Source: Bacteroidales bacterium
GTDB lineage: Bacteria > Bacteroidota > Bacteroidia > Bacteroidales > Bacteroidaceae
Direction of reading: 5' to 3'
Length of the DNA stretch: 64,000 bases
Assembly: GCA_015060905.1 (NCBI GenBank)
Contig: SUXQ01000003.1
Location: forward strand, 62,001 to 126,000
Shown piece after piece: positions 1 through 64,000 of the stretch. Below the pieces are notes generated by a model. It did not search any database, was not told the DNA's origin, and was given only the letters and a program-made list of their open reading frames with translations. A program made the position numbers and the translations under genes. How positions within the stretch are numbered: position 1 is the stretch's first letter; every line of letters begins with the position of its first letter.

Positions 1-1
1 C

Positions 2-1093
2 GCCGATTGGTCGAGAAACAGCAGCCGCAACATACAGTATATGTACGCAGGAATGCCCGAGACACAGTCGGGAGGATTCTCAATGACCACTATCACCATA
101 GGAAATTCATTCGACGTAGGCAGCGAAAGCAACAATTACAAATCGTCCACATTCAACAAATTTGTAGACAACCTTGAAGGCATAAGGCAGCGCATGGAAG
201 ATAGATACACAGGCACTTTGTACCCACAGAACAGCAGCCTTGCCGGACAAACATTCAACCCCGAGAATGGAACGATAAACAAATACTCGGCAGAAGTGAT
301 GATTCCCGCCTTCCTAAACACATATACGGGACGCGACGGAAAGAACAGCCTGACAGACCTGTTCCCCTCGTTCCTGCACATGCTACCCAACTGGAATATA
401 AAATATGCGGGACTGTCGAAACTTCCGATGTTCCAGAAACACTTCAAGAGCGTAAATGTTACTCACGGCTATAAGAGTGTCTATGCAATAGGCTCGTACA
501 GCACTTACTCTACCTATATGGAGTACACCAACGGGCTGGGCTACATTAATAACACAAGCACAGGCCTGCCCGTGCCAAGCAGCAAATACAACATAAGCAC
601 AGCTTCGATAAATGAATCATTCTCGCCGTTGCTGGGCGTGGATGTTACCACAAACAACAACATTACGTTAGGTGTTAAATATGTAAAATCGCGCGTACTT
701 AACCTGAGCGTGACAGCTATACAGTTGGTCGAGACACACTCGAAAGAACTTGTATTCAATACAGGTTACAAGATTGTCAATCTTAAATTGCTGGGCGCAA
801 GCAGCAAGGCCGACAAGAGCAATAAGGTAAGCAACGACCTTAACCTGAGAGCAGCATTCTCGTTCAAGAACATGACCTCTTTGTGTCGCAGCATCGACAA
901 GGGGACTACACAAGCAACAAGCGGCAATGAATCGTTCAACTACTCACTGTCGGCCGACTATACATACAGTAAAATGCTGAATATGAGCCTGTTCTTTGAA
1001 CGCAAAAAGACTATTCCGTTAATTTCGGCAAGTTCATACCCCACAACAACCACCGACTTTGGCGTGAGTCTTAAATTCTCATTGACAAAATAG
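2..1093 (+). CDS. sprA: Cell-surface protein SprA, C-terminal part (5' truncated by window edge)
   Basis: The reading frame is open from nucleotide 2, so only the last 363 codons of a much longer gene are present. The visible part has alternating short polar and hydrophobic strands, repeated Asn/Ser/Thr-rich turns, and ends in DFGVSLKFSLTK. That ending is typical of the last strand of an outer-membrane beta-barrel. The opening stretch, with an ADWSRNSSRNIQYMYAGMPE-like context, matches what I recognise as the C-terminal region of SprA/Sov. In gliding Bacteroidetes SprA is the giant outer-membrane channel of the type IX secretion system, and homologues also occur in non-gliding gut species. 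A DUF456 gene follows after one base, suggesting co-transcription. Family assignment is from sequence recognition only. Confidence 0.8.
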   Translation, partial: ADWSRNSSRNIQYMYAGMPETQSGGFSMTTITIGNSFDVGSESNNYKSSTFNKFVDNLEGIRQRMEDRYTGTLYPQNSSLAGQTFNPENGTINKYSAEVMIPAFLNTYTGRDGKNSLTDLFPSFLHMLPNWNIKYAGLSKLPMFQKHFKSVNVTHGYKSVYAIGSYSTYSTYMEYTNGLGYINNTSTGLPVPSSKYNISTASINESFSPLLGVDVTTNNNITLGVKYVKSRVLNLSVTAIQLVETHSKELVFNTGYKIVNLKLLGASSKADKSNKVSNDLNLRAAFSFKNMTSLCRSIDKGTTQATSGNESFNYSLSADYTYSKMLNMSLFFERKKTIPLISASSYPTTTTDFGVSLKFSLTK

Positions 1094-1094
1094 T

Positions 1095-1583
1095 ATGGAA
1101 TATATTTTAGTGATACTCGCCTTTATATGCGCACTTGCAGGTGTTGCAGGTTCGGTACTTCCGGCACTGCCGGGTCCCCCGCTCTCTTTTGTGGGACTAC
1201 TGCTGCTGTTGCTATGTGGCGGTAACGAAATTGACACATCTACGATAATCTCAACAGGTATTATCGCACTTATAATAACTATCTTCGACTATATTGCCCC
1301 CGTATGGCTCACAAAGAAGAGTGGCGGCTCGAAATATGGAACATGGGGCGCGGGCATAGGAATGTTTGTGGGGCTGTTCTTTGGAGTGTGGGGAATTATT
1401 GTTTTTCCATTTGCCGGTGCCTTTATCGGAGAATTAATTGCCGAAAAGGATACGGGAAAAGCCCTTAAGACTGCATTTGTATCATTCGTTGCATTTATGC
1501 TGACGACGGGTATAAAATTTATCTATTGTGTGATTATGACAGTATTAATTGTAACCAAAAGCTGGGGTATCATTTGGAACTGA
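1095..1583 (+). CDS. DUF456 domain-containing membrane protein
   Basis: A 162-residue very hydrophobic protein with about four to five membrane segments. The N-terminal signature PALPGPPLSFVG (about residues 24-35) and the glycine-rich central part (GTWGAGIGMFVGLFFG, about residues 76-91) are typical of DUF456 family proteins, whose function is unknown. It starts one base after the sprA stop and is probably translated from the same message. A perfect hairpin follows the stop codon, so the transcript ends here. The position in the inner membrane is inferred from the hydrophobic segments. Confidence 0.85.
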   Translation: MEYILVILAFICALAGVAGSVLPALPGPPLSFVGLLLLLLCGGNEIDTSTIISTGIIALIITIFDYIAPVWLTKKSGGSKYGTWGAGIGMFVGLFFGVWGIIVFPFAGAFIGELIAEKDTGKALKTAFVSFVAFMLTTGIKFIYCVIMTVLIVTKSWGIIWN

Positions 1584-1593
1584 ACTGATATTA

Positions 1594-1631
1594 GCAACAA
1601 AAAACCGAGCCGAGGCTCGGTTTTTTGTTGC
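1594..1631. terminator. Bidirectional terminator between convergent genes
   Basis: A perfect 18-bp inverted repeat (1594-1611 and 1614-1631) with a 2-base spacer. The GC-rich core is flanked by A and T runs, so it can end transcription from both sides: the sprA-DUF456 transcript and the convergent lipoprotein gene. Confidence 0.9.
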
Positions 1632-1635
1632 TCTG

Positions 1636-2487
1636 TTACTGCGCAGTAGCCGCGGCAGCAGCTTCCTCGCTACGTTGCTTGTTTCGCTCGATAAATTCTA
1701 TGTGACGCTGTGCCTCTTGTCGGGCAGCCTCACACTCGCGGATGGAGCGCAACAGCATCGATAGGTCGTATAATTTGGTAATTGCACGAACATCATCTTT
1801 GCGCATAGTGTAGGCGTATGATGATTTTCCTGTAAGCTCTACCTTGATGCTCTTTTCGGCATTAAGAACAATAAAGCCTATTATGCCCTCGTCCTTTCCG
1901 AAACGAAAATCGACACGCTCGGTGGTAACGCCCAAATGCTTGGATGTGTAATTGCTTATAGGGTTGTCCGATTCGGCGTAACTGTCGCCAACCGACACTT
2001 TTACCTTGCTGTGCGAAATTGCTTTTCCACGATAGATAGAGGTAATCGTAAGAACACCATTTTCGTCTACCTGTCCGCGAAGATAGCTGTTCATAAGATT
2101 TTTCATGGGTGCCTGCGAAGCTATCATGAAATTACCAATATCCTGATACTTTTCATCTTTCTCGAATATAATGTCCGCCTTTAGAACCTCGTCAAGTTCG
2201 GCGCGTTTGGCAACAAGCATGCTGTCGAAGCAGGCTACGCTGCGCTGCTGTTCGGCAAGCTCAACCTCGCGCATAAGTTTCATTGCCTCGCGACGGGCAT
2301 TAAAGGCCTTGGGGTAAAGTATTTTCAGACTATCAAGTTCTATTTTTGCATTTTGAAAATTACCTGCCTCGTATGCTGCACGTGCCGACTGCAAAGAGCG
2401 TTGCGCTTTCTCTTCGATAGACTCACCGCAAGCGGCAAACAAGGTCATGCTTATTATCGTTATCAGACAATATACTGTTTTTTTCAT
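1636..2487 (-). CDS. Lipoprotein of unknown function with helical N- and C-termini
   Basis: Predicted 283-residue lipoprotein. The signal peptide MKKTVYCLITIISMTLFAAC has a lipobox with Cys20. Residues about 25-110 are alternating charged helices resembling a TPR-like or coiled-coil stretch (QSARAAYEAGNFQNAKIELD). A beta-rich middle domain follows (about 120-240), then a charged helix ending in an alanine/glutamate tail. The frame stays open a further 23 codons upstream, but the start at 2487 is preferred: it gives the signal peptide, has an AAAGGAAAG-like purine run before it, and a TACTTTTG promoter box lies at 2517-2524 inside the longer frame. I do not recognise the family. A role in the envelope is inferred only from the lipobox. 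Confidence 0.8.
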   Translation of the reverse strand: MKKTVYCLITIISMTLFAACGESIEEKAQRSLQSARAAYEAGNFQNAKIELDSLKILYPKAFNARREAMKLMREVELAEQQRSVACFDSMLVAKRAELDEVLKADIIFEKDEKYQDIGNFMIASQAPMKNLMNSYLRGQVDENGVLTITSIYRGKAISHSKVKVSVGDSYAESDNPISNYTSKHLGVTTERVDFRFGKDEGIIGFIVLNAEKSIKVELTGKSSYAYTMRKDDVRAITKLYDLSMLLRSIRECEAARQEAQRHIEFIERNKQRSEEAAAAATAQ

Positions 2488-2516
2488 AATTCTTTCCTTT
2501 TTTATAAATACTGCGA

Positions 2517-2524
2517 CAAAAGTA
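2517..2524 (-). promoter_or_regulatory. Putative -7 box (TACTTTTG) for the lipoprotein gene
   Basis: Minus-strand TACTTTTG fits the Bacteroidetes TAnnTTTG consensus and lies about 30 bases upstream of the ATG at 2487. It supports the shorter start codon. No clear -33 element is visible. Confidence 0.5.
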
Positions 2525-2629
2525 CAACTAAAATCCGTCAAGAACGAAAAAAGCACTTAAAAAGCCCACTTTTTTCAATAAAAAAAGATGTTTCGCGCAT
2601 ATTTAGTCATAATTGCCGCACAAAAATTG

Positions 2630-2637
2630 TAACTTTG
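2630..2637 (+). promoter_or_regulatory. Putative -7 box (TAACTTTG) for the CCA-adding enzyme gene
   Basis: TAACTTTG is an exact match to TAnnTTTG, 30 bases before the ATG at 2667. Transcription would begin around 2644, so the upstream in-frame ATG at 2646 would have almost no leader. This favours the start at 2667. Confidence 0.6.
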
Positions 2638-2666
2638 TAACATAAATGTTGCGAAAAAAAAGAATT

Positions 2667-4106
2667 ATGTATATACCTACCCGCGAAGAACTACAAAAGA
2701 TACTCGACAAGCCCCTGTTCCACAAAATTTCGGAGACTGCCGATGAATTGGGAATGGAGTGCTACATTGTCGGCGGATATGTTCGCGACATATTTCTGCA
2801 ACGCCCCTCGACTGATATTGATGTTGTTGTTGTTGGCAAAGGAATAGAGATGGCACGTGCTTTCAGCAAAAAATTGGGAAAGGGGGCGCATATTGCCGTT
2901 TATGCAAATTTCGGCACCGCACAGGTTAAATATCGCGACCAAGAGATTGAATTTGTGGGCGCACGCAAAGAGTCGTACAGCCACGATTCGCGCAACCCTA
3001 TTGTGGAGGACGGCACTCTCGAAGATGACCAGAATAGACGCGACTTTACCATAAATGCAATGGCTATATGCCTTAACAGCGACAGATTCGGCGAACTTGT
3101 CGATCCATTCGAGGGCACGTACGACCTTGAGGACCGCATCATCCGCACCCCCTTAGAGCCGGGAATAACTTTCTCGGACGACCCACTGAGAATGTTGCGC
3201 TGCATACGATTCGCCACACAACTGAATTTTTACATAGAGGATGAGACGTTCGAGGCCCTGTGCGAAAATAAAGAGCGTATAAAAATAATCTCACGCGAGC
3301 GCATCAACGAGGAACTGAACAAGATACTGCTCTCGCCCATTCCCTCGAAAGGTTTCATAGAACTTGACAGGTGCGGACTGCTGCAACTAATATTTCCACA
3401 GCTATCCGCAATGCAGGGCGTGGAGACACGTAACGGTAAAAGCCATAAAGAGATGTTCTACCACACAATGGAGGTACTCGACAACGTTGCAGCCAAAAGC
3501 GATAATCTGTGGCTTCGATGGGCAGCCCTTTTGCACGACATTGGAAAGCCGCGCACCAAAAGGTGGGACCCTGTACAATTCTGGACGTTCCACAACCACA
3601 ATGTAGTGGGCGAGAAAATGGTAACACAGATATTCAAGGAATTTAAAATGCCGCAGAACGAGAAGATGCGTTACGTTGCCAAGCTCGTAGGGCTGCACAT
3701 GCGCCCCATAGTAATTGCCGATGATGTTGTAACAGACTCGGCCGTCAGACGCTTGCTTTTTGATGCAGGCGACGACATTGACGACCTAATGTTGCTGTGC
3801 GAGGCGGATATTACCTCGAAAAACGAAGTGCGCAAAAAGAAATTCCTGCATAATTTCCAGATTGTGCGACAGAAGCTGAAAGACATTGAGGAAAAAGACC
3901 GCATACGCAATTTCCAGCCACCCGTGAACGGCGAAGAGATAATGCAGATTTTTGCCCTTGAACCTTGCGCGCTTGTGGGACAGTTAAAAGCCTCCGTAAA
4001 AGATGCAATTCTCGACGGAGCAATCCCCAACGAGCATGATGCAGCCCTAAAATTCATTTTGGAAAAAGCCGCTGCAAAAGGGCTGAAGCCCATAAACGAA
4101 AATTAA
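2667..4106 (+). CDS. cca: CCA tRNA nucleotidyltransferase / poly(A) polymerase family with HD domain
   Basis: A 479-residue class II nucleotidyltransferase that adds or repairs the 3' CCA end of tRNAs. The head domain carries GGYVRD (residues 36-41) and the metal-binding pair in DIDVVV (D50 and D52). The RRDFTINAMA motif follows, then the RNA-binding neck. A C-terminal HD domain has LLHDIGKP with H290/D291, typical of the bacterial PcnB/Cca group carrying a phosphohydrolase-like domain. Poly(A) polymerase is the alternative for this family. In an organism with a single such gene CCA addition is expected, and whether this genome has another cannot be seen here. The start at 2667 has an AAAAAAAAGAATT leader. 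The gene stands alone, ending at a strong hairpin. Confidence 0.9.
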   Translation: MYIPTREELQKILDKPLFHKISETADELGMECYIVGGYVRDIFLQRPSTDIDVVVVGKGIEMARAFSKKLGKGAHIAVYANFGTAQVKYRDQEIEFVGARKESYSHDSRNPIVEDGTLEDDQNRRDFTINAMAICLNSDRFGELVDPFEGTYDLEDRIIRTPLEPGITFSDDPLRMLRCIRFATQLNFYIEDETFEALCENKERIKIISRERINEELNKILLSPIPSKGFIELDRCGLLQLIFPQLSAMQGVETRNGKSHKEMFYHTMEVLDNVAAKSDNLWLRWAALLHDIGKPRTKRWDPVQFWTFHNHNVVGEKMVTQIFKEFKMPQNEKMRYVAKLVGLHMRPIVIADDVVTDSAVRRLLFDAGDDIDDLMLLCEADITSKNEVRKKKFLHNFQIVRQKLKDIEEKDRIRNFQPPVNGEEIMQIFALEPCALVGQLKASVKDAILDGAIPNEHDAALKFILEKAAAKGLKPINEN

Positions 4107-4107
4107 A

Positions 4108-4139
4108 AAAAAATGATGCACCGCGGTGCATCATTTTTT
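4108..4139. terminator. Bidirectional terminator
   Basis: Inverted repeat of 16 bp (4108-4123 and 4124-4139) with A-run and T-run flanks, centred on CCGCGG. It serves the CCA enzyme gene and the convergent GDPD gene. Confidence 0.9.
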
Positions 4140-4158
4140 ATATTGTAAAAAAGACTAT

Positions 4159-4908
4159 CTACTTTTTATTTTTATAAAGAGCAGGAATATCGGTCGTTAC
4201 CTTATCCACCCCCATCTTAAAGAACTTATCAACATCCTCGGGAGTGTTCACGGTCCACACATTAACATCGAGCCCCAACTTGCGAGCCTCCCCTATCCAC
4301 TCGGAATTTTCGTTCAACAACCCCGCAGAATAGTCGAGTCCGTAAAAACCCTTATCTTTAAGTTCCTTAGGTGTCCACGCGCTCTTTTTGTTCGACGCAA
4401 GATAAGAGACTTTCAACCCTTTGTTAAGAGCAATAAGGTCAAGACAATGCTGGCGGCCAAAAGCAATATACTCTACCTTTTTCTGCAAGCCGCGACGCTC
4501 GACAGCCGCTACAATATCCTTAACATCGCCACCCTTAATCTCAATAATAAGTTTAAAACCCGACGGTGCATCCTCCATCACCGCAAGAGCCTCGTCAAAG
4601 GTAGGAATCTTCTCGCCATTGGGTAGACGATAATCGGCAAGGTCGGCAAATTTATGTTCGGCAACCACACGCCCATCGTCCAGCTTGGCATTATGGAAAA
4701 GCACAAGCACTCCATCAGCCGTCTGACGCACATCGCATTCGCTGCCATACACACGCAACGCCATTGCATTTTTCAACGAAGAGATACTATTCTCGTGCGA
4801 CCCTTCAGTCTGCCAATAACCCCTGTGGGCAATAATACGCGAATGTTTGCTTGTGCCACACGACACTAAAAGCAACAGCAACAAATTTGCAAAAAAAATC
4901 TTTCTCAT
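4159..4908 (-). CDS. Glycerophosphodiester phosphodiesterase-like lipoprotein
   Basis: A 249-residue GDPD-family enzyme expected to hydrolyse glycerophosphodiesters to glycerol 3-phosphate and an alcohol. The lipobox LLVSC (Cys17) indicates a lipoprotein anchored outside the cytoplasm. The catalytic pattern is visible: HRG at residues 28-30, E39-N40, the metal-site acid pair E57/D59, H72, then IIEIKG and VWTVN further on. This covers the usual GDPD TIM-barrel length. The start at 4908 gives the best signal peptide. Its first codons and 5' leader are nearly identical to those of the next gene upstream (4970-5923). Confidence 0.88.
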   Translation of the reverse strand: MRKIFFANLLLLLLVSCGTSKHSRIIAHRGYWQTEGSHENSISSLKNAMALRVYGSECDVRQTADGVLVLFHNAKLDDGRVVAEHKFADLADYRLPNGEKIPTFDEALAVMEDAPSGFKLIIEIKGGDVKDIVAAVERRGLQKKVEYIAFGRQHCLDLIALNKGLKVSYLASNKKSAWTPKELKDKGFYGLDYSAGLLNENSEWIGEARKLGLDVNVWTVNTPEDVDKFFKMGVDKVTTDIPALYKNKK

Positions 4909-4923
4909 AATAATATAAATTCT
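4877..4923 (-). repeat. Duplicated gene start, copy A
   Basis: A 47-bp stretch that matches 5892-5938 at 46 of 47 positions by direct alignment. It spans the last 15 bases of the 5' leader and the first 32 bases of coding sequence (MRKIFFA and following leucines). Confidence 0.9.
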
Positions 4924-4969
4924 AAGGTTCACTATTTTATCAGAATTAACATCCGCGCTTTTTCATCGT

Positions 4970-5923
4970 TCAACGGTTACTTTTGCTCAATTTCTTGTTA
5001 AGTTTATAAATCTCTTTACGAATCTGCTTCAAAGTGCCGACTATGAGATAATATTCATACTCTACCACAGAGTCCTTCATTAGCGTCGCACGTTTCAAAG
5101 GAGCTATATATGATGTTGCGTCAGAGTCATATTCCCCTTGAAGGTTAGAGCCGAATCTGCCGGCCAAAAACGAGGTTGCAGAGGGAGAGTATACGGCAAC
5201 GCCCCATTGCTCATCGTCGGTAAATGCCATCCATTGCTCGGTGACTGCCGGGTAGTGTCCCCAAAAATGTTCAGGGTCGCCTATGATAATCTGCTTCACC
5301 TCTGTCTTATCTGTGGGCTGCGCAGTAAATGGATTCGCCCCAAAGTATGAGTGCAGATTTTTGAGCGATGAAATTAAGTATACTGCGGGAATCTCTTGCT
5401 CACACTCTATTCCCTCGCCATATATTGAGTCGGTACGATGGCAGGTCAGACGATTTTTTACGCTGATGACACACCCCTTAATCTCAACCCACTGTTCCAT
5501 TACAGCCTCGGCAGGATGGTTGTTCATATCCCATTGCATCGGGACACATTTCACATATGATGATTTTTTACTCTGTCGACTCTCCAAAATTTGAGCACGA
5601 TTGCGAGCATAGTCGCCCACCTGAATGGGATTCCACGTCCACGGTGACCAAGTGGGACATTGTCCCTCGGCCCTGCGATCGACACTCTTGCCGGCATAAT
5701 ACGACTGCTGAATGTAGCGCCCTTCGTCATAAATATTGACAACATTACGGTCGCTATCTGATTTTGAGATGTAAAATATAGCTCCGCCGCGGGTTAAATC
5801 CTGCTTGAGACAAATCTTTGAATTGCGTAACACAATTTCTGTAGAGGACGCAATATTGGGTGTTTGAGCCGATGCTACAAAACTAAATAGCAGCAACAAA
5901 CTTGCAAAAAAAATCTTTCTCAT
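4970..5923 (-). CDS. Secreted protein of unknown function
   Basis: A 317-residue protein with a cleavable signal peptide (MRKIFFASLLLLFSFVASAQ, likely cleavage after SA). The rest is beta-rich with many aromatic residues, and includes the DLTRGGAIFYI and YIQQSYYAG stretches and PTWSPWTWNPIQ. Such a pattern can occur in galactose-mutarotase-like or glycoside-hydrolase accessory domains, but I do not recognise a family and see no catalytic motif I can name. The start at 5923 was chosen over an in-frame ATG eight codons upstream because of the signal peptide. It lies directly upstream of the GDPD lipoprotein gene on the same strand and may share its transcript. Confidence 0.75.
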   Translation of the reverse strand: MRKIFFASLLLLFSFVASAQTPNIASSTEIVLRNSKICLKQDLTRGGAIFYISKSDSDRNVVNIYDEGRYIQQSYYAGKSVDRRAEGQCPTWSPWTWNPIQVGDYARNRAQILESRQSKKSSYVKCVPMQWDMNNHPAEAVMEQWVEIKGCVISVKNRLTCHRTDSIYGEGIECEQEIPAVYLISSLKNLHSYFGANPFTAQPTDKTEVKQIIIGDPEHFWGHYPAVTEQWMAFTDDEQWGVAVYSPSATSFLAGRFGSNLQGEYDSDATSYIAPLKRATLMKDSVVEYEYYLIVGTLKQIRKEIYKLNKKLSKSNR

Positions 5924-5938
5924 AATAATATAAATTCT
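5892..5938 (-). repeat. Duplicated gene start, copy B
   Basis: Partner of 4877-4923, with one mismatch in 47 bases. It covers the leader and first codons of the secreted-protein gene. Confidence 0.9.
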
Positions 5939-5956
5939 GAAGTCCATTCATACGTA

Positions 5957-5964
5957 CAAAGATA
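5957..5964 (-). promoter_or_regulatory. Putative -7 box (TATCTTTG) for the secreted protein and possibly the GDPD gene
   Basis: Minus-strand TATCTTTG, an exact TAnnTTTG match, 34 bases upstream of the ATG at 5923. The stretch from here to the tRNA (5965-6194) is AT-rich and shows no convincing gene. Confidence 0.6.
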
Positions 5965-6194
5965 ACAAAAGGCGAATGGAGAAAAAAATCAGTTCACTTA
6001 TTTTTTATCCTGAGACGCAATATATCTTATATAAAGATAGCAACAAACGAGCGAGAAAATATATAGTTTGCTTAAATATTTCCCGACAAGTGCAGAATAT
6101 ATTCGAAATTTTCTCAAAGATACTCAAAGTATCTTTTACTATTAGAGTAATAAAAATAAAAAAAGATGCAAGATAAAAGCCTCACATCCACAAG

Positions 6195-6266
6195 TACCCT
6201 CGCTGGGAATCGAACCCAAATCTAAGGTTTAGGAAACCTCCATTCTATCCATTGAACTACAAGGGC
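6195..6266 (-). tRNA. tRNA-Arg (anticodon CCT)
   Basis: The minus strand folds as a complete cloverleaf of about 72 bases. The acceptor stem GCCCTTG pairs with CGAGGGT with two G-T pairs. The D-arm is GTTC-AATGGATA-GAAT, and the T-arm has GGGTTCGATTCCC. The anticodon stem GAGGT/ACCTT closes the loop TTCCTAA, giving anticodon CCT, which reads the rare arginine codon AGG. The 3' CCA is not encoded, so it depends on a CCA-adding enzyme, and a candidate is encoded at 2667-4106. Confidence 0.93.
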
Positions 6267-6306
6267 GCACCAACATGCGCAAAAAAACATGCATAAATAT
6301 CGACTG

Positions 6307-6314
6307 CGAAGATA
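6307..6314 (-). promoter_or_regulatory. Putative -7 box (TATCTTCG) for tRNA-Arg
   Basis: Minus-strand TATCTTCG differs from TAnnTTTG at one position and sits 40 bases upstream of the mature tRNA 5' end. The same variant recurs at 37996-38003 and 51229-51236. Confidence 0.5.
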
Positions 6315-6540
6315 CCCAAACTTTTGCAAATAGAGAAATTTTAGAGGGGGTGTTTTATAAATTATAATATTTGTTTTTATATTCGGCACAAGATTGTCGT
6401 TTGCATAAACATTGGTAATCATTGATAATCAAACAAATAATTAATAGTGCTTAAAAAATCTACAACACACATGTGAAATTTTTCCTTTTTTTCTTTCTTA
6501 TTCAAAAAAAAAGATATTTCTTTGCGAAGAACAAAAAACA

Positions 6541-6800
6541 AATAGTAGTGATGACACACATGCTTGACATAACATCTGCTTTAAGAGCAACGGCTACAAT
6601 CGTTGCTACGACTGCGTGTGGCACTACGACTACGGGCACTACTACGACTACAACCCCTTGGGGGTTATAGTTTATTTTGCCGTTAAGGTTTTACATATTT
6701 CTTTTTATTGTCTGTCAAGGTAACAGACGGCGGCGACAAAAATCTTTTTAATTTTTTTTAAAAAAACAGTTTACAGTTTATTTAACTGCAAATTAATAAT
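6541..6800 (+). promoter_or_regulatory. Candidate threonine attenuator upstream of thrBC
   Basis: This non-operonic stretch holds a threonine-rich leader peptide (6551-6670) followed by several possible hairpins. One is a short stem at the leader's end (6652-6657 with 6661-6666). A second is GTCTGT/ACAGAC (6710-6715 with 6723-6728, extendable by two G-U pairs). An enclosing pairing of TTTTGCCG (6675-6682) with CGG..CAAAA (6731-6741) is followed by a T-rich tract (from 6744). TAGTAGTG just before the leader start (6543-6550) is also complementary to CACTACTA within the Thr codons (6637-6644). A stall at Thr codons could switch between these. The peptide is seen directly, while the switching mechanism is inference. 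Confidence 0.65.
6551..6670 (+). CDS. Threonine-rich leader peptide
   Basis: A 39-residue open reading frame starting MTHMLDITSALRATATIV and ending PWGL. It holds 16 threonines, including runs of four and six consecutive Thr codons separated by one glycine, plus two isoleucines. It lies 176 bases before homoserine kinase and threonine synthase. This is what a thr-operon leader peptide looks like by analogy with ThrL of enterobacteria: ribosome stalling on Thr codons under starvation would prevent premature termination. The frame also runs upstream to an ATG at 6473, but the shorter start after a GTAGTG stretch is more sensible for a leader. It is unlikely to have a function as a protein. Confidence 0.75.
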   Translation: MTHMLDITSALRATATIVATTACGTTTTGTTTTTTPWGL

Positions 6801-6846
6801 CATTTAACACCTATTATTTTTTAAATAGGATAAAAAAACATTTCGT

Positions 6847-7776
6847 ATGAAAAAAGTAAGAGCATTTGCACCTGCAACAGTAGCGAACATGGGTTGCGGT
6901 TTTGATATAATGGGTATGACTCTCAATGGAGTGGGTGACGTTGTAAGTGTTGAAGTTTCCGAGGGCGACGAGCTTATCATTAACAATGTTAGTGGCGTGG
7001 AACTTCCCGAAGATATTGAAAAGAATGTGATAACTCCTGCCGCAAGAGCATTGATGGCAGCTGCGGGCGAGAAGAAAAAACTTGTGTTTACTATCGAGAA
7101 GAAGATTCATCCCGGTAGCGGAATAGGCTCGAGTGCAGCATCGTCGGCGGCAGCCGTATATGCGCTGAACGAGGCTTTGGGCCGACCTTTTGACGATGAA
7201 AAGCTTGTGGAATTTGCAATGGAGGGCGAGAAACTCATAAGCAAGGGTGTGCCGCACGCCGATAATGTTGCGCCTGCCATTCTCGGCGGAGTTGTGCTGT
7301 TGCGCAGCTACGAGCCTCTGGACATTGTACGCCTGCCCGTCCCCGGTAAATTCTGCTGTACAGTGGCTCACCCCGAAATTATGGTAAGCACGGCAATGGC
7401 CCGTCAGGTGCTGCCGAAAGAGATTTCCATGCACACTGCCGTTACTCAGTGGGGTAACGTAGCCGGACTTGTTGCCGGACTTGCGATGGGAGATATTGAT
7501 CTTATGGGTCGCTCGATGATGGACGTTGTTGCCGAGCCGTACAGGAAACAGTTTATTCCCGAATTTGACCGTCTGAAAGAGAAGGTGCTGAAAATGGGCG
7601 CGCTTGCGATGAATATTTCAGGAGCCGGGCCGTCGGTGTTTGCCCTCTCAAAAGACATGCAGACTGCCGAGAGTATAGGCCGTACAATGGAGGAGCATTT
7701 TAAGAGTTTGGGACATAATGCAGATATTTATGTAACAAAGGTGTCGAACAGCGGAGCAAAGATTATTAACGATTAA
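6847..7776 (+). CDS. thrB: Homoserine kinase
   Basis: A 309-residue GHMP-family kinase that phosphorylates homoserine to O-phosphohomoserine, the substrate of the next gene product. The GHMP ATP-binding loop PGSGIGSSAASSA lies at residues 89-101. The N-terminal APATVANMGCGFD stretch and the C-terminal NISGAGPSVFAL stretch are typical of ThrB. Length is as expected for the family. The gene is separated from thrC by 12 bases. In many Bacteroidetes thrB follows a bifunctional aspartokinase-homoserine dehydrogenase, but no such gene lies directly upstream here. The leader peptide does. Confidence 0.95.
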   Translation: MKKVRAFAPATVANMGCGFDIMGMTLNGVGDVVSVEVSEGDELIINNVSGVELPEDIEKNVITPAARALMAAAGEKKKLVFTIEKKIHPGSGIGSSAASSAAAVYALNEALGRPFDDEKLVEFAMEGEKLISKGVPHADNVAPAILGGVVLLRSYEPLDIVRLPVPGKFCCTVAHPEIMVSTAMARQVLPKEISMHTAVTQWGNVAGLVAGLAMGDIDLMGRSMMDVVAEPYRKQFIPEFDRLKEKVLKMGALAMNISGAGPSVFALSKDMQTAESIGRTMEEHFKSLGHNADIYVTKVSNSGAKIIND

Positions 7777-7788
7777 GAGAGTAGAGCC

Positions 7789-9081
7789 ATGAGATATTTC
7801 AGCACAAGAGATACAAAAAACGACAAAAGTTTCTTTTCACTTAAAGAGGCGGCCATCAAAGGATTAGCCCCCGACGGCGGACTTTTCATGCCCGAGTATA
7901 TTCCACAAGCGGACATGAAGATTGTGGAAGATTTATACAAAAAATCATACTCGGAAATGGCACTTTATCTGGCAGGGCTGTTTTTCGGCGACGACATTGA
8001 ACCGCAAAAATTGGAAAAGGCTGTAAAGAGCGCATACGATTTTCCGATACGTCTAAACTCGTTGGACGAAAATACAAATACTTTGGAACTTTTTCACGGA
8101 CCCACATACGCATTCAAGGATTTTGGAGCAAGATTCATGGGGCAGATAATGGGTATTCTGAACGACAGCGACGAGGTTATTGTACTTACAGCAACCTCGG
8201 GCGACACGGGAAGCGCCGTTGCCAACGGCTTTTACAATGTAAAAGGAGTAAAAGTGGTGGTGCTGTACCCCGCCGACAAAATAAGCCCGTTGCAGGAGTC
8301 GCAAATGACTACACTGCACGAGAATATATACCCACTGAAGGTAAACGGCACGTTTGACGACTGTCAGCGTATGGTAAAGTCGATGTTCGCCGACGAGAAT
8401 CTGCGCAAGAAGATAAACATTACCTCGGCAAACTCCATAAACATTCTTCGATGGATTCCGCAGGCTTTCTACTATTTTTATGGCGTGTACGCGTGGAGAG
8501 AACTTACAGGGGAAGAAGCCCCCGAGGTTGTTGTCCCCAGCGGAAACTACGGTAACCTTACAGCGGGAATGTTGGCACGCAAAATGGGGCTGCCTATAAA
8601 AGGATTCGTGGCCGCATCGAATGCCAACGACGTAATTCCCGAATTTCTGAAGAGTGCCGAATATCACCCGCGAGCATCGGTGCAGACTGTGGCAAACGCC
8701 ATGGACGTGGGCGCACCCAGCAACTACGAGAGAATGATGAGCCTGTGCAACAATCAAATAGAGGAACTGAGAAAAGAGATGCGAGGATTCAGCGCATCGG
8801 ATGAAAAGATTATTGAAACGATAAAGGCTGTCGATGAAAAATACAATTATCTCTCGTGTCCGCACAGCGCAGTAGGATACGCGGCAACAAAAGAGCTGGG
8901 AGTAGAAGGATTCTGGCTATCGACTGCACACGCAGCAAAATTCGGCGAAGTTACTGAGAAAGCCACCGGCAAAAAGCCCGAACTACCGGAAAAGATGAAA
9001 AAGATGCTTGCCGCAGAAAAAGTATTTACAAAAATTGAAGCCGACAACGAAGAACTTAAAAAATATCTGTTGGGAGTTTAA
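7789..9081 (+). CDS. thrC: Threonine synthase
   Basis: A 430-residue PLP-dependent enzyme converting O-phosphohomoserine to threonine and phosphate. The PLP-binding lysine is K110 in GPTYAFKDFGARF, and ATSGDTGSAV (phosphate/PLP region) follows soon after. The N-terminal MRYFSTRDTK and the length fit the shorter bacterial ThrC class. It completes a two-gene thrBC operon, and the stop codon lies inside a hairpin (9064-9096) that likely ends the transcript. Control by threonine supply is suggested by the leader peptide upstream of thrB. Confidence 0.96.
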   Translation: MRYFSTRDTKNDKSFFSLKEAAIKGLAPDGGLFMPEYIPQADMKIVEDLYKKSYSEMALYLAGLFFGDDIEPQKLEKAVKSAYDFPIRLNSLDENTNTLELFHGPTYAFKDFGARFMGQIMGILNDSDEVIVLTATSGDTGSAVANGFYNVKGVKVVVLYPADKISPLQESQMTTLHENIYPLKVNGTFDDCQRMVKSMFADENLRKKINITSANSINILRWIPQAFYYFYGVYAWRELTGEEAPEVVVPSGNYGNLTAGMLARKMGLPIKGFVAASNANDVIPEFLKSAEYHPRASVQTVANAMDVGAPSNYERMMSLCNNQIEELRKEMRGFSASDEKIIETIKAVDEKYNYLSCPHSAVGYAATKELGVEGFWLSTAHAAKFGEVTEKATGKKPELPEKMKKMLAAEKVFTKIEADNEELKKYLLGV

Positions 9082-9096
9082 CACTCCCGACAGATA
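9064..9096 (+). terminator. Hairpin over the thrC stop codon
   Basis: Stem 9064-9077 with 9083-9096 (14 pairs, one G-T), loop of five bases containing most of the stop codon. No good T-run follows, so it may be an RNA-end stabiliser instead of a strict intrinsic terminator. Confidence 0.6.
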
Positions 9097-9163
9097 CAAA
9101 AACCTTTATGTTATAAACACTTAAAGTTTTACGTTGTATTATTATAATTTGCACAAATAGCTA

Positions 9164-9171
9164 TAAATTTG
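9164..9171 (+). promoter_or_regulatory. Putative -7 box (TAAATTTG) for the TPR protein
   Basis: Exact TAnnTTTG match, 27 bases before the ATG at 9198. Confidence 0.5.
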
Positions 9172-9197
9172 CAGGAAAATTTACAAATAAACTGAGC

Positions 9198-10016
9198 ATG
9201 AGACTAATTATAATAATAGCGACACTACTGTTCGCCACTGCTTCGCACGCACAAAGCTACAAAGAACTTGTGAGCAACGGCACACGCAACCTCGAGAAAG
9301 GAGACACCGAGGCTGCTATAAAAAACTACAACGAAGCTATCGACAAAGAGCCCGAGAATCGTCACAACGAATATGTATACGCCAACCTCGCAGCAGCCTA
9401 CCAAAAAAACGGCAACGCAAAGAAAGCCGAAGAAATGTATACAAAAGCCTTGTCGCTGAATCCATCATCGACAAAATTACTGCAACAACGCGGCAATCTC
9501 TATCTGGACACGGACAAAAAAGAAAAAGCCTTAGCCGACTATGATAAGATTCTCGAAAAAGAGCCATACAACGAAGAAACACTATACTACCGAGCATACA
9601 TTTTCGCCCAAGAGAAAGAGTATGAAAAAGCATACACCGACTACTACAAAATTCTCACCGCAAACCCCGACAACAACAAAGCCCGCTTCGCCCTTGCACT
9701 ACTTTACAACAAAAATAAAAAAAACGAAGAAGCACTGCTTTTAATAGACAACCTCATCGACAAAAGCCCCCACACCCCCGAATACTATTTGGCAGGAAGC
9801 GAAATTGAGAAAGAAAATAATAGAGACGAACTTGCGCTTGTTTTTCTTGACGAAGGAATAAAAAAATGCAAAAACAACAACCAACTATATCTATCAAAAG
9901 CCGAATTACTCATAAAAATGAAAAAGAAAAATGAAGCAAAAAACACACTCGACGAACTGAGACGCACAGGATATTACTCGGCACAAATGAATGCACTCTA
10001 TAAAAAATGTCGTTAA
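9198..10016 (+). CDS. Secreted or periplasmic tetratricopeptide-repeat protein
   Basis: A 272-residue protein with a signal peptide (MRLIIIIATLLFATASHAQS) followed by about six tetratricopeptide repeats. Typical repeat pieces are GDTEAAIKNYNEAIDKEPEN near residue 35 and KKAEEMYTKALSLNPSSTKL near residue 75, with later copies around residues 110-250. TPR domains bind other proteins, but no partner can be read from the sequence. There is no extra catalytic domain. The gene has its own promoter and lies between the thr operon and an HTH regulator. It is strongly A-rich, with many lysines. Confidence 0.88.
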   Translation: MRLIIIIATLLFATASHAQSYKELVSNGTRNLEKGDTEAAIKNYNEAIDKEPENRHNEYVYANLAAAYQKNGNAKKAEEMYTKALSLNPSSTKLLQQRGNLYLDTDKKEKALADYDKILEKEPYNEETLYYRAYIFAQEKEYEKAYTDYYKILTANPDNNKARFALALLYNKNKKNEEALLLIDNLIDKSPHTPEYYLAGSEIEKENNRDELALVFLDEGIKKCKNNNQLYLSKAELLIKMKKKNEAKNTLDELRRTGYYSAQMNALYKKCR

Positions 10017-10065
10017 AAAATAAAATATTTATATGCGTAAATTTTTATTATTTAACGAATTATCG

Positions 10066-10073
10066 TATATTTG
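10066..10073 (+). promoter_or_regulatory. Putative -7 box (TATATTTG) for the HTH regulator
   Basis: Exact TAnnTTTG match. It overlaps the start of the longest open frame (TTG at 10071), so the internal ATG at 10098 must be the true start. Confidence 0.6.
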
Positions 10074-10097
10074 AGCACTAAACAACTAAGAACAACT

Positions 10098-10541
10098 ATG
10101 AACAGCACTGAGAAAAGCAAGAACCTCCCTTACAACATAAGGGAAAGGAGCGAAAAGCATGCCGCCTATCGCACTCTGATAAGAGCAGAACTTGCCGATG
10201 AACTTTTTGACAAAATACTGAATATAATTGTTGTTGAAAAAAAATACAGAGACGCAAACTTCTCGGCAAAAGAGCTTGCGAAAGAATTAAAAACAAACAC
10301 ACGCTACATTTCTGCAGTAATAAACTCGCGTTTCAATACAAATTTTTCGTGTCTGCTTAACGAGTATCGCGTGAAAGAAGCCTTGCACCGCATGGTAGAC
10401 AAACGTTACGCCGAGGAAACAATAGAGGAAATAAGCGCAGCAGTAGGCTTTGCAAACAGACAATCATTCTATGCAGCCTTTTACAGAATAATGGGCGAAA
10501 CACCCAACAGTTACCGCAAAAGACAGTCTGTAAAAAAATAG
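10098..10541 (+). CDS. Small AraC-type helix-turn-helix protein
   Basis: A 147-residue protein whose C-terminal two thirds is an AraC/XylS-type DNA-binding domain. The first helix-turn-helix is around FSAKELAKELKTNTRYISAV. The second contains IEEISAAVGFANRQSFYAAF followed by the family signature GETPNSYRKR. The N-terminal 50 residues are a short charged helix with no recognisable ligand-binding domain, so it may act as a stand-alone regulator or be controlled by its expression level. The start at 10098 is set by the promoter box at 10066-10073. No obvious target operon adjoins it. Confidence 0.88.
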   Translation: MNSTEKSKNLPYNIRERSEKHAAYRTLIRAELADELFDKILNIIVVEKKYRDANFSAKELAKELKTNTRYISAVINSRFNTNFSCLLNEYRVKEALHRMVDKRYAEETIEEISAAVGFANRQSFYAAFYRIMGETPNSYRKRQSVKK

Positions 10542-10664
10542 CACAAGAAAAATAACCAATTATAAAAATCTCGGATAGCACATAGAAGAGATACTATTAT
10601 TTTGCCCTAACGACACAACGTAAATAATTATTACCAAAATAACAAACAGTTTCTATACTGACAA

Positions 10665-11339
10665 ATGGAGAACAATATACACGAAACAACAAAAGAGATA
10701 AAGAAAAGCCTGCGACTCTCCATGAACGGAATAGTGTCGGCACACCAACGTCGTCAAGGACTCAACTACAAAATAAATTTCGGAGTAGAAATTCCACGAT
10801 TGAAAGAGATTGCCTCGACGTACAACAAAGAAAAAGAATTAGCACAAAATTTATGGCAGGACAACATACGCGAATGCAAACTGCTTGCAATTTTTCTCTA
10901 TCCGACCAAAGAGTTTGACACCGCAACAGCAGAAAAGTGGATAGCCGAATGCCAATTTACCGAAATTGCCGACCATCTGTGCCGAACGCTACTCACAGAA
11001 ATCCCCGAAGCTGTAAAAAAGTCCCTACAATGGATAGCACACAAAGGAGAAATATTTGAATACTGCGGATACTCCACATTGTCAAACCTTTTCACAAAAA
11101 AAGCCACACTCACCGACGAAGAAGAAAAAGCATACTACAATGCACTGAAACAGACACTCCACACCCCCGGCACAAGCAATCATCCGACAAAAAACGCCGC
11201 AAATATCTCACTGATAAAATTCGCCGAACAGAGCAAAGAACAATGCCAAAGAGCCTGCGCCGAAATAAAATCGTGGGGAATAGAAGAGAACAGCGCACTG
11301 AACAACCTCGTGGAAAATTTGCTTGAAGAGACCGATTAA
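10665..11339 (+). CDS. DNA alkylation repair protein, AlkD-like HEAT-repeat fold
   Basis: A 224-residue all-helical protein with features of the AlkD/AlkC superfamily. It has an N-terminal segment with RRQGLNYKINFGVEIPRLKEIA, then repeated helical pairs including REC-KLLAIFLYP and WIAECQFTEIADHLC. AlkD enzymes excise bulky or cationic alkylated bases without base flipping. I cannot confirm the catalytic Asp/Trp/Arg set, so enzymatic activity is inferred from similarity only. The gene stands alone between an HTH regulator and the Fur-purA pair and ends in an acidic EETD. Confidence 0.75.
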   Translation: MENNIHETTKEIKKSLRLSMNGIVSAHQRRQGLNYKINFGVEIPRLKEIASTYNKEKELAQNLWQDNIRECKLLAIFLYPTKEFDTATAEKWIAECQFTEIADHLCRTLLTEIPEAVKKSLQWIAHKGEIFEYCGYSTLSNLFTKKATLTDEEEKAYYNALKQTLHTPGTSNHPTKNAANISLIKFAEQSKEQCQRACAEIKSWGIEENSALNNLVENLLEETD

Positions 11340-11447
11340 CTGCCAAAAACAGCCGACAACCACCCCTAAAGAAAATATTTTAAATAAATTAAACGACTTT
11401 CAGATAAATTTAGAGCGTTTCATACACTATAATACATAAAAAAGAAG

Positions 11448-11455
11448 TAACTTTG
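11448..11455 (+). promoter_or_regulatory. Putative -7 box (TAACTTTG) for the Fur-purA pair
   Basis: Exact TAnnTTTG match. It overlaps the ATG-less first codons of the longest open frame, so the start at 11477 is preferred. The box lies 22 bases before that ATG. Confidence 0.65.
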
Positions 11456-11476
11456 TGTTGTAATAGTTCTATAAAC

Positions 11477-11941
11477 ATGGAAAGCAACCTTATCGAGTCA
11501 CCATTCTCAGAGATATTAAAAGAATACCTCAAGGAACATAAATTGCGATGCACTCCCGAAAGGTTTAAAATCCTGAATATGATCTATTCGATAGAAGGCA
11601 GTTTCGACATTGACACTCTTCTTAAATACATGGAAGAGAAAAAGTTTCGAGTGAGCCGCGCAACAATCTACAATACAATAACATTGTTGATTAATGCAAA
11701 CTTAGTGACACATCACATATTTGGGAATAAATCGAGGTACGAAAAATGCCTAAACAACGAAAAAAGCCATCTTATATGCACCAAATGTGCACGCGTCACA
11801 GAAATAGCAACACCAAAATTAAAAGAGACAATAATATCAGATATTAAAAAATTTCATTTAACCCACTACTCGCTCTACCTCTACGGATTGTGCAGCAAAT
11901 GCCATCAGGCAGCCCGCCGCCGCAAGCAGAGAAAGAAATAA
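11477..11941 (+). CDS. Fur-family transcriptional regulator
   Basis: A 154-residue regulator with an N-terminal winged helix (residues about 10-85, including RVSRATIYNTITLL) and a C-terminal dimerisation domain. Structural zinc is expected at the cysteine pairs C101/C104 and C139/C142. The usual Fur segment HHDHLIC before the first pair reads NNEKSHLIC here, so only H98 remains of that histidine cluster. Metal sensing may therefore differ from classical Fur, Zur or PerR. It sits 12 bases before purA, a pairing that recurs in Bacteroidales, and both probably use the promoter at 11448-11455. Which metal or peroxide signal it reads is not clear. Confidence 0.88.
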   Translation: MESNLIESPFSEILKEYLKEHKLRCTPERFKILNMIYSIEGSFDIDTLLKYMEEKKFRVSRATIYNTITLLINANLVTHHIFGNKSRYEKCLNNEKSHLICTKCARVTEIATPKLKETIISDIKKFHLTHYSLYLYGLCSKCHQAARRRKQRKK

Positions 11942-11953
11942 AAAAACAGAACC

Positions 11954-13222
11954 ATGAAAAAAAATATAGACGTACTTTTAGGTCTTCAATGGGGAGATGA
12001 GGGAAAAGGTAAAATTGTAGACGTACTTACACCGCAATATGACGTAGTTGCACGTTTCCAGGGCGGTCCGAACGCCGGTCACACATTAGAGTTTGGCGGG
12101 AAGAAATTTGTCCTGCGTTCAATCCCTTCGGGAATATTTCAGGGCGGACAACTTAACATCATCGGCAACGGCGTAGTACTCGACCCGTCACTTTTCAAAG
12201 CCGAGGCTGTAGACCTTGAAAAAGCCGGTTACGACCTTAAGAAAAACCTCTTTATTTCGAAAAAAGCACATCTTATTCTGCCCACCAGCCGCGTGCTCGA
12301 CGCAGCCTACGAAGCAGCAAAGGGCGACGCAAAGGTTGGCACAACAGGCAAAGGCATCGGCCCCACATACACCGATAAAGTGAGCCGTAACGGTCTGCGC
12401 GTAGGTGATATTCTCGAAAATTTCGAAGAGAAATACGCCAAGGCAAAAGCACGTCACGAGCAGATACTCGCAAGCATGAACTACACTTATGACATTGCAG
12501 AAATGGAAAAAGAGTGGCTGTCGGCAATCGAGTACCTGAAAGAGTTCCGTCTGATAGACAGCGAGCAGATGATAAACGACCTTATTGCCGAGGGCAAAAG
12601 CATCCTATGCGAGGGCGCACAAGGCAGCATGCTCGACATTGACTTTGGCAGCTACCCCTTTGTAACATCATCGAACACCGTTTGCGCCGGCGCCTGCACA
12701 GGATTGGGAGTCGCACCTAACAAGATAGGTAACGTTTACGGAATAACAAAAGCATATTGCACACGCGTAGGAGCAGGCCCGTTCCCCACAGAGCTATTCG
12801 ATGCGATAGGCAACGAAATGCGCGACAGAGGCCATGAATATGGTGCCGTTACCGGACGCGAGCGCCGTTGCGGATGGATAGACCTTGTGGCACTCAAATA
12901 CACAATAATGATAAACGGCGTCACACACCTTATATTGATGAAGAGTGATGTTCTTGACGAATTTGCCACAATAAAGGCATGTATCGCATACAAAAAGAAC
13001 GGCGAGACAATCACAAACTTCCCCTACGAAATTGACGACGTAGAGCCTGTATACACCGAACTTCCCGGATGGCAGTGCGACATGACAAAATTCACTAAAG
13101 AAGAGGAACTTCCCGAAGCATTCATCAACTACATAAAATTCCTTGAAAAAGAGCTGGGAGTACCTGTAAAATATGTTTCCATAGGCCCCGACAGAGAACA
13201 AACAATCACACGCAACATCTAA
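11954..13222 (+). CDS. purA: Adenylosuccinate synthase
   Basis: A 422-residue enzyme that joins IMP and aspartate, using GTP, in the first committed step to AMP. The family signature QWGDEGKGKIVD lies at residues 12-23, followed by GGPNAGHT and, further on, TTGKGIGPTY and the C-terminal GPDREQTI region. Length matches bacterial PurA. It is the second gene of the Fur-like regulator operon and ends at a hairpin (13248-13283). Confidence 0.97.
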   Translation: MKKNIDVLLGLQWGDEGKGKIVDVLTPQYDVVARFQGGPNAGHTLEFGGKKFVLRSIPSGIFQGGQLNIIGNGVVLDPSLFKAEAVDLEKAGYDLKKNLFISKKAHLILPTSRVLDAAYEAAKGDAKVGTTGKGIGPTYTDKVSRNGLRVGDILENFEEKYAKAKARHEQILASMNYTYDIAEMEKEWLSAIEYLKEFRLIDSEQMINDLIAEGKSILCEGAQGSMLDIDFGSYPFVTSSNTVCAGACTGLGVAPNKIGNVYGITKAYCTRVGAGPFPTELFDAIGNEMRDRGHEYGAVTGRERRCGWIDLVALKYTIMINGVTHLILMKSDVLDEFATIKACIAYKKNGETITNFPYEIDDVEPVYTELPGWQCDMTKFTKEEELPEAFINYIKFLEKELGVPVKYVSIGPDREQTITRNI

Positions 13223-13247
13223 AAAAAAAATTAGAGCGAAATATTAC

Positions 13248-13283
13248 AAGGAGCAGTTTTTTTATATTAAGAAACTGCTCCTT
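13248..13283 (+). terminator. Terminator after purA
   Basis: 12-bp perfect stem (13248-13259 with 13272-13283) with an AT-rich loop. T-rich sequence is found in the loop side more than after the stem. Confidence 0.7.
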
Positions 13284-13333
13284 AATAAAAAAGAACTTAC
13301 GCAAGCATATAAGCGTTATAAAAAATAAAAACC

Positions 13334-14017
13334 ATGGACACAACCTACATTATATTATTCGTAGGCATTGCACTGCTAAGCTACATAGTGCAGGCCAATC
13401 TTAAATCGAAATTCGAAAAATTTTCGAAGATACCCATCGGCGGAGGAATGACCGGACGCGATATTGCCGAAAAAATGCTACGCGACAACGGCATATACGA
13501 TGTAAAAGTAACAAGCACCTCGGGCACACTTACCGACCACTACAACCCCATGAACAACACCGTAAACCTGAGCGAAGGAGTGTACAATTCGTGCAGCGTG
13601 GCAGCGGCAGCCGTCGCAGCACACGAGTGCGGTCACGCCCTGCAACACGCCCAAGCATACGCACCGCTGAAGATGCGTTCGGCACTTGTACCCTTCGTAT
13701 CCTTTGCCTCGAAAAGCCTCACGTGGGTGCTGCTCATAGGAATAATAACCGTGCAGACATTCCCGCAAATATTGCTATGCGGAATAATATTGTTCGCCTC
13801 GACCACACTGTTCAGTTTCATCACACTGCCGGTGGAGATTGACGCAAGCCGCAGAGCCTTAGCATGGCTATCCTCGGCAGGAATAACCAACGTAAGCAAC
13901 CACTCACAAGCAACAAGCGCACTGCGCTCGGCAGCATACACATACGTAGTGGCAGCCCTATCATCGCTCGCCACACTCATCTACTACATACTAATTTATT
14001 CAAGAAACAGAGACTAA
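13334..14017 (+). CDS. Membrane zinc metallopeptidase, YugP type
   Basis: A 227-residue membrane protein with the zinc-protease motif HECGH at residues 97-101. It has an N-terminal membrane segment and two or three more after the motif ([18 protein letters not shown] region and the C-terminal [19 protein letters not shown]). This order fits the Zn-peptidase-2 (YugP-like) family, whose substrates are mostly unknown. One base separates its stop from the hisS start, so the two are probably co-translated or at least co-transcribed. Confidence 0.9.
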
Positions 14018-14018
14018 A

Positions 14019-15380
14019 ATGGCTGCAAAACCATCAATACCAAAGGGGACACGCGACTTCTCACCAATAGAGATGTCAAAAAGAAACTACATTTTCGACA
14101 CCATACGCAAAGCCTTTCATCTGTTCGGGTTCCAGCAGATAGAAACCCCGGCAATGGAAAACCTCTCGACGCTCATGGGAAAATACGGCGAAGAGGGCGA
14201 CAAACTGCTGTTTAAAATTCAAAATTCGGGAGACTACTTCAACGGCATCAGCGACGAAGAACTTTTGAGCCGCAACGCACAAAAGTTGGCATCTAAATTC
14301 TGCGAGAAAGGACTGAGATACGACCTTACAGTGCCATTTGCCCGCTACGTAGTGATGCACCGCAACGACATTGTATTCCCGTTCAAGCGTTACCAGATAC
14401 AGCCCGTATGGCGTGCCGACCGTCCACAAAAAGGACGTTACCGCGAATTTTACCAGTGTGATGCAGACGTCATTGGCAGCGACTCATTGATAAACGAAGT
14501 TGAGCTTGTGCAACTTATCGACCATGTGTTCACACAGTTGAAGATAAGAGTGGCAATAAAGATAAACAACCGCAAGATTCTTGCAGGAATAGCCGAGGTT
14601 ATCGGCGAGCCTGAAAAAATCATCGACATTACCATCGCCATAGACAAACTCGACAAGATTGGCCTTGACGGAGTGATTGCCGAACTTAAGGAGAAGGGAA
14701 TAACCGACGAAGCAATAGAAAAATTGCTGCCCATACTGCAAGCACAGGGCAACAACAGCGAAAAGCTTGCCACTATCGCACAAGTACTCAAAGGCAACGC
14801 AACCGGCGAAAAGGGTGTAGAAGAGGTAAACTTTATCCTAGACACAATATCCACACTCGCCATAAACAGCGACGTTGAGCTTGACCTTACCCTCGCACGC
14901 GGCCTCAACTACTACACAGGCGCAATATTCGAGGTAAAAGCCTTAGACGTAGCAATAGGCAGCATCAGCGGTGGCGGACGTTACGACAACCTGACCGGAG
15001 TATTCGGAATGGACGGAACGTCGGGCGTAGGAATCTCATTCGGTGCCGACCGCATCTACGACGTAATGAACCAACTGAACCTTTACCCCGAGGATTCTAT
15101 AATAAACACACAAGTGCTTTTTGTAAACTTCGGAGCAAAAGAGGCAGCATATAGCTTAGGCGTAATATCACAATTGCGAAAGAACAACATCTCGGCCGAG
15201 CTTTACCCCGAAACAGGAAAGATGAAAAAACAGATGGGATACGCCAACAGCCACAATATCCCTTACGTAGCAATAATCGGTGAAGCTGAAATGGAGAGCA
15301 ACCTTATTGCCCTAAAAGACATGAACAGTGGAGAACAAAAGCAGATAACAATAGAAGAACTGATAAAGCTTTTATCGTAA
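14019..15380 (+). CDS. hisS: Histidine--tRNA ligase
   Basis: A 453-residue class II aminoacyl-tRNA synthetase charging tRNA-His. The N-terminal [12 protein letters not shown], motif 2 near [14 protein letters not shown], the histidine-specific [18 protein letters not shown], and motif 3 in [13 protein letters not shown] are all visible. The C-terminal anticodon-binding domain follows (about residues 360-453). Length is normal for the family. It follows the YugP-type peptidase with a one-base gap. Confidence 0.96.
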
Positions 15381-15398
15381 TCCATATTGCGTAAATAT

Positions 15399-15445
15399 TA
15401 TCAAGACGCCTGACTATTGTTATTCAATAGTCAGGCGTCTTGATA
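15399..15445 (+). terminator. Strong hairpin after hisS
   Basis: A perfect 21-bp stem (15399-15419 with 15425-15445) and five-base loop. No T-run follows, only TAAATAATAAA. It may protect RNA ends or block read-through toward rpsO. Confidence 0.7.
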
Positions 15446-15483
15446 AATAATAAATTAAGTTCACTATCATACACAAAAACAAA

Positions 15484-15514
15484 AAAAGCTGTCCGAGGTT
15501 CTCGGACAGCTTTT
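15484..15514 (-). terminator. rpsO terminator
   Basis: Perfect 14-bp stem (15484-15497 with 15501-15514), three-base loop, and on the minus strand a run of T residues after the stem. Confidence 0.9.
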
Positions 15515-15536
15515 AAAGTTGCTTTTGCGCGAATAA

Positions 15537-15806
15537 TTATCGACGCAAACCCAATTTTGCTACGATAGCACGGTAACGCTCGATGTCACGATCCTTCAAA
15601 TATTTGAGGAGCGCACGACGCTTACCTACCAACATAGTCAAAGCTCTTTGTGTACTATAATCTTTACGGTTAGCTTTGAGGTGTTCCGTCAAATGGGCAA
15701 TACGGTACGAAAACAACGCTATCTGGCTCTCTGCAGAACCTGTATCAGTGTTAGACTTTCCGTAAGTACCAAAGATTTCTTGTTTTTTAGTTGCATCTAA
15801 ATACAT
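15537..15806 (-). CDS. rpsO: 30S ribosomal protein S15
   Basis: An 89-residue protein with the classical S15 pattern TGSAESQIALFSYRIAHLTEHL, then a lysine/arginine-rich end. It binds 16S rRNA in the central domain early in 30S assembly. The ATG at 15806 gives the length typical of S15. A TTG two codons upstream is unlikely. A TACCTTTG promoter box lies 44 bases upstream and a terminator 23 bases downstream, so the gene forms its own transcription unit. Confidence 0.97.
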   Translation of the reverse strand: MYLDATKKQEIFGTYGKSNTDTGSAESQIALFSYRIAHLTEHLKANRKDYSTQRALTMLVGKRRALLKYLKDRDIERYRAIVAKLGLRR

Positions 15807-15849
15807 AGACAATTTTGTTTTTAGGTGTATAACTTTGTTTTTAGCGGCG

Positions 15850-15857
15850 CAAAGGTA
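15850..15857 (-). promoter_or_regulatory. Putative -7 box (TACCTTTG) for rpsO
   Basis: Minus-strand exact TAnnTTTG match. The leader between it and the rpsO ATG is about 40 bases. Confidence 0.7.
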
Positions 15858-15974
15858 TATATAATTTTTGGAAAAACAATCGCAATTTTATCTTTTTCTG
15901 CAAAAAGTCAAAAAAATATTTATAGCCTCACTCACTGTTATATAATAATAGGAGTTTTTTTCGATATTTTATTG

Positions 15975-15982
15975 TACCTTTG
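15975..15982 (+). promoter_or_regulatory. Putative -7 box (TACCTTTG) for typA
   Basis: Exact TAnnTTTG match 24 bases before the ATG at 16006. Confidence 0.7.
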
Positions 15983-16005
15983 CAGTCAAATTCAGAATAA
16001 TAGAT

Positions 16006-17802
16006 ATGCAAGAAATTAGAAATATCGCTATTATTGCACACGTCGATCATGGTAAAACCACATTGGTCGATAAAATGATGCTTGCGGGTAATTTACTAAA
16101 AGAGCAAGACAATGATGCTCTTACGCTCGACAACAACGACCTTGAACGCGAACGTGGCATAACCATTCTTTCGAAAAACGTCTCTATAGAATATAAAAAC
16201 ACCAAGATAAACATAATTGACACCCCGGGACACTCGGACTTTGGCGGGGAGGTGGAGCGCGTACTCAACATGGCCGACGGTTGCCTGTTGTTGGTAGATG
16301 CGTTCGAAGGCCCCATGCCTCAGACACGTTTTGTGCTACAAAAGGCCTTAGAGATTGGATTAAAACCTATCGTAGTAGTCAATAAGGTAGACAAGCCCAA
16401 CTGCCGTCCCGACGAGGTACACGAGATGGTGTTCGACCTGATGTTCTCATTGGACGCCAGCGAGGAGCAGTTAGATTTCCCGGTCATCTTCGGCTCGGCA
16501 AAGAACAATTGGATGAGCACAGATTGGCGCAACCAGACAGACAGTATTGTACCACTGCTGGATGCCATCATTGAGCATATTCCCGCCCCCGAGAAGATTG
16601 AGGGAACACCACAGATGCTTATAACCTCGCTCGACTATTCTCCTTATACAGGACGTATAGCCATAGGTCGCGTGCATCGTGGCGAACTTGTCGAAGGCAG
16701 CAACATGACACTTGTAAACCGCAACGGCGAGCAATCAAAGGTAAGGATTAAGGAGCTGCATACATTCGAAGGGCTTGGCCGCCGACGTGCTCAAAGCGTA
16801 GGCTGTGGCGATATTTGCGCGATTGTAGGTCTGGAAAAATTTGAGATTGGCGATACCATCTGCGATTTTGAGAATCCCGAGGCACTGCCCCCTATCAGCA
16901 TAGACGAGCCGACGATGAGCATGTTGTTCACCATCAACGACTCGCCCTTCTTTGGCAAAGAGGGAAAATTTGTCACTTCACGCCACATACAAGAGCGTCT
17001 CGACAAGGAGCTCGACAAGAACCTTGCCTTGCGCGTAAGCAAGTCACCCGAAGAGGACAGTTGGACGGTATTCGGCCGAGGCGTATTGCACCTTTCGGTA
17101 CTAATAGAGACAATGCGTCGCGAAGGCTATGAACTTCAGGTGGGACAGCCACAGGTTATATACAAAGAGATAAACGGCGAGCGTTGCGAGCCTATGGAAG
17201 AGCTTACCATAAACGTGCCCGGCGACTACTCGAGCAAAATGATAGACATGATAACCCGCCGCAAAGGAGAGATGACCTCTATGGAGGCTCAAGGCGACCG
17301 TGTAAATATAGAATTTATCATTCCCTCGCGCGGAATCATAGGATTACGTACAAATATACTGACAGCCTCGGCCGGCGAAGCCATCATGGCACACCGATTC
17401 AAAGAATACCAGCCTTACAAAGGAGACATAGAGCGTCGAGTAAACGGCTCGATGGTGGCAATGGAAAGCGGCACAGCATTTGCCTATGCCATAGATAAAC
17501 TGCAAGAACGCGGACGCTTCTTTATAAATCCTCAGGACGAGGTTTACGCCGGACAGGTAGTTGGCGAGCATGTACACGACAACGACCTTGTAATAAACGT
17601 AACAAAAAGCAAAAAGCTTACAAATATGCGCGCAAGCGGTTCGGATGACAAAGTGCGCATAGTACCCCCTGTTGTTTTTTCACTCGAAGAGGCCCTCGAA
17701 TATATTAAAGAGGACGAGTATGTAGAGGTTACACCAAAATCCATGCGCATGCGCAAGATAATCCTCGATGAGATTGAACGCAAAAGAGCTAATAAAGTAT
17801 GA
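16006..17802 (+). CDS. typA: Ribosome-associated GTPase TypA/BipA
   Basis: A 598-residue translational GTPase related to EF-G. G1 is AHVDHGKT (residues 11-18), G2 is in RERGITI, G3 is DTPGHSDFGGEVERV and G4 is NKVDKP. The C-terminal half includes GRGVLHLSVLIETMRREGYE and the BipA-specific end KSMRMRKIILDE. The family helps 50S assembly and growth under stress or at low temperature. Length is as usual. The next gene overlaps by four bases (ATGA), so the lipoprotein downstream is co-transcribed. Confidence 0.96.
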   Translation: MQEIRNIAIIAHVDHGKTTLVDKMMLAGNLLKEQDNDALTLDNNDLERERGITILSKNVSIEYKNTKINIIDTPGHSDFGGEVERVLNMADGCLLLVDAFEGPMPQTRFVLQKALEIGLKPIVVVNKVDKPNCRPDEVHEMVFDLMFSLDASEEQLDFPVIFGSAKNNWMSTDWRNQTDSIVPLLDAIIEHIPAPEKIEGTPQMLITSLDYSPYTGRIAIGRVHRGELVEGSNMTLVNRNGEQSKVRIKELHTFEGLGRRRAQSVGCGDICAIVGLEKFEIGDTICDFENPEALPPISIDEPTMSMLFTINDSPFFGKEGKFVTSRHIQERLDKELDKNLALRVSKSPEEDSWTVFGRGVLHLSVLIETMRREGYELQVGQPQVIYKEINGERCEPMEELTINVPGDYSSKMIDMITRRKGEMTSMEAQGDRVNIEFIIPSRGIIGLRTNILTASAGEAIMAHRFKEYQPYKGDIERRVNGSMVAMESGTAFAYAIDKLQERGRFFINPQDEVYAGQVVGEHVHDNDLVINVTKSKKLTNMRASGSDDKVRIVPPVVFSLEEALEYIKEDEYVEVTPKSMRMRKIILDEIERKRANKV

Positions 17803-19040
17803 GAAACATTGCAATAATAGTATCCATTCTGTTTGCACTCTTCACATCGTGCACAGAAGAGAATATTAAATATTACAGCATAAACGGTTCGGGCGTAGCG
17901 TCCGGCGACACATTGTATCTATATGGATTGGACCGTCGCTACGAATTTATGGATACTATCATTGCCAACAACGAGGGGAGCTTCAGATACGAAATCTACG
18001 CAGACACAATATTTCCCTTAAGCCTGATTATGCCAACAGGAGAAGCATTGGTGCTGTATGCCGAGCCCTACCTTGAAGCTACAATTTTCCCCGACAGCAC
18101 ACAGCAGGCCCACACAGACAGCATACAACCAACCCCTATGGACAGTGTGCATCATAGCCTTGCGGACAGCGTGCAGAAGGTTATCACAGACAGCGTACAA
18201 CAAGAGGCATCCGACAGCATACAGCAAAATATATCCGCAGAGACACAGCAAAAAAAATGGCTCATCAGTGGTGGAAAGCTTCAGCAAGAGTATGACAGCA
18301 TGGCCGCACGCATGGAGGGACTTTCACCCGAGCAACGCTACGAAGAGATTGACAGTTTTGTGCGTCGCAACCCCATGAGCGAAGCAAATATAATGTTGCT
18401 ACGCCGATACATAGTGGAAGCACCATCACCCAGCAACCGCTACATACGTGAAATACTAAACAATCTCGGCGGAAAATTGAACGACAACGATTATATAAAA
18501 GAAGTCCGAAAACTATTAGAGGACAAACGCTCCGCATCGACCATTATATACTCGTCGATGCCGAGTTTCAACTACAAATCAATTGACGATTCTACAAAAA
18601 TCTTAAATTCACGATACAAGAACAAATTCCTCGTTATCAACTTCTGGGCTTCATGGGACACACTCTCGTGCAAACACGTTAAAGAGATGGGTAGTTTAAT
18701 TGACAAACACCGCAAAGATACGCTAATGATGCTTAATATTTCGCTCGACCATGACACTGCACAATGGCGCAAAAAAGTATTGTCCGATACAATTTTGGGC
18801 GACAATGTGTGCGACCTGAAAATGTGGGACAACAATCTTGTAAAAAGATACGGCGTAAGCAACCTACCCTACTCGATACTTGTAAACCCAAAATCACTTA
18901 ACATAAGTTTCAACACAACACCCGAAAAACTGAATGCTTCATTAGACTCAATAATCGACGTTTACAAAAAAGAGAAAAAGAAAGAGGAAAAAGAGAAGAG
19001 GGAAAGAGAAAGAAAAAAACGTCGCAAAAATAAAAAATAG
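17799..19040 (+). CDS. Thioredoxin-fold lipoprotein lacking the CXXC site
   Basis: A 413-residue protein with a lipobox (LFTSC, Cys18) and a DUF4369-like N-terminal region. Six 8-residue repeats DSxQQxxx follow (residues 99-146), then a helical part and a TlpA/thioredoxin-like domain (about 250-385). In the usual WASWCxxC site the sequence reads W286-D-T-L-S290-C291, so both canonical cysteines are replaced and disulphide chemistry is unlikely as such. The last 25 residues are almost all lysine, arginine and glutamate. It overlaps typA by four bases. A redox-inactive scaffold or chaperone role is possible, but the function is unknown. Confidence 0.8.
   Translation: MRNIAIIVSILFALFTSCTEENIKYYSINGSGVASGDTLYLYGLDRRYEFMDTIIANNEGSFRYEIYADTIFPLSLIMPTGEALVLYAEPYLEATIFPDSTQQAHTDSIQPTPMDSVHHSLADSVQKVITDSVQQEASDSIQQNISAETQQKKWLISGGKLQQEYDSMAARMEGLSPEQRYEEIDSFVRRNPMSEANIMLLRRYIVEAPSPSNRYIREILNNLGGKLNDNDYIKEVRKLLEDKRSASTIIYSSMPSFNYKSIDDSTKILNSRYKNKFLVINFWASWDTLSCKHVKEMGSLIDKHRKDTLMMLNISLDHDTAQWRKKVLSDTILGDNVCDLKMWDNNLVKRYGVSNLPYSILVNPKSLNISFNTTPEKLNASLDSIIDVYKKEKKKEEKEKRERERKKRRKNKK
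18093..18236 (+). repeat. Six tandem 24-bp coding repeats (DSxQQxxx)
   Basis: Aspartate-serine pairs occur exactly every eight residues (D99, 107, 115, 123, 131, 139), each usually followed by [I/V]-Q. At DNA level each unit begins GACAG and is 24 bases long with drift in the rest. It lies between the N-terminal domain and the thioredoxin-like part. Confidence 0.9.
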
Positions 19041-19049
19041 GCTCACGGA

Positions 19050-20588
19050 ATGTTAGTTAAAGTGTACGCGGCAGCATTGCAGGGTGTAAATGCCATACAG
19101 GTTACCATCGAAGTAAACGCACTTCGCGGTATCCGCTTTTTCCTTGTGGGGCTACCCGACAACGCAGTAAAGGAGAGCCACGAACGAATAAGGTCGGCAC
19201 TCGAGTTTAACGGGCTTAAATTTCCCAGCAAACAGATAGTCGTAAACATGGCACCGGCCGACATACGCAAAGAGGGGTCGGCATACGACCTGCCGATAGC
19301 CATAGGTATATTGGCAGCAGACAGCGTTGTATCGGCCGAAAAGCTTGGCAAATATATGATAATGGGCGAGCTGGGGCTCGATGGAGGATTGGTACCTATA
19401 AAGGGAGCACTGCCCATTGCCATAAAAGCCGCAGAATGTGGCTACGATGGAGTAATTCTGCCGGCAGCAAACGCAGCCGAGGCAGCCGTCGTGGGAGATA
19501 TTAAGGTTTATGCCGCAGAGAACCTTACGCAGGTTATACGCTTTCTCAACGGCGAGGAGGAAATATCGCCCTACACAATGGACGTAGAACGCGAATTCTA
19601 TTCACGACAGAGCAATTTCGAATTTGACTTTTCCGAGGTACGCGGGCAGGAGAGCGTCAAACGCGCTTTTGAGGTTGCCGCAGCCGGCGGACACAACCTT
19701 ATAATGATAGGCCCTCCCGGAAGTGGAAAATCGATGATGGCCAAACGACTGCCATCCATACTGCCGCCACTAACCCTGCAAGAGAGCCTCGAAACAACAA
19801 AAATACACTCGGTGAGCGGTTGTCTGACGGGAGGAACATCGTTAATAACACAGCGACCTTTTCGCAGCCCGCACCACACAATATCGTCGGTTGCCCTCGT
19901 TGGCGGCGGCGCCAACCCCAAGCCCGGCGAAATTTCGCTCGCCCACAATGGAGTACTATTCCTCGACGAACTACCGGAGTTCAATCGCAGCGTCCTCGAG
20001 GTCATGCGACAACCATTGGAAGACAGGAAAATATCCGTGGCGCGAGCCAATTACAAGGTAGAATACCCTGCCGGAGTAATGTTTGTAGCCTCCATGAACC
20101 CCTGTCCATGCGGATACTACAATCACCCCACAAAACCCTGCGTCTGCAACCCCGGACAGGTACAAAGATACCTGAACAAGATAAGCGGCCCCCTACTCGA
20201 CCGCATAGACCTGCAAATAGAGATAGTCCCCGTACCGTTCGAGAAAATATCCGACGCACGCGAAGGAGAATGCAGCGCAACCATACGCGAACGTGTGATT
20301 GCCGCACGCAAAATACAGGAAGAACGGTTCAAAGATGAGCCGGGTATTTACTGCAATGCACAAATGCCCCCAAAGCTCATCAACCGCTACGCAACCATCG
20401 ACGACGCTTGTCGTACAATGCTGCGCACAGCAATGACACGCTTCAATCTGTCAGCACGAGCCTACGACCGCATATTAAAAGTAGCCCGCACCATTGCCGA
20501 CCTTGAAGCAAGCGAGCAGATACAGTCGCACCACATAGCCGAGGCCATTGGCTACCGCAACCTCGACAGAGAAAATTGGGGAACATAG
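19050..20588 (+). CDS. comM: YifB/ComM family Mg-chelatase-like AAA+ ATPase
   Basis: A 512-residue protein with an N-terminal Lon-protease-like (ChlI) domain (about residues 1-165) and an AAA+ ATPase core. Walker A is GPPGSGKSMMAKRL (about residues 223-236) and Walker B is VLFLDELPEF. A C-terminal Mg-chelatase helical domain contains NLSARAYDRILKVARTIADL. ComM is a hexameric helicase that helps branch migration of donor DNA in natural transformation. A role in a strain without known competence is uncertain. The last four codons and stop lie within the first copy of a 68-bp direct repeat (20572-20639). Confidence 0.93.
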   Translation: MLVKVYAAALQGVNAIQVTIEVNALRGIRFFLVGLPDNAVKESHERIRSALEFNGLKFPSKQIVVNMAPADIRKEGSAYDLPIAIGILAADSVVSAEKLGKYMIMGELGLDGGLVPIKGALPIAIKAAECGYDGVILPAANAAEAAVVGDIKVYAAENLTQVIRFLNGEEEISPYTMDVEREFYSRQSNFEFDFSEVRGQESVKRAFEVAAAGGHNLIMIGPPGSGKSMMAKRLPSILPPLTLQESLETTKIHSVSGCLTGGTSLITQRPFRSPHHTISSVALVGGGANPKPGEISLAHNGVLFLDELPEFNRSVLEVMRQPLEDRKISVARANYKVEYPAGVMFVASMNPCPCGYYNHPTKPCVCNPGQVQRYLNKISGPLLDRIDLQIEIVPVPFEKISDAREGECSATIRERVIAARKIQEERFKDEPGIYCNAQMPPKLINRYATIDDACRTMLRTAMTRFNLSARAYDRILKVARTIADLEASEQIQSHHIAEAIGYRNLDRENWGT

Positions 20589-20639
20589 TTCAACAATTTC
20601 GGCAGCACCGGCGGCAAATAATCGGGCGAAGTGCAGACG
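20572..20639 (+). repeat. 68-bp direct repeat, copy 1 (spans comM stop codon)
   Basis: Matches 20679-20746 at 64 of 68 positions by eye, offset 107 bases. Copy 1 contains the codons for the last residues NWGT and the TAG stop of comM. Confidence 0.9.
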
Positions 20640-20678
20640 AAGATTGCACCGCACGGAATGCCAAAAGACGGGGATGTC

Positions 20679-20746
20679 AAAATTGGGGAACATAGTTCAA
20701 CAATTTAGATAGCACCGGCGGCAAATAATCGGGCGAAGTGCAGGCG
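20679..20746 (+). repeat. 68-bp direct repeat, copy 2 (non-coding)
   Basis: Second copy, in the gap before ahcY. The copies are separated by 39 bases that do not look repeated. The rest of the gap (20747-20822) shows no gene or clear promoter box. Confidence 0.9.
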
Positions 20747-20822
20747 CACATATTGCAAAAATAAGAGTAACTAACAGCGCGTAAAAAGCATAAAAACAAA
20801 GAACAACATAAAATACCATAAA

Positions 20823-22244
20823 ATGACAAAAGAACTTTTCACATCAGCACCCTATAAAATCGCAGACATGAGTCTTGCCGATTTTGGACGCAAAGAGATA
20901 GAAATGGCACAGCACGAAATGCCCGGTCTTATGGCACTGCGCGAAAAATATGGAAAAGAAAAACCTTTGAAAGGCGCGCGTATCATGGGCTCTTTGCACA
21001 TGACAATTCAGACAGCGGTACTCATTGAAACACTTGCCGAGCTTGGCGCAGAGATTCGTTGGGTATCCTGCAACATCTACTCTACACAGGACCACGCAGC
21101 CGCAGCCATTGCCGCAGCCGGAATTCCCGTATTTGCATGGAAAGGCGAGACTCTTGCCGACTATTGGTGGTGCACACTTCAAGCAATGAACTTCGGAAAC
21201 GGGCTCGGCCCCAATATGATTGTAGACGACGGCGGCGATGCCACACTGATGATACATCTTGGATACGCAGCCGAGAATGGCGACACTTCGGTACTCAACT
21301 ACGAAGGAGCAGCCGAGGACGAGGTTGAACTTAAGAAACTGCTTGCAGAAGTTCTTGCCCACGACAACAGCATGTGGCACCGTATCGCAAAAGAGATTAA
21401 AGGCGTTTCCGAGGAAACAACAACCGGCGTACACCGTCTCTACCAGATGATGGAGAATAAAGAACTTCTTTTCCCCGCATTCAACGTAAACGATTCAGTC
21501 ACAAAAAGCAAGTTCGACAATCTTTACGGTTGTCGCGAGTCGCTTGCCGATGGCATTAAACGTGCCACAGACGTGATGATTGCCGGAAAAGTTGTAGTTG
21601 TAGCAGGCTACGGCGATGTTGGCAAAGGTTGCGCAAACAGCATGCGTTCTTACGGCGCACGTGTACTTGTGACTGAAATTGACCCCATCTGTGCGCTTCA
21701 AGCAGCAATGGAAGGATTCGAGGTTGTAACAATGGAAGAGGCTTGCAAAATAGCTAACATATTCGTAACAACAACAGGAAACGTAGACATTATACGCATC
21801 GACCACATGGAACAAATGCCCGACCAATCAATCGTCTGCAACATCGGCCACTTTGACAATGAAATTCAGGTGGATGCCCTTAAAAAATACGAAGGCATAC
21901 GCTGCGTAAACATCAAGCCTCAGGTGGACCGTTACTTCTTCCCCGACGGACACAGCATCATACTGCTTGCCGACGGTCGCCTTGTAAACCTCGGATGCGC
22001 AACGGGACACCCCTCGTTTGTAATGAGCAATTCATTTACCAACCAAACACTTGCACAGATAGAGCTTTACACAAAGAAATACAAAGTAGGCGTATATTGT
22101 CTGCCCAAACACCTTGACGAGGAGGTTGCACGCCTTCATTTGGGACGTCTGAACGTACATCTTACAAAGCTCACCCCCAAACAGGCCGCATACATAGGCG
22201 TAAATGTAGACGGGCCTTATAAATCAGACATTTACCGTTATTAA
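20823..22244 (+). CDS. ahcY: Adenosylhomocysteinase
   Basis: A 473-residue NAD-dependent enzyme that splits S-adenosylhomocysteine into adenosine and homocysteine, removing the by-product of methyl transfer. NAD binding is shown by [13 protein letters not shown], the substrate domain by [14 protein letters not shown] and [14 protein letters not shown], and the C-terminal end [11 protein letters not shown] is characteristic. Length fits the family. It is followed by a LOG-family gene 24 bases downstream, an arrangement that suggests one transcript through rnpA or at least to hemD. Confidence 0.97.
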
Positions 22245-22268
22245 TACATTTGTCTTACGGAATTTGCA

Positions 22269-22856
22269 ATGACAAAAGCAAAGACAATATGTGTATACTG
22301 CGCATCGAGCAGCCGGGTGGCAAGCCTCTATTCCGAGGCTGCCACCCGGCTGGGCTCGTTAATAGCCCGTAAGGGAATGACACTCGTCACCGGCGGAGGC
22401 TGTCAAGGCCTCATGCGAGCTGTGGAGGATGGAGCACTGTTCAACGGCGGTAAGGCCATAGGAGTAATTCCCCGCTTCATGATAGAGGCCGGATGGCAAC
22501 ACCCGTCCCTTACTGAACTGCGCGTAACAGAGAACATGCACGAGCGCAAGAAACTGATGGCCGACCTCTCGGACGCAGTAATTGCCCTTCCCGGCGGATG
22601 CGGTACAATGGAAGAACTGCTCGAAATAATCACATGGAAACAGTTGGGCATATACTTGAACCCCATAGTGATACTAAACACCGGAGGCTACTACAACCAC
22701 CTTATTGAACAGCTCAGCCACGCTGTGGAGGAGCATTTTATGGGCGAGATTCATGGTAAAATATGGAGTGTGGCATCAACCCCCGAAGAGGCATTATCCA
22801 TCATAGAGACAACCCCCGCATGGGACGCCTCTATAAGAAAATATGCAGCACTATGA
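22269..22856 (+). CDS. LOG-family protein (cytokinin riboside 5'-monophosphate phosphoribohydrolase type)
   Basis: A 195-residue Rossmann-fold protein of the TIGR00730 family. The start KTICVYCASSSRV, the loop VTGGGCQGLM and the catalytic-type motif PGGCGTMEE are all present. Family members cleave nucleoside monophosphates such as AMP or cytokinin riboside phosphates into the base and ribose 5-phosphate. The physiological substrate here is not known. The stop overlaps the ATG of the following DUF4271 gene (ATGA). Confidence 0.93.
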   Translation: MTKAKTICVYCASSSRVASLYSEAATRLGSLIARKGMTLVTGGGCQGLMRAVEDGALFNGGKAIGVIPRFMIEAGWQHPSLTELRVTENMHERKKLMADLSDAVIALPGGCGTMEELLEIITWKQLGIYLNPIVILNTGGYYNHLIEQLSHAVEEHFMGEIHGKIWSVASTPEEALSIIETTPAWDASIRKYAAL

Positions 22857-23548
22857 CAGGTACCCCTATTCCATATTTTTTCGGCAACGACAATCTGTTG
22901 CTGGCACTGTTCCTGTTAAATTCACTGGGAATATCATACGTCTTTATACTAAACGGAGGCAATATATTACAACGCATAAAAAGCCTTTTTTATTTCAGCC
23001 AAAATTCCAAGCCCTATAATAACCAGACACATATAAATCATTTCTGCAATATAATTCTATATTCTCAGGTTATACTTTTCTACTCGGTGCTTGCATTTGC
23101 ACAATTAGAATACAATCATGGAGTAAAAAGCACAAATAACACATATATTTTTTGGGGAGTATATATGCTGCTCTTTACCACACTTATTTTTGCGAAACGT
23201 GTAATATACGACATTGCAAACACAATTTTATTCACCACACAACAGAAACAAGAGTGGAGAAATTCATATTTCTTTACAATGCAACTTTCGGGCTTTATGC
23301 TATACCCCTTAGTACTAAGTATGCTAATAGTACCACATATACCCCACTTAACATATTCAATATATATAACTACAACAGCATTAATATGTTTATTAATGTT
23401 AATAAGCAGATGCAAGAAACTTATTTTTATGCAAAAAAACGGTTTTTTGCATATTATTTTGTACCTTTGCGCGCTTGAAATTTTGCCGATAGCTGTACTT
23501 ATTAAAGCTATCAACGAACTGAACGATTTTTTAACGATAAATTTTTAG
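22853..23548 (+). CDS. DUF4271 membrane protein
   Basis: A 231-residue integral membrane protein with about six hydrophobic segments and an AT-rich coding sequence. The ATG at 22853 overlaps the stop of the LOG-family gene, which makes this start much more likely than the longer open frame. Between LOG/ahcY and uroporphyrinogen-III synthase is where DUF4271 genes are commonly found in Bacteroidales. Function is unknown, but linkage with hemD suggests a link to tetrapyrrole or membrane processes. A promoter box for hemD lies inside its last codons. Confidence 0.85.
   Translation: MTGTPIPYFFGNDNLLLALFLLNSLGISYVFILNGGNILQRIKSLFYFSQNSKPYNNQTHINHFCNIILYSQVILFYSVLAFAQLEYNHGVKSTNNTYIFWGVYMLLFTTLIFAKRVIYDIANTILFTTQQKQEWRNSYFFTMQLSGFMLYPLVLSMLIVPHIPHLTYSIYITTTALICLLMLISRCKKLIFMQKNGFLHIILYLCALEILPIAVLIKAINELNDFLTINF
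23462..23469 (+). promoter_or_regulatory. Putative internal -7 box (TACCTTTG) for hemD
   Basis: Exact TAnnTTTG match inside the DUF4271 coding region, about 85 bases upstream of the hemD start. It would let hemD be expressed apart from the upstream genes. Confidence 0.45.
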
Positions 23549-23552
23549 GACA

Positions 23553-24296
23553 TTGAAGGTAAATAAAATTTTGGTATCACAACCAAAGCCGGCAACAGAA
23601 AAATCGCCCTATTTTGACATAGCGGAAAAGCATCGCGTACAGATTGACTTCCGCTCGTTTATAAAGGTTGAGGGATTGACCGCAAAAGAATTCAGACAGC
23701 AAAAAGTTTCCATCTTGGACCACACTGCTGTCGTATTTTTGTCACGTCACGCTATTGACTATTTCTTTACATTGTGTAAAGATTTGCGCGTAACAATTCC
23801 CGATGACATGAAATATTTCTGTCTATCCGAGACTATTTCTTTGTATATTCAGAAGTACGTGCAATACCGCAAGAGAAAAGTATTCTATGGCAACGGACAC
23901 ATTCAGGACTTGGCACCTTTGTTTGCAAAGCATAAGAATGAGCGTTATTTTGTACCAATGTCCAACATCAACAATGATGAATTGTGCAAAATGTTCGACG
24001 CTAATGGAATTGTACATTCACAAGCAGAGATGTACCGCACTGTAAGCAACGATTTTGACCCCGAATTTATCGATCAATATGACATGCTCATATTCTTCAG
24101 CCCTCATGGTATTGAGTCGTTGTTTAAAAATGTACCCGACTTTAAGCAGGGTGACAAACTTATTGCTTGTTTCGGCAAAGTAACAGCCGACACTATACGC
24201 AATGTGGGCCTGCGTCTGGACCTTGAAGCGCCAAACGCAGAGGCTTCGTCGATGACTGCCGCCCTGGACCAGTTCCTTGCAAACACACAAAAATAG
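23553..24296 (+). CDS. hemD: Uroporphyrinogen-III synthase
   Basis: A 247-residue protein of the HemD fold, which closes and inverts ring D of hydroxymethylbilane to give uroporphyrinogen III. HemD sequences are poorly conserved, and recognition rests on the start KVNKILVSQPKP, the two-domain layout, and the end stretch FGKVTADTIRNVGLRLDLEAPNAEASSM that resembles the known C-terminal part. It starts with TTG after an AGGA-like site, and no good ATG is available nearby. It lies 4 bases after the DUF4271 stop, a conserved neighbourhood in the group. Confidence 0.87.
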   Translation: MKVNKILVSQPKPATEKSPYFDIAEKHRVQIDFRSFIKVEGLTAKEFRQQKVSILDHTAVVFLSRHAIDYFFTLCKDLRVTIPDDMKYFCLSETISLYIQKYVQYRKRKVFYGNGHIQDLAPLFAKHKNERYFVPMSNINNDELCKMFDANGIVHSQAEMYRTVSNDFDPEFIDQYDMLIFFSPHGIESLFKNVPDFKQGDKLIACFGKVTADTIRNVGLRLDLEAPNAEASSMTAALDQFLANTQK

Positions 24297-24315
24297 TATA
24301 AATAAATACATTGCG

Positions 24316-24352
24316 AGCTACCCTGTTGCATGTGCATAATGGGTAGCTTTTT
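24316..24352 (+). terminator. Terminator between hemD and rnpA
   Basis: Stem AGCTACCC/GGGTAGCT (24316-24323 with 24341-24348) followed by a T-run. Confidence 0.75.
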
Positions 24353-24364
24353 ATTTAAAAGCGG

Positions 24365-24760
24365 ATGGAAAATAATAACAAATTTACAAAAAGCGAACGT
24401 CTGTCGCGTAAGTCTGTAATTGAAAGACTTTACACCGAGGGACGCTCGGTTGCAGCTTTTCCCCTGCGTGCAGTGTACCTGCCATTGGCCCCCGAAGAGG
24501 GAGAGCCTGCAGTTTCTGTATTAATTGCAGTATCTAAGAAACGTTTCCGTCACGCTGTCGATCGCAACCTCGTCAAACGCCGTTTGCGCGAGGCGTACCG
24601 TTTGAATAAACATCCATTTGTAGAGGCGTTGCAACAGAATGGTCGCCGCATGGCTGTGTCGATACTTTACCTTGACAAGCAGCATCACTCTTACAGCCAC
24701 CTGCAAGCACGTCTGAGAAAATTGCTGCAGATGATAATATCAAAAGAGGCTGAACAATGA
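24365..24760 (+). CDS. rnpA: Ribonuclease P protein component
   Basis: A 131-residue basic protein, the protein subunit of RNase P that matures tRNA 5' ends. The signature [13 protein letters not shown] (RNxxKRxxR) and the N-terminal [18 protein letters not shown] fit RnpA. It overlaps yidD by four bases (ATGA), the usual arrangement. The classical neighbour rpmH is not upstream here. Confidence 0.95.
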
Positions 24761-24978
24761 GACGGTTCTTTGTATGGTTGCTGATTCTGCCAATAAAATT
24801 CTATCAGCGGTGCATTTCCCCATTGACACCCCCATCGTGCCGCTACACGCCCACATGCTCGCAATATGCGATAGAGGCGTTGCGCAAGCATGGTGTTTTT
24901 AAGGGGCTCTATCTGGCAGTGCGCCGACTGCTACGCTGCCACCCTTGGGGCGGCTCGGGATACGACCCTGTGCCTTAA
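24757..24978 (+). CDS. yidD: Membrane protein insertion efficiency factor YidD
   Basis: A 73-residue small protein with the family signatures [18 protein letters not shown] and [13 protein letters not shown] and an amphipathic N-terminal segment. It assists YidC-dependent insertion of inner-membrane proteins. It is translationally coupled to rnpA. Confidence 0.96.
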
Positions 24979-24981
24979 TCT

Positions 24982-26838
24982 CTATTTTATTATAATTCCA
25001 AACTCGGCAACTGTGTAAATGCCACTATTGTCGGCAGTCTCTATCGGCTCAATTTTCACGAAGCGCACATTTTGCGACTTTTCAAACATCACATTTTGCA
25101 CAATGGGATTGTTGCGTATATTCTCAAACTCTCTATCGGCACCCTCTTGCTGCCACGTTTGACCATCAAGGCTCGTGTATAGGCAATATTTTGTAATAAT
25201 ACCCTCGCCGTTCACTTTCTCGACGGGGACGTACGCAATTCCTTTTATCTTTATTTTTTCCGTCAGGTCTATTATCAATGGTTGCATGTCCTTGCTTTTC
25301 CAAACAGTCGCAACATCATTGTCGAATATTTTTTTACCATCGTTACCGAGTGCCACCCATGCTGACGAAGAAAAATATCCTTTTTCTGTGGTACTGTTTG
25401 CAATAAGGTCGGGGCAAAGGAAAAGTCCTACGCGCAGAATTTCGGCTGTTCGGCGACACTCTTCGATGGTTACACGAATCTCATCGGCGGCAGTCTCGGA
25501 AAAGCGCAACAGACGTTTGTAGCCTATGGTCGTTCCCTTGCCGACGGTTATCCACTGTCCGTCAATAAGAAGCTCTACTTTGAATTTTTCCACACGTTGC
25601 CCCTTTGCGATATTCTCCTGTAACATTATACAGTTTATCGTTGCACCCTTTTTCACTTTATATGTGACACTGCTGCCCTGTTCTATCCTTTTTATTTTGT
25701 CCCCGTTTTTTACAAAATTCTCGACAAAAGCATTGCGCAGATAGTCGCCAAACTCTTTCAAGCGCACAGAGTCGATAGGATGAACTTTACCCTCTTTTGT
25801 CGGAGGGATATTCAACAGCAAAGAGGAATTGCTACCCACCGACGAAAAATATATGTCTACAAGATTTTTCAGCGAACGCACGCGATTATTCTGACTCTCG
25901 TGATAGAACCACCCGGGACGAATGGAAACATCTGTCTCTGATGCGTACCAGAATAGTTCCCCGGCCTTTGTGATAAGGTCGCGGCTGCCAAGGTCGCGAC
26001 TCGTCTCGTCGATGCTCAACTTTTGTCTAATCTCGTCACTGTTTTTATATACTTTGGGAGCGAGAGGCGTAACGTTCCACTCGGACTCTCGTCCCTTGCC
26101 ACTTTCGTTGCCCACCCAACGAATATCGTCACCGCAAATGGCAGTAACAGCCTCGGGCTGCAAACGGTGAATAGTCGCGGTGATTGCTTCCCAATCGTAC
26201 ACTTGCACCTTTCCATTGGGACCCTCGCCACATGCTCCGTCGAACCACACTTCACTAACCTCGCCATAGTTTGTGAGTAGTTCGGTAAGTTGGTTGATGA
26301 AGTATTTATTGTATTCGGGAGAGTCGCCGTAGGTGGGTGCGTTTCTGTCCCAGGGTGACAGATATACTCCGAACTTAATCCCATGCTTACGGCAAGCGTC
26401 GCTTATCTCCTTTACAATATCTCCTTTGTATGGAGAATTTTTAACACTATGCTCGGTGTATTGCGACGGCCACAAGCAAAATCCATCATGATGTTTGCAG
26501 GTAAGAATTATCAGTTTGAAGCCACCGGCTTTCAGAGATTCCACTATCTGATTGGCGTCAAAGGCTGTGGGATTGAACAGCGAGGGAGACTCGTGACCGT
26601 CGCCCCATTCGCGATTGGTGTATGTGTTTATTCCATAATGCAGAAAGGCTGTGAGCTCCATCTGTTGCCACTCCAATTGGTTGCGGGTGGGTGTCACACG
26701 TGCCGCAATGTCGATAATCTCTTCTTGTGTCGCATTTTCGGGGATTATTGCATGTTTTTCGTATAATTTTTCGCTCTGTGTTGTACACGAAAGGAGTGCT
26801 AATGCTGTCAATATAAGTGTGAAGATGTTTTTTTTCAT
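24982..26838 (-). CDS. Alpha-L-fucosidase (GH29) lipoprotein with discoidin-like C-terminal domain
   Basis: A 618-residue lipoprotein (lipobox ALLSC, Cys18). The catalytic barrel contains ELTAFLHYGINTYTNREWG, HHDGFCLW and GIKFGVYLSPWDRN. The likely nucleophile is D200 in EVWFDGACGEG. GH29 enzymes release terminal alpha-L-fucose from glycans. The last 140 residues (GYFSSSAWVALGNDGKKI to FVKIEPIE) look like an F5/8 type C (galactose-binding) domain. The gene runs convergent to yidD, four bases away, and is separated from korB by a terminator. The lipid anchor and domain order suggest action on host or plant glycans at the cell surface or in the periplasm. Its acid/base residue cannot be pinpointed by eye. 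Confidence 0.92.
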   Translation of the reverse strand: MKKNIFTLILTALALLSCTTQSEKLYEKHAIIPENATQEEIIDIAARVTPTRNQLEWQQMELTAFLHYGINTYTNREWGDGHESPSLFNPTAFDANQIVESLKAGGFKLIILTCKHHDGFCLWPSQYTEHSVKNSPYKGDIVKEISDACRKHGIKFGVYLSPWDRNAPTYGDSPEYNKYFINQLTELLTNYGEVSEVWFDGACGEGPNGKVQVYDWEAITATIHRLQPEAVTAICGDDIRWVGNESGKGRESEWNVTPLAPKVYKNSDEIRQKLSIDETSRDLGSRDLITKAGELFWYASETDVSIRPGWFYHESQNNRVRSLKNLVDIYFSSVGSNSSLLLNIPPTKEGKVHPIDSVRLKEFGDYLRNAFVENFVKNGDKIKRIEQGSSVTYKVKKGATINCIMLQENIAKGQRVEKFKVELLIDGQWITVGKGTTIGYKRLLRFSETAADEIRVTIEECRRTAEILRVGLFLCPDLIANSTTEKGYFSSSAWVALGNDGKKIFDNDVATVWKSKDMQPLIIDLTEKIKIKGIAYVPVEKVNGEGIITKYCLYTSLDGQTWQQEGADREFENIRNNPIVQNVMFEKSQNVRFVKIEPIETADNSGIYTVAEFGIIIK

Positions 26839-26856
26839 AGCCTTTCTTGTTACAAA

Positions 26857-26889
26857 AAACGCGGTTGCCCTGAAAAGCCAACCGCGTTT
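26857..26889 (-). terminator. Terminator after korB
   Basis: Perfect 11-bp stem (26857-26867 with 26879-26889), loop of 11 bases, followed on the minus strand by a T-run. It ends the korA-korB transcript before the fucosidase gene. Confidence 0.85.
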
Positions 26890-26899
26890 ACTATAATTC

Positions 26900-27904
26900 T
26901 TATTTTATTTCCCACGTTTCGTTGGTGGCAAGAAGCTCGGTAAAGTTGTGATACTTTTTCGTCTTTTTGACCTCCTCTATCTGTTCATAAATAGAATCGT
27001 TGTATGTAGGAGCATCAACGTCCCTGATTACTCCGAATGCAATGGGGAAGTCCGGGCCCTGCATCAATGCAAGTTTCAAATGCAAGGTTGTGTCGGCGCA
27101 GTGTGCATCGTGAACAAGAATATCATTTTCGGTAATTCCATTCTCGCCTATTTTCACAACTTTCAGCCCGAAGCCCTCTTGCACAAGACCATATTCGTTG
27201 TTTGCACCGAATATCATGGGCTTGCCGTGAACAAGATGTATGGAATTTTTAGCGCGACCCTCTTTGTTATACACACTCTCGTGAGTGCCATTGTTGAAGA
27301 TTACGCAATTCTGCAGTACCTCTGTCACTGCCGCGCCCTTATGCCGGGCGGCAGCCTTCAGACACTCCACTGCTACGGGCATGTCCGTTGCCACACAGCG
27401 TGCGAAGAAACGTCCGCGTGCGCCGAAACACAATTCTGCGGGAGTAAAGGGGTCCTCCACTGTTCCGTAAGGAGAGGATTTACTAACAAAGCCGCGCTCG
27501 GACGTGGGAGAATATTGTCCCTTTGTCAGTCCGTAAATGCGGTTGTTAAGCAGTATCATATTAAGGTCTATGTTACGTCTAACAGCATGAATAAAGTGGT
27601 TACCACCGATGGCAAGACCATCGCCGTCGCCCGACACCTGCCATACGGTAAGGTCGGGATTGGCAATTTTTACACCTGTGGCAATAGCTGCCGCACGTCC
27701 ATGAATAGTGTGGAATCCATAAGTATTCATATAATAAGGCAGACGCGACGAACAACCGATTCCCGAAATTACAGCCGTCCGGTGGGGAGCAACCCCAAGT
27801 TCGCTCATAGCCTTATGCAGTGCGCCCAAGAAAGAGTGGTCGCCGCAGCCCGGACACCAACGAGGCTGTCCGAATTTAAAATCTTGTACTGTATATTCGC
27901 TCAT
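26900..27904 (-). CDS. korB: 2-oxoacid:ferredoxin oxidoreductase, beta subunit
   Basis: A 334-residue thiamine diphosphate-binding subunit. Near the N-terminus WCPGCGDHSFLGAL supplies cysteines for the Fe-S cluster. GDGDGLAIGGNH followed by LLNNRIYGLTKGQ is the ThDP/magnesium motif. With KorA it oxidises 2-oxoglutarate (or a similar 2-oxoacid) with CoA to the acyl-CoA, CO2 and reduced ferredoxin. It lies three bases downstream of korA in the same operon. The substrate is inferred from the common Bacteroidales annotation and cannot be read from the sequence. Confidence 0.9.
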   Translation of the reverse strand: MSEYTVQDFKFGQPRWCPGCGDHSFLGALHKAMSELGVAPHRTAVISGIGCSSRLPYYMNTYGFHTIHGRAAAIATGVKIANPDLTVWQVSGDGDGLAIGGNHFIHAVRRNIDLNMILLNNRIYGLTKGQYSPTSERGFVSKSSPYGTVEDPFTPAELCFGARGRFFARCVATDMPVAVECLKAAARHKGAAVTEVLQNCVIFNNGTHESVYNKEGRAKNSIHLVHGKPMIFGANNEYGLVQEGFGLKVVKIGENGITENDILVHDAHCADTTLHLKLALMQGPDFPIAFGVIRDVDAPTYNDSIYEQIEEVKKTKKYHNFTELLATNETWEIK

Positions 27905-27907
27905 GGT

Positions 27908-29761
27908 TTATTCCTCCATTATTTTTGTGAATGCCTCCACAAGGTTAGAGACTGTGAAGGGCTGTCCTTTTACTTCGTTATATTGATAGGGGTTGAATCC
28001 GTCTATTTTCATGCGCAGGAAGGCTGCAAACTGCCCGAGGTTCTGCTCGGCAACAACAACCTTCTTGTATCGACGCATTACTTCTGCAGCGTTGCGGGGC
28101 AGAGGGTTGATGTATGTAAAGTGTACATGAGCAGCTTTTTTGCCATTTTTGTTAAGTTCGTCTGTTGCTTCGCGCAGGTGTCCGTATGTACCTCCGAAGC
28201 CCACGATGAGTAATTCAGCATCCTCGGCACCATAAACCTCGACGTTGGGAATGTCGTCGGCTATGCGCTCGACCTTTTCGGCACGCAGCTTGACCATAAG
28301 TTCGTGGTTGTCGGGTGCGGTGGAGATTGCACCTGTTGCGTTGCTCTTCTCGAGTCCTCCGATGCGGTGCATGAATCCGGGGGTACCGGGTACCGCCCAA
28401 TAGCGTGCCATTGTCTCGGGGTTACGCATATAGGGTGTCCAGCCCTCGGCCATTGCGGGTGTCACAAAGTTGGGCTTAATGTCTGCAAATTCGTCAATAT
28501 TTGGGAGTTTCCATGCTGCCGAGCCGTTAGCAATAAAGGCGTCAGTGAGCAGTACCACAGGGGTCATGTGCTCCACTGCTATCTTACAAGCATTATAAGC
28601 AGCATCGAAGCAGTCGGTGGGAGAGGTTGCCGCAATTACAGGCATGGGGCTTTCGCCGTTGCGTCCGAAGAGTGCCTGCAAAAGGTCAGTCTGCTCGGAC
28701 TTTGTGGGAAGGCCGGTAGAAGGACCTCCACGCTGCACGTTTATAATTACCAAAGGAAGCTCTGTTATTACAGCAAGGTTCATCGCCTCGCTCTTAAGGC
28801 AGATGCCGGGACCCGATGTTGAGGTACACGCCAATGCTCCGGCGTATGCAGCACCAACGGCTGATGCGCATCCGGCAATTTCATCCTCGGCCTGCATTGT
28901 AATTACGCCCATAGACTTGTGCTTCGCAAGCTCGTGCAGAATGTCTGTTGCGGGGGTAATAGGATAGGAGCCGAGGAATAGTTTAAGGCCTGCTTTTTCG
29001 GCTGCGGCCATAAGGCCGTATGCGGTAGCCTTATTGCCGTTGATGTCCATATAAAGTCCTTTTGCCTTTTCGCCTTTGCTCTCTATGCGGTAGGTGTGTG
29101 CTATGGATGCGTGGGTATTGTGTCCGAAATTGTATCCGTCGTTAAGCACCTTGATGTTTGCTTCGGCAATTTCGGGTTTTTTGGCAAATTTGTTTCTTAT
29201 CATGCCCTCGGCGAGCTTAAGGTCGCGGTCGAATATCCAGCATACAATACCTAATGCCAGCATATTTTTGCAACGGAGCATGCTTTTATTGTCAAGGCCG
29301 CTCTCTTTAAGGCTCTCTACACACATTGAAGAGATGGGGCAGCTTATAATATCATTTTTAATGCCAAGCTCGGCAATGGGGTCATCGGTCTTAAATTCGG
29401 CTTTTTCGAGGTCTTTGGCTGTAAAAGAGTCCGAGTCGATGATTATTGCGCCTGTGGGTTTGCAATATTTATATTGTGTCTTTAGGGCGGCGGGATTCAT
29501 TGCCACAAGCACGTCGCAAGCGTCGCCGGGGGTCAATACTTTGTCGGCTCCGATGTGTACCTGAAAGCCCGAAACGCCGGTAAGTACTCCTTGCGGGGCG
29601 CGTATGTCTGCCGGATAATCGGGGAATGTACAAATGTCATTTCCTACCGTTGCCGATATTGTAGAAAAGATGTTTCCTGCCAACTGCATGCCGTCACCCG
29701 AGTCACCCGAGAAACGCACGATTACTTGGTCGAGGGCTTTAATTGTTGTCTGTTCTGCCAT
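27908..29761 (-). CDS. korA: 2-oxoacid:ferredoxin oxidoreductase, gamma-alpha fused subunit
   Basis: A 617-residue subunit. Residues about 10-190 form the gamma domain (RFSGDSGDGMQLAGNIFS, then GVLTGVSGFQVHIGADKV). The rest is the alpha pyrimidine-binding domain (YPITPATDILHELAKH and STSGPGICLKSEAMN) and the transketolase C-terminal-like end. Gamma-alpha fusion is common in Bacteroidetes. The ATG at 29761 is preferred over a TTG five codons upstream. No separate delta or ferredoxin gene lies next to it, so the electron acceptor ferredoxin is encoded elsewhere. Confidence 0.92.
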   Translation of the reverse strand: MAEQTTIKALDQVIVRFSGDSGDGMQLAGNIFSTISATVGNDICTFPDYPADIRAPQGVLTGVSGFQVHIGADKVLTPGDACDVLVAMNPAALKTQYKYCKPTGAIIIDSDSFTAKDLEKAEFKTDDPIAELGIKNDIISCPISSMCVESLKESGLDNKSMLRCKNMLALGIVCWIFDRDLKLAEGMIRNKFAKKPEIAEANIKVLNDGYNFGHNTHASIAHTYRIESKGEKAKGLYMDINGNKATAYGLMAAAEKAGLKLFLGSYPITPATDILHELAKHKSMGVITMQAEDEIAGCASAVGAAYAGALACTSTSGPGICLKSEAMNLAVITELPLVIINVQRGGPSTGLPTKSEQTDLLQALFGRNGESPMPVIAATSPTDCFDAAYNACKIAVEHMTPVVLLTDAFIANGSAAWKLPNIDEFADIKPNFVTPAMAEGWTPYMRNPETMARYWAVPGTPGFMHRIGGLEKSNATGAISTAPDNHELMVKLRAEKVERIADDIPNVEVYGAEDAELLIVGFGGTYGHLREATDELNKNGKKAAHVHFTYINPLPRNAAEVMRRYKKVVVAEQNLGQFAAFLRMKIDGFNPYQYNEVKGQPFTVSNLVEAFTKIMEE

Positions 29762-29930
29762 GATTATAATGGTCAAAAAAAATGGGTTTATTATTCGTTA
29801 TTTCTTCTGCATATTTTTTCGCGCTCCAAATTTCGCAAACATTTGTGAGAACAAAAAATATTTAGGCAAATATTTGTAGTTTTTACACTTATTTGCCTAA
29901 ACAATAGTACTTAACGGTGCGAAAAGGGTA

Positions 29931-32396
29931 TTATTCCATTTCTTCGCCGTAACCGTCGTAGTTGTTCATATTTTCGCTCGGTTTTTTGGTTGGCTTTTTA
30001 GCTTTCATGTTACCGAAACTATATGTCAAAGTTGCGTTTATGGTGCGTCCGCCGCGCCACGTGTCGGCGTCGCGACGGAAATTCTCGCTGCTTGTAACTG
30101 TGTGCCAACGGCGCGAGTCGAGTATGTCGCGTGCGCTTACAGCGAGGCTCCAATGTTGGTCGAAGGCTTTGCGAAGGCCGAGGTCTAACGAATAGCCGGC
30201 CTTGCGGTAGCCTTGTGCCACAATGCGACGAGCATCGTAGCGTCCGGTTGCCTGCAGGGTTATTCCCCAGGGCAGCATGTAGCTACCTGTCATTCGTGCG
30301 TTCCACGAGAAATTTTCATCCTCCTTACCGACGATTGTCTGGTCGTTTATCGTGTAACGGAAGCCATCGAGCTTATAATAGAAGAGATTTACAGTGGTTG
30401 TAAGGTCGAACTTTTTCCACAGACGATTTTTTCCGATAATTTCGAGGCCTGCCGAATTTGAGTTTGCAACATTTTCGCTTGTTGTGTAAATGATGTTGCC
30501 CACATTGTAGCTGATGCGTTCAATAACATCCTCGGTTGTGCGGTAGTAGGCCGAGACAGAAAGTGTATGCTTGTCCCAATTTTTTATATAGTTAAGCTCG
30601 TATGCGTTTGAATATTCGGGTGTAAGGTCGGGGTTACCGAATGAGATATTTGTCGAGTCGGTAATATTGCTGAATGAGTTTAGCTGTCCGCCCCACGGAC
30701 GACGCAGACGTCGTGTGTAGTTTGCTTGAATTTCGTGTCCGCCGTCCATACTGTAAGAAACGAAGAGGCTGGGAAAGAGCGAGAAGAAATCTTTTTTTGT
30801 GTATGCAGGATTTTCTCCACTGCTCTCCTGTGCCCAATCGAGCGAGCGGGTTTTTGTCTGCCAATATTCGGCGCGCAAGCCCACCTGATAGCCGAACTTG
30901 TTTATTCGTCCCGAGTATGTTCCGTACAGCGCGTGAGTATCCTGTTTGTAGATGAATCGGTTGAATAGTTTTTCATCGAGCGCCGTATGCTCTCTGTTGC
31001 TATATGTAAATACAGGGCTTTCGTCGTTCGAGAAACGACCGCTGTAACCTGCCTCGATTCGTGCATTTTCACTGAGTTTATTTTCGTAGTCGAGCTTAAC
31101 CTCGGTCGAGCGGTTTTTCATTTCGTTTCGTTGAAACTGGTAGCTGTCGAACGTTGTTTCTGCGGCAATATTCTCTACAGTCTGGTCGTAGGCCGTCTCG
31201 TTCTTCATGTTCCATATATTGTGATTCACCGAAAAGTCGATAAAATGAGTATCGCTGAAGCGGTGAGTGTAACCTCCCTCGATATTGTACATCCGGGGAG
31301 TATTCTCGCCGTCAGTCACGCGGACACGTCTGCTGGAAACCTCTGACGAAACGATACTGCCACTGCTGGCAATGATTGTATTTTTATTGTCGCCACCGCC
31401 CTGCATGGTGCTGAAGTTTACATAAATATCATCTTTTACCGTAGGGTGCCACGTAAATCCTGCGCGACCGAAAATATTATTATGTTCGCGTTTGCCATCG
31501 TTTGTCTGCAGCTGATAGCTTTCTCTGTCAAAATACTCGGTGTATGTTTCACCGCCATTCTCGCGTTTGTTCGAACGGTAATTGAGGCTCGCGTATGCAT
31601 CGAATTTACCACTGCTGTAATTTATGTTTCCGCTTGCATTGTAACCACCTTTGCTGTCGGCGCCTGCCTGCACGCTGCCATAATGTCCGGCCTTGCGGTT
31701 GCGTTTGAGGACAATATTTATTATTCCGGCTGTTCCTTCGGGCGAATGTTTGGCCGAGGGATTTGTAATAACCTCTATTTTTTCGATACTCTCGGCAGGC
31801 ATCTGCTGAAGAATGTCGCCCTGATTGTCGGCTGTGAGCCCCGAGGCCTTTCCGTTTATCCACACGGTCACACTCTCGCTGCCGCGCAACGACACACTAC
31901 CCTCGTTGCTAACCTCGACCGATGGAATATCTGTAAGTACGTCGGTAACCGAGCCGCCGGTGGATGCTATACTTTGGTCTACGGTAAATACTCGTTTGTC
32001 AATTTCGAAACTCATCTGCGAACGTTGTTCGGAAACAACAACCTCTTTCAAGAGTTTCTTATCCTGCTTAAGTAAAATTTTTCCAACATTTACCTTGCTG
32101 CTGCTTGTTGCAACAGTGACCTTTTGAGTATCCGTCAGATAGCCGACAAAGGAGAATTGCAGAGTGTAGTTCCCCGCCTTTACCCCTGTGATAATAAAGT
32201 AACCATTCTCCTCGGTGTTACAACCTGTCAAAGGCGCGGTTGTCCCCTGCGGAATAAGCGCAACCGAGGCAAATTCAATAGGCTCTTTGCTCTTGGCATC
32301 CAAAAGCACACCCTGTATGACACCTTTGGCAGTTTGGGCATTTGTCGCTACGGCAATAGCGATAAAAAGAACAAGTAACGATGCTAATTTTTTCAT
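29931..32396 (-). CDS. Outer-membrane beta-barrel receptor family protein with carboxypeptidase-like N-terminal domain
   Basis: An 821-residue protein with a signal peptide (MKKLASLLVLFIAIAVATNAQ), then a carboxypeptidase regulatory-like domain (about residues 25-110, KGVIQGVLLDAKSKEPIEFASVALI). A plug-like domain follows (TGGSVTDVLTDIPSVEVSNEGSVSLRG and INGKASGLT), and then a long beta-barrel. This is the layout of the family related to TonB-dependent receptors (outer membrane protein beta-barrel family) in Bacteroidetes. No TonB box can be identified with confidence and no SusD partner follows. The transported ligand cannot be deduced. The ATG at 32396 is the natural start. The last residues (DGYGEEME) are acidic and follow the probable last barrel strand. 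Confidence 0.92.
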   Translation of the reverse strand: MKKLASLLVLFIAIAVATNAQTAKGVIQGVLLDAKSKEPIEFASVALIPQGTTAPLTGCNTEENGYFIITGVKAGNYTLQFSFVGYLTDTQKVTVATSSSKVNVGKILLKQDKKLLKEVVVSEQRSQMSFEIDKRVFTVDQSIASTGGSVTDVLTDIPSVEVSNEGSVSLRGSESVTVWINGKASGLTADNQGDILQQMPAESIEKIEVITNPSAKHSPEGTAGIINIVLKRNRKAGHYGSVQAGADSKGGYNASGNINYSSGKFDAYASLNYRSNKRENGGETYTEYFDRESYQLQTNDGKREHNNIFGRAGFTWHPTVKDDIYVNFSTMQGGGDNKNTIIASSGSIVSSEVSSRRVRVTDGENTPRMYNIEGGYTHRFSDTHFIDFSVNHNIWNMKNETAYDQTVENIAAETTFDSYQFQRNEMKNRSTEVKLDYENKLSENARIEAGYSGRFSNDESPVFTYSNREHTALDEKLFNRFIYKQDTHALYGTYSGRINKFGYQVGLRAEYWQTKTRSLDWAQESSGENPAYTKKDFFSLFPSLFVSYSMDGGHEIQANYTRRLRRPWGGQLNSFSNITDSTNISFGNPDLTPEYSNAYELNYIKNWDKHTLSVSAYYRTTEDVIERISYNVGNIIYTTSENVANSNSAGLEIIGKNRLWKKFDLTTTVNLFYYKLDGFRYTINDQTIVGKEDENFSWNARMTGSYMLPWGITLQATGRYDARRIVAQGYRKAGYSLDLGLRKAFDQHWSLAVSARDILDSRRWHTVTSSENFRRDADTWRGGRTINATLTYSFGNMKAKKPTKKPSENMNNYDGYGEEME

Positions 32397-32526
32397 TTAT
32401 ATATTATTTTATAATCTTCATTAAAAATTTTGACATTTTTAGTCCGCAAAGGTTTAATCGCATCGCACATTTTTTTATAAGAGAATAAACATTGCCCCAA
32501 TAATTGTTTATTTACGGGTTTTTGAG

Positions 32527-32534
32527 TATATTTG
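32527..32534 (+). promoter_or_regulatory. Putative promoter for efp (-7 box TATATTTG)
   Basis: Exact TAnnTTTG match with a TTG at 32504-32506, twenty bases upstream, where the -33 element is expected. It is 48 bases before the efp ATG. Confidence 0.7.
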
Positions 32535-32581
32535 CACGCTCAAAATAAGGAATAACAATTTAATAAAAAAACAGTATACTT

Positions 32582-33148
32582 ATGATTAATGCACAAGACA
32601 TTAAAATCGGAACAGCAATCCGCATGGATGGCAAATTGTATTTTTGTATAGACTTCTTGCATGTAAAGCCCGGTAAAGGAAACACTTTCATGCGTACAAA
32701 GCTGAAAGACATTGTTGATGGCTACGTACTTGAGCGTCGTTTCAACATCGGCGAAAAGCTCGAGGATGTACGTGTAGAGCGTCGCCCCTATCAGTATCTC
32801 TATCAGGAGGGTGATGACTACATCTTCATGAACAACGAGACATACGAACAGATTCCCATCCCCGGACATCAGATTAACGGATTGCCCTACATGAAAGAGG
32901 GAATGACACTCGAAGTTGTTACAGACGCAACCACAGAGACAGTACTTTTCGCAGACATGCCCGTTAAGGTTGTTCTTGCAATCACATACACAGAGCCCGG
33001 ACTCAAAGGCGACACAGCAACAAACACCACAAAGCCCGCTACACTCGAGACAGGTGCCGAAATTCGCGTACCCCTCTTCATCAACGAAGGCGAGCTTGTC
33101 GAGGTTGATACACGCAACGGCGACTATGTAGGCCGCGTAAAAGCATAA
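32582..33148 (+). CDS. efp: Elongation factor P
   Basis: A 188-residue translation factor of three small beta domains that helps ribosomes at polyproline stretches. The loop that carries the modified or functional residue reads KPGKGNTFMRTK, keeping lysine at the usual tip position. The C-terminal signature (GAEIRVPLFINEGELVEVDTRNGDYVGRVKA) fits EF-P. A modification enzyme such as EpmA or EarP is not seen in the window. It has its own promoter and a strong hairpin after the stop. Confidence 0.96.
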   Translation: MINAQDIKIGTAIRMDGKLYFCIDFLHVKPGKGNTFMRTKLKDIVDGYVLERRFNIGEKLEDVRVERRPYQYLYQEGDDYIFMNNETYEQIPIPGHQINGLPYMKEGMTLEVVTDATTETVLFADMPVKVVLAITYTEPGLKGDTATNTTKPATLETGAEIRVPLFINEGELVEVDTRNGDYVGRVKA

Positions 33149-33164
33149 CAAACAAACTAACTAA

Positions 33165-33205
33165 CGAACATATACTTGCTTATCAGACAAGCAAGTATAT
33201 GTTCG
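33165..33205 (+). terminator. Hairpin terminator after efp
   Basis: Perfect 17-bp stem (33165-33181 with 33189-33205). It covers the ATG that would start the longest reading frame of the next gene, so the downstream TTG start is more likely. Confidence 0.85.
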
Positions 33206-33235
33206 CAATTTTCAGCAAACATAAAACAAAAAGTC

Positions 33236-34231
33236 TTGTTATACTCTATTATTATACCCGTCTACAACAGAGCAAACGAAGTAAAAGAACTTCTTGAAAG
33301 CCTTTGTGCGCAGACAGTAAAACCCTTTGAACTGTTAATAATAGAAGATGGCTCAAATGAACGATGTGATTATCTGCTTGATCACTATCGTTCATTTTTT
33401 CCTATCCACTATTATTATAAGCCAAACTCGGGGCGCAGCGACACTCGCAACTATGGCCTTGAACGTGCAACAGGCGACTACATGCTATTCTTCGACTCGG
33501 ACGTAATACTGCCGCCCCAATATTTCGAAAAATTAGAGGCTGCAATGGCCGAGGACTATGCCGACTGCTTCGGAGGACCCGACGCAGCCGACAATTCTTT
33601 CAACGACATGCAAAAAGCAGTGAACCACTCGATGACCTCTTTCTGGACAACCGGCGGAATACGAGGCGGCAAGGCTGTGATGGAAAAATTCTGCCCACGC
33701 ACCTTTAACATGGGCTTGTCGAAAAAGGTGTACGACACTGTCGGAGGATTCGAGGACATGATGGGCGAAGATATCGACCTGAGCCTGAGAATAAGGGCTG
33801 CGGGATTCAAGATACGCCTTATCAGAGAGGCATTTGTGTATCACAAACGCCGCGTAGACCTCGGCCGTTTCTTCAAGCAGGTGAACAACTTCGGGCAAGC
33901 ACGAATATGGTTAAAAATAAAGCATCCCGGCTCGCTGAAGATAGTTCACGCATTGCCGGCACTGATGCTGGTGGGCGCAGCCCTGCTGTTGATAGCATCA
34001 TTCTTCTGCCCTGCACTGTTATTGTTACCTCTTATATATCTGTTGCTGATATTTTCAGACTCTTTGTCAAAAAACAGAAGTTTGAAGGTAGCTGCGCTAT
34101 CAGTGGTAACAGCCATAGTGCAAATAACAGGCTACGGTACAGGATTCATTAAGGCCGTATGGTTCAAAATAATACTGCGCCAGCCGCTTGAGACTAAAGC
34201 TAAATTGACTAAACTCTACAATAGAGGTTAA
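33236..34231 (+). CDS. Glycosyltransferase family 2
   Basis: A 331-residue GT-A type enzyme. The N-terminus YSIIIPVYNRANEVKELLESL and the metal-binding FFDSDV (DxD-like) are typical of GT2. Two C-terminal membrane segments (PALMLVGAALLLIASFFC and LLLPLIYLLLIFS) suggest work at the cytoplasmic membrane face, perhaps on lipid-linked or cell-surface glycans, although the substrate is unknown. I chose TTG 33236 because it begins at the canonical LYSIIIPVYNR, whereas the only upstream ATG (33176) lies inside the efp hairpin. Ribosome binding before TTG is weak, so the start is not certain. radC follows after two bases. Confidence 0.85.
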   Translation: MLYSIIIPVYNRANEVKELLESLCAQTVKPFELLIIEDGSNERCDYLLDHYRSFFPIHYYYKPNSGRSDTRNYGLERATGDYMLFFDSDVILPPQYFEKLEAAMAEDYADCFGGPDAADNSFNDMQKAVNHSMTSFWTTGGIRGGKAVMEKFCPRTFNMGLSKKVYDTVGGFEDMMGEDIDLSLRIRAAGFKIRLIREAFVYHKRRVDLGRFFKQVNNFGQARIWLKIKHPGSLKIVHALPALMLVGAALLLIASFFCPALLLLPLIYLLLIFSDSLSKNRSLKVAALSVVTAIVQITGYGTGFIKAVWFKIILRQPLETKAKLTKLYNRG

Positions 34232-34233
34232 TT

Positions 34234-34932
34234 TTGGAAAATACCGGCAAAAAACTAAGCATCAGAGAGTGGCCCGAGGACGAACGTCCCCGCGAAAAAG
34301 TGTTGCGCAACGGAGTCTCCACGCTCAGCAAGTCCGAACTGTTGGCAATACTCATAGGCTCGGGCAACGCCGAGGAATCGGCCGTCGAGCTGATGAAAAA
34401 AGTGCTCACCTCGTGCAACGACAGCATTGCCGAGCTTTCAAAACTTACCGTCGATGAACTATGCAGTTTCAAAGGCATAGGGTCGGCAAAGGCAATAACC
34501 ATTATCGCTGCATGCGAATTGTGGAAACGCCGTAAAGAAGATGACAGGGACGACCATCTGGTAGTGCGCACGTCGCAAGATGTTTACGACTACTTTTACC
34601 CCCTGCTGTGCGACCTTACCATCGAGGAGTGCCACGTGCTGTTGCTGAACAATATGAACAGAGTAATAGACAGCGTAAAGGTAGGCAGTGGCGGATACAC
34701 AGGCACAATGGTCGATATTCGCTACGTACTGCGCGAAGCGATAATGAAACGCGCCACAGGCCTTATACTGTGCCACAACCACCCCTCGGGCAGCCTGAAG
34801 CCCAGCAAAGAGGATGACAAACTGACACAAAGTATCGCCTCGGCGTGTCTTATAATGAACATACGCTTCCTCGACCACATTATATTTACTGATAGAAGAT
34901 TTTTTAGTTACAAGGACGAAGGACGTTTATAA
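34234..34932 (+). CDS. radC: RadC family protein (JAB/MPN domain)
   Basis: A 232-residue protein of the UPF0758/RadC family. N-terminal helix-hairpin-helix pair region (LSKSELLAILIGSGNAEESA, then LCSFKGIGSAKAITIIAACEL) and a C-terminal JAMM-type domain with LCHNHPSG and a following Asp (SGSLKPSKED) typical of zinc metal sites. The original DNA-repair assignment of RadC is doubtful, and the function is unsettled. It begins with TTG two bases after the glycosyltransferase stop, and a DUF59 gene follows after two bases, so GT2, radC, the DUF59 gene and possibly lpxH form one operon. The TTG start is the earliest in frame after that stop. Confidence 0.93.
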   Translation: MENTGKKLSIREWPEDERPREKVLRNGVSTLSKSELLAILIGSGNAEESAVELMKKVLTSCNDSIAELSKLTVDELCSFKGIGSAKAITIIAACELWKRRKEDDRDDHLVVRTSQDVYDYFYPLLCDLTIEECHVLLLNNMNRVIDSVKVGSGGYTGTMVDIRYVLREAIMKRATGLILCHNHPSGSLKPSKEDDKLTQSIASACLIMNIRFLDHIIFTDRRFFSYKDEGRL

Positions 34933-34934
34933 CT

Positions 34935-35249
34935 ATGGACGAAAAATTTCAATTGGAAGAGAAAATTGTCTCGATGATGAAGACTGTTTACGACCCGGAA
35001 ATTCCGGTAAACATCTACGACCTGGGACTCATATATAGAATAGAGGTAAAAGAGGATAATGCTGTGGAAGTGGACATGACACTCACAGCCCCCAACTGTC
35101 CCGCCGCCGACTTTTTAATGGAGGATGTGAAGCAGAAAGTAGAATCAATCCCCGAAGTTTCTAAACTCGACCTTAACCTGGTCTTTGAGCCCGAGTGGAG
35201 TCAGGACCTTATGACCGAAGAGGCCAAATTGGAGCTTGGTTTTTTGTAA
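34935..35249 (+). CDS. DUF59 metal-sulfur cluster assembly factor
   Basis: A 104-residue MIP18/PaaD-like protein. The DPEIPVNIYDLGLIY motif is the family hallmark. The conserved cysteine in TLTAPNCPAADF (C58) and the end WSQDLMTEEAKLELGFL also fit. Such proteins help load or mature iron-sulfur clusters (SufT-like). No suf genes adjoin, so the target is open. It is two bases after radC. Confidence 0.93.
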   Translation: MDEKFQLEEKIVSMMKTVYDPEIPVNIYDLGLIYRIEVKEDNAVEVDMTLTAPNCPAADFLMEDVKQKVESIPEVSKLDLNLVFEPEWSQDLMTEEAKLELGFL

Positions 35250-35271
35250 CCACATAAATAAACATCTGCCA

Positions 35272-36033
35272 ATGAACAGAAAAGTCTATTTTCTCTCCGA
35301 CGCACACCTCGGCTCGTGGGCGATACAGCATCGACGCACACACGAGAGACGTCTCGTCTCTTTTCTCAACAAGATAAAGGACGAGGCTGCCGCCATATAC
35401 TTTTTGGGCGACATTTTCGATTTTTGGTACGAATATAAACATGTTGTTCCTAAAGGCTTTACACGTTTCTTAGGGAAAATATCTGAGCTTACAGACAGTG
35501 GCGTCGAAGTACACTTTTTCCCCGGCAACCACGACCTTTGGTGCAAAGATTATTTCGAGAAAGAGTGCGGAATGATAATACACCGCGAACCGATGCTCAC
35601 AGAGATTGACGGCAAGGAATTTTACCTTGCCCACGGCGATGAATTTGCAGGAGAATCGAATTTTGCCATTCTTCGTGCAATATTCCACAGCCCCTTTCTG
35701 CAAAAAATGTTCACCTGTTTCGTACACCCCCGTTGGGCAATAAGCTTCGGACTAAAATGGGCGCGTCACAGCATGCGCAAACACAAACTGAATGGCGACA
35801 TTCCCTTCCGAGGAGCCGACCGCGAGTCGTGCATGAAGTTCGCACGCCACTACCTTGTAGCACACAACACAGTGGATTGCTTTATTTTCGGGCACCGCCA
35901 TTGCGACGCAGATGTGATGCTCACAGACTCGGCACGCTGCATAATTTTGGGCGACTGGATAAGCGAATTTACATACGTCGAATATGATGGAGAGAGCATT
36001 TCTGTAAAAAAATTCGTAGAAGGAGAAAAATAA
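35272..36033 (+). CDS. lpxH: UDP-2,3-diacylglucosamine diphosphatase
   Basis: A 253-residue calcineurin-like metallophosphoesterase. Its metal motifs appear in order: SDAHLG near residue 8, GDIFDFW, GNHDLW, HGDE, and GHRH near the end. LpxH removes UMP from UDP-2,3-diacylglucosamine in lipid A synthesis. The C-terminal CIILGDWISEFTYVEYDG stretch fits LpxH. The ATG at 35272 lies 22 bases after the DUF59 stop and is preferred over GTG 35236, which overlaps the DUF59 gene. The gene ends five bases before a short inverted-repeat element. Confidence 0.92.
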   Translation: MNRKVYFLSDAHLGSWAIQHRRTHERRLVSFLNKIKDEAAAIYFLGDIFDFWYEYKHVVPKGFTRFLGKISELTDSGVEVHFFPGNHDLWCKDYFEKECGMIIHREPMLTEIDGKEFYLAHGDEFAGESNFAILRAIFHSPFLQKMFTCFVHPRWAISFGLKWARHSMRKHKLNGDIPFRGADRESCMKFARHYLVAHNTVDCFIFGHRHCDADVMLTDSARCIILGDWISEFTYVEYDGESISVKKFVEGEK

Positions 36034-36038
36034 TATTT

Positions 36039-36229
36039 AGAAGTTGTTTAAATTTATGTCCTTGAAATTTTTATAGGTCTTTTTTAGGATGTTTTTTCAT
36101 TTTTCAAAGGCGCATAGCGAGCTATGTAACTGCGAAAAAGGGGGAAACAGGCAAAAAAGAGCATAAAAAGACAAGCACAACTTGTGCGTAATGTAATATA
36201 CTTTTTAGAAAGAAATTTAAACAGCTTCT
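36039..36229. mobile_element. Candidate 191-bp MITE-like element with terminal inverted repeats
   Basis: Ends 36039-36055 and 36213-36229 are 17-bp inverted repeats with one mismatch. Inside are smaller palindromes: CATAGC-GA-GCTATG (36113-36126) and GCACAA-C-TTGTGC (36175-36187). It holds no coding capacity, and lies five bases after lpxH and before the terminator. I could not identify a clear target-site duplication. Family and transposase are unknown. Confidence 0.5.
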
Positions 36230-36240
36230 TAATAAAGCCC

Positions 36241-36283
36241 GCATAAAAAAAGCACTCGAAAATTTCGAGTGCTTTTTTTATGC
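36241..36283. terminator. Bidirectional terminator
   Basis: Perfect 21-bp arms (36241-36261 with 36263-36283) around one unpaired base. Long A and T runs on both sides. It ends both lpxH and the convergent lipoprotein gene. Confidence 0.9.
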
Positions 36284-36293
36284 TAAGCAATAT

Positions 36294-37115
36294 TTATTCT
36301 TTGGGGACTAATTCAAAGAATCCGCTAATTTCTTGCTGGTCAATAGCCTGACGAACATTATAGCGTTTAATTTGATCCTCGTAGCCACGTTTCGATATTT
36401 TAATTTCTATTGTAACGTCACGCGAATTTGCATATGTCAGTCCAAGAATGTTAAAAGATTTTGTCTCTTCGTAAGGTGTAGTTGTCAAATATGTTTCATT
36501 TGTATTTTTAACCTCTGACGGGACACTCGATATTACACGGTAAGAGATACGTGCGCCACGAGGGTCGCTGTCGAAATACCAACGTATGATTGAACGTTCC
36601 AATGCCGTTCCACCGGGATTATCGCGAGTAACCCTTTCATTAACTGCGCCTGCAACAATCGTCGGGTCTTTCTTAATTTCAACAGCTTCTTGTTCGGCAA
36701 TTTTCTTTTTTTCTACAACCTCCTTGCTGTCATAATCTTTAAAATGGAGCCAACATTCTTTTACCGAGGGTTTCATTATTGCACCTGTGGCACAATCGAC
36801 AAGAACACCCGGAACACCTCCAACTAAAATATTTGCCCAAGCAGCATTGTTGAATTTTTTCTTAATCTCGGTTTTTGCTATTCTATTATCATCAGAGACT
36901 GCAACAACCTCGGTACTTTTAAATCCACCTTTTACTTTTTCCGTATGAGGCAAATAAACCTCTTTTTCTTTACCATCGATAGAAAGAAGAACAGGGCCAA
37001 CATCCGATCGCGTATTAAAAGTAACTTTTTTACTACCACCACCCAATATACTTGCGCAGGAAATAAACACAGGCACTATTGCAAGTGCCAAAAGAAAATG
37101 AAAAAGTTTTTTCAT
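36294..37115 (-). CDS. Lipoprotein of unknown function
   Basis: A 273-residue lipoprotein (lipobox FISC, Cys20). After the signal comes CASILGGGSKKVTFNTRS and a beta-rich domain (SDVGPVLLSIDGKEKEVYLP), then a hydrophobic VGGVPGVLVDCATGAIMKP stretch, resembling glycine-zipper-like or membrane-touching lipoproteins often seen in cell-envelope accessory roles. The second half has many charged beta strands. I do not recognise a named family. The start at 37115 was chosen for the signal peptide, and longer frames run into the structured leader. Its 5' leader holds a nested hairpin of about 200 nt and a promoter (37370-37377). Confidence 0.78.
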   Translation of the reverse strand: MKKLFHFLLALAIVPVFISCASILGGGSKKVTFNTRSDVGPVLLSIDGKEKEVYLPHTEKVKGGFKSTEVVAVSDDNRIAKTEIKKKFNNAAWANILVGGVPGVLVDCATGAIMKPSVKECWLHFKDYDSKEVVEKKKIAEQEAVEIKKDPTIVAGAVNERVTRDNPGGTALERSIIRWYFDSDPRGARISYRVISSVPSEVKNTNETYLTTTPYEETKSFNILGLTYANSRDVTIEIKISKRGYEDQIKRYNVRQAIDQQEISGFFELVPKE

Positions 37116-37140
37116 AATAATATTATTTTTAGTTAAACAA

Positions 37141-37364
37141 TGATATTTCATCAACGCCTTGATGGCTCACGTTTAACCAAAAAAAACGCGGGCGTACTTA
37201 TTCACAGAAGGTACGACCAAGCACCTATACGAACATAAGCACACCCGCGCTATACGCGCGGGCATTTATCGTGCTTATTGCATGTTCGTAGTAGTTTATT
37301 TGGTCGTTTTACTGTGAACGCAATAGCCTAAATGCCATCAAAAAAACGTTGCCTTAATTTGCAA
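37141..37364 (-). ncRNA. Candidate structured RNA (large nested hairpin), leader or small RNA
   Basis: At least six complementary segment pairs nest inside one another. In plus coordinates they are 37152-37156/37347-37351, 37159-37166/37334-37341, 37201-37207/37312-37318, 37213-37220/37300-37307, 37228-37242/37271-37290 (with a bulge), and 37244-37250/37256-37262 around a five-base loop. A minus-strand TACCTTTG box at 37370-37377 could start the transcript near 37364. Eight T residues (minus strand) near 37178-37186 could mark a 3' end of a small RNA. Otherwise it is the leader of the lipoprotein gene 26 bases further on. A 6S-like RNA is one possibility, as such RNAs are long imperfect hairpins. 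The folds are read by eye only. Confidence 0.5.
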
Positions 37365-37369
37365 CTCTG

Positions 37370-37377
37370 CAAAGGTA
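37370..37377 (-). promoter_or_regulatory. Putative -7 box (TACCTTTG) ahead of the structured RNA
   Basis: Exact minus-strand TAnnTTTG match located just outside the outermost paired segment. No convincing -33 element. Confidence 0.6.
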
Positions 37378-37453
37378 ATAAAAAATCAACACATAACATC
37401 TAAATATCATTAATAAAAATCAAATAATAAATTTACATATTATTATATACAAC

Positions 37454-37485
37454 AATCCCTTGCAGAATATTTCCTGCAAGGGATT
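37454..37485 (-). terminator. Terminator after the DUF4878-like lipoprotein
   Basis: Perfect 12-bp stem (37454-37465 with 37474-37485). It lies 33 bases downstream of the stop on the minus strand. The T-run beyond is weak. Confidence 0.65.
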
Positions 37486-37518
37486 AAACTTTCACCAACT
37501 TTTTATAAGCCCAATATA

Positions 37519-37965
37519 CTAATCTTTTATTAATGGCTCTCTATGAAAAACTCCATGATCGCCATCGACCTTCCATCGTCCATCGACAGAAACAAGTTTA
37601 ACATCAATCTTCAACATATTACCCAAAGGTCCCCTGCCCTCTAACACCACCAATGCCTTGTCACCGTCGATTTTTTCGGATGCAACCTTATAATCGGGAA
37701 CAAACCCCTCGGTGCGCTCTTTATAATCATCCGACGCAACCGCCATCATAAAATAGTCGCGGAATACATTAAAATCGAGCGAATCGACAAAATAGATATT
37801 CTCGGTAACAGCCTTAACATCGCCGGACGTCAATCCCTTAAACAAAGTAAGAGCAACGACCGAAGGCGCTTCGGAATTACCATCTGCACCATTATTCACA
37901 TTACCACACGAAAAGAAAGAAAAAGCTAACGTCGCAACAAGAATAATATATTTTACACTTTTCAT
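37519..37965 (-). CDS. DUF4878-like lipoprotein
   Basis: A 148-residue lipoprotein (lipobox FFSC, Cys20). The mature part is a small alpha+beta cone-like domain of the lumazine-binding/NTF2 type: LTLFKGLTSGDVKAVTENIYF, then the DYKVASEKIDGDKALVVLEG and DGRWKVDGDHGVF strands. Function in this family is unknown. The ATG at 37965 was taken over 37974 (three codons earlier) because it gives a standard MK start. A TATCTTCG promoter box lies 31 bases upstream. Confidence 0.8.
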   Translation of the reverse strand: MKSVKYIILVATLAFSFFSCGNVNNGADGNSEAPSVVALTLFKGLTSGDVKAVTENIYFVDSLDFNVFRDYFMMAVASDDYKERTEGFVPDYKVASEKIDGDKALVVLEGRGPLGNMLKIDVKLVSVDGRWKVDGDHGVFHREPLIKD

Positions 37966-37995
37966 AATAACCATATTTTAAAAAAAACAACTGCG

Positions 37996-38003
37996 CGAAG
38001 ATA
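37996..38003 (-). promoter_or_regulatory. Putative -7 box (TATCTTCG) for the DUF4878-like gene
   Basis: One mismatch to TAnnTTTG. The same octamer is found before tRNA-Arg and the ZIP transporter gene. Confidence 0.45.
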
Positions 38004-38097
38004 GCACAAAAGACAGAGTATTACAAAATATTTTTATCAAGAAACAAAAGCGAAGAAAAATTAAAGTTCTTTTTATGGCAATTAAGTAAAAAACAAG

Positions 38098-38105
38098 TAA
38101 CTTTG
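38098..38105 (+). promoter_or_regulatory. Putative -7 box (TAACTTTG) for pta-ackA
   Basis: Exact TAnnTTTG match 98 bases before the pta ATG. The long leader shows no clear structure. Confidence 0.6.
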
Positions 38106-38202
38106 CAGAAATATAAAGAAACAAAGAGGGAGTCGTACGACATATCAGTTTTTCACCGTTTATGCCATCCAAAAAAGCTCTCTCGCAAAGAAATTAATAT
38201 AT

Positions 38203-39216
38203 ATGGATGTTATAAGCAAACTTATTGCTCGCGCTTGCGAAGACAAACAGCGCATCGTTCTTCCCGAAGGTACCGAAGAACGCACACTAAAAGCGGCAGA
38301 CAAAGCCATTGCCGACGGTATTGCAGAACTTATCATTTTGGGTAACAAGGCCGAGATTCTTGCACTCGCCGAAAAGTTCGGTCTTGCAAACATCAAGAAT
38401 GCCAACATCATCGACCCCGATGACAACCCCGACTTTGAGAAGTACTCGAACCTGCTCTACGAGTTGAGAAAATCAAAAGGCCTTACACTCGAAGAGGCTC
38501 AGAAACTGACACGCAACCCCCTTTATCTTGGCTGCCTCATCATTAAGGCAGGCGACGCAGACGGACAGGTTGCCGGCGCACTTAACACAACAGGCAACGT
38601 GCTTCGTCCCGCATTGCAGATTATAAAGACAACCCCGGGCATCACATGCGTATCGGGTGCTATGTTGATGGTAACAAACACTCCCGAATATGGCGACAAT
38701 GGCGTACTTTTCTTTGCCGACGTTGCTGTAACCCCCAACCCCGATGCCAACCAGCTGTCACAGATTGCAGTCTGCACAGCAGGCACAGCAAAGGCTATCG
38801 CAGGCTTCGACGAGCCTCGCGTGGCAATGCTCAGTTTCTCGTCAAAAGGCTCGGCTAAGCACGAACTTGTAGACAAGGTTGCCGAGGCTGCAAAATTGGC
38901 AAAAGAGCTTGACCCCACAATCTCTCTCGATGGCGAGCTTCAGGCAGACGCTGCACTTGTACCTTTCGTCGGAGCAAGCAAGGCCCCCGGCTCGGCAGTG
39001 GCAGGAAAGGCCAATGTACTTGTATTCCCCGACCTTCAGGCAGGAAACATCGGCTACAAATTGGTTGAACGCCTCGGCGGTGCAACAGCCATAGGCCCCA
39101 TCCTTCAGGGTATTGCACGTCCCGTAAACGACCTTTCACGCGGATGCTCTATCGACGACGTTTACAAGATGATAGCAATAACAGCCAACCAAGCAATCGC
39201 TGCAAAAAACAAATAA
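38203..39216 (+). CDS. pta: Phosphate acetyltransferase
   Basis: A 337-residue enzyme that converts acetyl-CoA and phosphate to acetyl phosphate and CoA. Family stretches seen: IARACEDKQRIVLPEGTEERTLKAADKAI at the start, GATHSTADVVRPA-like region here as GALNTTGNVLRPALQIIKT, and NVLVFPDLQAGNIGYKLVERLGGATAIGPILQG near the end. Length fits the short bacterial Pta without the N-terminal regulatory domains. ackA follows 15 bases downstream, the usual pair for acetate formation and substrate-level ATP. Confidence 0.97.
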   Translation: MDVISKLIARACEDKQRIVLPEGTEERTLKAADKAIADGIAELIILGNKAEILALAEKFGLANIKNANIIDPDDNPDFEKYSNLLYELRKSKGLTLEEAQKLTRNPLYLGCLIIKAGDADGQVAGALNTTGNVLRPALQIIKTTPGITCVSGAMLMVTNTPEYGDNGVLFFADVAVTPNPDANQLSQIAVCTAGTAKAIAGFDEPRVAMLSFSSKGSAKHELVDKVAEAAKLAKELDPTISLDGELQADAALVPFVGASKAPGSAVAGKANVLVFPDLQAGNIGYKLVERLGGATAIGPILQGIARPVNDLSRGCSIDDVYKMIAITANQAIAAKNK

Positions 39217-39231
39217 AACAAAGATACATCC

Positions 39232-40434
39232 ATGAAAATACTTGTATTAAACTGCGGAAGCTCGTCCATCAAATATCAACTTTTTGACATGGAGACAAAG
39301 AGCGTTCTTGCAAAAGGAGGAATTGAAAAGATTGGTCTCGAGGGCTCGTTCCTGAAGCTTACACAGCCCGACGGCGAGAAGGTTACACTCACAAAGGATA
39401 TTCCCGAGCATACAACTGGCGTACGCTTCATCATCAGCGTGCTTACAGGCGAGGAGTATGGAGTGATAAAATCTATCAACGAGATTGACGCGGTGGGTCA
39501 CCGCATGGTACACGGCGGCGAAAAGTTCAGCAGTTCTGTACTTCTTACCGACGAAGTGATGAAGGACTTTGAGGCATGCAGCGAGCTTGCACCCTTGCAC
39601 AACCCTGCCAACATAAAAGGTGTGAACGCTGTTAAGGATATTGCACCCGACATGCCTCAGGTAGGTGTATTCGACACATCTTTCCACCAGACATTGCCCG
39701 ACTATGCTTATATCTATGGCGTTCCCTACGAATTGTACGAGAAGTACGGTATCAGACGTTACGGATTCCACGGAACATCGCACCGTTACATTACAAAGCG
39801 TGTATGCGAGATTTTGGGCGTAAAACCCGAGGATAAGAAAATTATCACCTGCCACATTGGTAACGGTGGCTCTATCGCTGCTGTTAAGAACGGCAAGTGC
39901 GTGGATACAACAATGGGACTCACCCCGCTCGAAGGCCTTATGATGGGTACACGCAGCGGCGACATCGACCCGGGAGCAATTCCCTTCATCATGGAGAAAT
40001 TGCAGCTTGACGGCAAAGGTCTTTCGGACCTCTTGAACAAAAAATCGGGTGTGCTGGGCGTCTCGGGCGTATCATCGGATATGCGCGAGGTTGAGGCTGC
40101 CGCAAAGGCCGGCAACAAACGTGCCGAACTTGCAAACACCATCTACTTCTACCGCATTAAGAAGTACATCGGTGCATATGCAGCTGCGATGGGCGGCGTA
40201 GATATAATCGTCTTTGCCGGTGGCGTTGGCGAGAACCAAGCACCCTGTCGCGAGGCGGCTCTCGAAGGCCTCGAATTTATCGGCGTCGAGCTTGACAAGG
40301 AACTTAACAAAAAATCACGTGGCGAAGAGGTTGTACTCTCTACCCCCGAGTCAAAAGTTAAGGTGGTGCTTGTTCCCACAGACGAGGAGCTGATGATTGC
40401 TTCGGATACATACGAAATTGTATCGGCAAAGTAA
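39232..40434 (+). CDS. ackA: Acetate kinase
   Basis: A 400-residue kinase of the ASKHA fold making acetate and ATP from acetyl phosphate. The start KILVLNCGSSSIKYQLFDM, the signature RRYGFHGTSHRYITKR, CHIGNGGSIAAVKNGKCVDTTMG, and the AGGVGENQAPCREAALEGLE stretch match AckA. Length is normal. It is coupled with pta and ends at an imperfect hairpin. Confidence 0.97.
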   Translation: MKILVLNCGSSSIKYQLFDMETKSVLAKGGIEKIGLEGSFLKLTQPDGEKVTLTKDIPEHTTGVRFIISVLTGEEYGVIKSINEIDAVGHRMVHGGEKFSSSVLLTDEVMKDFEACSELAPLHNPANIKGVNAVKDIAPDMPQVGVFDTSFHQTLPDYAYIYGVPYELYEKYGIRRYGFHGTSHRYITKRVCEILGVKPEDKKIITCHIGNGGSIAAVKNGKCVDTTMGLTPLEGLMMGTRSGDIDPGAIPFIMEKLQLDGKGLSDLLNKKSGVLGVSGVSSDMREVEAAAKAGNKRAELANTIYFYRIKKYIGAYAAAMGGVDIIVFAGGVGENQAPCREAALEGLEFIGVELDKELNKKSRGEEVVLSTPESKVKVVLVPTDEELMIASDTYEIVSAK

Positions 40435-40460
40435 TTTATTGCAATAATCGACAGACTAAG

Positions 40461-40508
40461 GAGTTCCATTCCTCTGAAATTTGAAAAAAATCTGAGAGAA
40501 TGGGACTC
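40461..40508 (+). terminator. Imperfect hairpin after ackA
   Basis: About 14 pairs (40461-40475 with 40494-40508), one bulge and one G-T pair, and no T-run. It includes the ATG at 40500, so the next gene most likely starts at the downstream ATG 40524. Confidence 0.55.
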
Positions 40509-40523
40509 TTGGTTATAGAAGCC

Positions 40524-41219
40524 ATGAAGAAAATCCTATTTTTATTTACCTTTATAAGTGTGTCAGTAATTACTTTGCATGCACAAGTTCAAAATTTATT
40601 TGAGCGGGTAAATGGCACAATTGTTCCGAACAATGCTTTTATTATGCTTAATAATGAATGCTATATACCCGATAATATACAAATATATACATATAAGAAC
40701 ATTGATGTTTCTTATAATGACAAACAATATAAAATAGAAATTAAGGGAACGTCAAAAAGCAATTTCGGCAAATTTTTTGACTGTTTTTCTATACTAAATA
40801 GTTCAGGAGAGGATTTATTGACATATTGGGGATATGATGCATTATCAACGGTTGATTTTTTGACAAACAACCAAAGTGAAAATTACTTTATACAAGTTCC
40901 TTTAAATGAAGATAGTTTTGCCCTTATCTTTGCAGGTGCATTGTATGATTATTGTGACGAAGCAGGCGAAATTGCCATTATTGTAGTAAATAACAATTGT
41001 GCAACTTTGGTGTACAATGGACGTGCTTTTGCTTATAATTATAATCCATCCCCAGAGTTTTCAATTGAATTTGTAGATAATATTCGTTATGTTGACAGCA
41101 TAAATGACTTGTTTGATAATATTGGGAATCCAACTACCACAACTTCTATGCTTTCTCAATATAATAAGTATAAAATATGGAGAGATGGTAGTATGTTGAA
41201 ATATCAGGTTTGGAAATAA
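40524..41219 (+). CDS. Secreted protein of unknown function, AT-rich
   Basis: A 231-residue protein with a signal peptide (MKKILFLFTFISVSVITLHAQ). The mature part is beta-rich with many Asn/Tyr (YTYKNIDVSYNDKQYKIEIKG). No recognisable domain. Codon third positions are strongly A/T compared with pta-ackA just upstream, which hints at acquisition or relaxed selection. No partner gene is evident. The start 40524 is set by the signal peptide and the hairpin upstream. Confidence 0.65.
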   Translation: MKKILFLFTFISVSVITLHAQVQNLFERVNGTIVPNNAFIMLNNECYIPDNIQIYTYKNIDVSYNDKQYKIEIKGTSKSNFGKFFDCFSILNSSGEDLLTYWGYDALSTVDFLTNNQSENYFIQVPLNEDSFALIFAGALYDYCDEAGEIAIIVVNNNCATLVYNGRAFAYNYNPSPEFSIEFVDNIRYVDSINDLFDNIGNPTTTTSMLSQYNKYKIWRDGSMLKYQVWK

Positions 41220-41280
41220 TCTGTACTATCAATGATTTTGTGTTAAGAGAGAGTAGTAAAAATTTATTACAACAATAAAC

Positions 41281-41315
41281 AAAAGGGGTGGCTTTTTATT
41301 AAAGCTACCCCTTTT
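41281..41315. terminator. Bidirectional terminator
   Basis: 15-bp stem (41281-41295 with 41301-41315), one G-T pair, A and T runs at both ends, between two convergent genes. Confidence 0.88.
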
Positions 41316-41360
41316 GCATTATAATACATTTCTCTTTCTTTAGCAAACATTATCACCGTT

Positions 41361-41804
41361 TCATTTAGATTCCAATCTTTTCAGAAGTTTGGGACGGTCG
41401 GTACTCCAATAGTTAGCTTTTGATTCTTTGACCATACTATCCATTTGCTGCAGATTATTTTGGAGTAATTCATCGGTATCCATCCATTCTTTCATACACT
41501 CGTTTGTTTCGGCAAGGCTATATGTAAAAACATCATAATATATAGCAGGAATACCTGCCTTTTCCATTGAATCTCTTCCGGCAGATAACTTCAGACAATT
41601 ATCCTCGACATAAAGATGTTCGTACATAAAGTCATTAATCTTTATGTACAGCGCAAGTTGCTCCTTATTCATCAATGTATCGGGAGTAGAATATATTGTT
41701 TGTTGCAACAATTTCTGATACTCATCATGCGAAATAAGTTTATTGGTAGTATTACCACACGCCGTAAATAATACTATAAAAAGAAAGAATAACAACTGTT
41801 TCAT
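41361..41804 (-). CDS. Small lipoprotein of unknown function, AT-rich
   Basis: A 147-residue helical lipoprotein (lipobox LFTAC, Cys16). The mature part is rich in Glu, Met and Tyr and seems all-helical (EYQKLLQQTIY and QLALYIKINDFMYEHLYVEDN). I do not recognise a family. The ATG at 41804 is preferred over one four codons earlier because it begins the signal peptide. Like its convergent neighbour it is more AT-rich than the flanking metabolic genes. Confidence 0.7.
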   Translation of the reverse strand: MKQLLFFLFIVLFTACGNTTNKLISHDEYQKLLQQTIYSTPDTLMNKEQLALYIKINDFMYEHLYVEDNCLKLSAGRDSMEKAGIPAIYYDVFTYSLAETNECMKEWMDTDELLQNNLQQMDSMVKESKANYWSTDRPKLLKRLESK

Positions 41805-41825
41805 TATCCCATACAAATTTAAGAG

Positions 41826-41937
41826 CTATTTTCTTTTAATCAGTTTGTAAAGCACAAAGCAACATACACCCACAAAGAATAGCATCGGTAAAATTAATAA
41901 TAATTCAGTAATTCCAAGACCTATAATTCAAATTTCA
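41826..41937 (-). other. Possible tiny membrane peptide or gene remnant, no ATG at its start
   Basis: A 36-codon minus-strand frame with one strong hydrophobic segment (IIGLGITELLLILPMLFF) and a basic end (LYKLIKRK). No ATG or TTG begins it, and the only ATG is internal. It resembles the N-termini of small membrane proteins with a G-x-x-E-L motif. It may be a fragment or start with ATT. The rest of 41938-42087 shows no gene. Confidence 0.25.
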
Positions 41938-42087
41938 TTAAGATTACAATATAATGACTTAAAAATCACGAGAATAACGATAAAGTCTTTTTTGGGTACC
42001 AAACATTTACCGTCTCTACAAAGGCAAAATTAATTAATGCAAACAATTTCTGCTGTTTTTATGGATAAACAATGCTTTAAGAATTTA

Positions 42088-42672
42088 TTACTGCACAAGC
42101 CCGTAGAACAGCGCACCGAAAATTCCCGACGCGACAAGAATAAGTATGGGGCTGACCTTGCGGCGCATAGCTATAAAGGCGACGATGGTTATAAGCACAC
42201 TGACGCAGAAGCGCAGGGGCTCGTCGGGAAGAGAGCCGTAATTTTCGGCACTCATAAGCAGCAGCGCAGCCGAGACTATAAGGCCGACGACTGCCGGACG
42301 CAACAGGCGAAAGACTGCATTTACACCCGCACTTTTGCTGTATTTCATCAGATAGCGGCTGATTATGAGCATTAATATTAGCGAGGGAAGCATCACAGCG
42401 AGAGAGGCTGTCACAGAGCCTAACACTGCAAGCGGCAGAGAGCCGTAAGCATTGTTCATGGCTGTGTAACCAACGTACGTTGCCGAGTTTATACCTATGG
42501 GGCCGGGAGTCATTTGACTGATTGCGACAATATCGGTAAACTCGGACATTGTGAGCCACGAGTAACGTGTCACAACCTCGCCCTGAATGACAGATAACAT
42601 TCCATAGCCGCCACCGAAGCTGAAAAGGCCTATTTTGAAGAAGGTCACGAAAAGTTTAACAAGCAGCATCAT
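42088..42672 (-). CDS. Chromate transporter, half-size (second of pair)
   Basis: A 194-residue membrane protein of the CHR family. Near the start FSFGGGYGMLSVIQ is the family motif, followed by PGPIGINSATYVGYTA. Short CHR proteins work in pairs. Its upstream partner (42669-43214) overlaps by four bases. The family exports chromate, sometimes sulfate-like anions, though the natural substrate is unproven for gut species. About five to six membrane segments are visible. Confidence 0.92.
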   Translation of the reverse strand: MMLLVKLFVTFFKIGLFSFGGGYGMLSVIQGEVVTRYSWLTMSEFTDIVAISQMTPGPIGINSATYVGYTAMNNAYGSLPLAVLGSVTASLAVMLPSLILMLIISRYLMKYSKSAGVNAVFRLLRPAVVGLIVSAALLLMSAENYGSLPDEPLRFCVSVLITIVAFIAMRRKVSPILILVASGIFGALFYGLVQ

Positions 42673-43214
42673 ACGCGTCCTTTTATTTTACCGTAAAGAA
42701 AGCCTGCGACACCCGCGCAGAGTATTATATATATGGGCGAGACGCCAAAAGCCACAATGAGCAGTGCCGCGAGGATAGGCACCCACACAGTGGTGCGGGT
42801 TATTCGTGCCGAGCGTGCCACAGAGAATACCGGGGCTGCTATAAGCGCAACCACCGCCGGACGCAACCCCCAAAAGATGTGCTCGACTACCTTATAGTGA
42901 CGGAAGCTGTGAAAGAACAGAGCTATAAGAAGTATGCAGACAACCGAGGGTATCACACTGCCCAACGAGGCGGCAACAGCCCCGCGCACCCCCCGCAGCT
43001 TATAGCCTATGAATATTGCTATATTCACCGCAAAGACCCCGGGGGCCGATTGAGCGACAGCGAGAAGGTCGAGAAAATCGTCCTTTCCCACCCAATTGTT
43101 ACGTTCTACAACGTCGCGCTCGATGAGAGGAATCATTGCGTAACCGCCACCGATAGTAAAAAGACCTATCTTGGAGAAGGTTGCAAATAGTTTAAAGAGA
43201 GAAGCATCTGTCAT
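42669..43214 (-). CDS. Chromate transporter, half-size (first of pair)
   Basis: A 181-residue CHR-family half protein. TIGGGYAMIPLIERDVV is the N-terminal family motif and APGVFAVNIAIFIGYK the second conserved stretch. Its stop overlaps the start of its partner (ATGA), so the two probably form a heterodimer of inverted topology. purL upstream ends in a strong terminator, so this pair is transcribed separately or by weak read-through. Confidence 0.92.
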   Translation of the reverse strand: MTDASLFKLFATFSKIGLFTIGGGYAMIPLIERDVVERNNWVGKDDFLDLLAVAQSAPGVFAVNIAIFIGYKLRGVRGAVAASLGSVIPSVVCILLIALFFHSFRHYKVVEHIFWGLRPAVVALIAAPVFSVARSARITRTTVWVPILAALLIVAFGVSPIYIILCAGVAGFLYGKIKGRV

Positions 43215-43230
43215 ATTGTCTGCATATTGC

Positions 43231-43275
43231 TTAAAAGCACTCCCCCTCCGAAAAGCAGAGGGGGAGTGCTTTTAA
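43231..43275 (-). terminator. purL terminator
   Basis: 18-bp arms (43231-43248 with 43258-43275) with a GC-rich core and A/T ends. It lies 16 bases after the purL stop on the minus strand. Confidence 0.9.
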
Positions 43276-43290
43276 AATATAGTTATTCAA

Positions 43291-46200
43291 TTACTTTGTT
43301 TTTTCGGCTACCCAATTATATGCGTTGCGGAAAATTTCTATCCAGGGAGTAACATCGTCGGAGAGACGATCGGCAGGATAGTTGGCGCACTGCCAGGGGA
43401 ATATTGCACGCTCGGGGTGAGGCATCATTGCTACGTGACGACCATCGGCGCTTGCAAGGGCTGCTACATTGTAGTCCGAGCCGTTGGGGTTGCCGGGGTA
43501 ACCCTCGTAAGAGTAACGTGCAACAATGTTGTATTTCTCTTGCTCGTAGGGAAGTTCGAAGCGTCCCTCGCCGTGAGCCACCCAAACACCTACGCGGCTG
43601 TTCGAGAGTGAGCCGAAGAGCACCGAATTGTTCTCGGGAACATTAACGCCCACGAAGGTAGACTCGAACTTGTGAGAATTATTGTGACGCATATAGCCTT
43701 TCTTCTCAAATTCGGGGTTGATGAGGTTAAGCTCCATCATCAGCTGGCAACCGTTACAAATACCGAGCGAGAGGGTATCCTCGCGCGCGTAGAAACGGTC
43801 GAGGGCAGCCTTCGCCTTGGGATTGTAGAGGAATCCGCCTGCCCATCCTTTGGCCGAGCCAAGAACGTCCGAGTTTGAGAATCCTCCGCAGAATACGATG
43901 AAATTAACCTCGTCGAGTGTCTCGCGACCGCTGATAAGGTCGGTCATTGTAACGTCCTTAACGTCGAAGCCTGCAAGATACATTGCGTATGCCATTTCGC
44001 GCTCGCCGTTTGTTCCCTTCTCGCGGATGATTGCTGCACGAACGCCCGATTTTTCGCGGCGGTCGGCATCAATGCCATACTTAGTGTACATTCCTGTGAA
44101 GCCTGCGGGGAAGCGGAACTTCAAAGGCTGGTTCTTGTAGTTCTGCAATCTTTCGTCGGCACAGCCGTGGAAGCTCTGCTTGCGGTCCATAAGGTAAGAG
44201 CTGTCGAACCATACGTCGCGCATATAATCAATATCGAAGAGACGTGTGCGTTTGCCATGAGCAACAGCTATCTGACGTTTCTTCGAGGGTGTACCTATCT
44301 TCATGAAGCAAACGCCCGCCTCGTCGAAAATATCCTGCATCTTATCTTTGTCAGCATCGGCAACCTGAATAACAAGGCCGGGATTCTCGGCGAAGAGGAG
44401 CTTGACAATGTCAGTCTCGGCAATTCCGCTGAAATCTACCTCGATACCACCCTCTACGTTTGCGAAGCACATTTCGAGCAATGTGGTAATGAGACCTCCG
44501 GCCGAAATATCGTGACCGGCAAGGATTATGCCCTCTTTCACAAGCATCTGTATCGCGTTGAAAGCCGCAGCAAAATATTCGGGGTTCTGAACTGTGGGAA
44601 CATCGTCGCCCACGCAGTTCATTGTCTGTGCAAAGGCCGAGCCACCCAAACGCAACGCATCGAAACTGAAGTCTACATGATAGAATGCGCTCTTGGCATT
44701 ATTTACCATCACAGGAGAGACAACCTTGCGAATGTCGGAAACCTCGCCACCGGCCGAAACTATTACTGTTCCCGGGCTTATTACTTTTGTGCCGTCGGGA
44801 TATTTCTGGGTCATCGAAAGTGAATCCTTACCTGTGGGGACGTTTATGTGAAGGTCGCAGCAGAAGTCCGAGAGTGCCTTAACGCCTTTGTAAAGACGTG
44901 CATCCTCGCCCTCTTGCGAACGACAGGGCCACATCCAGTTTGCACTGAGAGATACTGATTCAAGGCCATCGGCAAGCGGAGCAAGCACAATGTTTGTCAA
45001 TGCCTCGGAAACTGCGAGCACCGAGCCCTTTGCAGGGTCGGCAAGACCCGCCTGAGGCGCGTGACCGATAGAGGTTGCAATTCCCTTTTTACCTTTAAAG
45101 TCGAGGGTAACAACGCCGCAATCGCTCAAGGGCAACTGAATTTCGCCCTGACACTGCTGACGTGCAATGCGTCCTGTCACCGAACGGTCCACTTTGTTTG
45201 TGAGCCAATCTTTACATGCTACCGCCTCGAGACGGAGTACATTTATAAGATAGTCGTTAATATCTTCGTCGTTATACTCAACATCTTTATAGTGACGCTC
45301 TTTTGTGCTGTCCACCATATAGGTCTTGGGCGAAGAGCCGAACATCTGGCTTACAGAGAGGTCGAAAGGACGTTTGCCGTCGGCCTGCTCGAAGGCGAAA
45401 CGCGCGTCGCCTGTTGTCTCGCCGACAACATACATGGGAGCACGCTCGCGCTCGGCTACACGTTGCACATATTCTATTGCATCCTCTTTGATGAGCAGAC
45501 CCATACGTTCCTGTGACTCGTTGGCAATAATCTCTTTTGCCGAGAGTGTCTTGTCACCGACGGGCAATTTGCTCATATCTATAAGGCCGCCACACTCCTC
45601 GACAAGCTCGGAGAGGCAGTTTACGTGTCCTGCCGAGCCATGGTCGTGAATAGAAACTACGGGGTTTGTATCGTCCTCGCAGAGTGCGCGAACAACATTG
45701 TAGGCACGCTTCTGCATTTCGGCATTGGCACGCTGAACGGCGTTAAGCTCGATGCCCGAAGAGTAGCGTCCTGTATCTACCGACGACACTGAGCCGCCAC
45801 CGAGGCCGATGCGGTAGTTGTCGCCGCCCATCACTATCACCTTGTTTCCCTTCTCGGGAGCACCCTTCAGGCAGTCGCGACGTGTACCGTAGCCCACACC
45901 TCCGGCAAGCATGATAACCTTGTCGTAGCCATATGTCTCGTCGTTCTCTTGGTGCTCGAATGTAAGCACCGAACCGCAGATAAGGGGCTGACCGAATTTG
46001 TTTCCGAAGTCCGACGCACCGTTTGATGCCTTTATAAGTATCTGTTCGGGAGTCTGGTACAACCACTTGCGCACGGGAAGCATATCTTCCCACTTGCGGT
46101 CGTCGTAAGTGCGGGGGTAAGAGGTCATGTAAACGGCTGTTCCGGCAATGGGCCACGAGCCTTTACCTCCACCCATACGGTCGCGAATCTCACCACCGGT

Positions 46201-46992
46201 ACCTGTACTTGCGCCGTTGAAGGGCTCGACGGTTGTGGGGAAGTTGTGCGTCTCGGCCTTGAGCGAGATTACTGTCTCAATATCTTTTATTACAAAATAG
46301 TCGGGGATTGAGTGGTCGGCGGGTGCAAACTGCTCTACAACGGGACCCTGTGCAAAGGCTACATTATCTTTGTAGGCCGAGATTATCTTGTTGGGGTTCT
46401 CTTGTGTGGTGCGCTTAATCATCTGGAAGAGCGAAGAGGGCATTTCCTCGCCGTCGATAATGAATGTTCCGCCGAAAATTTTGTGGCGGCAGTGCTCGGA
46501 GTTAATCTGCGCAAAGCCGAATACCTCGCTGTCGGTGAGTTTGCGTCCGAGCTCGCCCTCGACCTTATGAAGATACTCAATCTCCTCGGCCGAAAGTGCA
46601 AGACCCTCTTGCTCGTTGTAGCTCTCGAGGTCCTCGATAAACTCTATGGGTTTGGGAGCAATGTCCACTGTAAACACATTCTGGTCGAGGCCCTTATAAA
46701 GGCGTTGCAACATTGGGTCGTACTCGGCATTTTCGTCGGCAACGGCAAAATATTCCTCGATGCGCTGCACACCCTCGATTCCCATATTTTGGGTAATCTC
46801 AACGGCGTTGGTACTCCAAGGTGTAATCATTTCGCGACGGGGACCCACAAAGTATCCATCGACATTTTGAGCATCGACGGGAGTGGCACCGCTGTACAAC
46901 CAACACAATTTTTCAATATCCTCTTTTGTCAAGAGATTTTCCGTAGCGGTAGCTATAATTCCACGCTCGGAAGTTGTGAAAAAGTAAACCAT
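43291..46992 (-). CDS. purL: Phosphoribosylformylglycinamidine synthase (large single-chain form)
   Basis: A 1233-residue enzyme that makes formylglycinamidine ribonucleotide from FGAR, glutamine and ATP in purine synthesis. It is the large type with N-terminal PurS-like region, two AIRS-like synthetase halves (ETHNFPTTVEPFNGASTGTGGEIRD and TGKDSLSMTQ stretches) and a C-terminal glutaminase. The glutaminase nucleophile is C1082 in LGICNGCQLM, and the C-terminal MPHPERA supplies His and is followed by the GATase glutamate context. Length agrees with Bacteroidetes and proteobacterial PurL. It is monocistronic, with promoter boxes upstream and a strong terminator. Confidence 0.97.
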   Translation of the reverse strand: MVYFFTTSERGIIATATENLLTKEDIEKLCWLYSGATPVDAQNVDGYFVGPRREMITPWSTNAVEITQNMGIEGVQRIEEYFAVADENAEYDPMLQRLYKGLDQNVFTVDIAPKPIEFIEDLESYNEQEGLALSAEEIEYLHKVEGELGRKLTDSEVFGFAQINSEHCRHKIFGGTFIIDGEEMPSSLFQMIKRTTQENPNKIISAYKDNVAFAQGPVVEQFAPADHSIPDYFVIKDIETVISLKAETHNFPTTVEPFNGASTGTGGEIRDRMGGGKGSWPIAGTAVYMTSYPRTYDDRKWEDMLPVRKWLYQTPEQILIKASNGASDFGNKFGQPLICGSVLTFEHQENDETYGYDKVIMLAGGVGYGTRRDCLKGAPEKGNKVIVMGGDNYRIGLGGGSVSSVDTGRYSSGIELNAVQRANAEMQKRAYNVVRALCEDDTNPVVSIHDHGSAGHVNCLSELVEECGGLIDMSKLPVGDKTLSAKEIIANESQERMGLLIKEDAIEYVQRVAERERAPMYVVGETTGDARFAFEQADGKRPFDLSVSQMFGSSPKTYMVDSTKERHYKDVEYNDEDINDYLINVLRLEAVACKDWLTNKVDRSVTGRIARQQCQGEIQLPLSDCGVVTLDFKGKKGIATSIGHAPQAGLADPAKGSVLAVSEALTNIVLAPLADGLESVSLSANWMWPCRSQEGEDARLYKGVKALSDFCCDLHINVPTGKDSLSMTQKYPDGTKVISPGTVIVSAGGEVSDIRKVVSPVMVNNAKSAFYHVDFSFDALRLGGSAFAQTMNCVGDDVPTVQNPEYFAAAFNAIQMLVKEGIILAGHDISAGGLITTLLEMCFANVEGGIEVDFSGIAETDIVKLLFAENPGLVIQVADADKDKMQDIFDEAGVCFMKIGTPSKKRQIAVAHGKRTRLFDIDYMRDVWFDSSYLMDRKQSFHGCADERLQNYKNQPLKFRFPAGFTGMYTKYGIDADRREKSGVRAAIIREKGTNGEREMAYAMYLAGFDVKDVTMTDLISGRETLDEVNFIVFCGGFSNSDVLGSAKGWAGGFLYNPKAKAALDRFYAREDTLSLGICNGCQLMMELNLINPEFEKKGYMRHNNSHKFESTFVGVNVPENNSVLFGSLSNSRVGVWVAHGEGRFELPYEQEKYNIVARYSYEGYPGNPNGSDYNVAALASADGRHVAMMPHPERAIFPWQCANYPADRLSDDVTPWIEIFRNAYNWVAEKTK

Positions 46993-47093
46993 TTTTCGTT
47001 TATCTTAATTGTAAATATTCTTAATCATCGCAATTTGCGCTTTATTTTGCGAAGATAATCAGAAAAAATGGAATTACGTTAATCTTAAAGATA

Positions 47094-47101
47094 CAAAATT
47101 A
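47094..47101 (-). promoter_or_regulatory. Putative -7 box (TAATTTTG) for purL
   Basis: Exact minus-strand TAnnTTTG match 102 bases upstream of the purL ATG. A one-mismatch alternative (TATCTTCG) lies closer at 47050-47057. I saw no PurR-type operator or purine riboswitch in the leader. Confidence 0.45.
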
Positions 47102-47218
47102 CGCGACCGGGCAACAAGTTTCAAAATAGACAAAGATATTGTATAATAAATGTTAAAACAGGGAAGGGTGATTGTCACAAATTTAAACAGTTTGCGTCTA
47201 ATATTTGGGTAAATTAAG

Positions 47219-47226
47219 TATTTTTG
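47219..47226 (+). promoter_or_regulatory. Putative -7 box (TATTTTTG) for the macroglobulin-like gene
   Basis: Exact TAnnTTTG match that begins after the longest possible start of the frame (47205), so the true start is the ATG at 47235. The leader is very short. Confidence 0.5.
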
Positions 47227-47234
47227 CCCAAACT

Positions 47235-50200
47235 ATGAAACTACGCATCATAAATATATTTCTGCTGCTCTGTGCATTTTGTGGAATTCGCGCCCAATCG
47301 CCGTTGGACACGCTTGCCATGCGCGCTATAATGGTCAACCAATTGTTCCCACAAGAGCGTGTGTACCTGCACTTTGACAACACAGCCTATTATCTTGGCG
47401 AGACAATGTGGTTCAAGGCGTATGTTACAAGCGGCCTTGCCGACGAAGAAAAAGCCATAAGTAAAGTGCTGTATGTGGAGCTGTGCGCACCCGAGGGGTA
47501 TGTAGTTGAGACAAAGAAATATAAGCTCGACGAGAATGGTCGTTGCGACGGAGAGTTTGAACTTAAGCCCTCGTTGCTGTCGGGATATTATGAAGTGCGC
47601 GCATACACCCGTTACATGCTCAATTGGGGCGACGAGGCGGTGTTCAGCCGCGTGTTTCCCGTATACGACAAAGTGAACGGCAACAATTATGATTTTAAGA
47701 ATATGCTCGACCGCAAACGCAGCTTCATGTATCGCGGCGAGTGGATGACAAACGAACTGCCCGAGGCCGGCCTGAGATTCTACCCAGAGGGAGGGCATAT
47801 TGTAGATGGCATTGAAACGACTGTCGCATACGAGCTTAAAGGATACGACGGAGCGCACGGAAACGACACAATAACCATCCTTGCCGATGGAGAAATTGTC
47901 ACACGCTGCGTGCCTACCACATTGGGCATGGGACGGTTCAAGCTACTGCCCCGACGAGGAGTAAAATACCGCGCCGAGGTTACAATTTCTCGCCACAAGA
48001 ATGGCAAGAAAAAGACTTTTAAGTTCGAGCTTCCGAAAATTGAAAAAGAGGGCGTTACACTATCGGCCCGAAAAGCCGACGGCAACATAAACATTGCAAT
48101 AAAGAACAATATTCCCGCAACCGCCAACCTCGGATGCGTAATTGTGAACAACGGCTATATGCAGTTGTACGAGACCTTTACATCCGACGAAAAAGAGAAA
48201 AAGATACAAATGCCACTCGACAGACTCGCCGAGGGAGTGAACCGCGTGATTCTTTTCAGCGACAGTGTGCCGCTTGCCGAAAGACAATTTTTCGTCACTC
48301 ACGACTCTATTGTCGCGGGCGATATTTCCACTGTAAGATTGACGGCAAAGATAAACGGCCGCAACCCTAAGGATGTTATTCTGCAACCGTACGAAAAAAT
48401 AACCCTGACTGTGGAGCGCGAGGATGGAAAGCCCATTGCCCCGGACGCGGAATTCTCACTGTCGGTAAGTGACTTTTCAAACAGGCAGAAAATGTCGTAC
48501 GAACATAATATATACACCCACACACTTTTAGGCTCGCAGTTGAAAGGCTACATTCCCGACGCCGAACGATATTTTGACCACGAGAATCCTGCACGCGAGG
48601 AAGAGCTTGACCTGCTGATGCTTACCCACGGTTGGACGTCGTACGACTGGAGCAAGCTGGCGCGCAGCCACATTGACGTGCGCCATCATGCAGAGGAGGG
48701 AATAGAGCTTAGCGGAGAGGTCTACACACGCGAGCCTAACAAAAAATGGGGACAGTTGGGCACGCATCTTCTCGCCCCGCTGAAATTCGGCACAATGAAC
48801 TTCAAATTTATGTCCGACAGCATAAAATATAAATTCCACACTACACGCTACGGCCGATTCAGAGTAAGGACAGAGGATTTTTACGGCAACAGAATAGCCG
48901 AACTTTCGTCACGGTACATCCCTTTCAAGACTAAAAAAATGATAGGCATACGCTTTGTGCTCGACCGTTACTTCTCGCCTGCGTTCCGTTTCTTCGACTA
49001 TTGGGAACGCACGCCGGGAGAGGCTTCAAGTTACACTGCCACAGGCGACACTGCCGTAATACAAAAAGACTCGCTAAGCTACCGGCTCGCCGAAATTGAC
49101 ATTGTCGATAATAAGAAAAAGGACAAAAGGAACCGCCCGCCACGCAGCGAAATAAAATTCAACTTTGTGGACGAATGGGAGTATGCACAAGATGTTACAT
49201 ACTTTAATCTGCAACGCGATTTTGACACGACAAAAATAAAAGTGCCCCTCGACCTTGCAAATGCCAACAATATAGAGAATGAGAAAAGCAAAAATGCAAT
49301 AGAGGCCCACGAGAATAATGTAAAGCCTATTAAAGAATCGGGCGAGTCGAAAATATTTAACGCATTAGCCGATGGCGGTAGCAATATGGACATTGCATCA
49401 GAATACTTTTACAACATCACAAACAGCCTGACCTCGGCACAAATACTAAGAAGCGTCTTTTGGCGATACAATTTTAATTGGGCCTATTGGGTGCAGTCGA
49501 TAGCTGTAAAAGGAGAGTACCGCAGCGACTCTGTTCCCGAGAATGACCTGCAATTTTTGAAACAGCGTCCCAAAAACGACATAAAATATATGATGAACTT
49601 CAAGGAGTTTACCATAAGAAGCGACGAGAAACTGCGCCAACAATTCACAAACGAAGCAAACAAATGGTTCAACAACAAAATGCCCCAAGGGTACGACTCG
49701 CTTATTACCGAAGGCTTCCTGTCGCGCCACTATATTCCCACACAAGACAACAAAATGATTGACGGATTCCCGGGAACACTCATTTTTCATCAAAGAATGA
49801 GGGGAACAAGTCTGGAATTTATAAACGATGAGAACGAACATTACAACGGCAATTTTACACGACAAAAGCCAATGGCAAAGTACGGAGCAAGAGGCAAATA
49901 CAACCCCGAACACCCCAATTACGTTGCCTGTTTCATCCCTTACACCGAAAAAGATAAGGCAGAAATGGAAATTCCCGACTTTTCAAAAGCCGATAAGATA
50001 CGCTACACAATGATGCGCGGTTACACCGAGAGCAAACAGTTCTATTCGCCCGACTACAGCCGCGACAAGCCCGACGAAAATAACAAAGATTTTCGACGCA
50101 CACTTTTGTGGACACCGACAGCAAAGAGCGACACGTCGGGCAGCGTAACATTGTCGTTGTTCAACAACAGCGACACAAAATACCTGAGCATCGACATTCA

Positions 50201-51191
50201 GGGACGTGGGAAAAAAAGTATCTACGGCAACGCAGCAAACATAAACACACGCGAAAGGAAAGACAGCATAAGCGAGGCAACAACCTATATGGAAGTATGG
50301 AAAAAACTGTCAAAGACAGAGCTTCCGCCGACAATAATAACAAGATGCAACAACCTTACACGCGACGGAGTAATTTACTATGTAAACAGAGAGTATGAAA
50401 AGGCAATAAAAAATTTCCGCGAGGCTGCAAGATACGGATACGCACCCGCGCTTGCCAATTTCGGCAAATGCTACTACGATGGTAAGGGCGTGAACGAAAA
50501 TAAGAGGCTGGGTATGCGCTACTTTGAAATGGCGGCCAATAAAGGCAACAGCCTTGCGATGCACCATCTGGGAGATATTTTTTACAAAGGGGAAATTGTG
50601 CCAAAGAACGACTCATTGGCACATGAATATTACAAAAAGGCTGCCGAAAATAATTTTGCAGGCTCGCAACGTATGATGGGAGAATTCCACGAGAAGGGAA
50701 TATTTGTAGAAAAAGACCTCGAAAAGGCATTAAAATGGTACAACCTTGCGGCTTTACAAAATGACCCCGATGCACTATACAAAGTGGGCGCATACATTGT
50801 GAAACAAGATTCAATAAAAGGATTAAGCAAACGCCAACTGCGTAAGTCACAGGCTATAAGCTACATGCGCAAGGCGGCACGCGGCGGAAACATAGAAGCG
50901 CAGAGATTCATTGTAAAGTGTTTCGCCGAAGGTAAATACCTGAAAAAGAGCCGCAAGAAGAGCTTCGAGTGGATGAAGTCCATTGCCGAGCTTGGCAACG
51001 AAGAAGCACTGATGTTCGTAGCCTACTGCTACGAGAAAGGGCGCGGGACGGACGTGAACCATCCGTTGGCATACAAGCTGTACAAACAGCTTGCCGAGAA
51101 AGGCAACGAATTTGCAATAGCAAAAGTATATGAGTTTGAAATGTTGCGATTCTTCATGTACAACAGCCCCAAGCCTCCGGGAGTGAAATAA
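47235..51191 (+). CDS. Macroglobulin-like (MG2-type) surface protein fused to Sel1 repeats
   Basis: A 1318-residue secreted protein with a signal peptide (MKLRIINIFLLLCAFCGIRAQ). The first part has QERVYLHFDNTAYYLGETMWFKAYV, the classical start of MG2 (alpha-2-macroglobulin) beta domains, followed by further beta-rich domains (to about residue 900). No thioester motif CGEQ is seen, so covalent trapping is unlikely. A low-complexity charged stretch follows, then from about residue 1050 to 1310 five or six Sel1-type repeats (AAEKGN-like GYAPALANFGKCYYDGKG, NSLAMHHLGDIFYKGE and others). MG2 proteins in Bacteroidetes often accompany outer-membrane receptors. The Sel1 tail is unusual. The start at 47235 follows the promoter. 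Function is unknown. Confidence 0.8.
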   Translation: MKLRIINIFLLLCAFCGIRAQSPLDTLAMRAIMVNQLFPQERVYLHFDNTAYYLGETMWFKAYVTSGLADEEKAISKVLYVELCAPEGYVVETKKYKLDENGRCDGEFELKPSLLSGYYEVRAYTRYMLNWGDEAVFSRVFPVYDKVNGNNYDFKNMLDRKRSFMYRGEWMTNELPEAGLRFYPEGGHIVDGIETTVAYELKGYDGAHGNDTITILADGEIVTRCVPTTLGMGRFKLLPRRGVKYRAEVTISRHKNGKKKTFKFELPKIEKEGVTLSARKADGNINIAIKNNIPATANLGCVIVNNGYMQLYETFTSDEKEKKIQMPLDRLAEGVNRVILFSDSVPLAERQFFVTHDSIVAGDISTVRLTAKINGRNPKDVILQPYEKITLTVEREDGKPIAPDAEFSLSVSDFSNRQKMSYEHNIYTHTLLGSQLKGYIPDAERYFDHENPAREEELDLLMLTHGWTSYDWSKLARSHIDVRHHAEEGIELSGEVYTREPNKKWGQLGTHLLAPLKFGTMNFKFMSDSIKYKFHTTRYGRFRVRTEDFYGNRIAELSSRYIPFKTKKMIGIRFVLDRYFSPAFRFFDYWERTPGEASSYTATGDTAVIQKDSLSYRLAEIDIVDNKKKDKRNRPPRSEIKFNFVDEWEYAQDVTYFNLQRDFDTTKIKVPLDLANANNIENEKSKNAIEAHENNVKPIKESGESKIFNALADGGSNMDIASEYFYNITNSLTSAQILRSVFWRYNFNWAYWVQSIAVKGEYRSDSVPENDLQFLKQRPKNDIKYMMNFKEFTIRSDEKLRQQFTNEANKWFNNKMPQGYDSLITEGFLSRHYIPTQDNKMIDGFPGTLIFHQRMRGTSLEFINDENEHYNGNFTRQKPMAKYGARGKYNPEHPNYVACFIPYTEKDKAEMEIPDFSKADKIRYTMMRGYTESKQFYSPDYSRDKPDENNKDFRRTLLWTPTAKSDTSGSVTLSLFNNSDTKYLSIDIQGRGKKSIYGNAANINTRERKDSISEATTYMEVWKKLSKTELPPTIITRCNNLTRDGVIYYVNREYEKAIKNFREAARYGYAPALANFGKCYYDGKGVNENKRLGMRYFEMAANKGNSLAMHHLGDIFYKGEIVPKNDSLAHEYYKKAAENNFAGSQRMMGEFHEKGIFVEKDLEKALKWYNLAALQNDPDALYKVGAYIVKQDSIKGLSKRQLRKSQAISYMRKAARGGNIEAQRFIVKCFAEGKYLKKSRKKSFEWMKSIAELGNEEALMFVAYCYEKGRGTDVNHPLAYKLYKQLAEKGNEFAIAKVYEFEMLRFFMYNSPKPPGVK

Positions 51192-51228
51192 TATTTTATA
51201 ATTTGTATTGCGAATAAAAAAATAGCTC

Positions 51229-51236
51229 TATCTTCG
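51229..51236 (+). promoter_or_regulatory. Putative promoter for the ZIP transporter (-7 box TATCTTCG)
   Basis: One mismatch to TAnnTTTG, with a TTG at 51208-51210 eighteen bases upstream as possible -33 element. It is 29 bases before the ATG at 51265. Confidence 0.5.
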
Positions 51237-51264
51237 CGTTTAGAATATAAATAATAGAAACAAT

Positions 51265-52050
51265 ATGGACGCAAATATACTTTTCGGATTCACAATTCCC
51301 TTTTTGGGTACACTGTTGGGAGCAGCAGCCGTCTTTCTGTTCCGCAGAAATATTTCGGACATCACCCAAAAGGCAATGTTGGGCTTTGCATCGGGAGTGA
51401 TGGTGGCAGCCTCTTTCTGGTCGTTGCTGTTGCCCGCCATAAACTTGTCTGTAAAGAACAGTGAGTTTATGGAAATTCTGCCCATACTTATAGGATTCCT
51501 GTCGGGAATGGGCTTTTTGTTCATGCTGGATACTTTTATTCCTCACCAGCATATTGACAGTACGCAGAGCGAGGGCCCCGGCTCGTCGCTGTCACGCTCG
51601 ACGAAACTGATGCTTGCCGTGACGCTGCACAATATTCCCGAAGGAATGGCGGTGGGAGTTGTCTTTGCCGGAATGCACTCGGGCGAAACTACTTTGACGC
51701 TTGCAGCGGCTTTTGCCCTTGCAATAGGAATGGCGGTGCAGAATGTTCCCGAGGGGGCGATAATTTCAATGCCCCTGCGTGCCGAGGGTGTGGGACGCGG
51801 AAAGACTTTCCTTTACGGCACACTGTCGGGCATTGTAGAGCCGATAGCCGCAACTGTAACATTGCTGTTTTTGGAATACACAGTGCCGGCAATGCCTTTT
51901 CTGCTCGCCTTTTCGGCAGGAGCAATGCTGTATGTGGTTGTCGAGGAGCTTATTCCTGCCTCGCAACAGGGGAAGCACAGTAACATTGGTACCATAGGCT
52001 TTGCGCTGGGCTTTGCGCTGATGATGGTGCTCGACGTAATATTGGGGTAA
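51265..52050 (+). CDS. ZIP family divalent-metal transporter
   Basis: A 261-residue membrane protein with eight likely membrane segments. The metal-binding helix motifs HNIPEGMAVG and QNVPEGAIISMP are those of ZupT-like ZIP proteins, the second with Gln in place of His. A histidine-containing loop (FIPHQHIDS) lies between segments 3 and 4. It is expected to import zinc, iron or similar ions, and direction and metal cannot be set from sequence. No Fur box is evident upstream. Confidence 0.93.
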   Translation: MDANILFGFTIPFLGTLLGAAAVFLFRRNISDITQKAMLGFASGVMVAASFWSLLLPAINLSVKNSEFMEILPILIGFLSGMGFLFMLDTFIPHQHIDSTQSEGPGSSLSRSTKLMLAVTLHNIPEGMAVGVVFAGMHSGETTLTLAAAFALAIGMAVQNVPEGAIISMPLRAEGVGRGKTFLYGTLSGIVEPIAATVTLLFLEYTVPAMPFLLAFSAGAMLYVVVEELIPASQQGKHSNIGTIGFALGFALMMVLDVILG

Positions 52051-52089
52051 TTTTTGACTCGGATGCACTAAAAAATTGAATTACTTTTA

Positions 52090-52097
52090 TATATTTG
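52090..52097 (+). promoter_or_regulatory. Putative distal -7 box (TATATTTG) upstream of the esterase
   Basis: Exact TAnnTTTG match, about 108 bases before the esterase ATG. A second box lies closer. Confidence 0.4.
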
Positions 52098-52172
52098 CAA
52101 CACGAATACTGCGAATATTGGTTATACTCACTTTGTAACCTGCAAGCAAGCTTGCGTTTCGTTCGTTTGTAC

Positions 52173-52180
52173 TATCTTTG
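52173..52180 (+). promoter_or_regulatory. Putative proximal promoter (-7 box TATCTTTG) for the esterase
   Basis: Exact TAnnTTTG match with a TTG at 52152-52154 eighteen bases upstream. It is 25 bases before the ATG at 52205 and rules out a start further 5'. Confidence 0.6.
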
Positions 52181-52204
52181 CAATCAAACAAAAAACACAC
52201 AAAT

Positions 52205-53032
52205 ATGAAAAGAAAACTTATTTTATCTTTTGCACTCTCTTTTTTCGCGTTATTCAATCTAAACGCTCAACGCATTGACACAGTGAAAATACATAGCGAT
52301 GCTATGGACCGTGACATATACAACGTCATTGTCACCCCCGAGCAATACAACGATGCGTATGCAATGCCCGTTGTTTATCTTCTTCACGGACACGGCGACG
52401 ACCATACAAAATGGGTAAACTACACTCAGCCCAAACTTCCACAATTGGCCAATCAATATGGAATTATTCTCGTTTGTCCCAACGGAGAGCAATCGTGGTA
52501 TTTCGACAGTTACAATAATCCCAAAAACCAATTTGAGACGTATGTAAGCAAGGAATTGGTCGAGTATGTGGACAAAAATTACAAAACAATTCGCAGCCCT
52601 CATGCAAGAGCAATCACAGGATTCAGCATGGGAGGACACGGCGCACTGTGGTTGGCGTTCCGCCATCAGGATGTTTTTGGCGCATGCGGCAGCTTAAGCG
52701 GCGGAGTAGACTTCAGAGCATTCCCCAATAATTGGCACATAAAGGACCATTTGGGCGAGCAGAAGGATAATAAAGAACGCTGGAACAATAGCACAGCCTT
52801 AAGCCAGATTGACAAGATTAAGCCTGGATTATCAATTGCCATCGATTGTGGCACGGATGATTTCTTCTACGCTTGCAATGTAGCTTTGCACGAAGCACTG
52901 TTGGAGAAAAAAATTCCTCACGACTATACAATCCGCCCCGGAGGACACAATCACGCCTATTGGGGAAACGCCATCCTTTATCAATTAATTTTCTTCACAG
53001 AGCACTTTAAACGCAACATAAGCCGCAGATAA
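52205..53032 (+). CDS. Secreted alpha/beta-hydrolase esterase
   Basis: A 275-residue esterase-D/tributyrin-esterase-like enzyme with a signal peptide (MKRKLILSFALSFFALFNLNAQ). The nucleophile is S141 in GFSMGG, the oxyanion-type turn LLHGHGDDHTKW is near residue 60, the acid is likely in AIDCGTDDFF and the base in RPGGHNHAYW. It resembles carbohydrate esterase family 1 members that remove acetyl or feruloyl groups, though no substrate domain proves this. The ATG at 52205 is preferred over 52178 because it follows the proximal promoter. A very strong hairpin ends the gene. Confidence 0.9.
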   Translation: MKRKLILSFALSFFALFNLNAQRIDTVKIHSDAMDRDIYNVIVTPEQYNDAYAMPVVYLLHGHGDDHTKWVNYTQPKLPQLANQYGIILVCPNGEQSWYFDSYNNPKNQFETYVSKELVEYVDKNYKTIRSPHARAITGFSMGGHGALWLAFRHQDVFGACGSLSGGVDFRAFPNNWHIKDHLGEQKDNKERWNNSTALSQIDKIKPGLSIAIDCGTDDFFYACNVALHEALLEKKIPHDYTIRPGGHNHAYWGNAILYQLIFFTEHFKRNISRR

Positions 53033-53051
53033 TAAAATCCACTCGTTTCAT

Positions 53052-53105
53052 TAAAAATCATAGGGTCCATTCTCAAAGTTGTGAGAATGGACCCTATGAT
53101 TTTTA
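53052..53105 (+). terminator. Strong terminator after the esterase
   Basis: Perfect 24-bp stem (53052-53075 with 53082-53105), loop of six bases, A and T runs at the ends. Confidence 0.9.
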
Positions 53106-53433
53106 CAGTGCATTCTTTGTTGGCTACCGGAATTAGTTATTGAAAGACAAAATATTACAATCCTCCACCCTACCGTATCGGACTACGATTTTATTTTGCG
53201 ACTTTCCTTATCACGAGCCGACGTAACAATTTATATTTTTTTATACTATTTTTTAAAAGAAAATTCAATACAATTTTATTAACTTTGCTGTGGCGAACAA
53301 TTTTACAGTCTACACGCCCGACCTTACCGCGAAAAACGATGCGGCCGCCCGTGCCGGCAAGATTCTTTGCCACGAAAAGCAATCCTACACAAGTGCGGGA
53401 AAATAAATATTTTACTTAAAGGTTGAAGCGTAT
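53106..53433 (+). other. Long upstream region of the nuo operon
   Basis: No gene is supported here. An AT-rich first part holds a promoter box (53280-53287), and the rest is the probable 147-base leader of nuoA. A 63-codon minus-strand frame (53191-53382) has no ribosome site or recognisable sequence and is not accepted. No strong structure was recognised. Confidence 0.6.
53280..53287 (+). promoter_or_regulatory. Putative -7 box (TAACTTTG) of the nuo operon
   Basis: Exact TAnnTTTG match. It leaves a leader of roughly 140 bases before the nuoA ATG. Confidence 0.6.
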
Positions 53434-53787
53434 ATGAGCTATTACGTACTTCTATTTACAATGATTGTAGCATCGTTCCTTTTCGTTGGAGTAACGATGA
53501 TTGTTGCGCGACTAATATCGCCACGCTCTTTCAACAGACACAAGAGCGAAGCATACGAATGTGGAATTCCCACACAGGGAAACACATGGGTGCAATTTAA
53601 GGTTGGCTACTATCTTTTTGCCATCCTTTTTCTAATGTTCGACATTGAGACAGTATTTCTATTCCCCTGGGCCTCCATTGTTCAGGAAATGGGGATGAAT
53701 GCCCTATTCGGAATATCATTTTTCCTTTTTATATTAATATTGGGACTGGCCTACGCATGGCGCAAAAAAGCACTTGAATGGAAATGA
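53434..53787 (+). CDS. nuoA: NADH-quinone oxidoreductase subunit A (complex I)
   Basis: A 117-residue three-helix membrane subunit. The loop [43 protein letters not shown] is the well-conserved NuoA quinone-site loop. It is first in the nuo cluster and overlaps nuoB by ten bases. Confidence 0.96.
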
Positions 53788-54428
53788 AAAAACCTGCAAT
53801 AAAATCTATTCCCTACGAAGAGTTTAAAGACAACGAGACGCTTGAGGCGCTTATAAAAGAGGTGAACAAAGAGCGCACGAATGTTGTTGTCGGCACCCTC
53901 GACGACCTTATAAATTGGGGACGCAGCAACAGTCTGTGGTCGCTGACCTTTGCAACAAGCTGCTGCGGCATTGAATTTATGTCGGTGGGAGCCGCCCGCT
54001 ACGACTTTGCCCGCTTCGGATTCGAGGTTACACGAAATTCGCCCCGTCAGGCTGACCTTATAATGGTAGCAGGAACAATTACACATAAAATGGCGCCGGT
54101 GCTTAAACGTCTGTACGACCAGATGGCCGACCCCAAATATGTTGTTGCAGTCGGAGGATGCGCCATAAGCGGCGGTCCCTTCAAAAGTTCGTACCACGTG
54201 CTTAACGGAGTGGACAAAATAATTCCGGTGGATGTATATATTCCCGGTTGTCCCCCGCGCCCCGAGGCTATACTGTACGGAATGATGCAGTTGCAGCGCA
54301 AAGTAAAAGTTGAAAAATTCTTCGGTGGAGTGAACCGCAAACAGAAAAAAGAGGAACAGCCGGACACTCCCATAATCGTAACCAACTTCCCACAAGAGAC
54401 TACCGACAAAAAAGAGAAAGAGCAATGA
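53778..54428 (+). CDS. nuoB: NADH-quinone oxidoreductase subunit B (complex I)
   Basis: A 216-residue subunit holding the last iron-sulfur cluster (N2) before quinone. Cysteine ligands are C62 and C63 in ATSCCGIEF, one in [11 protein letters not shown] and one in [11 protein letters not shown]. The C-terminal charged tail ([10 protein letters not shown] onward) is longer than in many bacteria and is unlikely to bind a cofactor. It overlaps nuoA and nuoCD (ATGA). Confidence 0.96.
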
Positions 54429-55984
54429 ATATAACCTTTATACAACCGAATGACTTTCGCAAGCAAATGGAACAACTGCGCCGCGAAAAAGGAATGGACT
54501 TCTTGCGCGATATTGTGGGCATGGATTGGGGCGAAGAGGGCATAGGAGCAATCTACATGCTCGAGAATAGTGAAACAAAAGAGAATATACAGGTTGCCAC
54601 ACGCACAACAAACAGAGAGGTTCCGGTAATTCCCACCGTTAGCGACATTTGGAAAATTGCCGACATATACGAGCGTGAGGTTTTTGACTTTTTCGGCATA
54701 ATATTCGATGGGCATCCTAACCTGCGTCGTCTGTACTTGCGCAACGATTGGGTGGGCTACCCGCTGAGAAAAGATTACGACGAGAGTGAGCAGTTGAACC
54801 CCATAAGAATGTTCAGCGAGAGCCTCGAAAATGATGTTACCCACACATTGCTGCCCGACGGCACCATTAAGCGCAACCCCGACACTCTTTTTGAAAAAAA
54901 CGAATATGTAATAAACATAGGGCCGCAACACCCGGCCACACACGGAGTACTGCGTTTCCGTCTGTCGCTCGAGGGCGAGGTTATACGAAAGACCGACGTA
55001 CACTGCGGCTACATACACCGAGGAGTGGAAAAGATGAGCGAAAAGCTCACCTACCCGCAAATATTGGCCCTTACCGACCGTCTGGATTATCTTAGTGCCC
55101 ACCAGAATCGCCACGCGCTGTGTATGTGCATAGAAAAGGCTATGGGCGTTGAGGTTACCGAGCGCACACAATATATACGCACGATTATGGACGAGCTTCA
55201 GCGTATAGACTCGCACCTGCTCTTTATTTCGTGCGCAGCAATGGACCTTGGAGCACTAACGACGTTCATCTACGGATTCCGCGACCGCGAGAAGATTCTC
55301 GATATTTTCGAGGAGGTTACCGGTGGCCGTCTGATACAGAATTACAACGTCATTGGCGGAGTGCAGGCAGATATTACTGCTAACTTTGCCACAAAAGTAA
55401 AAGAGTTCTGCAAATATCTTCCAAGCAAGATAAAAGAATACAACGACGTATTTACCAACAATATAATCACGCGTAAAAGAATGTTCGACGTTGGTATTCT
55501 CAGCCGCGAGGATGCAATTTCCTATGGATGCACCGGCGGCACGGGACGCGCCTCGGGGTGGGCATGCGACGTACGCAAACGCCACCCTTATGCACTGTAC
55601 GACAAAGTGGACTTTAAAGAGATTATATACACGAAAGGCGACAGTTTCGAGCGTTTCCTTGTGCGAATAGACGAAATTAAAGAGTCGCTGCACATAATAG
55701 AACAACTGATAGACAATATACCCGAGGGTGATTATAAGGTAAAGACAAAGCCCATAATACGCTTGCCCGAAGGAAGTTATCACGCTGCTGTCGAAGGTTC
55801 GCGCGGAGAATTTGGAGTATTCATCGAGAGTCGCGGCGAAAAATCGCCCTACCGCATAAAGTTCCGCCCTATGGGACTGCCACTCGTCGCCAGCATAGGC
55901 ACTATGCTCAAAGGATGCAAAATTGCCGACCTTATGACCATAGGCGCAACACTCGACTATGTTATTCCCGATATTGACAGATAA
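54425..55984 (+). CDS. nuoCD: NADH-quinone oxidoreductase subunit C/D fusion (complex I)
   Basis: A 519-residue fusion. Residues about 1-130 are NuoC ([43 protein letters not shown]). The remainder is NuoD ([36 protein letters not shown], and [15 protein letters not shown]), which lines the quinone pocket and is homologous to the hydrogenase large subunit. Fused C/D occurs in several groups including Bacteroidetes. It overlaps nuoB by four bases. No nuoE, F or G follows. Confidence 0.95.
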
Positions 55985-55995
55985 TAATAAAGACT

Positions 55996-57072
55996 ATGTA
56001 CGATTTTAGCATAATAACAACAGCCATTGACCAATTTCTTCGTTCGCTGATGCCTGCGGGGTTGGTAACATTCTTGGAGTGCGTGCTTATAGCCGTATGC
56101 GTACTTGTCGCCTACATAATGCTTGCCATAGTGATGATATTCATGGAGCGCAAAGTGTGTGCCGCTTTTCAGTGTCGTCTGGGGCCCATGCGCGTGGGAT
56201 TCTGGGGACTGCTGCAAGTATTTTCGGACGTATTCAAAATGATTATCAAGGAGATAATAGACTTTAAACGTACAGATAACCTGCTTTACAATCTTGCGCC
56301 TTTTCTTGTGGTGCTAAGCTCGGTGCTTACGTTCAGTTGCCTGCCTTTTGCCAACAATTTGGAGGTGCTCGATTTTAATGTGGGCCTCTTCTTTATAATG
56401 GCAACCTCGTCGTTCGGAGTATTGGGAATAATGCTCGCCGGATGGAGCAGCAATAACAAATTCTCGATGATAGGAGCCATGCGCAGCGGTGCGCAGATGG
56501 TAAGCTACGAGCTTTCCATAGGCCTGAGCATGCTGACGCTCGTTGCCTTGAGCGGCACACTGCAACTGAGCGAGATTGTCGAGCGTCAGGCTGACCTGTG
56601 GTTCATTTTCAAAGGGCACATTCCCGCAGCGATAGCATTTATAATATATCTGATAGCAGGAAACGCCGAGACGAATCGCGGGCCCTTTGACCTTCCCGAG
56701 GCCGAGTCGGAGCTTACGGCAGGTTACCACACAGAATACTCGGGCATGGGATTCGGATTCTTCTACGTTGCCGAATTTATGAACCTGTTCATCGTCTCGG
56801 GCATTGCCGCGACAATCTTTCTGGGTGGCTGGATGCCACTGCACATACCCGGGCTCGATGCGTTCAACGCAACGATGGACTATATTCCCGGCATTGTGTG
56901 GTTCTTGGGAAAAACATTCTTCGTAATATGGTTGCTAATGTGGGCAAGGTGGACTTTTCCGCGTCTGCGCATCGACCAGGTTATTACCCTCGAATGGAAA
57001 TATCTTATGCCCATAGGCCTTGTGAACCTACTGATAATGACCCTGTGCGTAGTAATGGGGTGGACTTTTTAA
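55996..57072 (+). CDS. nuoH: NADH-quinone oxidoreductase subunit H (complex I)
   Basis: A 358-residue membrane subunit that links the quinone-binding arm to the membrane pump. Typical stretches are MERKVCAAFQCRLGPMRVGFWGLLQVFSDVFKM, NRGPFDLPEAESELTAGYHTEYSG and the C-terminal WTFPRLRIDQVITLEWKYLMP. About eight membrane segments. It follows nuoCD after 11 bases. Confidence 0.96.
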   Translation: MYDFSIITTAIDQFLRSLMPAGLVTFLECVLIAVCVLVAYIMLAIVMIFMERKVCAAFQCRLGPMRVGFWGLLQVFSDVFKMIIKEIIDFKRTDNLLYNLAPFLVVLSSVLTFSCLPFANNLEVLDFNVGLFFIMATSSFGVLGIMLAGWSSNNKFSMIGAMRSGAQMVSYELSIGLSMLTLVALSGTLQLSEIVERQADLWFIFKGHIPAAIAFIIYLIAGNAETNRGPFDLPEAESELTAGYHTEYSGMGFGFFYVAEFMNLFIVSGIAATIFLGGWMPLHIPGLDAFNATMDYIPGIVWFLGKTFFVIWLLMWARWTFPRLRIDQVITLEWKYLMPIGLVNLLIMTLCVVMGWTF

Positions 57073-57081
57073 AAGAGAAAA

Positions 57082-57531
57082 ATGAGAAAAAAGCAATATT
57101 CATACTGGAGCACATTCTGCTTTGCGATAAAGTCCATATTTACGGGACTGAAAGTAACTTTGACGGAATTTTTCACGCCGAAAGTTACCGAACAATACCC
57201 CGAGAATAGAAAGACGCTGAAAATATCGGAGCGTCACCGTGCGCGTCTGTTTATGCCTCACGACGAAAATGGCAACAACAAGTGCATAGCCTGCGGATTG
57301 TGCCAGACAGCGTGTCCCAACGGCAGCATTAACATTACTACAAAAACTCTTACCGACGAAGCGACGGGCAAAAGCAAAAAGGTGCTTGTCAGCTACGAGT
57401 ATGACCTTGGCTGCTGTATGTTCTGTCAGTTGTGCGTAAATGCCTGTCCCAAAAATGCGATAGAATTCTGCAACGACTTTGAGAATGCAGTATACGACAG
57501 AAAAAAATTAGTCCAAAAGCTAAACAAATAA
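57082..57531 (+). CDS. nuoI: NADH-quinone oxidoreductase subunit I (complex I)
   Basis: A 149-residue ferredoxin-like subunit with two 4Fe-4S motifs: CIACGLCQTACP and, near the end, CMFCQLCVNACP. These are clusters N6a and N6b that carry electrons toward NuoB. The N-terminal amphipathic stretch binds the membrane arm. With the NADH module missing, electrons must reach these clusters from another donor. It follows nuoH after nine bases. Confidence 0.95.
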   Translation: MRKKQYSYWSTFCFAIKSIFTGLKVTLTEFFTPKVTEQYPENRKTLKISERHRARLFMPHDENGNNKCIACGLCQTACPNGSINITTKTLTDEATGKSKKVLVSYEYDLGCCMFCQLCVNACPKNAIEFCNDFENAVYDRKKLVQKLNK

Positions 57532-57543
57532 ACATACGAGAAT

Positions 57544-58053
57544 ATGGAACTTAACACACATACAATCATATTCATGGGGCTATCGTTGCTGATGGTGACT
57601 GCAGCCTTACTCGCCGTTACCACCCGTAACATCATGCGGGCGACAACCTATCTGCTATTCGTGCTGTTCGGTACTGCAGGACTCTATTTTATACTGCACT
57701 ACACGTTTCTTGGAGCTGTACAGGTTACTGTTTACGCCGGAGGCATCATTGTGCTTTTTGTGTTTGCAGCCTTGCTCATCGGTAGGGGTGCACGCGACCT
57801 TACGCACACCTCTTTACTGCGTTACACCGCCGGCTTTACTGCCTCGGTTACAGGAATTGCACTTACAATATACCTTATATTCACACATCAATTTCCCGAG
57901 ACTAAGCCTCTTGTTTCGGCTGTCCCCATAAAACTTATAGGACACACGATGATGGGTGTAGAAAAATATAACTTCGTACTTCCATTCGAGGTTGTCAGCG
58001 TATTGCTGCTTGCCTGCATGGTGGGAGCATTGTTAATTGCCCGTAAAAGATAA
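57544..58053 (+). CDS. nuoJ: NADH-quinone oxidoreductase subunit J (complex I)
   Basis: A 169-residue membrane subunit with five helices. The conserved segment GLYFILHYTFLGAVQVTVYAGGIIVLFVFAALLIG is the proton-path region of NuoJ. Length is close to the family norm. It lies 12 bases after nuoI and five before nuoK. Confidence 0.94.
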   Translation: MELNTHTIIFMGLSLLMVTAALLAVTTRNIMRATTYLLFVLFGTAGLYFILHYTFLGAVQVTVYAGGIIVLFVFAALLIGRGARDLTHTSLLRYTAGFTASVTGIALTIYLIFTHQFPETKPLVSAVPIKLIGHTMMGVEKYNFVLPFEVVSVLLLACMVGALLIARKR

Positions 58054-58058
58054 GAAAT

Positions 58059-58367
58059 ATGATACCTGCAGAATATTACCTTATACTTGCCGCACTGATG
58101 TTCTTCATCGGAATATTCGGTTTTTTCACACGTCGCAACCTGTTGGGTGTGCTTATTAGCACCGAGCTTGTCCTTAACGCTGTGGATATAAACTTTGCTG
58201 TATTCAACGCATATTACTACCCCGAGCATTTAGAGGGATTTTTCTTTACGATGTTCGCCATTGGAATTGCTGCATCAGAAACTGCCGTCGCTATTGCTAT
58301 AATACTTAACGTGTATCGCAACATGCGCACAATAAGACTGAAAAGCCTGAAGAAACTTAAATTTTAG
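58059..58367 (+). CDS. nuoK: NADH-quinone oxidoreductase subunit K (complex I)
   Basis: A 102-residue three-helix subunit. The typical STELVLNAVDINFAVF and AIGIAASETAVAIAIILNVYRN stretches hold the membrane glutamates (in STE and SET) used in coupling. Normal length and position between nuoJ and nuoL. Confidence 0.96.
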   Translation: MIPAEYYLILAALMFFIGIFGFFTRRNLLGVLISTELVLNAVDINFAVFNAYYYPEHLEGFFFTMFAIGIAASETAVAIAIILNVYRNMRTIRLKSLKKLKF

Positions 58368-58373
58368 CAACAG

Positions 58374-60299
58374 ATGGAACATACGATATTTATAATGGCG
58401 TTGCCGCTACTGAGTTTTTTGATACTCGCACTTGCGGGCATGAAACTATCGCACAAGGTTGCAGGATGGATAGGCACGCTGTCGCTTGCGACGGTAACTG
58501 TACTATCCTACTCTACTGCTATACTATATTTTGGTGCAGGGCGAGGCGCTGACGGGCTCTTCCCCACTCTCACTCCCTACAATTTCACATGGTTGCCGCT
58601 GACAGAGAGCCTGCAGATAGACATGGGAATAATGCTCGACCCTATTTCGGTGATGATGCTCATAGTGATAAGCACTGTAAGCCTGATGGTACACATTTAT
58701 TCTTTCGGCTACATGAAAGGCGAGAAAGGCTTTCAACGTTACTATGCTTTTCTGTCGCTCTTCACATTCTCGATGCTGGGGCTTGTGGTTGCCACGAATA
58801 TATTCCAGATGTATATATTCTGGGAACTTGTGGGCGTGTCGTCCTATCTGCTCATAGGATTCTACTACACGAAAAAGGCGGCAATAGCAGCGTCGAAAAA
58901 AGCGTTTATCGTCACACGATTCGCCGACCTATTCTTTCTTGTGGGAATACTCTTCTACGGCTATTATGCAGGGACATTCTCCTTTACACCCGAAGCGAAC
59001 ATTCTTTTCTCGGCGGGGATAGTAATTCCTGTGGCATTAGGGCTTATGTTCATCGGCGGAGCAGGAAAAAGTGCAATGTTCCCGCTGCATATATGGTTAC
59101 CCGACGCAATGGAAGGCCCTACCCCCGTCTCGGCACTCATACACGCTGCAACAATGGTGGTGGCGGGTGTCTATCTGGTGGCACGTATGTTTCCAATATT
59201 CATTGACTTTGCCCCCGAAGTTCTGCACATTATAGCATATATAGGAGCCTTTACAGCCCTTTACGCAGCAGTAGTTGCTTGTGTGCAGACAGATATTAAG
59301 CGTGTGCTTGCCTTCTCTACAATATCGCAAATAGCATTTATGATGGTGGCATTGGGTGTCTGCACTTCGGACGACCCGCATACAGGAGGATTGGGCTATA
59401 TGGCCTCAATGTTTCATCTTTTCACCCACGCAATGTTCAAGGGACTGCTGTTCCTGGGCGCGGGAGCAATAATACACGCCGTACATAGCAACGATATCAG
59501 TTTCATGGGCGGACTGAGAAAATATATGCCCGTTACGCATATAACCTTCCTCGTAGCCTGTCTCGCCATTGCCGGCATTCCCCCGTTCAGCGGATTCTTC
59601 AGCAAGGACGAGATTCTTACTGCCTGCTACAACTATTCGTTGATGATGGGAGTGTTTATGAGTTTCGTTGCAGCCCTTACCGCCTTCTATATGTTCCGAC
59701 TATATTATCTTATATTCTGGAGAAGAGGTTACTACGAGACACAGCCGGCAATGTTCAAGAAAGGAGAGATTGAGGAGAAGCCCCACACTCCGCACGAAGC
59801 ATCGCTAACAATGACCGTCCCGCTGATAATACTCGCAGCCATAAGCTGCGTGGCGGGCTTTATACCCTTCGGAAAATTCATCAGCAGCAACGGTGAGGCA
59901 TACACCATACATCTGAGCATTGCGGTTGCCGTGTCGAGTATATTGCTTGCAACAGTAGCCATTGTCATTGCCACAACAATGTATATGAAAGACCAGAATA
60001 AAGTGGCACTGATACTAAAAGCCCGAAGCAAAAAGTTCCTTACAGCCGCTTACCACCGTTTCTATATGGACGAGTTGTGGCTGTTCGTGACAAAAAAGAT
60101 AATCTTCCGCGGAATAAGCCGGCCGATAGCATGGTTCGACAAAAAAATCATCGACGGCTTTATGGACATTCTTGCTACAACCACACAGCTATTCTCGCGG
60201 CAGATAAAAAGATTCCAGAGTGGAAACATACAATCCTACTGTATATGGTTCCTGCTGGGAGTGATGATGCTCGCACTGACACTGATATTCCTTATATAA
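58374..60299 (+). CDS. nuoL: NADH-quinone oxidoreductase subunit L (complex I)
   Basis: A 641-residue antiporter-like pump subunit with about 16 helices and the long lateral helix at its C-terminal end. Conserved pieces are QMYIFWELVGVSSYLLIGFYY, FPLHIWLPDAMEGPTPVSALIHAATMVVAGVYL and KRVLAFSTISQIAFM. The charged part before the final helix is typical. It is the third-last gene of the operon. Confidence 0.96.
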   Translation: MEHTIFIMALPLLSFLILALAGMKLSHKVAGWIGTLSLATVTVLSYSTAILYFGAGRGADGLFPTLTPYNFTWLPLTESLQIDMGIMLDPISVMMLIVISTVSLMVHIYSFGYMKGEKGFQRYYAFLSLFTFSMLGLVVATNIFQMYIFWELVGVSSYLLIGFYYTKKAAIAASKKAFIVTRFADLFFLVGILFYGYYAGTFSFTPEANILFSAGIVIPVALGLMFIGGAGKSAMFPLHIWLPDAMEGPTPVSALIHAATMVVAGVYLVARMFPIFIDFAPEVLHIIAYIGAFTALYAAVVACVQTDIKRVLAFSTISQIAFMMVALGVCTSDDPHTGGLGYMASMFHLFTHAMFKGLLFLGAGAIIHAVHSNDISFMGGLRKYMPVTHITFLVACLAIAGIPPFSGFFSKDEILTACYNYSLMMGVFMSFVAALTAFYMFRLYYLIFWRRGYYETQPAMFKKGEIEEKPHTPHEASLTMTVPLIILAAISCVAGFIPFGKFISSNGEAYTIHLSIAVAVSSILLATVAIVIATTMYMKDQNKVALILKARSKKFLTAAYHRFYMDELWLFVTKKIIFRGISRPIAWFDKKIIDGFMDILATTTQLFSRQIKRFQSGNIQSYCIWFLLGVMMLALTLIFLI

Positions 60300-60320
60300 C
60301 CACAAGCATATTGTAAAAAG

Positions 60321-61805
60321 ATGAATATACTTAACCTTTTTGTCATAATCCCCATGATAATGCTTCTGGCATTATGGGCGAGTCGCAATCTGCGTCAGAC
60401 GCGCAGTGTGATGGTTGTCGGCTCCACTATGCTACTGTTGCTCGCCGCGTACCTGACGGTGGACTTTATTGCGCAACGTAACGCCGGAGCAGACGCGGAA
60501 TTTCTTTACACTGCATCGTGGCAGTGGTACGCACCGCTTAATATCTGCTATTCGATAGGAGTGGATGGAATATCGGTGGCTATGATTCTGCTATCGGCTA
60601 TAATAGTATTTACCGGCACTTTCGCCTCGTGGAAATTACAACCGCTGACAAAGGAGTTTTTCCTGTGGTACGTACTACTATCATTGGGAGTATTCGGATT
60701 TTTTATCTCCACAGACATGTTTACAATGTTCATGTTCTACGAGACTGCACTTATTCCCATGTACCTGCTCATAGGCGTATGGGGCAGCGGCCGCAAAGAG
60801 TACTCGGCGATGAAACTTACGCTGATGCTCATGGGAGGCTCGGCCTTTCTGCTGATGGGAATATTAGGCATATACTTTGGCAGCGGGGCAACAACAATGA
60901 ATATCCTCGAAATTGCCGCCCTCGCCAACATTCCCGCGAACATACAATATATCTTCTTCCCGATAATATTTTTGGGATTCGGAGTATTGGGAGCGTTATT
61001 TCCCTTTCACACATGGAGCCCCGACGGCCACGCAAGCGCGCCAACGTCAGTGTCGATGCTTCATGCGGGAGTGCTGATGAAATTGGGCGGTTACGGTTGT
61101 TTCAGAATAGCAATGTACCTGTTGCCACAGGCAGCCAACGACCTTGCATGGATATTTATCATACTGACAACCATCAGCGTGGTGTACGGCGCACTGAGCG
61201 CAATAAGCCAGACTGACCTTAAATACATAAACGCATACTCCTCTGTGTCGCACTGTGGATTAGTGCTATTCGCGCTACTGATGATGACACGCACCTCGTG
61301 CACAGGTGCCATTTTGCAAATGCTGTCGCATGGATTGATGACCGCACTGTTCTTTGCCCTCATAGGCATGATATACGGTCGCACACACACGCGCGACATA
61401 CGCGAACTTAGCGGACTGATGAAAGTGATGCCTTTCCTGTCGGTGGGCTACATAATTGCCGGCCTTGCCAATCTGGGACTGCCGGGCTTCAGCGGCTTTG
61501 TGGCAGAAATGACAATCTTCGTCGGCTCATTTGAACAGCCCGATATTTTTCACCGTACAGTTACGATAATTGCCTGCACAAGCATCGTAATAACCGCCGT
61601 ATACATTCTGCGTGTGGTGGGAAAAATACTATACGGAAAAGTAAAGAACGAACACCATCTTACGCTTGACGACGCAACGTGGGACGAACGTTTCACAGTC
61701 ATCTGCCTGATTATTTGCGTTGCAGGGCTGGGCATTGCCCCAATGTGGGTAAGTTCGCTCATAGAGGGCGGAGTCGGCAACATTTTCAACATTTTACACC
61801 CATAA
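60321..61805 (+). CDS. nuoM: NADH-quinone oxidoreductase subunit M (complex I)
   Basis: A 494-residue antiporter-like pump subunit of about 14 helices. The [19 protein letters not shown] and [33 protein letters not shown] stretches are distinctive. Lysine and glutamate in the helices that move protons are in the expected places (for example the MFYET glutamate). It lies 21 bases after nuoL. Confidence 0.96.
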
Positions 61806-61818
61806 ATACGGAAAGGCC

Positions 61819-63246
61819 ATGAACTATATACAATTCCTTCAAATGCGTCCCGAAATAAGCCTTTTGGCCATCTTTGTCGCAACATTCATCTACGACCTTG
61901 CTGCACGCGGAAAATGGAGACACTATTTTCACCCTATTGTGTGCCTTTTGATTATGATACACACAGCCGTGTGTCTGGGCGAGAGCTACAGCGAGTGTGA
62001 GCTTTTCGGCAGCATGTATTATACTAATCCCATGATAGGCATTGTAAAAACAATACTTTCGGGAGGCACATTGCTGCTTGTAATGCAAGCAAACAAATGG
62101 TTGCGCAGCGCAAATACCACCCACAAGCAAGGTGAATTCTACACACTGCTGCTGAGCACCCTCTTCGGAATGTACATAATGATTAGCGCACGTCATTTTC
62201 TGCTGTTCTTCATAGGACTGGAGCTTGCCTCGTTGCCGCTTGCCTGCCTTGTGGCATTCGACAAATATCGCCACCACTCGGCCGAGGCGGGGGTAAAATA
62301 CATATTAAGTTCGATGTTCTCTTCGGCGGTGATGATATACGGAATTTCGTTCCTCTACGGCACTACCGGCACCCTATATTTTGCGGACATGGTGGCGAAC
62401 ATCAACGGAAGCCCCTTGCAGATATTCGCCCTTGTGCTGTTCTTCGCAGGTATGGGATTCAAAATATCTCTTGTGCCGTTCCACCTGTGGACAGCCGACA
62501 CCTATCAAGGTGCGCCCACAGTAGTATCATCCTATCTGTCGGTAATTTCCAAAGGTGCAGCTGCCTTCACTCTTATGGTCATACTGATGAAAGTGTTTGC
62601 CCCCATGATGAAACATTGGCAGATTATAACCTACATTCTTACTGTTGCCAGCATCACCGTTGCCAACCTTTTTGCCATCAGGCAAAGTGACCTTAAAAGA
62701 TTCATGGCATTCAGCAGTATTTCGCAAGCAGGCTACATAATGCTTGCGGTAATTGGCGGCACAAAGGATGGAATGAGCGCACTTGTATTCTACGTGCTTG
62801 TATATATATTTGCCAACCTTGCGGTGTTTGGCGTTATTGAGACTCTTGAACACCACACACGCTCGAGCGTGTCGCGCGACGACTGTAACGGACTTTATAA
62901 GACTAATCCCCGCCTGACACTGCTTATGACTCTTGCCCTCTTTTCACTTGCAGGAATTCCACCCTTTGCAGGATTCTTCAGTAAGTTCTTTGTATTTATG
63001 AGCGCATTTAAAGCCGGTTTTTGGGTGCTTGTATTTATCGCTCTTATAAACACTGTCGTGTCGCTATATTATTATCTGCTTATTGTAAAAGCTATGTATA
63101 TTACCCCCAACGACGAGCCTATCGAACACTTCAACAGCAGCAAATATTCGCGCGTAAGCCTTGTTATTTGCCTTGCAGGAATATTGCTTTTGGGAATATG
63201 CAGTTTCATTTTCGAGGAGATTGACCGCTTGTCGTTTGGAATGTAA
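61819..63246 (+). CDS. nuoN: NADH-quinone oxidoreductase subunit N (complex I)
   Basis: A 475-residue antiporter-like pump subunit. The [50 protein letters not shown] and [22 protein letters not shown] stretches identify NuoN. It is the last gene of the operon, and a hairpin follows. Confidence 0.96.
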
Positions 63247-63311
63247 ATAGCAGCCGAATGAAATAAAGCCGCGTCTCCGATTATAGTAATTGAGGGGAAT
63301 ATTACCATAAA

Positions 63312-63340
63312 ATAAGCTGGAGAAATAATCTCCAGCTTAT
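63312..63340 (+). terminator. Hairpin after the nuo operon
   Basis: Perfect 12-bp stem (63312-63323 with 63329-63340) and a five-base loop, 65 bases after nuoN. No T-run. Confidence 0.65.
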
Positions 63341-63458
63341 AGGCGGTGCAGTTTAATCTCTCGCGCCTTTTAAACACTCACGCCAAATATTTGTTTGCGC
63401 AAGTATAAGCACTATTCTCAAAAAAAACATTTTCTGAAAATCCGACACCAACCAACAA

Positions 63459-63492
63459 AAAGTGCATCAAGATTCACATCTTGATGCACTTT
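63459..63492 (-). terminator. rplQ terminator
   Basis: Perfect 15-bp stem (63459-63473 with 63478-63492), four-base loop, and a minus-strand T-run after it. It lies 45 bases after the rplQ stop. Confidence 0.88.
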
Positions 63493-63537
63493 CTCTATCA
63501 TTTACATTTCCCTTTTGCGGGATATTCGTATTTTGGC

Positions 63538-64000
63538 TTATTCAGCAGCTGCCTCTTCGGCGGGTGCTTCAGTTGCAACGGGAGCAGCAGCCTTCTTGCC
63601 TGAACGACGTGTACGTGCCTTCTTAGCAGTGGGCTTAGCCATATTCTCGTTGAAATCAACCAACTCGATGAAACACATCTCAGCAGCGTCACCAAGACGA
63701 GTACCCAACTTAATGATACGTGTGTAACCACCGGGACGCTCGGCAACCTTTACAGAAATATTCTTGAAAAGCTCGATAATAGCCTCTTTGTTCTGCAAGT
63801 AGCTGAAAACTACGCGACGAGAATTGGTTGTGTCTTCTTTAGACTTTGTGATCAAAGGCTCAACAAACTTCTTAAGCTCCTTTGCCTTTGCAAGAGTCGT
63901 AGTGATTCTTTTGTGCATGATCAACGAAATTGCCATATTTGACAACATGGCCTTACGGTGAGATGCAGTACGACCCAAATGGTTAAAAGATTTTTTATGT
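63538..64000 (-). CDS. rplQ: 50S ribosomal protein L17 (5' end cut by window edge)
   Basis: The frame remains open to the window end. The visible part reads [23 protein letters not shown], so only the first two residues are missing from a typical L17 start. The core to about residue 120 fits the family. A C-terminal extension rich in Ala, Pro, Lys and Glu ([21 protein letters not shown]) follows, common in Bacteroidetes L17. It normally follows rpoA in the ribosomal operon, which would lie beyond the window. Confidence 0.95.

Follow-up and report, generated by a model that had tools for sequence, protein, structure and literature searches.

The minus-strand hairpin between about 37159 and 37351 of the window, by which we mean the whole 64,000-nt stretch of DNA that was analysed, is one copy of a large RNA, uncatalogued to date, that precedes many unrelated genes of the Bacteroidota. 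We consider it probable that the element is a leader of about 190 nt acting in cis, one that would determine if transcripts begun at the 37370-37377 promoter extend into the lipoprotein gene behind it.

A sequence-only reading of this DNA had described a large nested hairpin and proposed that it be folded. The hairpin is real and beyond chance: the predicted fold of minus strand 37130-37377 has an energy of -93.6 kcal/mol, whereas 200 dinucleotide shuffles gave a mean of -62.06 (sd 4.45; z -7.09), and none of the 200 was as stable. The same reading had placed a -7 box just outside the 5′ end of the hairpin, a T8 tract near 37178-37186 and a lipoprotein start codon at 37115. The box was found as TACCTTTG, the tract lies within a base or two of where it had been put, and the position of the start codon agrees (Table 1). 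We take a -7 box of the TAnnTTTG type to be the consensus of the Bacteroidota primary-sigma promoter. Absent from that reading was a second pairing, of 37187-37201 with 37235-37249, which is complementary at 15 of 15 positions (G-U included). The second of these strands is inside the hairpin, and the helix they form resembles a terminator stem, with the T8 tract immediately after it.

Table 1. Parts of the element and neighboring features in the window, in the order of transcription
Feature	Position	Strand	Basis or remark
-7 box TACCTTTG, presumed Bacteroidota primary-sigma promoter	37370-37377	-	sequence; same box common upstream of other copies
Small hairpin GUUGC/GCAAC near presumed transcript start	37348-37365	-	sequence; similar ones in relatives by eye
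P0 5′ arm UUGAUGGC	37334-37341	-	8/8 pairs with 37159-37166
Strand s0 UAUUGCGU of alternative helix PA	37318-37325	-	8/8 pairs with s1a; z 14.8, 8.9
P1 5′ arm GUUCACAG	37312-37319	-	fold and covariation
P2 5′ arm ACGACCAA	37300-37307	-	covariation in wider family
P3 5′ arm UACGAACA	37283-37290	-	pairing and covariation
Strand s1a AUGCAAUA, which pairs with s0 to form PA	37276-37283	-	
P4 5′ arm AUAAGCAC	37271-37278	-	
P5 5′ arm (s1) CCCGCGC, apical hairpin	37256-37262	-	
P5 3′ arm GCGCGGG	37244-37250	-	
Strand s2 CGCGGGUGUGCUUAU, with an upstream partner in rod (P5/P4) and an alternative downstream partner, s3 (helix B)	37235-37249	-	
P3 3′ arm UGUUCGUA	37228-37235	-	
P2 3′ arm UUGGUCGU, GGU and ACC on its flanks	37213-37220	-	
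P1 3′ arm CUGUGAAU	37200-37207	-	
Strand s3 AUAAGUACGCCCGCG, 3′ half of terminator-like helix B	37187-37201	-	
T8 tract, after helix B	37179-37186	-	sequence
P0 3′ arm GCCAUCAA	37159-37166	-	pairs with 37334-37341
Predicted lipoprotein gene (by eye), 273 aa, behind leader	36294-37115	-	no Pfam match at E 0.001

Conservation and distribution of the rod

When one genome per species was scanned with a motif, 116 stretches were returned; the titles of 99 of them, as read, carried the labels Alistipes, Tidjanibacter, Rikenella or Rikenellaceae. Two stretches that are not elements (L042 and L125), five cut at a locus edge and three duplicates were dropped, leaving 106 for alignment A1, which has 108 rows once the window copy and L002 are added. 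A strict-pattern parse likewise retained 106 rows, the window and L002 included, with 12 loci failing, among them L042 and L125. L042, L125/L014 and L155, the single viral hit of the motif, were rejected as elements for want of a match to the later covariance model R2.

In 48 diverse sequences aligned with MAFFT, 96.9% of cells in rod helices P1 to P5 are paired, compared with 86.9% after shuffling and 31 to 45% when the arms are slid, and the covariation is 0.314 versus 0.124 shuffled. Within that subset P1 has both-side changes at all six pairs and P2 is nearly invariant. A covariance model, R1, then brought in divergent copies whose P2 sequence has changed as well, and in the wider family of 79 sequences covariation rose to 0.753 (0.219 shuffled), with both-side changes at 32 of 33 pairs. 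Model R2 was built from these 79 sequences and then applied to more genomes of the order and the phylum. In 78 sequences outside its training set the covariation is 0.794 (0.193 shuffled) and 30 of 33 pairs have both-side changes, so that the covariation among homologues that the sequence-only reading had called for is present within and beyond the training set. Some blastn match to the training rows exists for 71 of the 78, the best being about 80 to 83% identical; the 78 are thus relatives of the training rows rather than copies, and some may belong to the same families. Fitting to the model biases alignments A4 and A6 toward the rod, but fitting by itself would hardly yield their 681 and 737 cells with both-side changes, against 190 after shuffling in either case. 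We conclude that support for the RNA family and for its rod is very strong.

Smaller features accompany the rod. In the 108 Rikenellaceae-type copies, to which the test of P0 was confined, P0 arms score 14.73 with their own partners and 13.90 (sd 0.16) when permuted. These copies carry ATGGCATTT at P0; attenuation by an upstream ORF was rejected, as the wider family mostly has no ATG there by eye. Hairpin P6, after the U-tract, is paired at 371 of 390 positions versus 363.1 permuted in the 78 of 108 Rikenellaceae-type copies in which both arms were found. The internal-loop letters beside P2 (AAAA, GGGU and ACCU) are conserved and, by eye, common across families. Candidate helix PC would be formed by GGU and ACC on either side of the P2 3′ arm; copies with GGC here tend to have GCC, and permutation gave only z 1.6 and 2.7.

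The family is widespread. R2 at an E value of ≤0.01 found 11 copies in the window's own genome, and a DNA search found a second own-genome copy at 79% identity (G000:C16), before a related lipoprotein gene. Within the genus, 36 of 38 genomes have R2 matches, up to 16 copies per genome, and plain BLAST of 61 genomes detected clear copies in five more genomes of the genus, where they precede different genes. R1 matched at least 52 of 101 genomes in the family of the Alistipes senegalensis genome G065. In the Bacteroidales, R2 (E ≤ 1e-4) matched at least 103 of 247 sampled genomes and at least 83 of 174 genera; in the Bacteroidota (E ≤ 1e-5), at least 40 of 296 sampled genomes, at least 38 of them outside the window's family. 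Copy numbers are lower bounds, at most 28 (G065 family), 11 (Bacteroidales) and 9 (Bacteroidota) candidates having been scored per genome. The element is therefore conserved well beyond its source strain, in its genus and across the Bacteroidota. The window copy had no match in a plasmid collection. In a phage collection, one unannotated fecal contig matches another copy and also matches R2. Six contigs from viral or phage collections (L341-L345 and L347) match R2. Several copies (G052, G213, G222 and others) are found no more than a few hundred bases from the beginning of a contig, as if they adjoined repeats that break assemblies.

Position before genes and an alternative fold

Most copies of the element lie between a promoter box and a start codon. 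Outside the training set, a TAnnTTTG box occurs within 110 nt upstream of 57 of 78 copies versus 4 of 75 control stretches, and an ORF starts within 200 nt downstream of 66 of 76 copies versus 21 of 74 in the control direction, the downstream gene being taken as the first ATG ORF, some picks of which are doubtful. For 30 of the 66 near-ORF copies the ORF starts at 44 to 60 nt, and only 2 of the 66 have a further TAnnTTTG between element and ATG. Also outside the training set, 21 of 78 copies have no box in the tested stretch and 10 of 76 have no near ORF; the box in the tested stretch or the near ORF is missing from 19 of the 78, plus some others. For several copies outside the Bacteroidales, the distance to the next ORF is 139 to 437 nt. 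In each of seven early copies that were aligned, the element follows a TAnnTTTG box and precedes an ATG (an eighth row, L014, is not a copy). Thus, the location between promoter and start codon that is characteristic of an attenuator was found for the window copy and for most non-training copies. One locus, L223, holds tandem copies at 1557-1716 and 2121-2277, separated by about 400 nt and each followed by a small ORF of its own.

The same parts could instead belong to a small RNA of about 190 nt that acts in trans and has its 3′ end at the U-tract, in which case only read-through would reach the downstream gene. Such an RNA would account for the element's own promoter box and terminator-like end, the several paralogous copies per genome and the non-Bacteroidales copies that have no nearby gene start. 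We think it unlikely, as the excess of ORFs close behind the element and the near lack of a second box before the ATG both argue against it, as does the homology of same-type leaders, which runs past the U-tract to near the ATG.

The helix before the U-tract is part of a second, conserved set of pairings. Apical strand s2 is complementary both to s1, its P5 partner, and to s3, which follows P1 directly before the U-tract. Helix B (s2 with s3) is paired in 98.2% of cells, versus 97.2% shuffled and 32 to 66% slid; only two of its six pairs have both-side changes, a number that 93 of 500 shuffles reach, and the covariation of helix B on its own is modest. Arm permutation favors the native partners: own arms pair at 726 of 742 positions in 106 of 108 copies, permuted arms at 720.6 (sd 1.45, p 0.0022), and z is 12.6 for the Rikenellaceae-type copies and 5.9 for those outside training. 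For helix PA (s0 with s1a) the corresponding values are 14.8 and 8.9, and three control strand pairs put through the same permutation gave -0.3, 0.3 and 0.9. At least 5 T's occur within 10 nt after s3 in 64 of the 65 copies in which s3 was located, out of 78 outside the training set (it was not located in 13). Because PA and B use strands of the rod, the rod and the PA-plus-B fold are mutually exclusive, so there are two mutually exclusive conserved structures, one of which ends in a U-tract. We conclude that the alternative terminator fold is well supported.

The rod is the more stable of the two. With the transcript start assumed at 37364, it is the minimum-energy fold of the window copy at -67.5 kcal/mol, and forcing the 15 pairs of helix B gives -59.8. 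Across the 59 of 78 copies computed, forcing helix B costs 0.3 to 27 kcal/mol (median 13.5), some cost being expected by construction. The size of this cost disfavors a simple equilibrium switch, and the terminator would have to win kinetically or with help.

A passive 5′ structure, one that stabilizes the mRNA or insulates it from upstream sequence and does no switching, would fit the very stable rod, the small hairpin near the 5′ end and the unrelated nature of the downstream genes. It would leave unexplained both the retention of a second, incompatible helix next to the U-tract and the P2-side loop letters common across families by eye, and we regard it as quite improbable. For the attenuating leader that we favor, we propose two folds, as the pairings suggest. 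In the first, the rod of nested helices P1 to P5 would hold s2 inside, no terminator would form and polymerase would read on, such that the rod is the putative ON state. In the second, s0 would pair with s1a and s2 with s3, and helix B followed by the T8 tract would act as an intrinsic terminator. Regulation of termination would presumably act on the choice between them, and the conserved loop letters beside P2 are the likely site at which a ligand or protein tips the balance. In the window, the U-tract together with GGTTAAAC (37171-37186) is also complementary to GTTTAACTAAAAATAA (37123-37138) before the start codon, over 16 nt at 88%, and a GTTTAAC ahead of the ATG recurs by eye in Rikenellaceae-type copies; a further switch at the level of translation is therefore possible.

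Downstream genes and copying of the promoter with its leader

The genes behind the element are diverse. From 173 elements taken, 10 of which had no ORF, 158 distinct downstream proteins were kept and 139 were scanned against Pfam. Few of the 139 had a match; 63 Pfam families were represented, the commonest in five proteins, and the scan indicated no common protein family. Nor did the Pfam scan and protein clustering indicate a common pathway among the target genes. Domains that recur are lipocalin-like, BspA-type leucine-rich repeat, BACON, PEGA and outer-membrane domains. The set also includes type I restriction, Mrr and DNA methylase proteins. Four copies in the window's own genome precede BspA-type leucine-rich repeat proteins; a longer version of the element with an expanded apical arm was noted before BspA-type genes on own-genome contigs C2, C19, C18 and C27 (L284, L285, L286 and L289). 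Behind three non-Bacteroidales copies, at a distance of about 230 nt, are TonB-dependent receptors that, like SusC, have plug and CarbopepD_reg_2 domains. One copy (L319) precedes an MmeI-type restriction-modification gene, and restriction-modification or endonuclease-like genes were noted, by eye or by weak match, behind L083, L212, L228, L233, L243 and L272. Copies in such positions suggest a link to defense genes. By a crude N-terminal signal test, 109 of the 158 downstream proteins were positive, versus 282 of the 719 ORFs in the Rikenellaceae-type loci and 16 of the 55 in the window; in a second set, 53 of 79 downstream proteins were positive.

The 158 proteins form 96 clusters, 78 of them singletons, and one leader type stands before as many as nine gene clusters. 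Same-type leaders have median pairwise identities of 84 to 92%. Of the four groups, three have a median start of this homology at -145 to -164 relative to the core and the fourth at -101; with the -7 box at about -140, the homology starts near the promoter in those three. It ends, again by medians, 8 to 36 nt before the ATG. Homology bordered by promoter and ATG in front of unrelated genes indicates that promoter and leader were copied together, and selection alone could have sharpened the borders. We conclude that in Rikenellaceae-type genomes the promoter and leader are a portable cassette, often before genes for secreted proteins or lipoproteins and sometimes before restriction-modification genes.

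Dispersed copies, one leader type before up to nine gene clusters and a homologous block bounded near promoter and ATG would also be expected of a nonautonomous, MITE-like mobile element that carries a promoter by chance. We consider that origin very unlikely, as compensatory evolution over many families and placement before genes need selection for RNA function. A degraded inverted-repeat transposon was likewise rejected as the sole explanation, since the arms covary across many families, yet the cassette has been copied to many places.

A broader reading is that the family is a phylum-wide RNA sensor, in which a single ligand or protein would act at the P2-side loops and which has been copied as a promoter-leader cassette before hundreds of unrelated genes. 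We hold this only tentatively. If true, the Bacteroidota have a portable RNA-controlled regulon over surface, secreted and restriction-modification genes, and whole promoter-leader units would be seen to pass from gene to gene. A structured leader in so many sampled Bacteroidales genomes, with up to 16 copies each and no Rfam match in the scanned copies, raises a testable question: what signal is common to many unrelated, largely surface-protein genes?

Relation to known RNAs

No Rfam family was found at the element. The Rfam covariance-model search that the sequence-only reading had suggested gave, at gathering score, one match in the whole window, a tRNA elsewhere; only three tRNAs in 18 Rikenellaceae-type and related loci; no match in 20 Bacteroidales loci; and, for Rfam 15, no family over any of the copies scanned. 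That reading had left open a 6S-like RNA or a regulatory leader, and only the latter is supported: a promoter box upstream, a gene start downstream, conserved alternative pairings and a U-tract all fit a leader. 6S RNA binds RNA polymerase through a promoter-mimicking bubble. The element is similar in length to Bacteroidales-1 (RF01693), which we take to be 6S-like and which is likewise found in Bacteroidales, and it shares the long hairpin shape of a 6S RNA, yet this identity is extremely improbable, as no 6S family matches 36900-37600 up to an E value of 10, the genome has its Bacteroidales-1 match at a separate locus (G000:C28:79483-79658), and the element has up to 16 copies per genome, positioned before genes.

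Attenuating leaders that choose between terminator and antiterminator include riboswitches, RAT/BglG elements and ANTAR antiterminators. The element resembles them in being promoter proximal, in its mutually exclusive helices and in its predicted intrinsic terminator before a gene; it differs in its one long rod with internal loops, its unrelated target genes and the lack of a known ligand or protein. It thus appears to work like a transcription attenuator. Flavo-1 is an Rfam family, and unlike it, the 11 non-Bacteroidales loci of the leader family gave no Rfam match at an E value of ≤1.

No earlier description of the RNA was found in the literature searched, and core strings of the element matched only papers with unrelated titles; supplementary RNA lists were outside that scope, so a prior listing is possible. 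A human-microbiome survey reported 3161 candidate RNAs (PMC8040213), and the portion of its main text consulted, supplements aside, describes no candidate like this leader RNA. FopS of Bacteroides thetaiotaomicron is reported to comprise paralogous, trans-acting sRNAs of about 65 to 70 nt (PMC11697453). The element resembles them in being multicopy, in having canonical promoters and in its link to surface functions; it is set apart, by description rather than by sequence, as a leader of about 190 nt that stands before genes. A Flavobacterium study described 64 structured 5′ regions as well as Flavo-1 hits (PMC9723704), and the element is like these in being a conserved structured RNA in Bacteroidota leaders.

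The FopS and GibS sRNAs are marked by an R1 seed sequence in common. GibS (RF04182) had no match over the element in a permissive scan of 36900-37600 and gave a subthreshold match of 20.8 bits at 37449-37553, outside it. A perfect 12-bp inverted repeat, AATCCCTTGCAG/CTGCAAGGGATT with an 8-nt spacer, lies at 37454-37485 between two minus-strand genes and is possibly the terminator of the upstream gene at 37519-37974.
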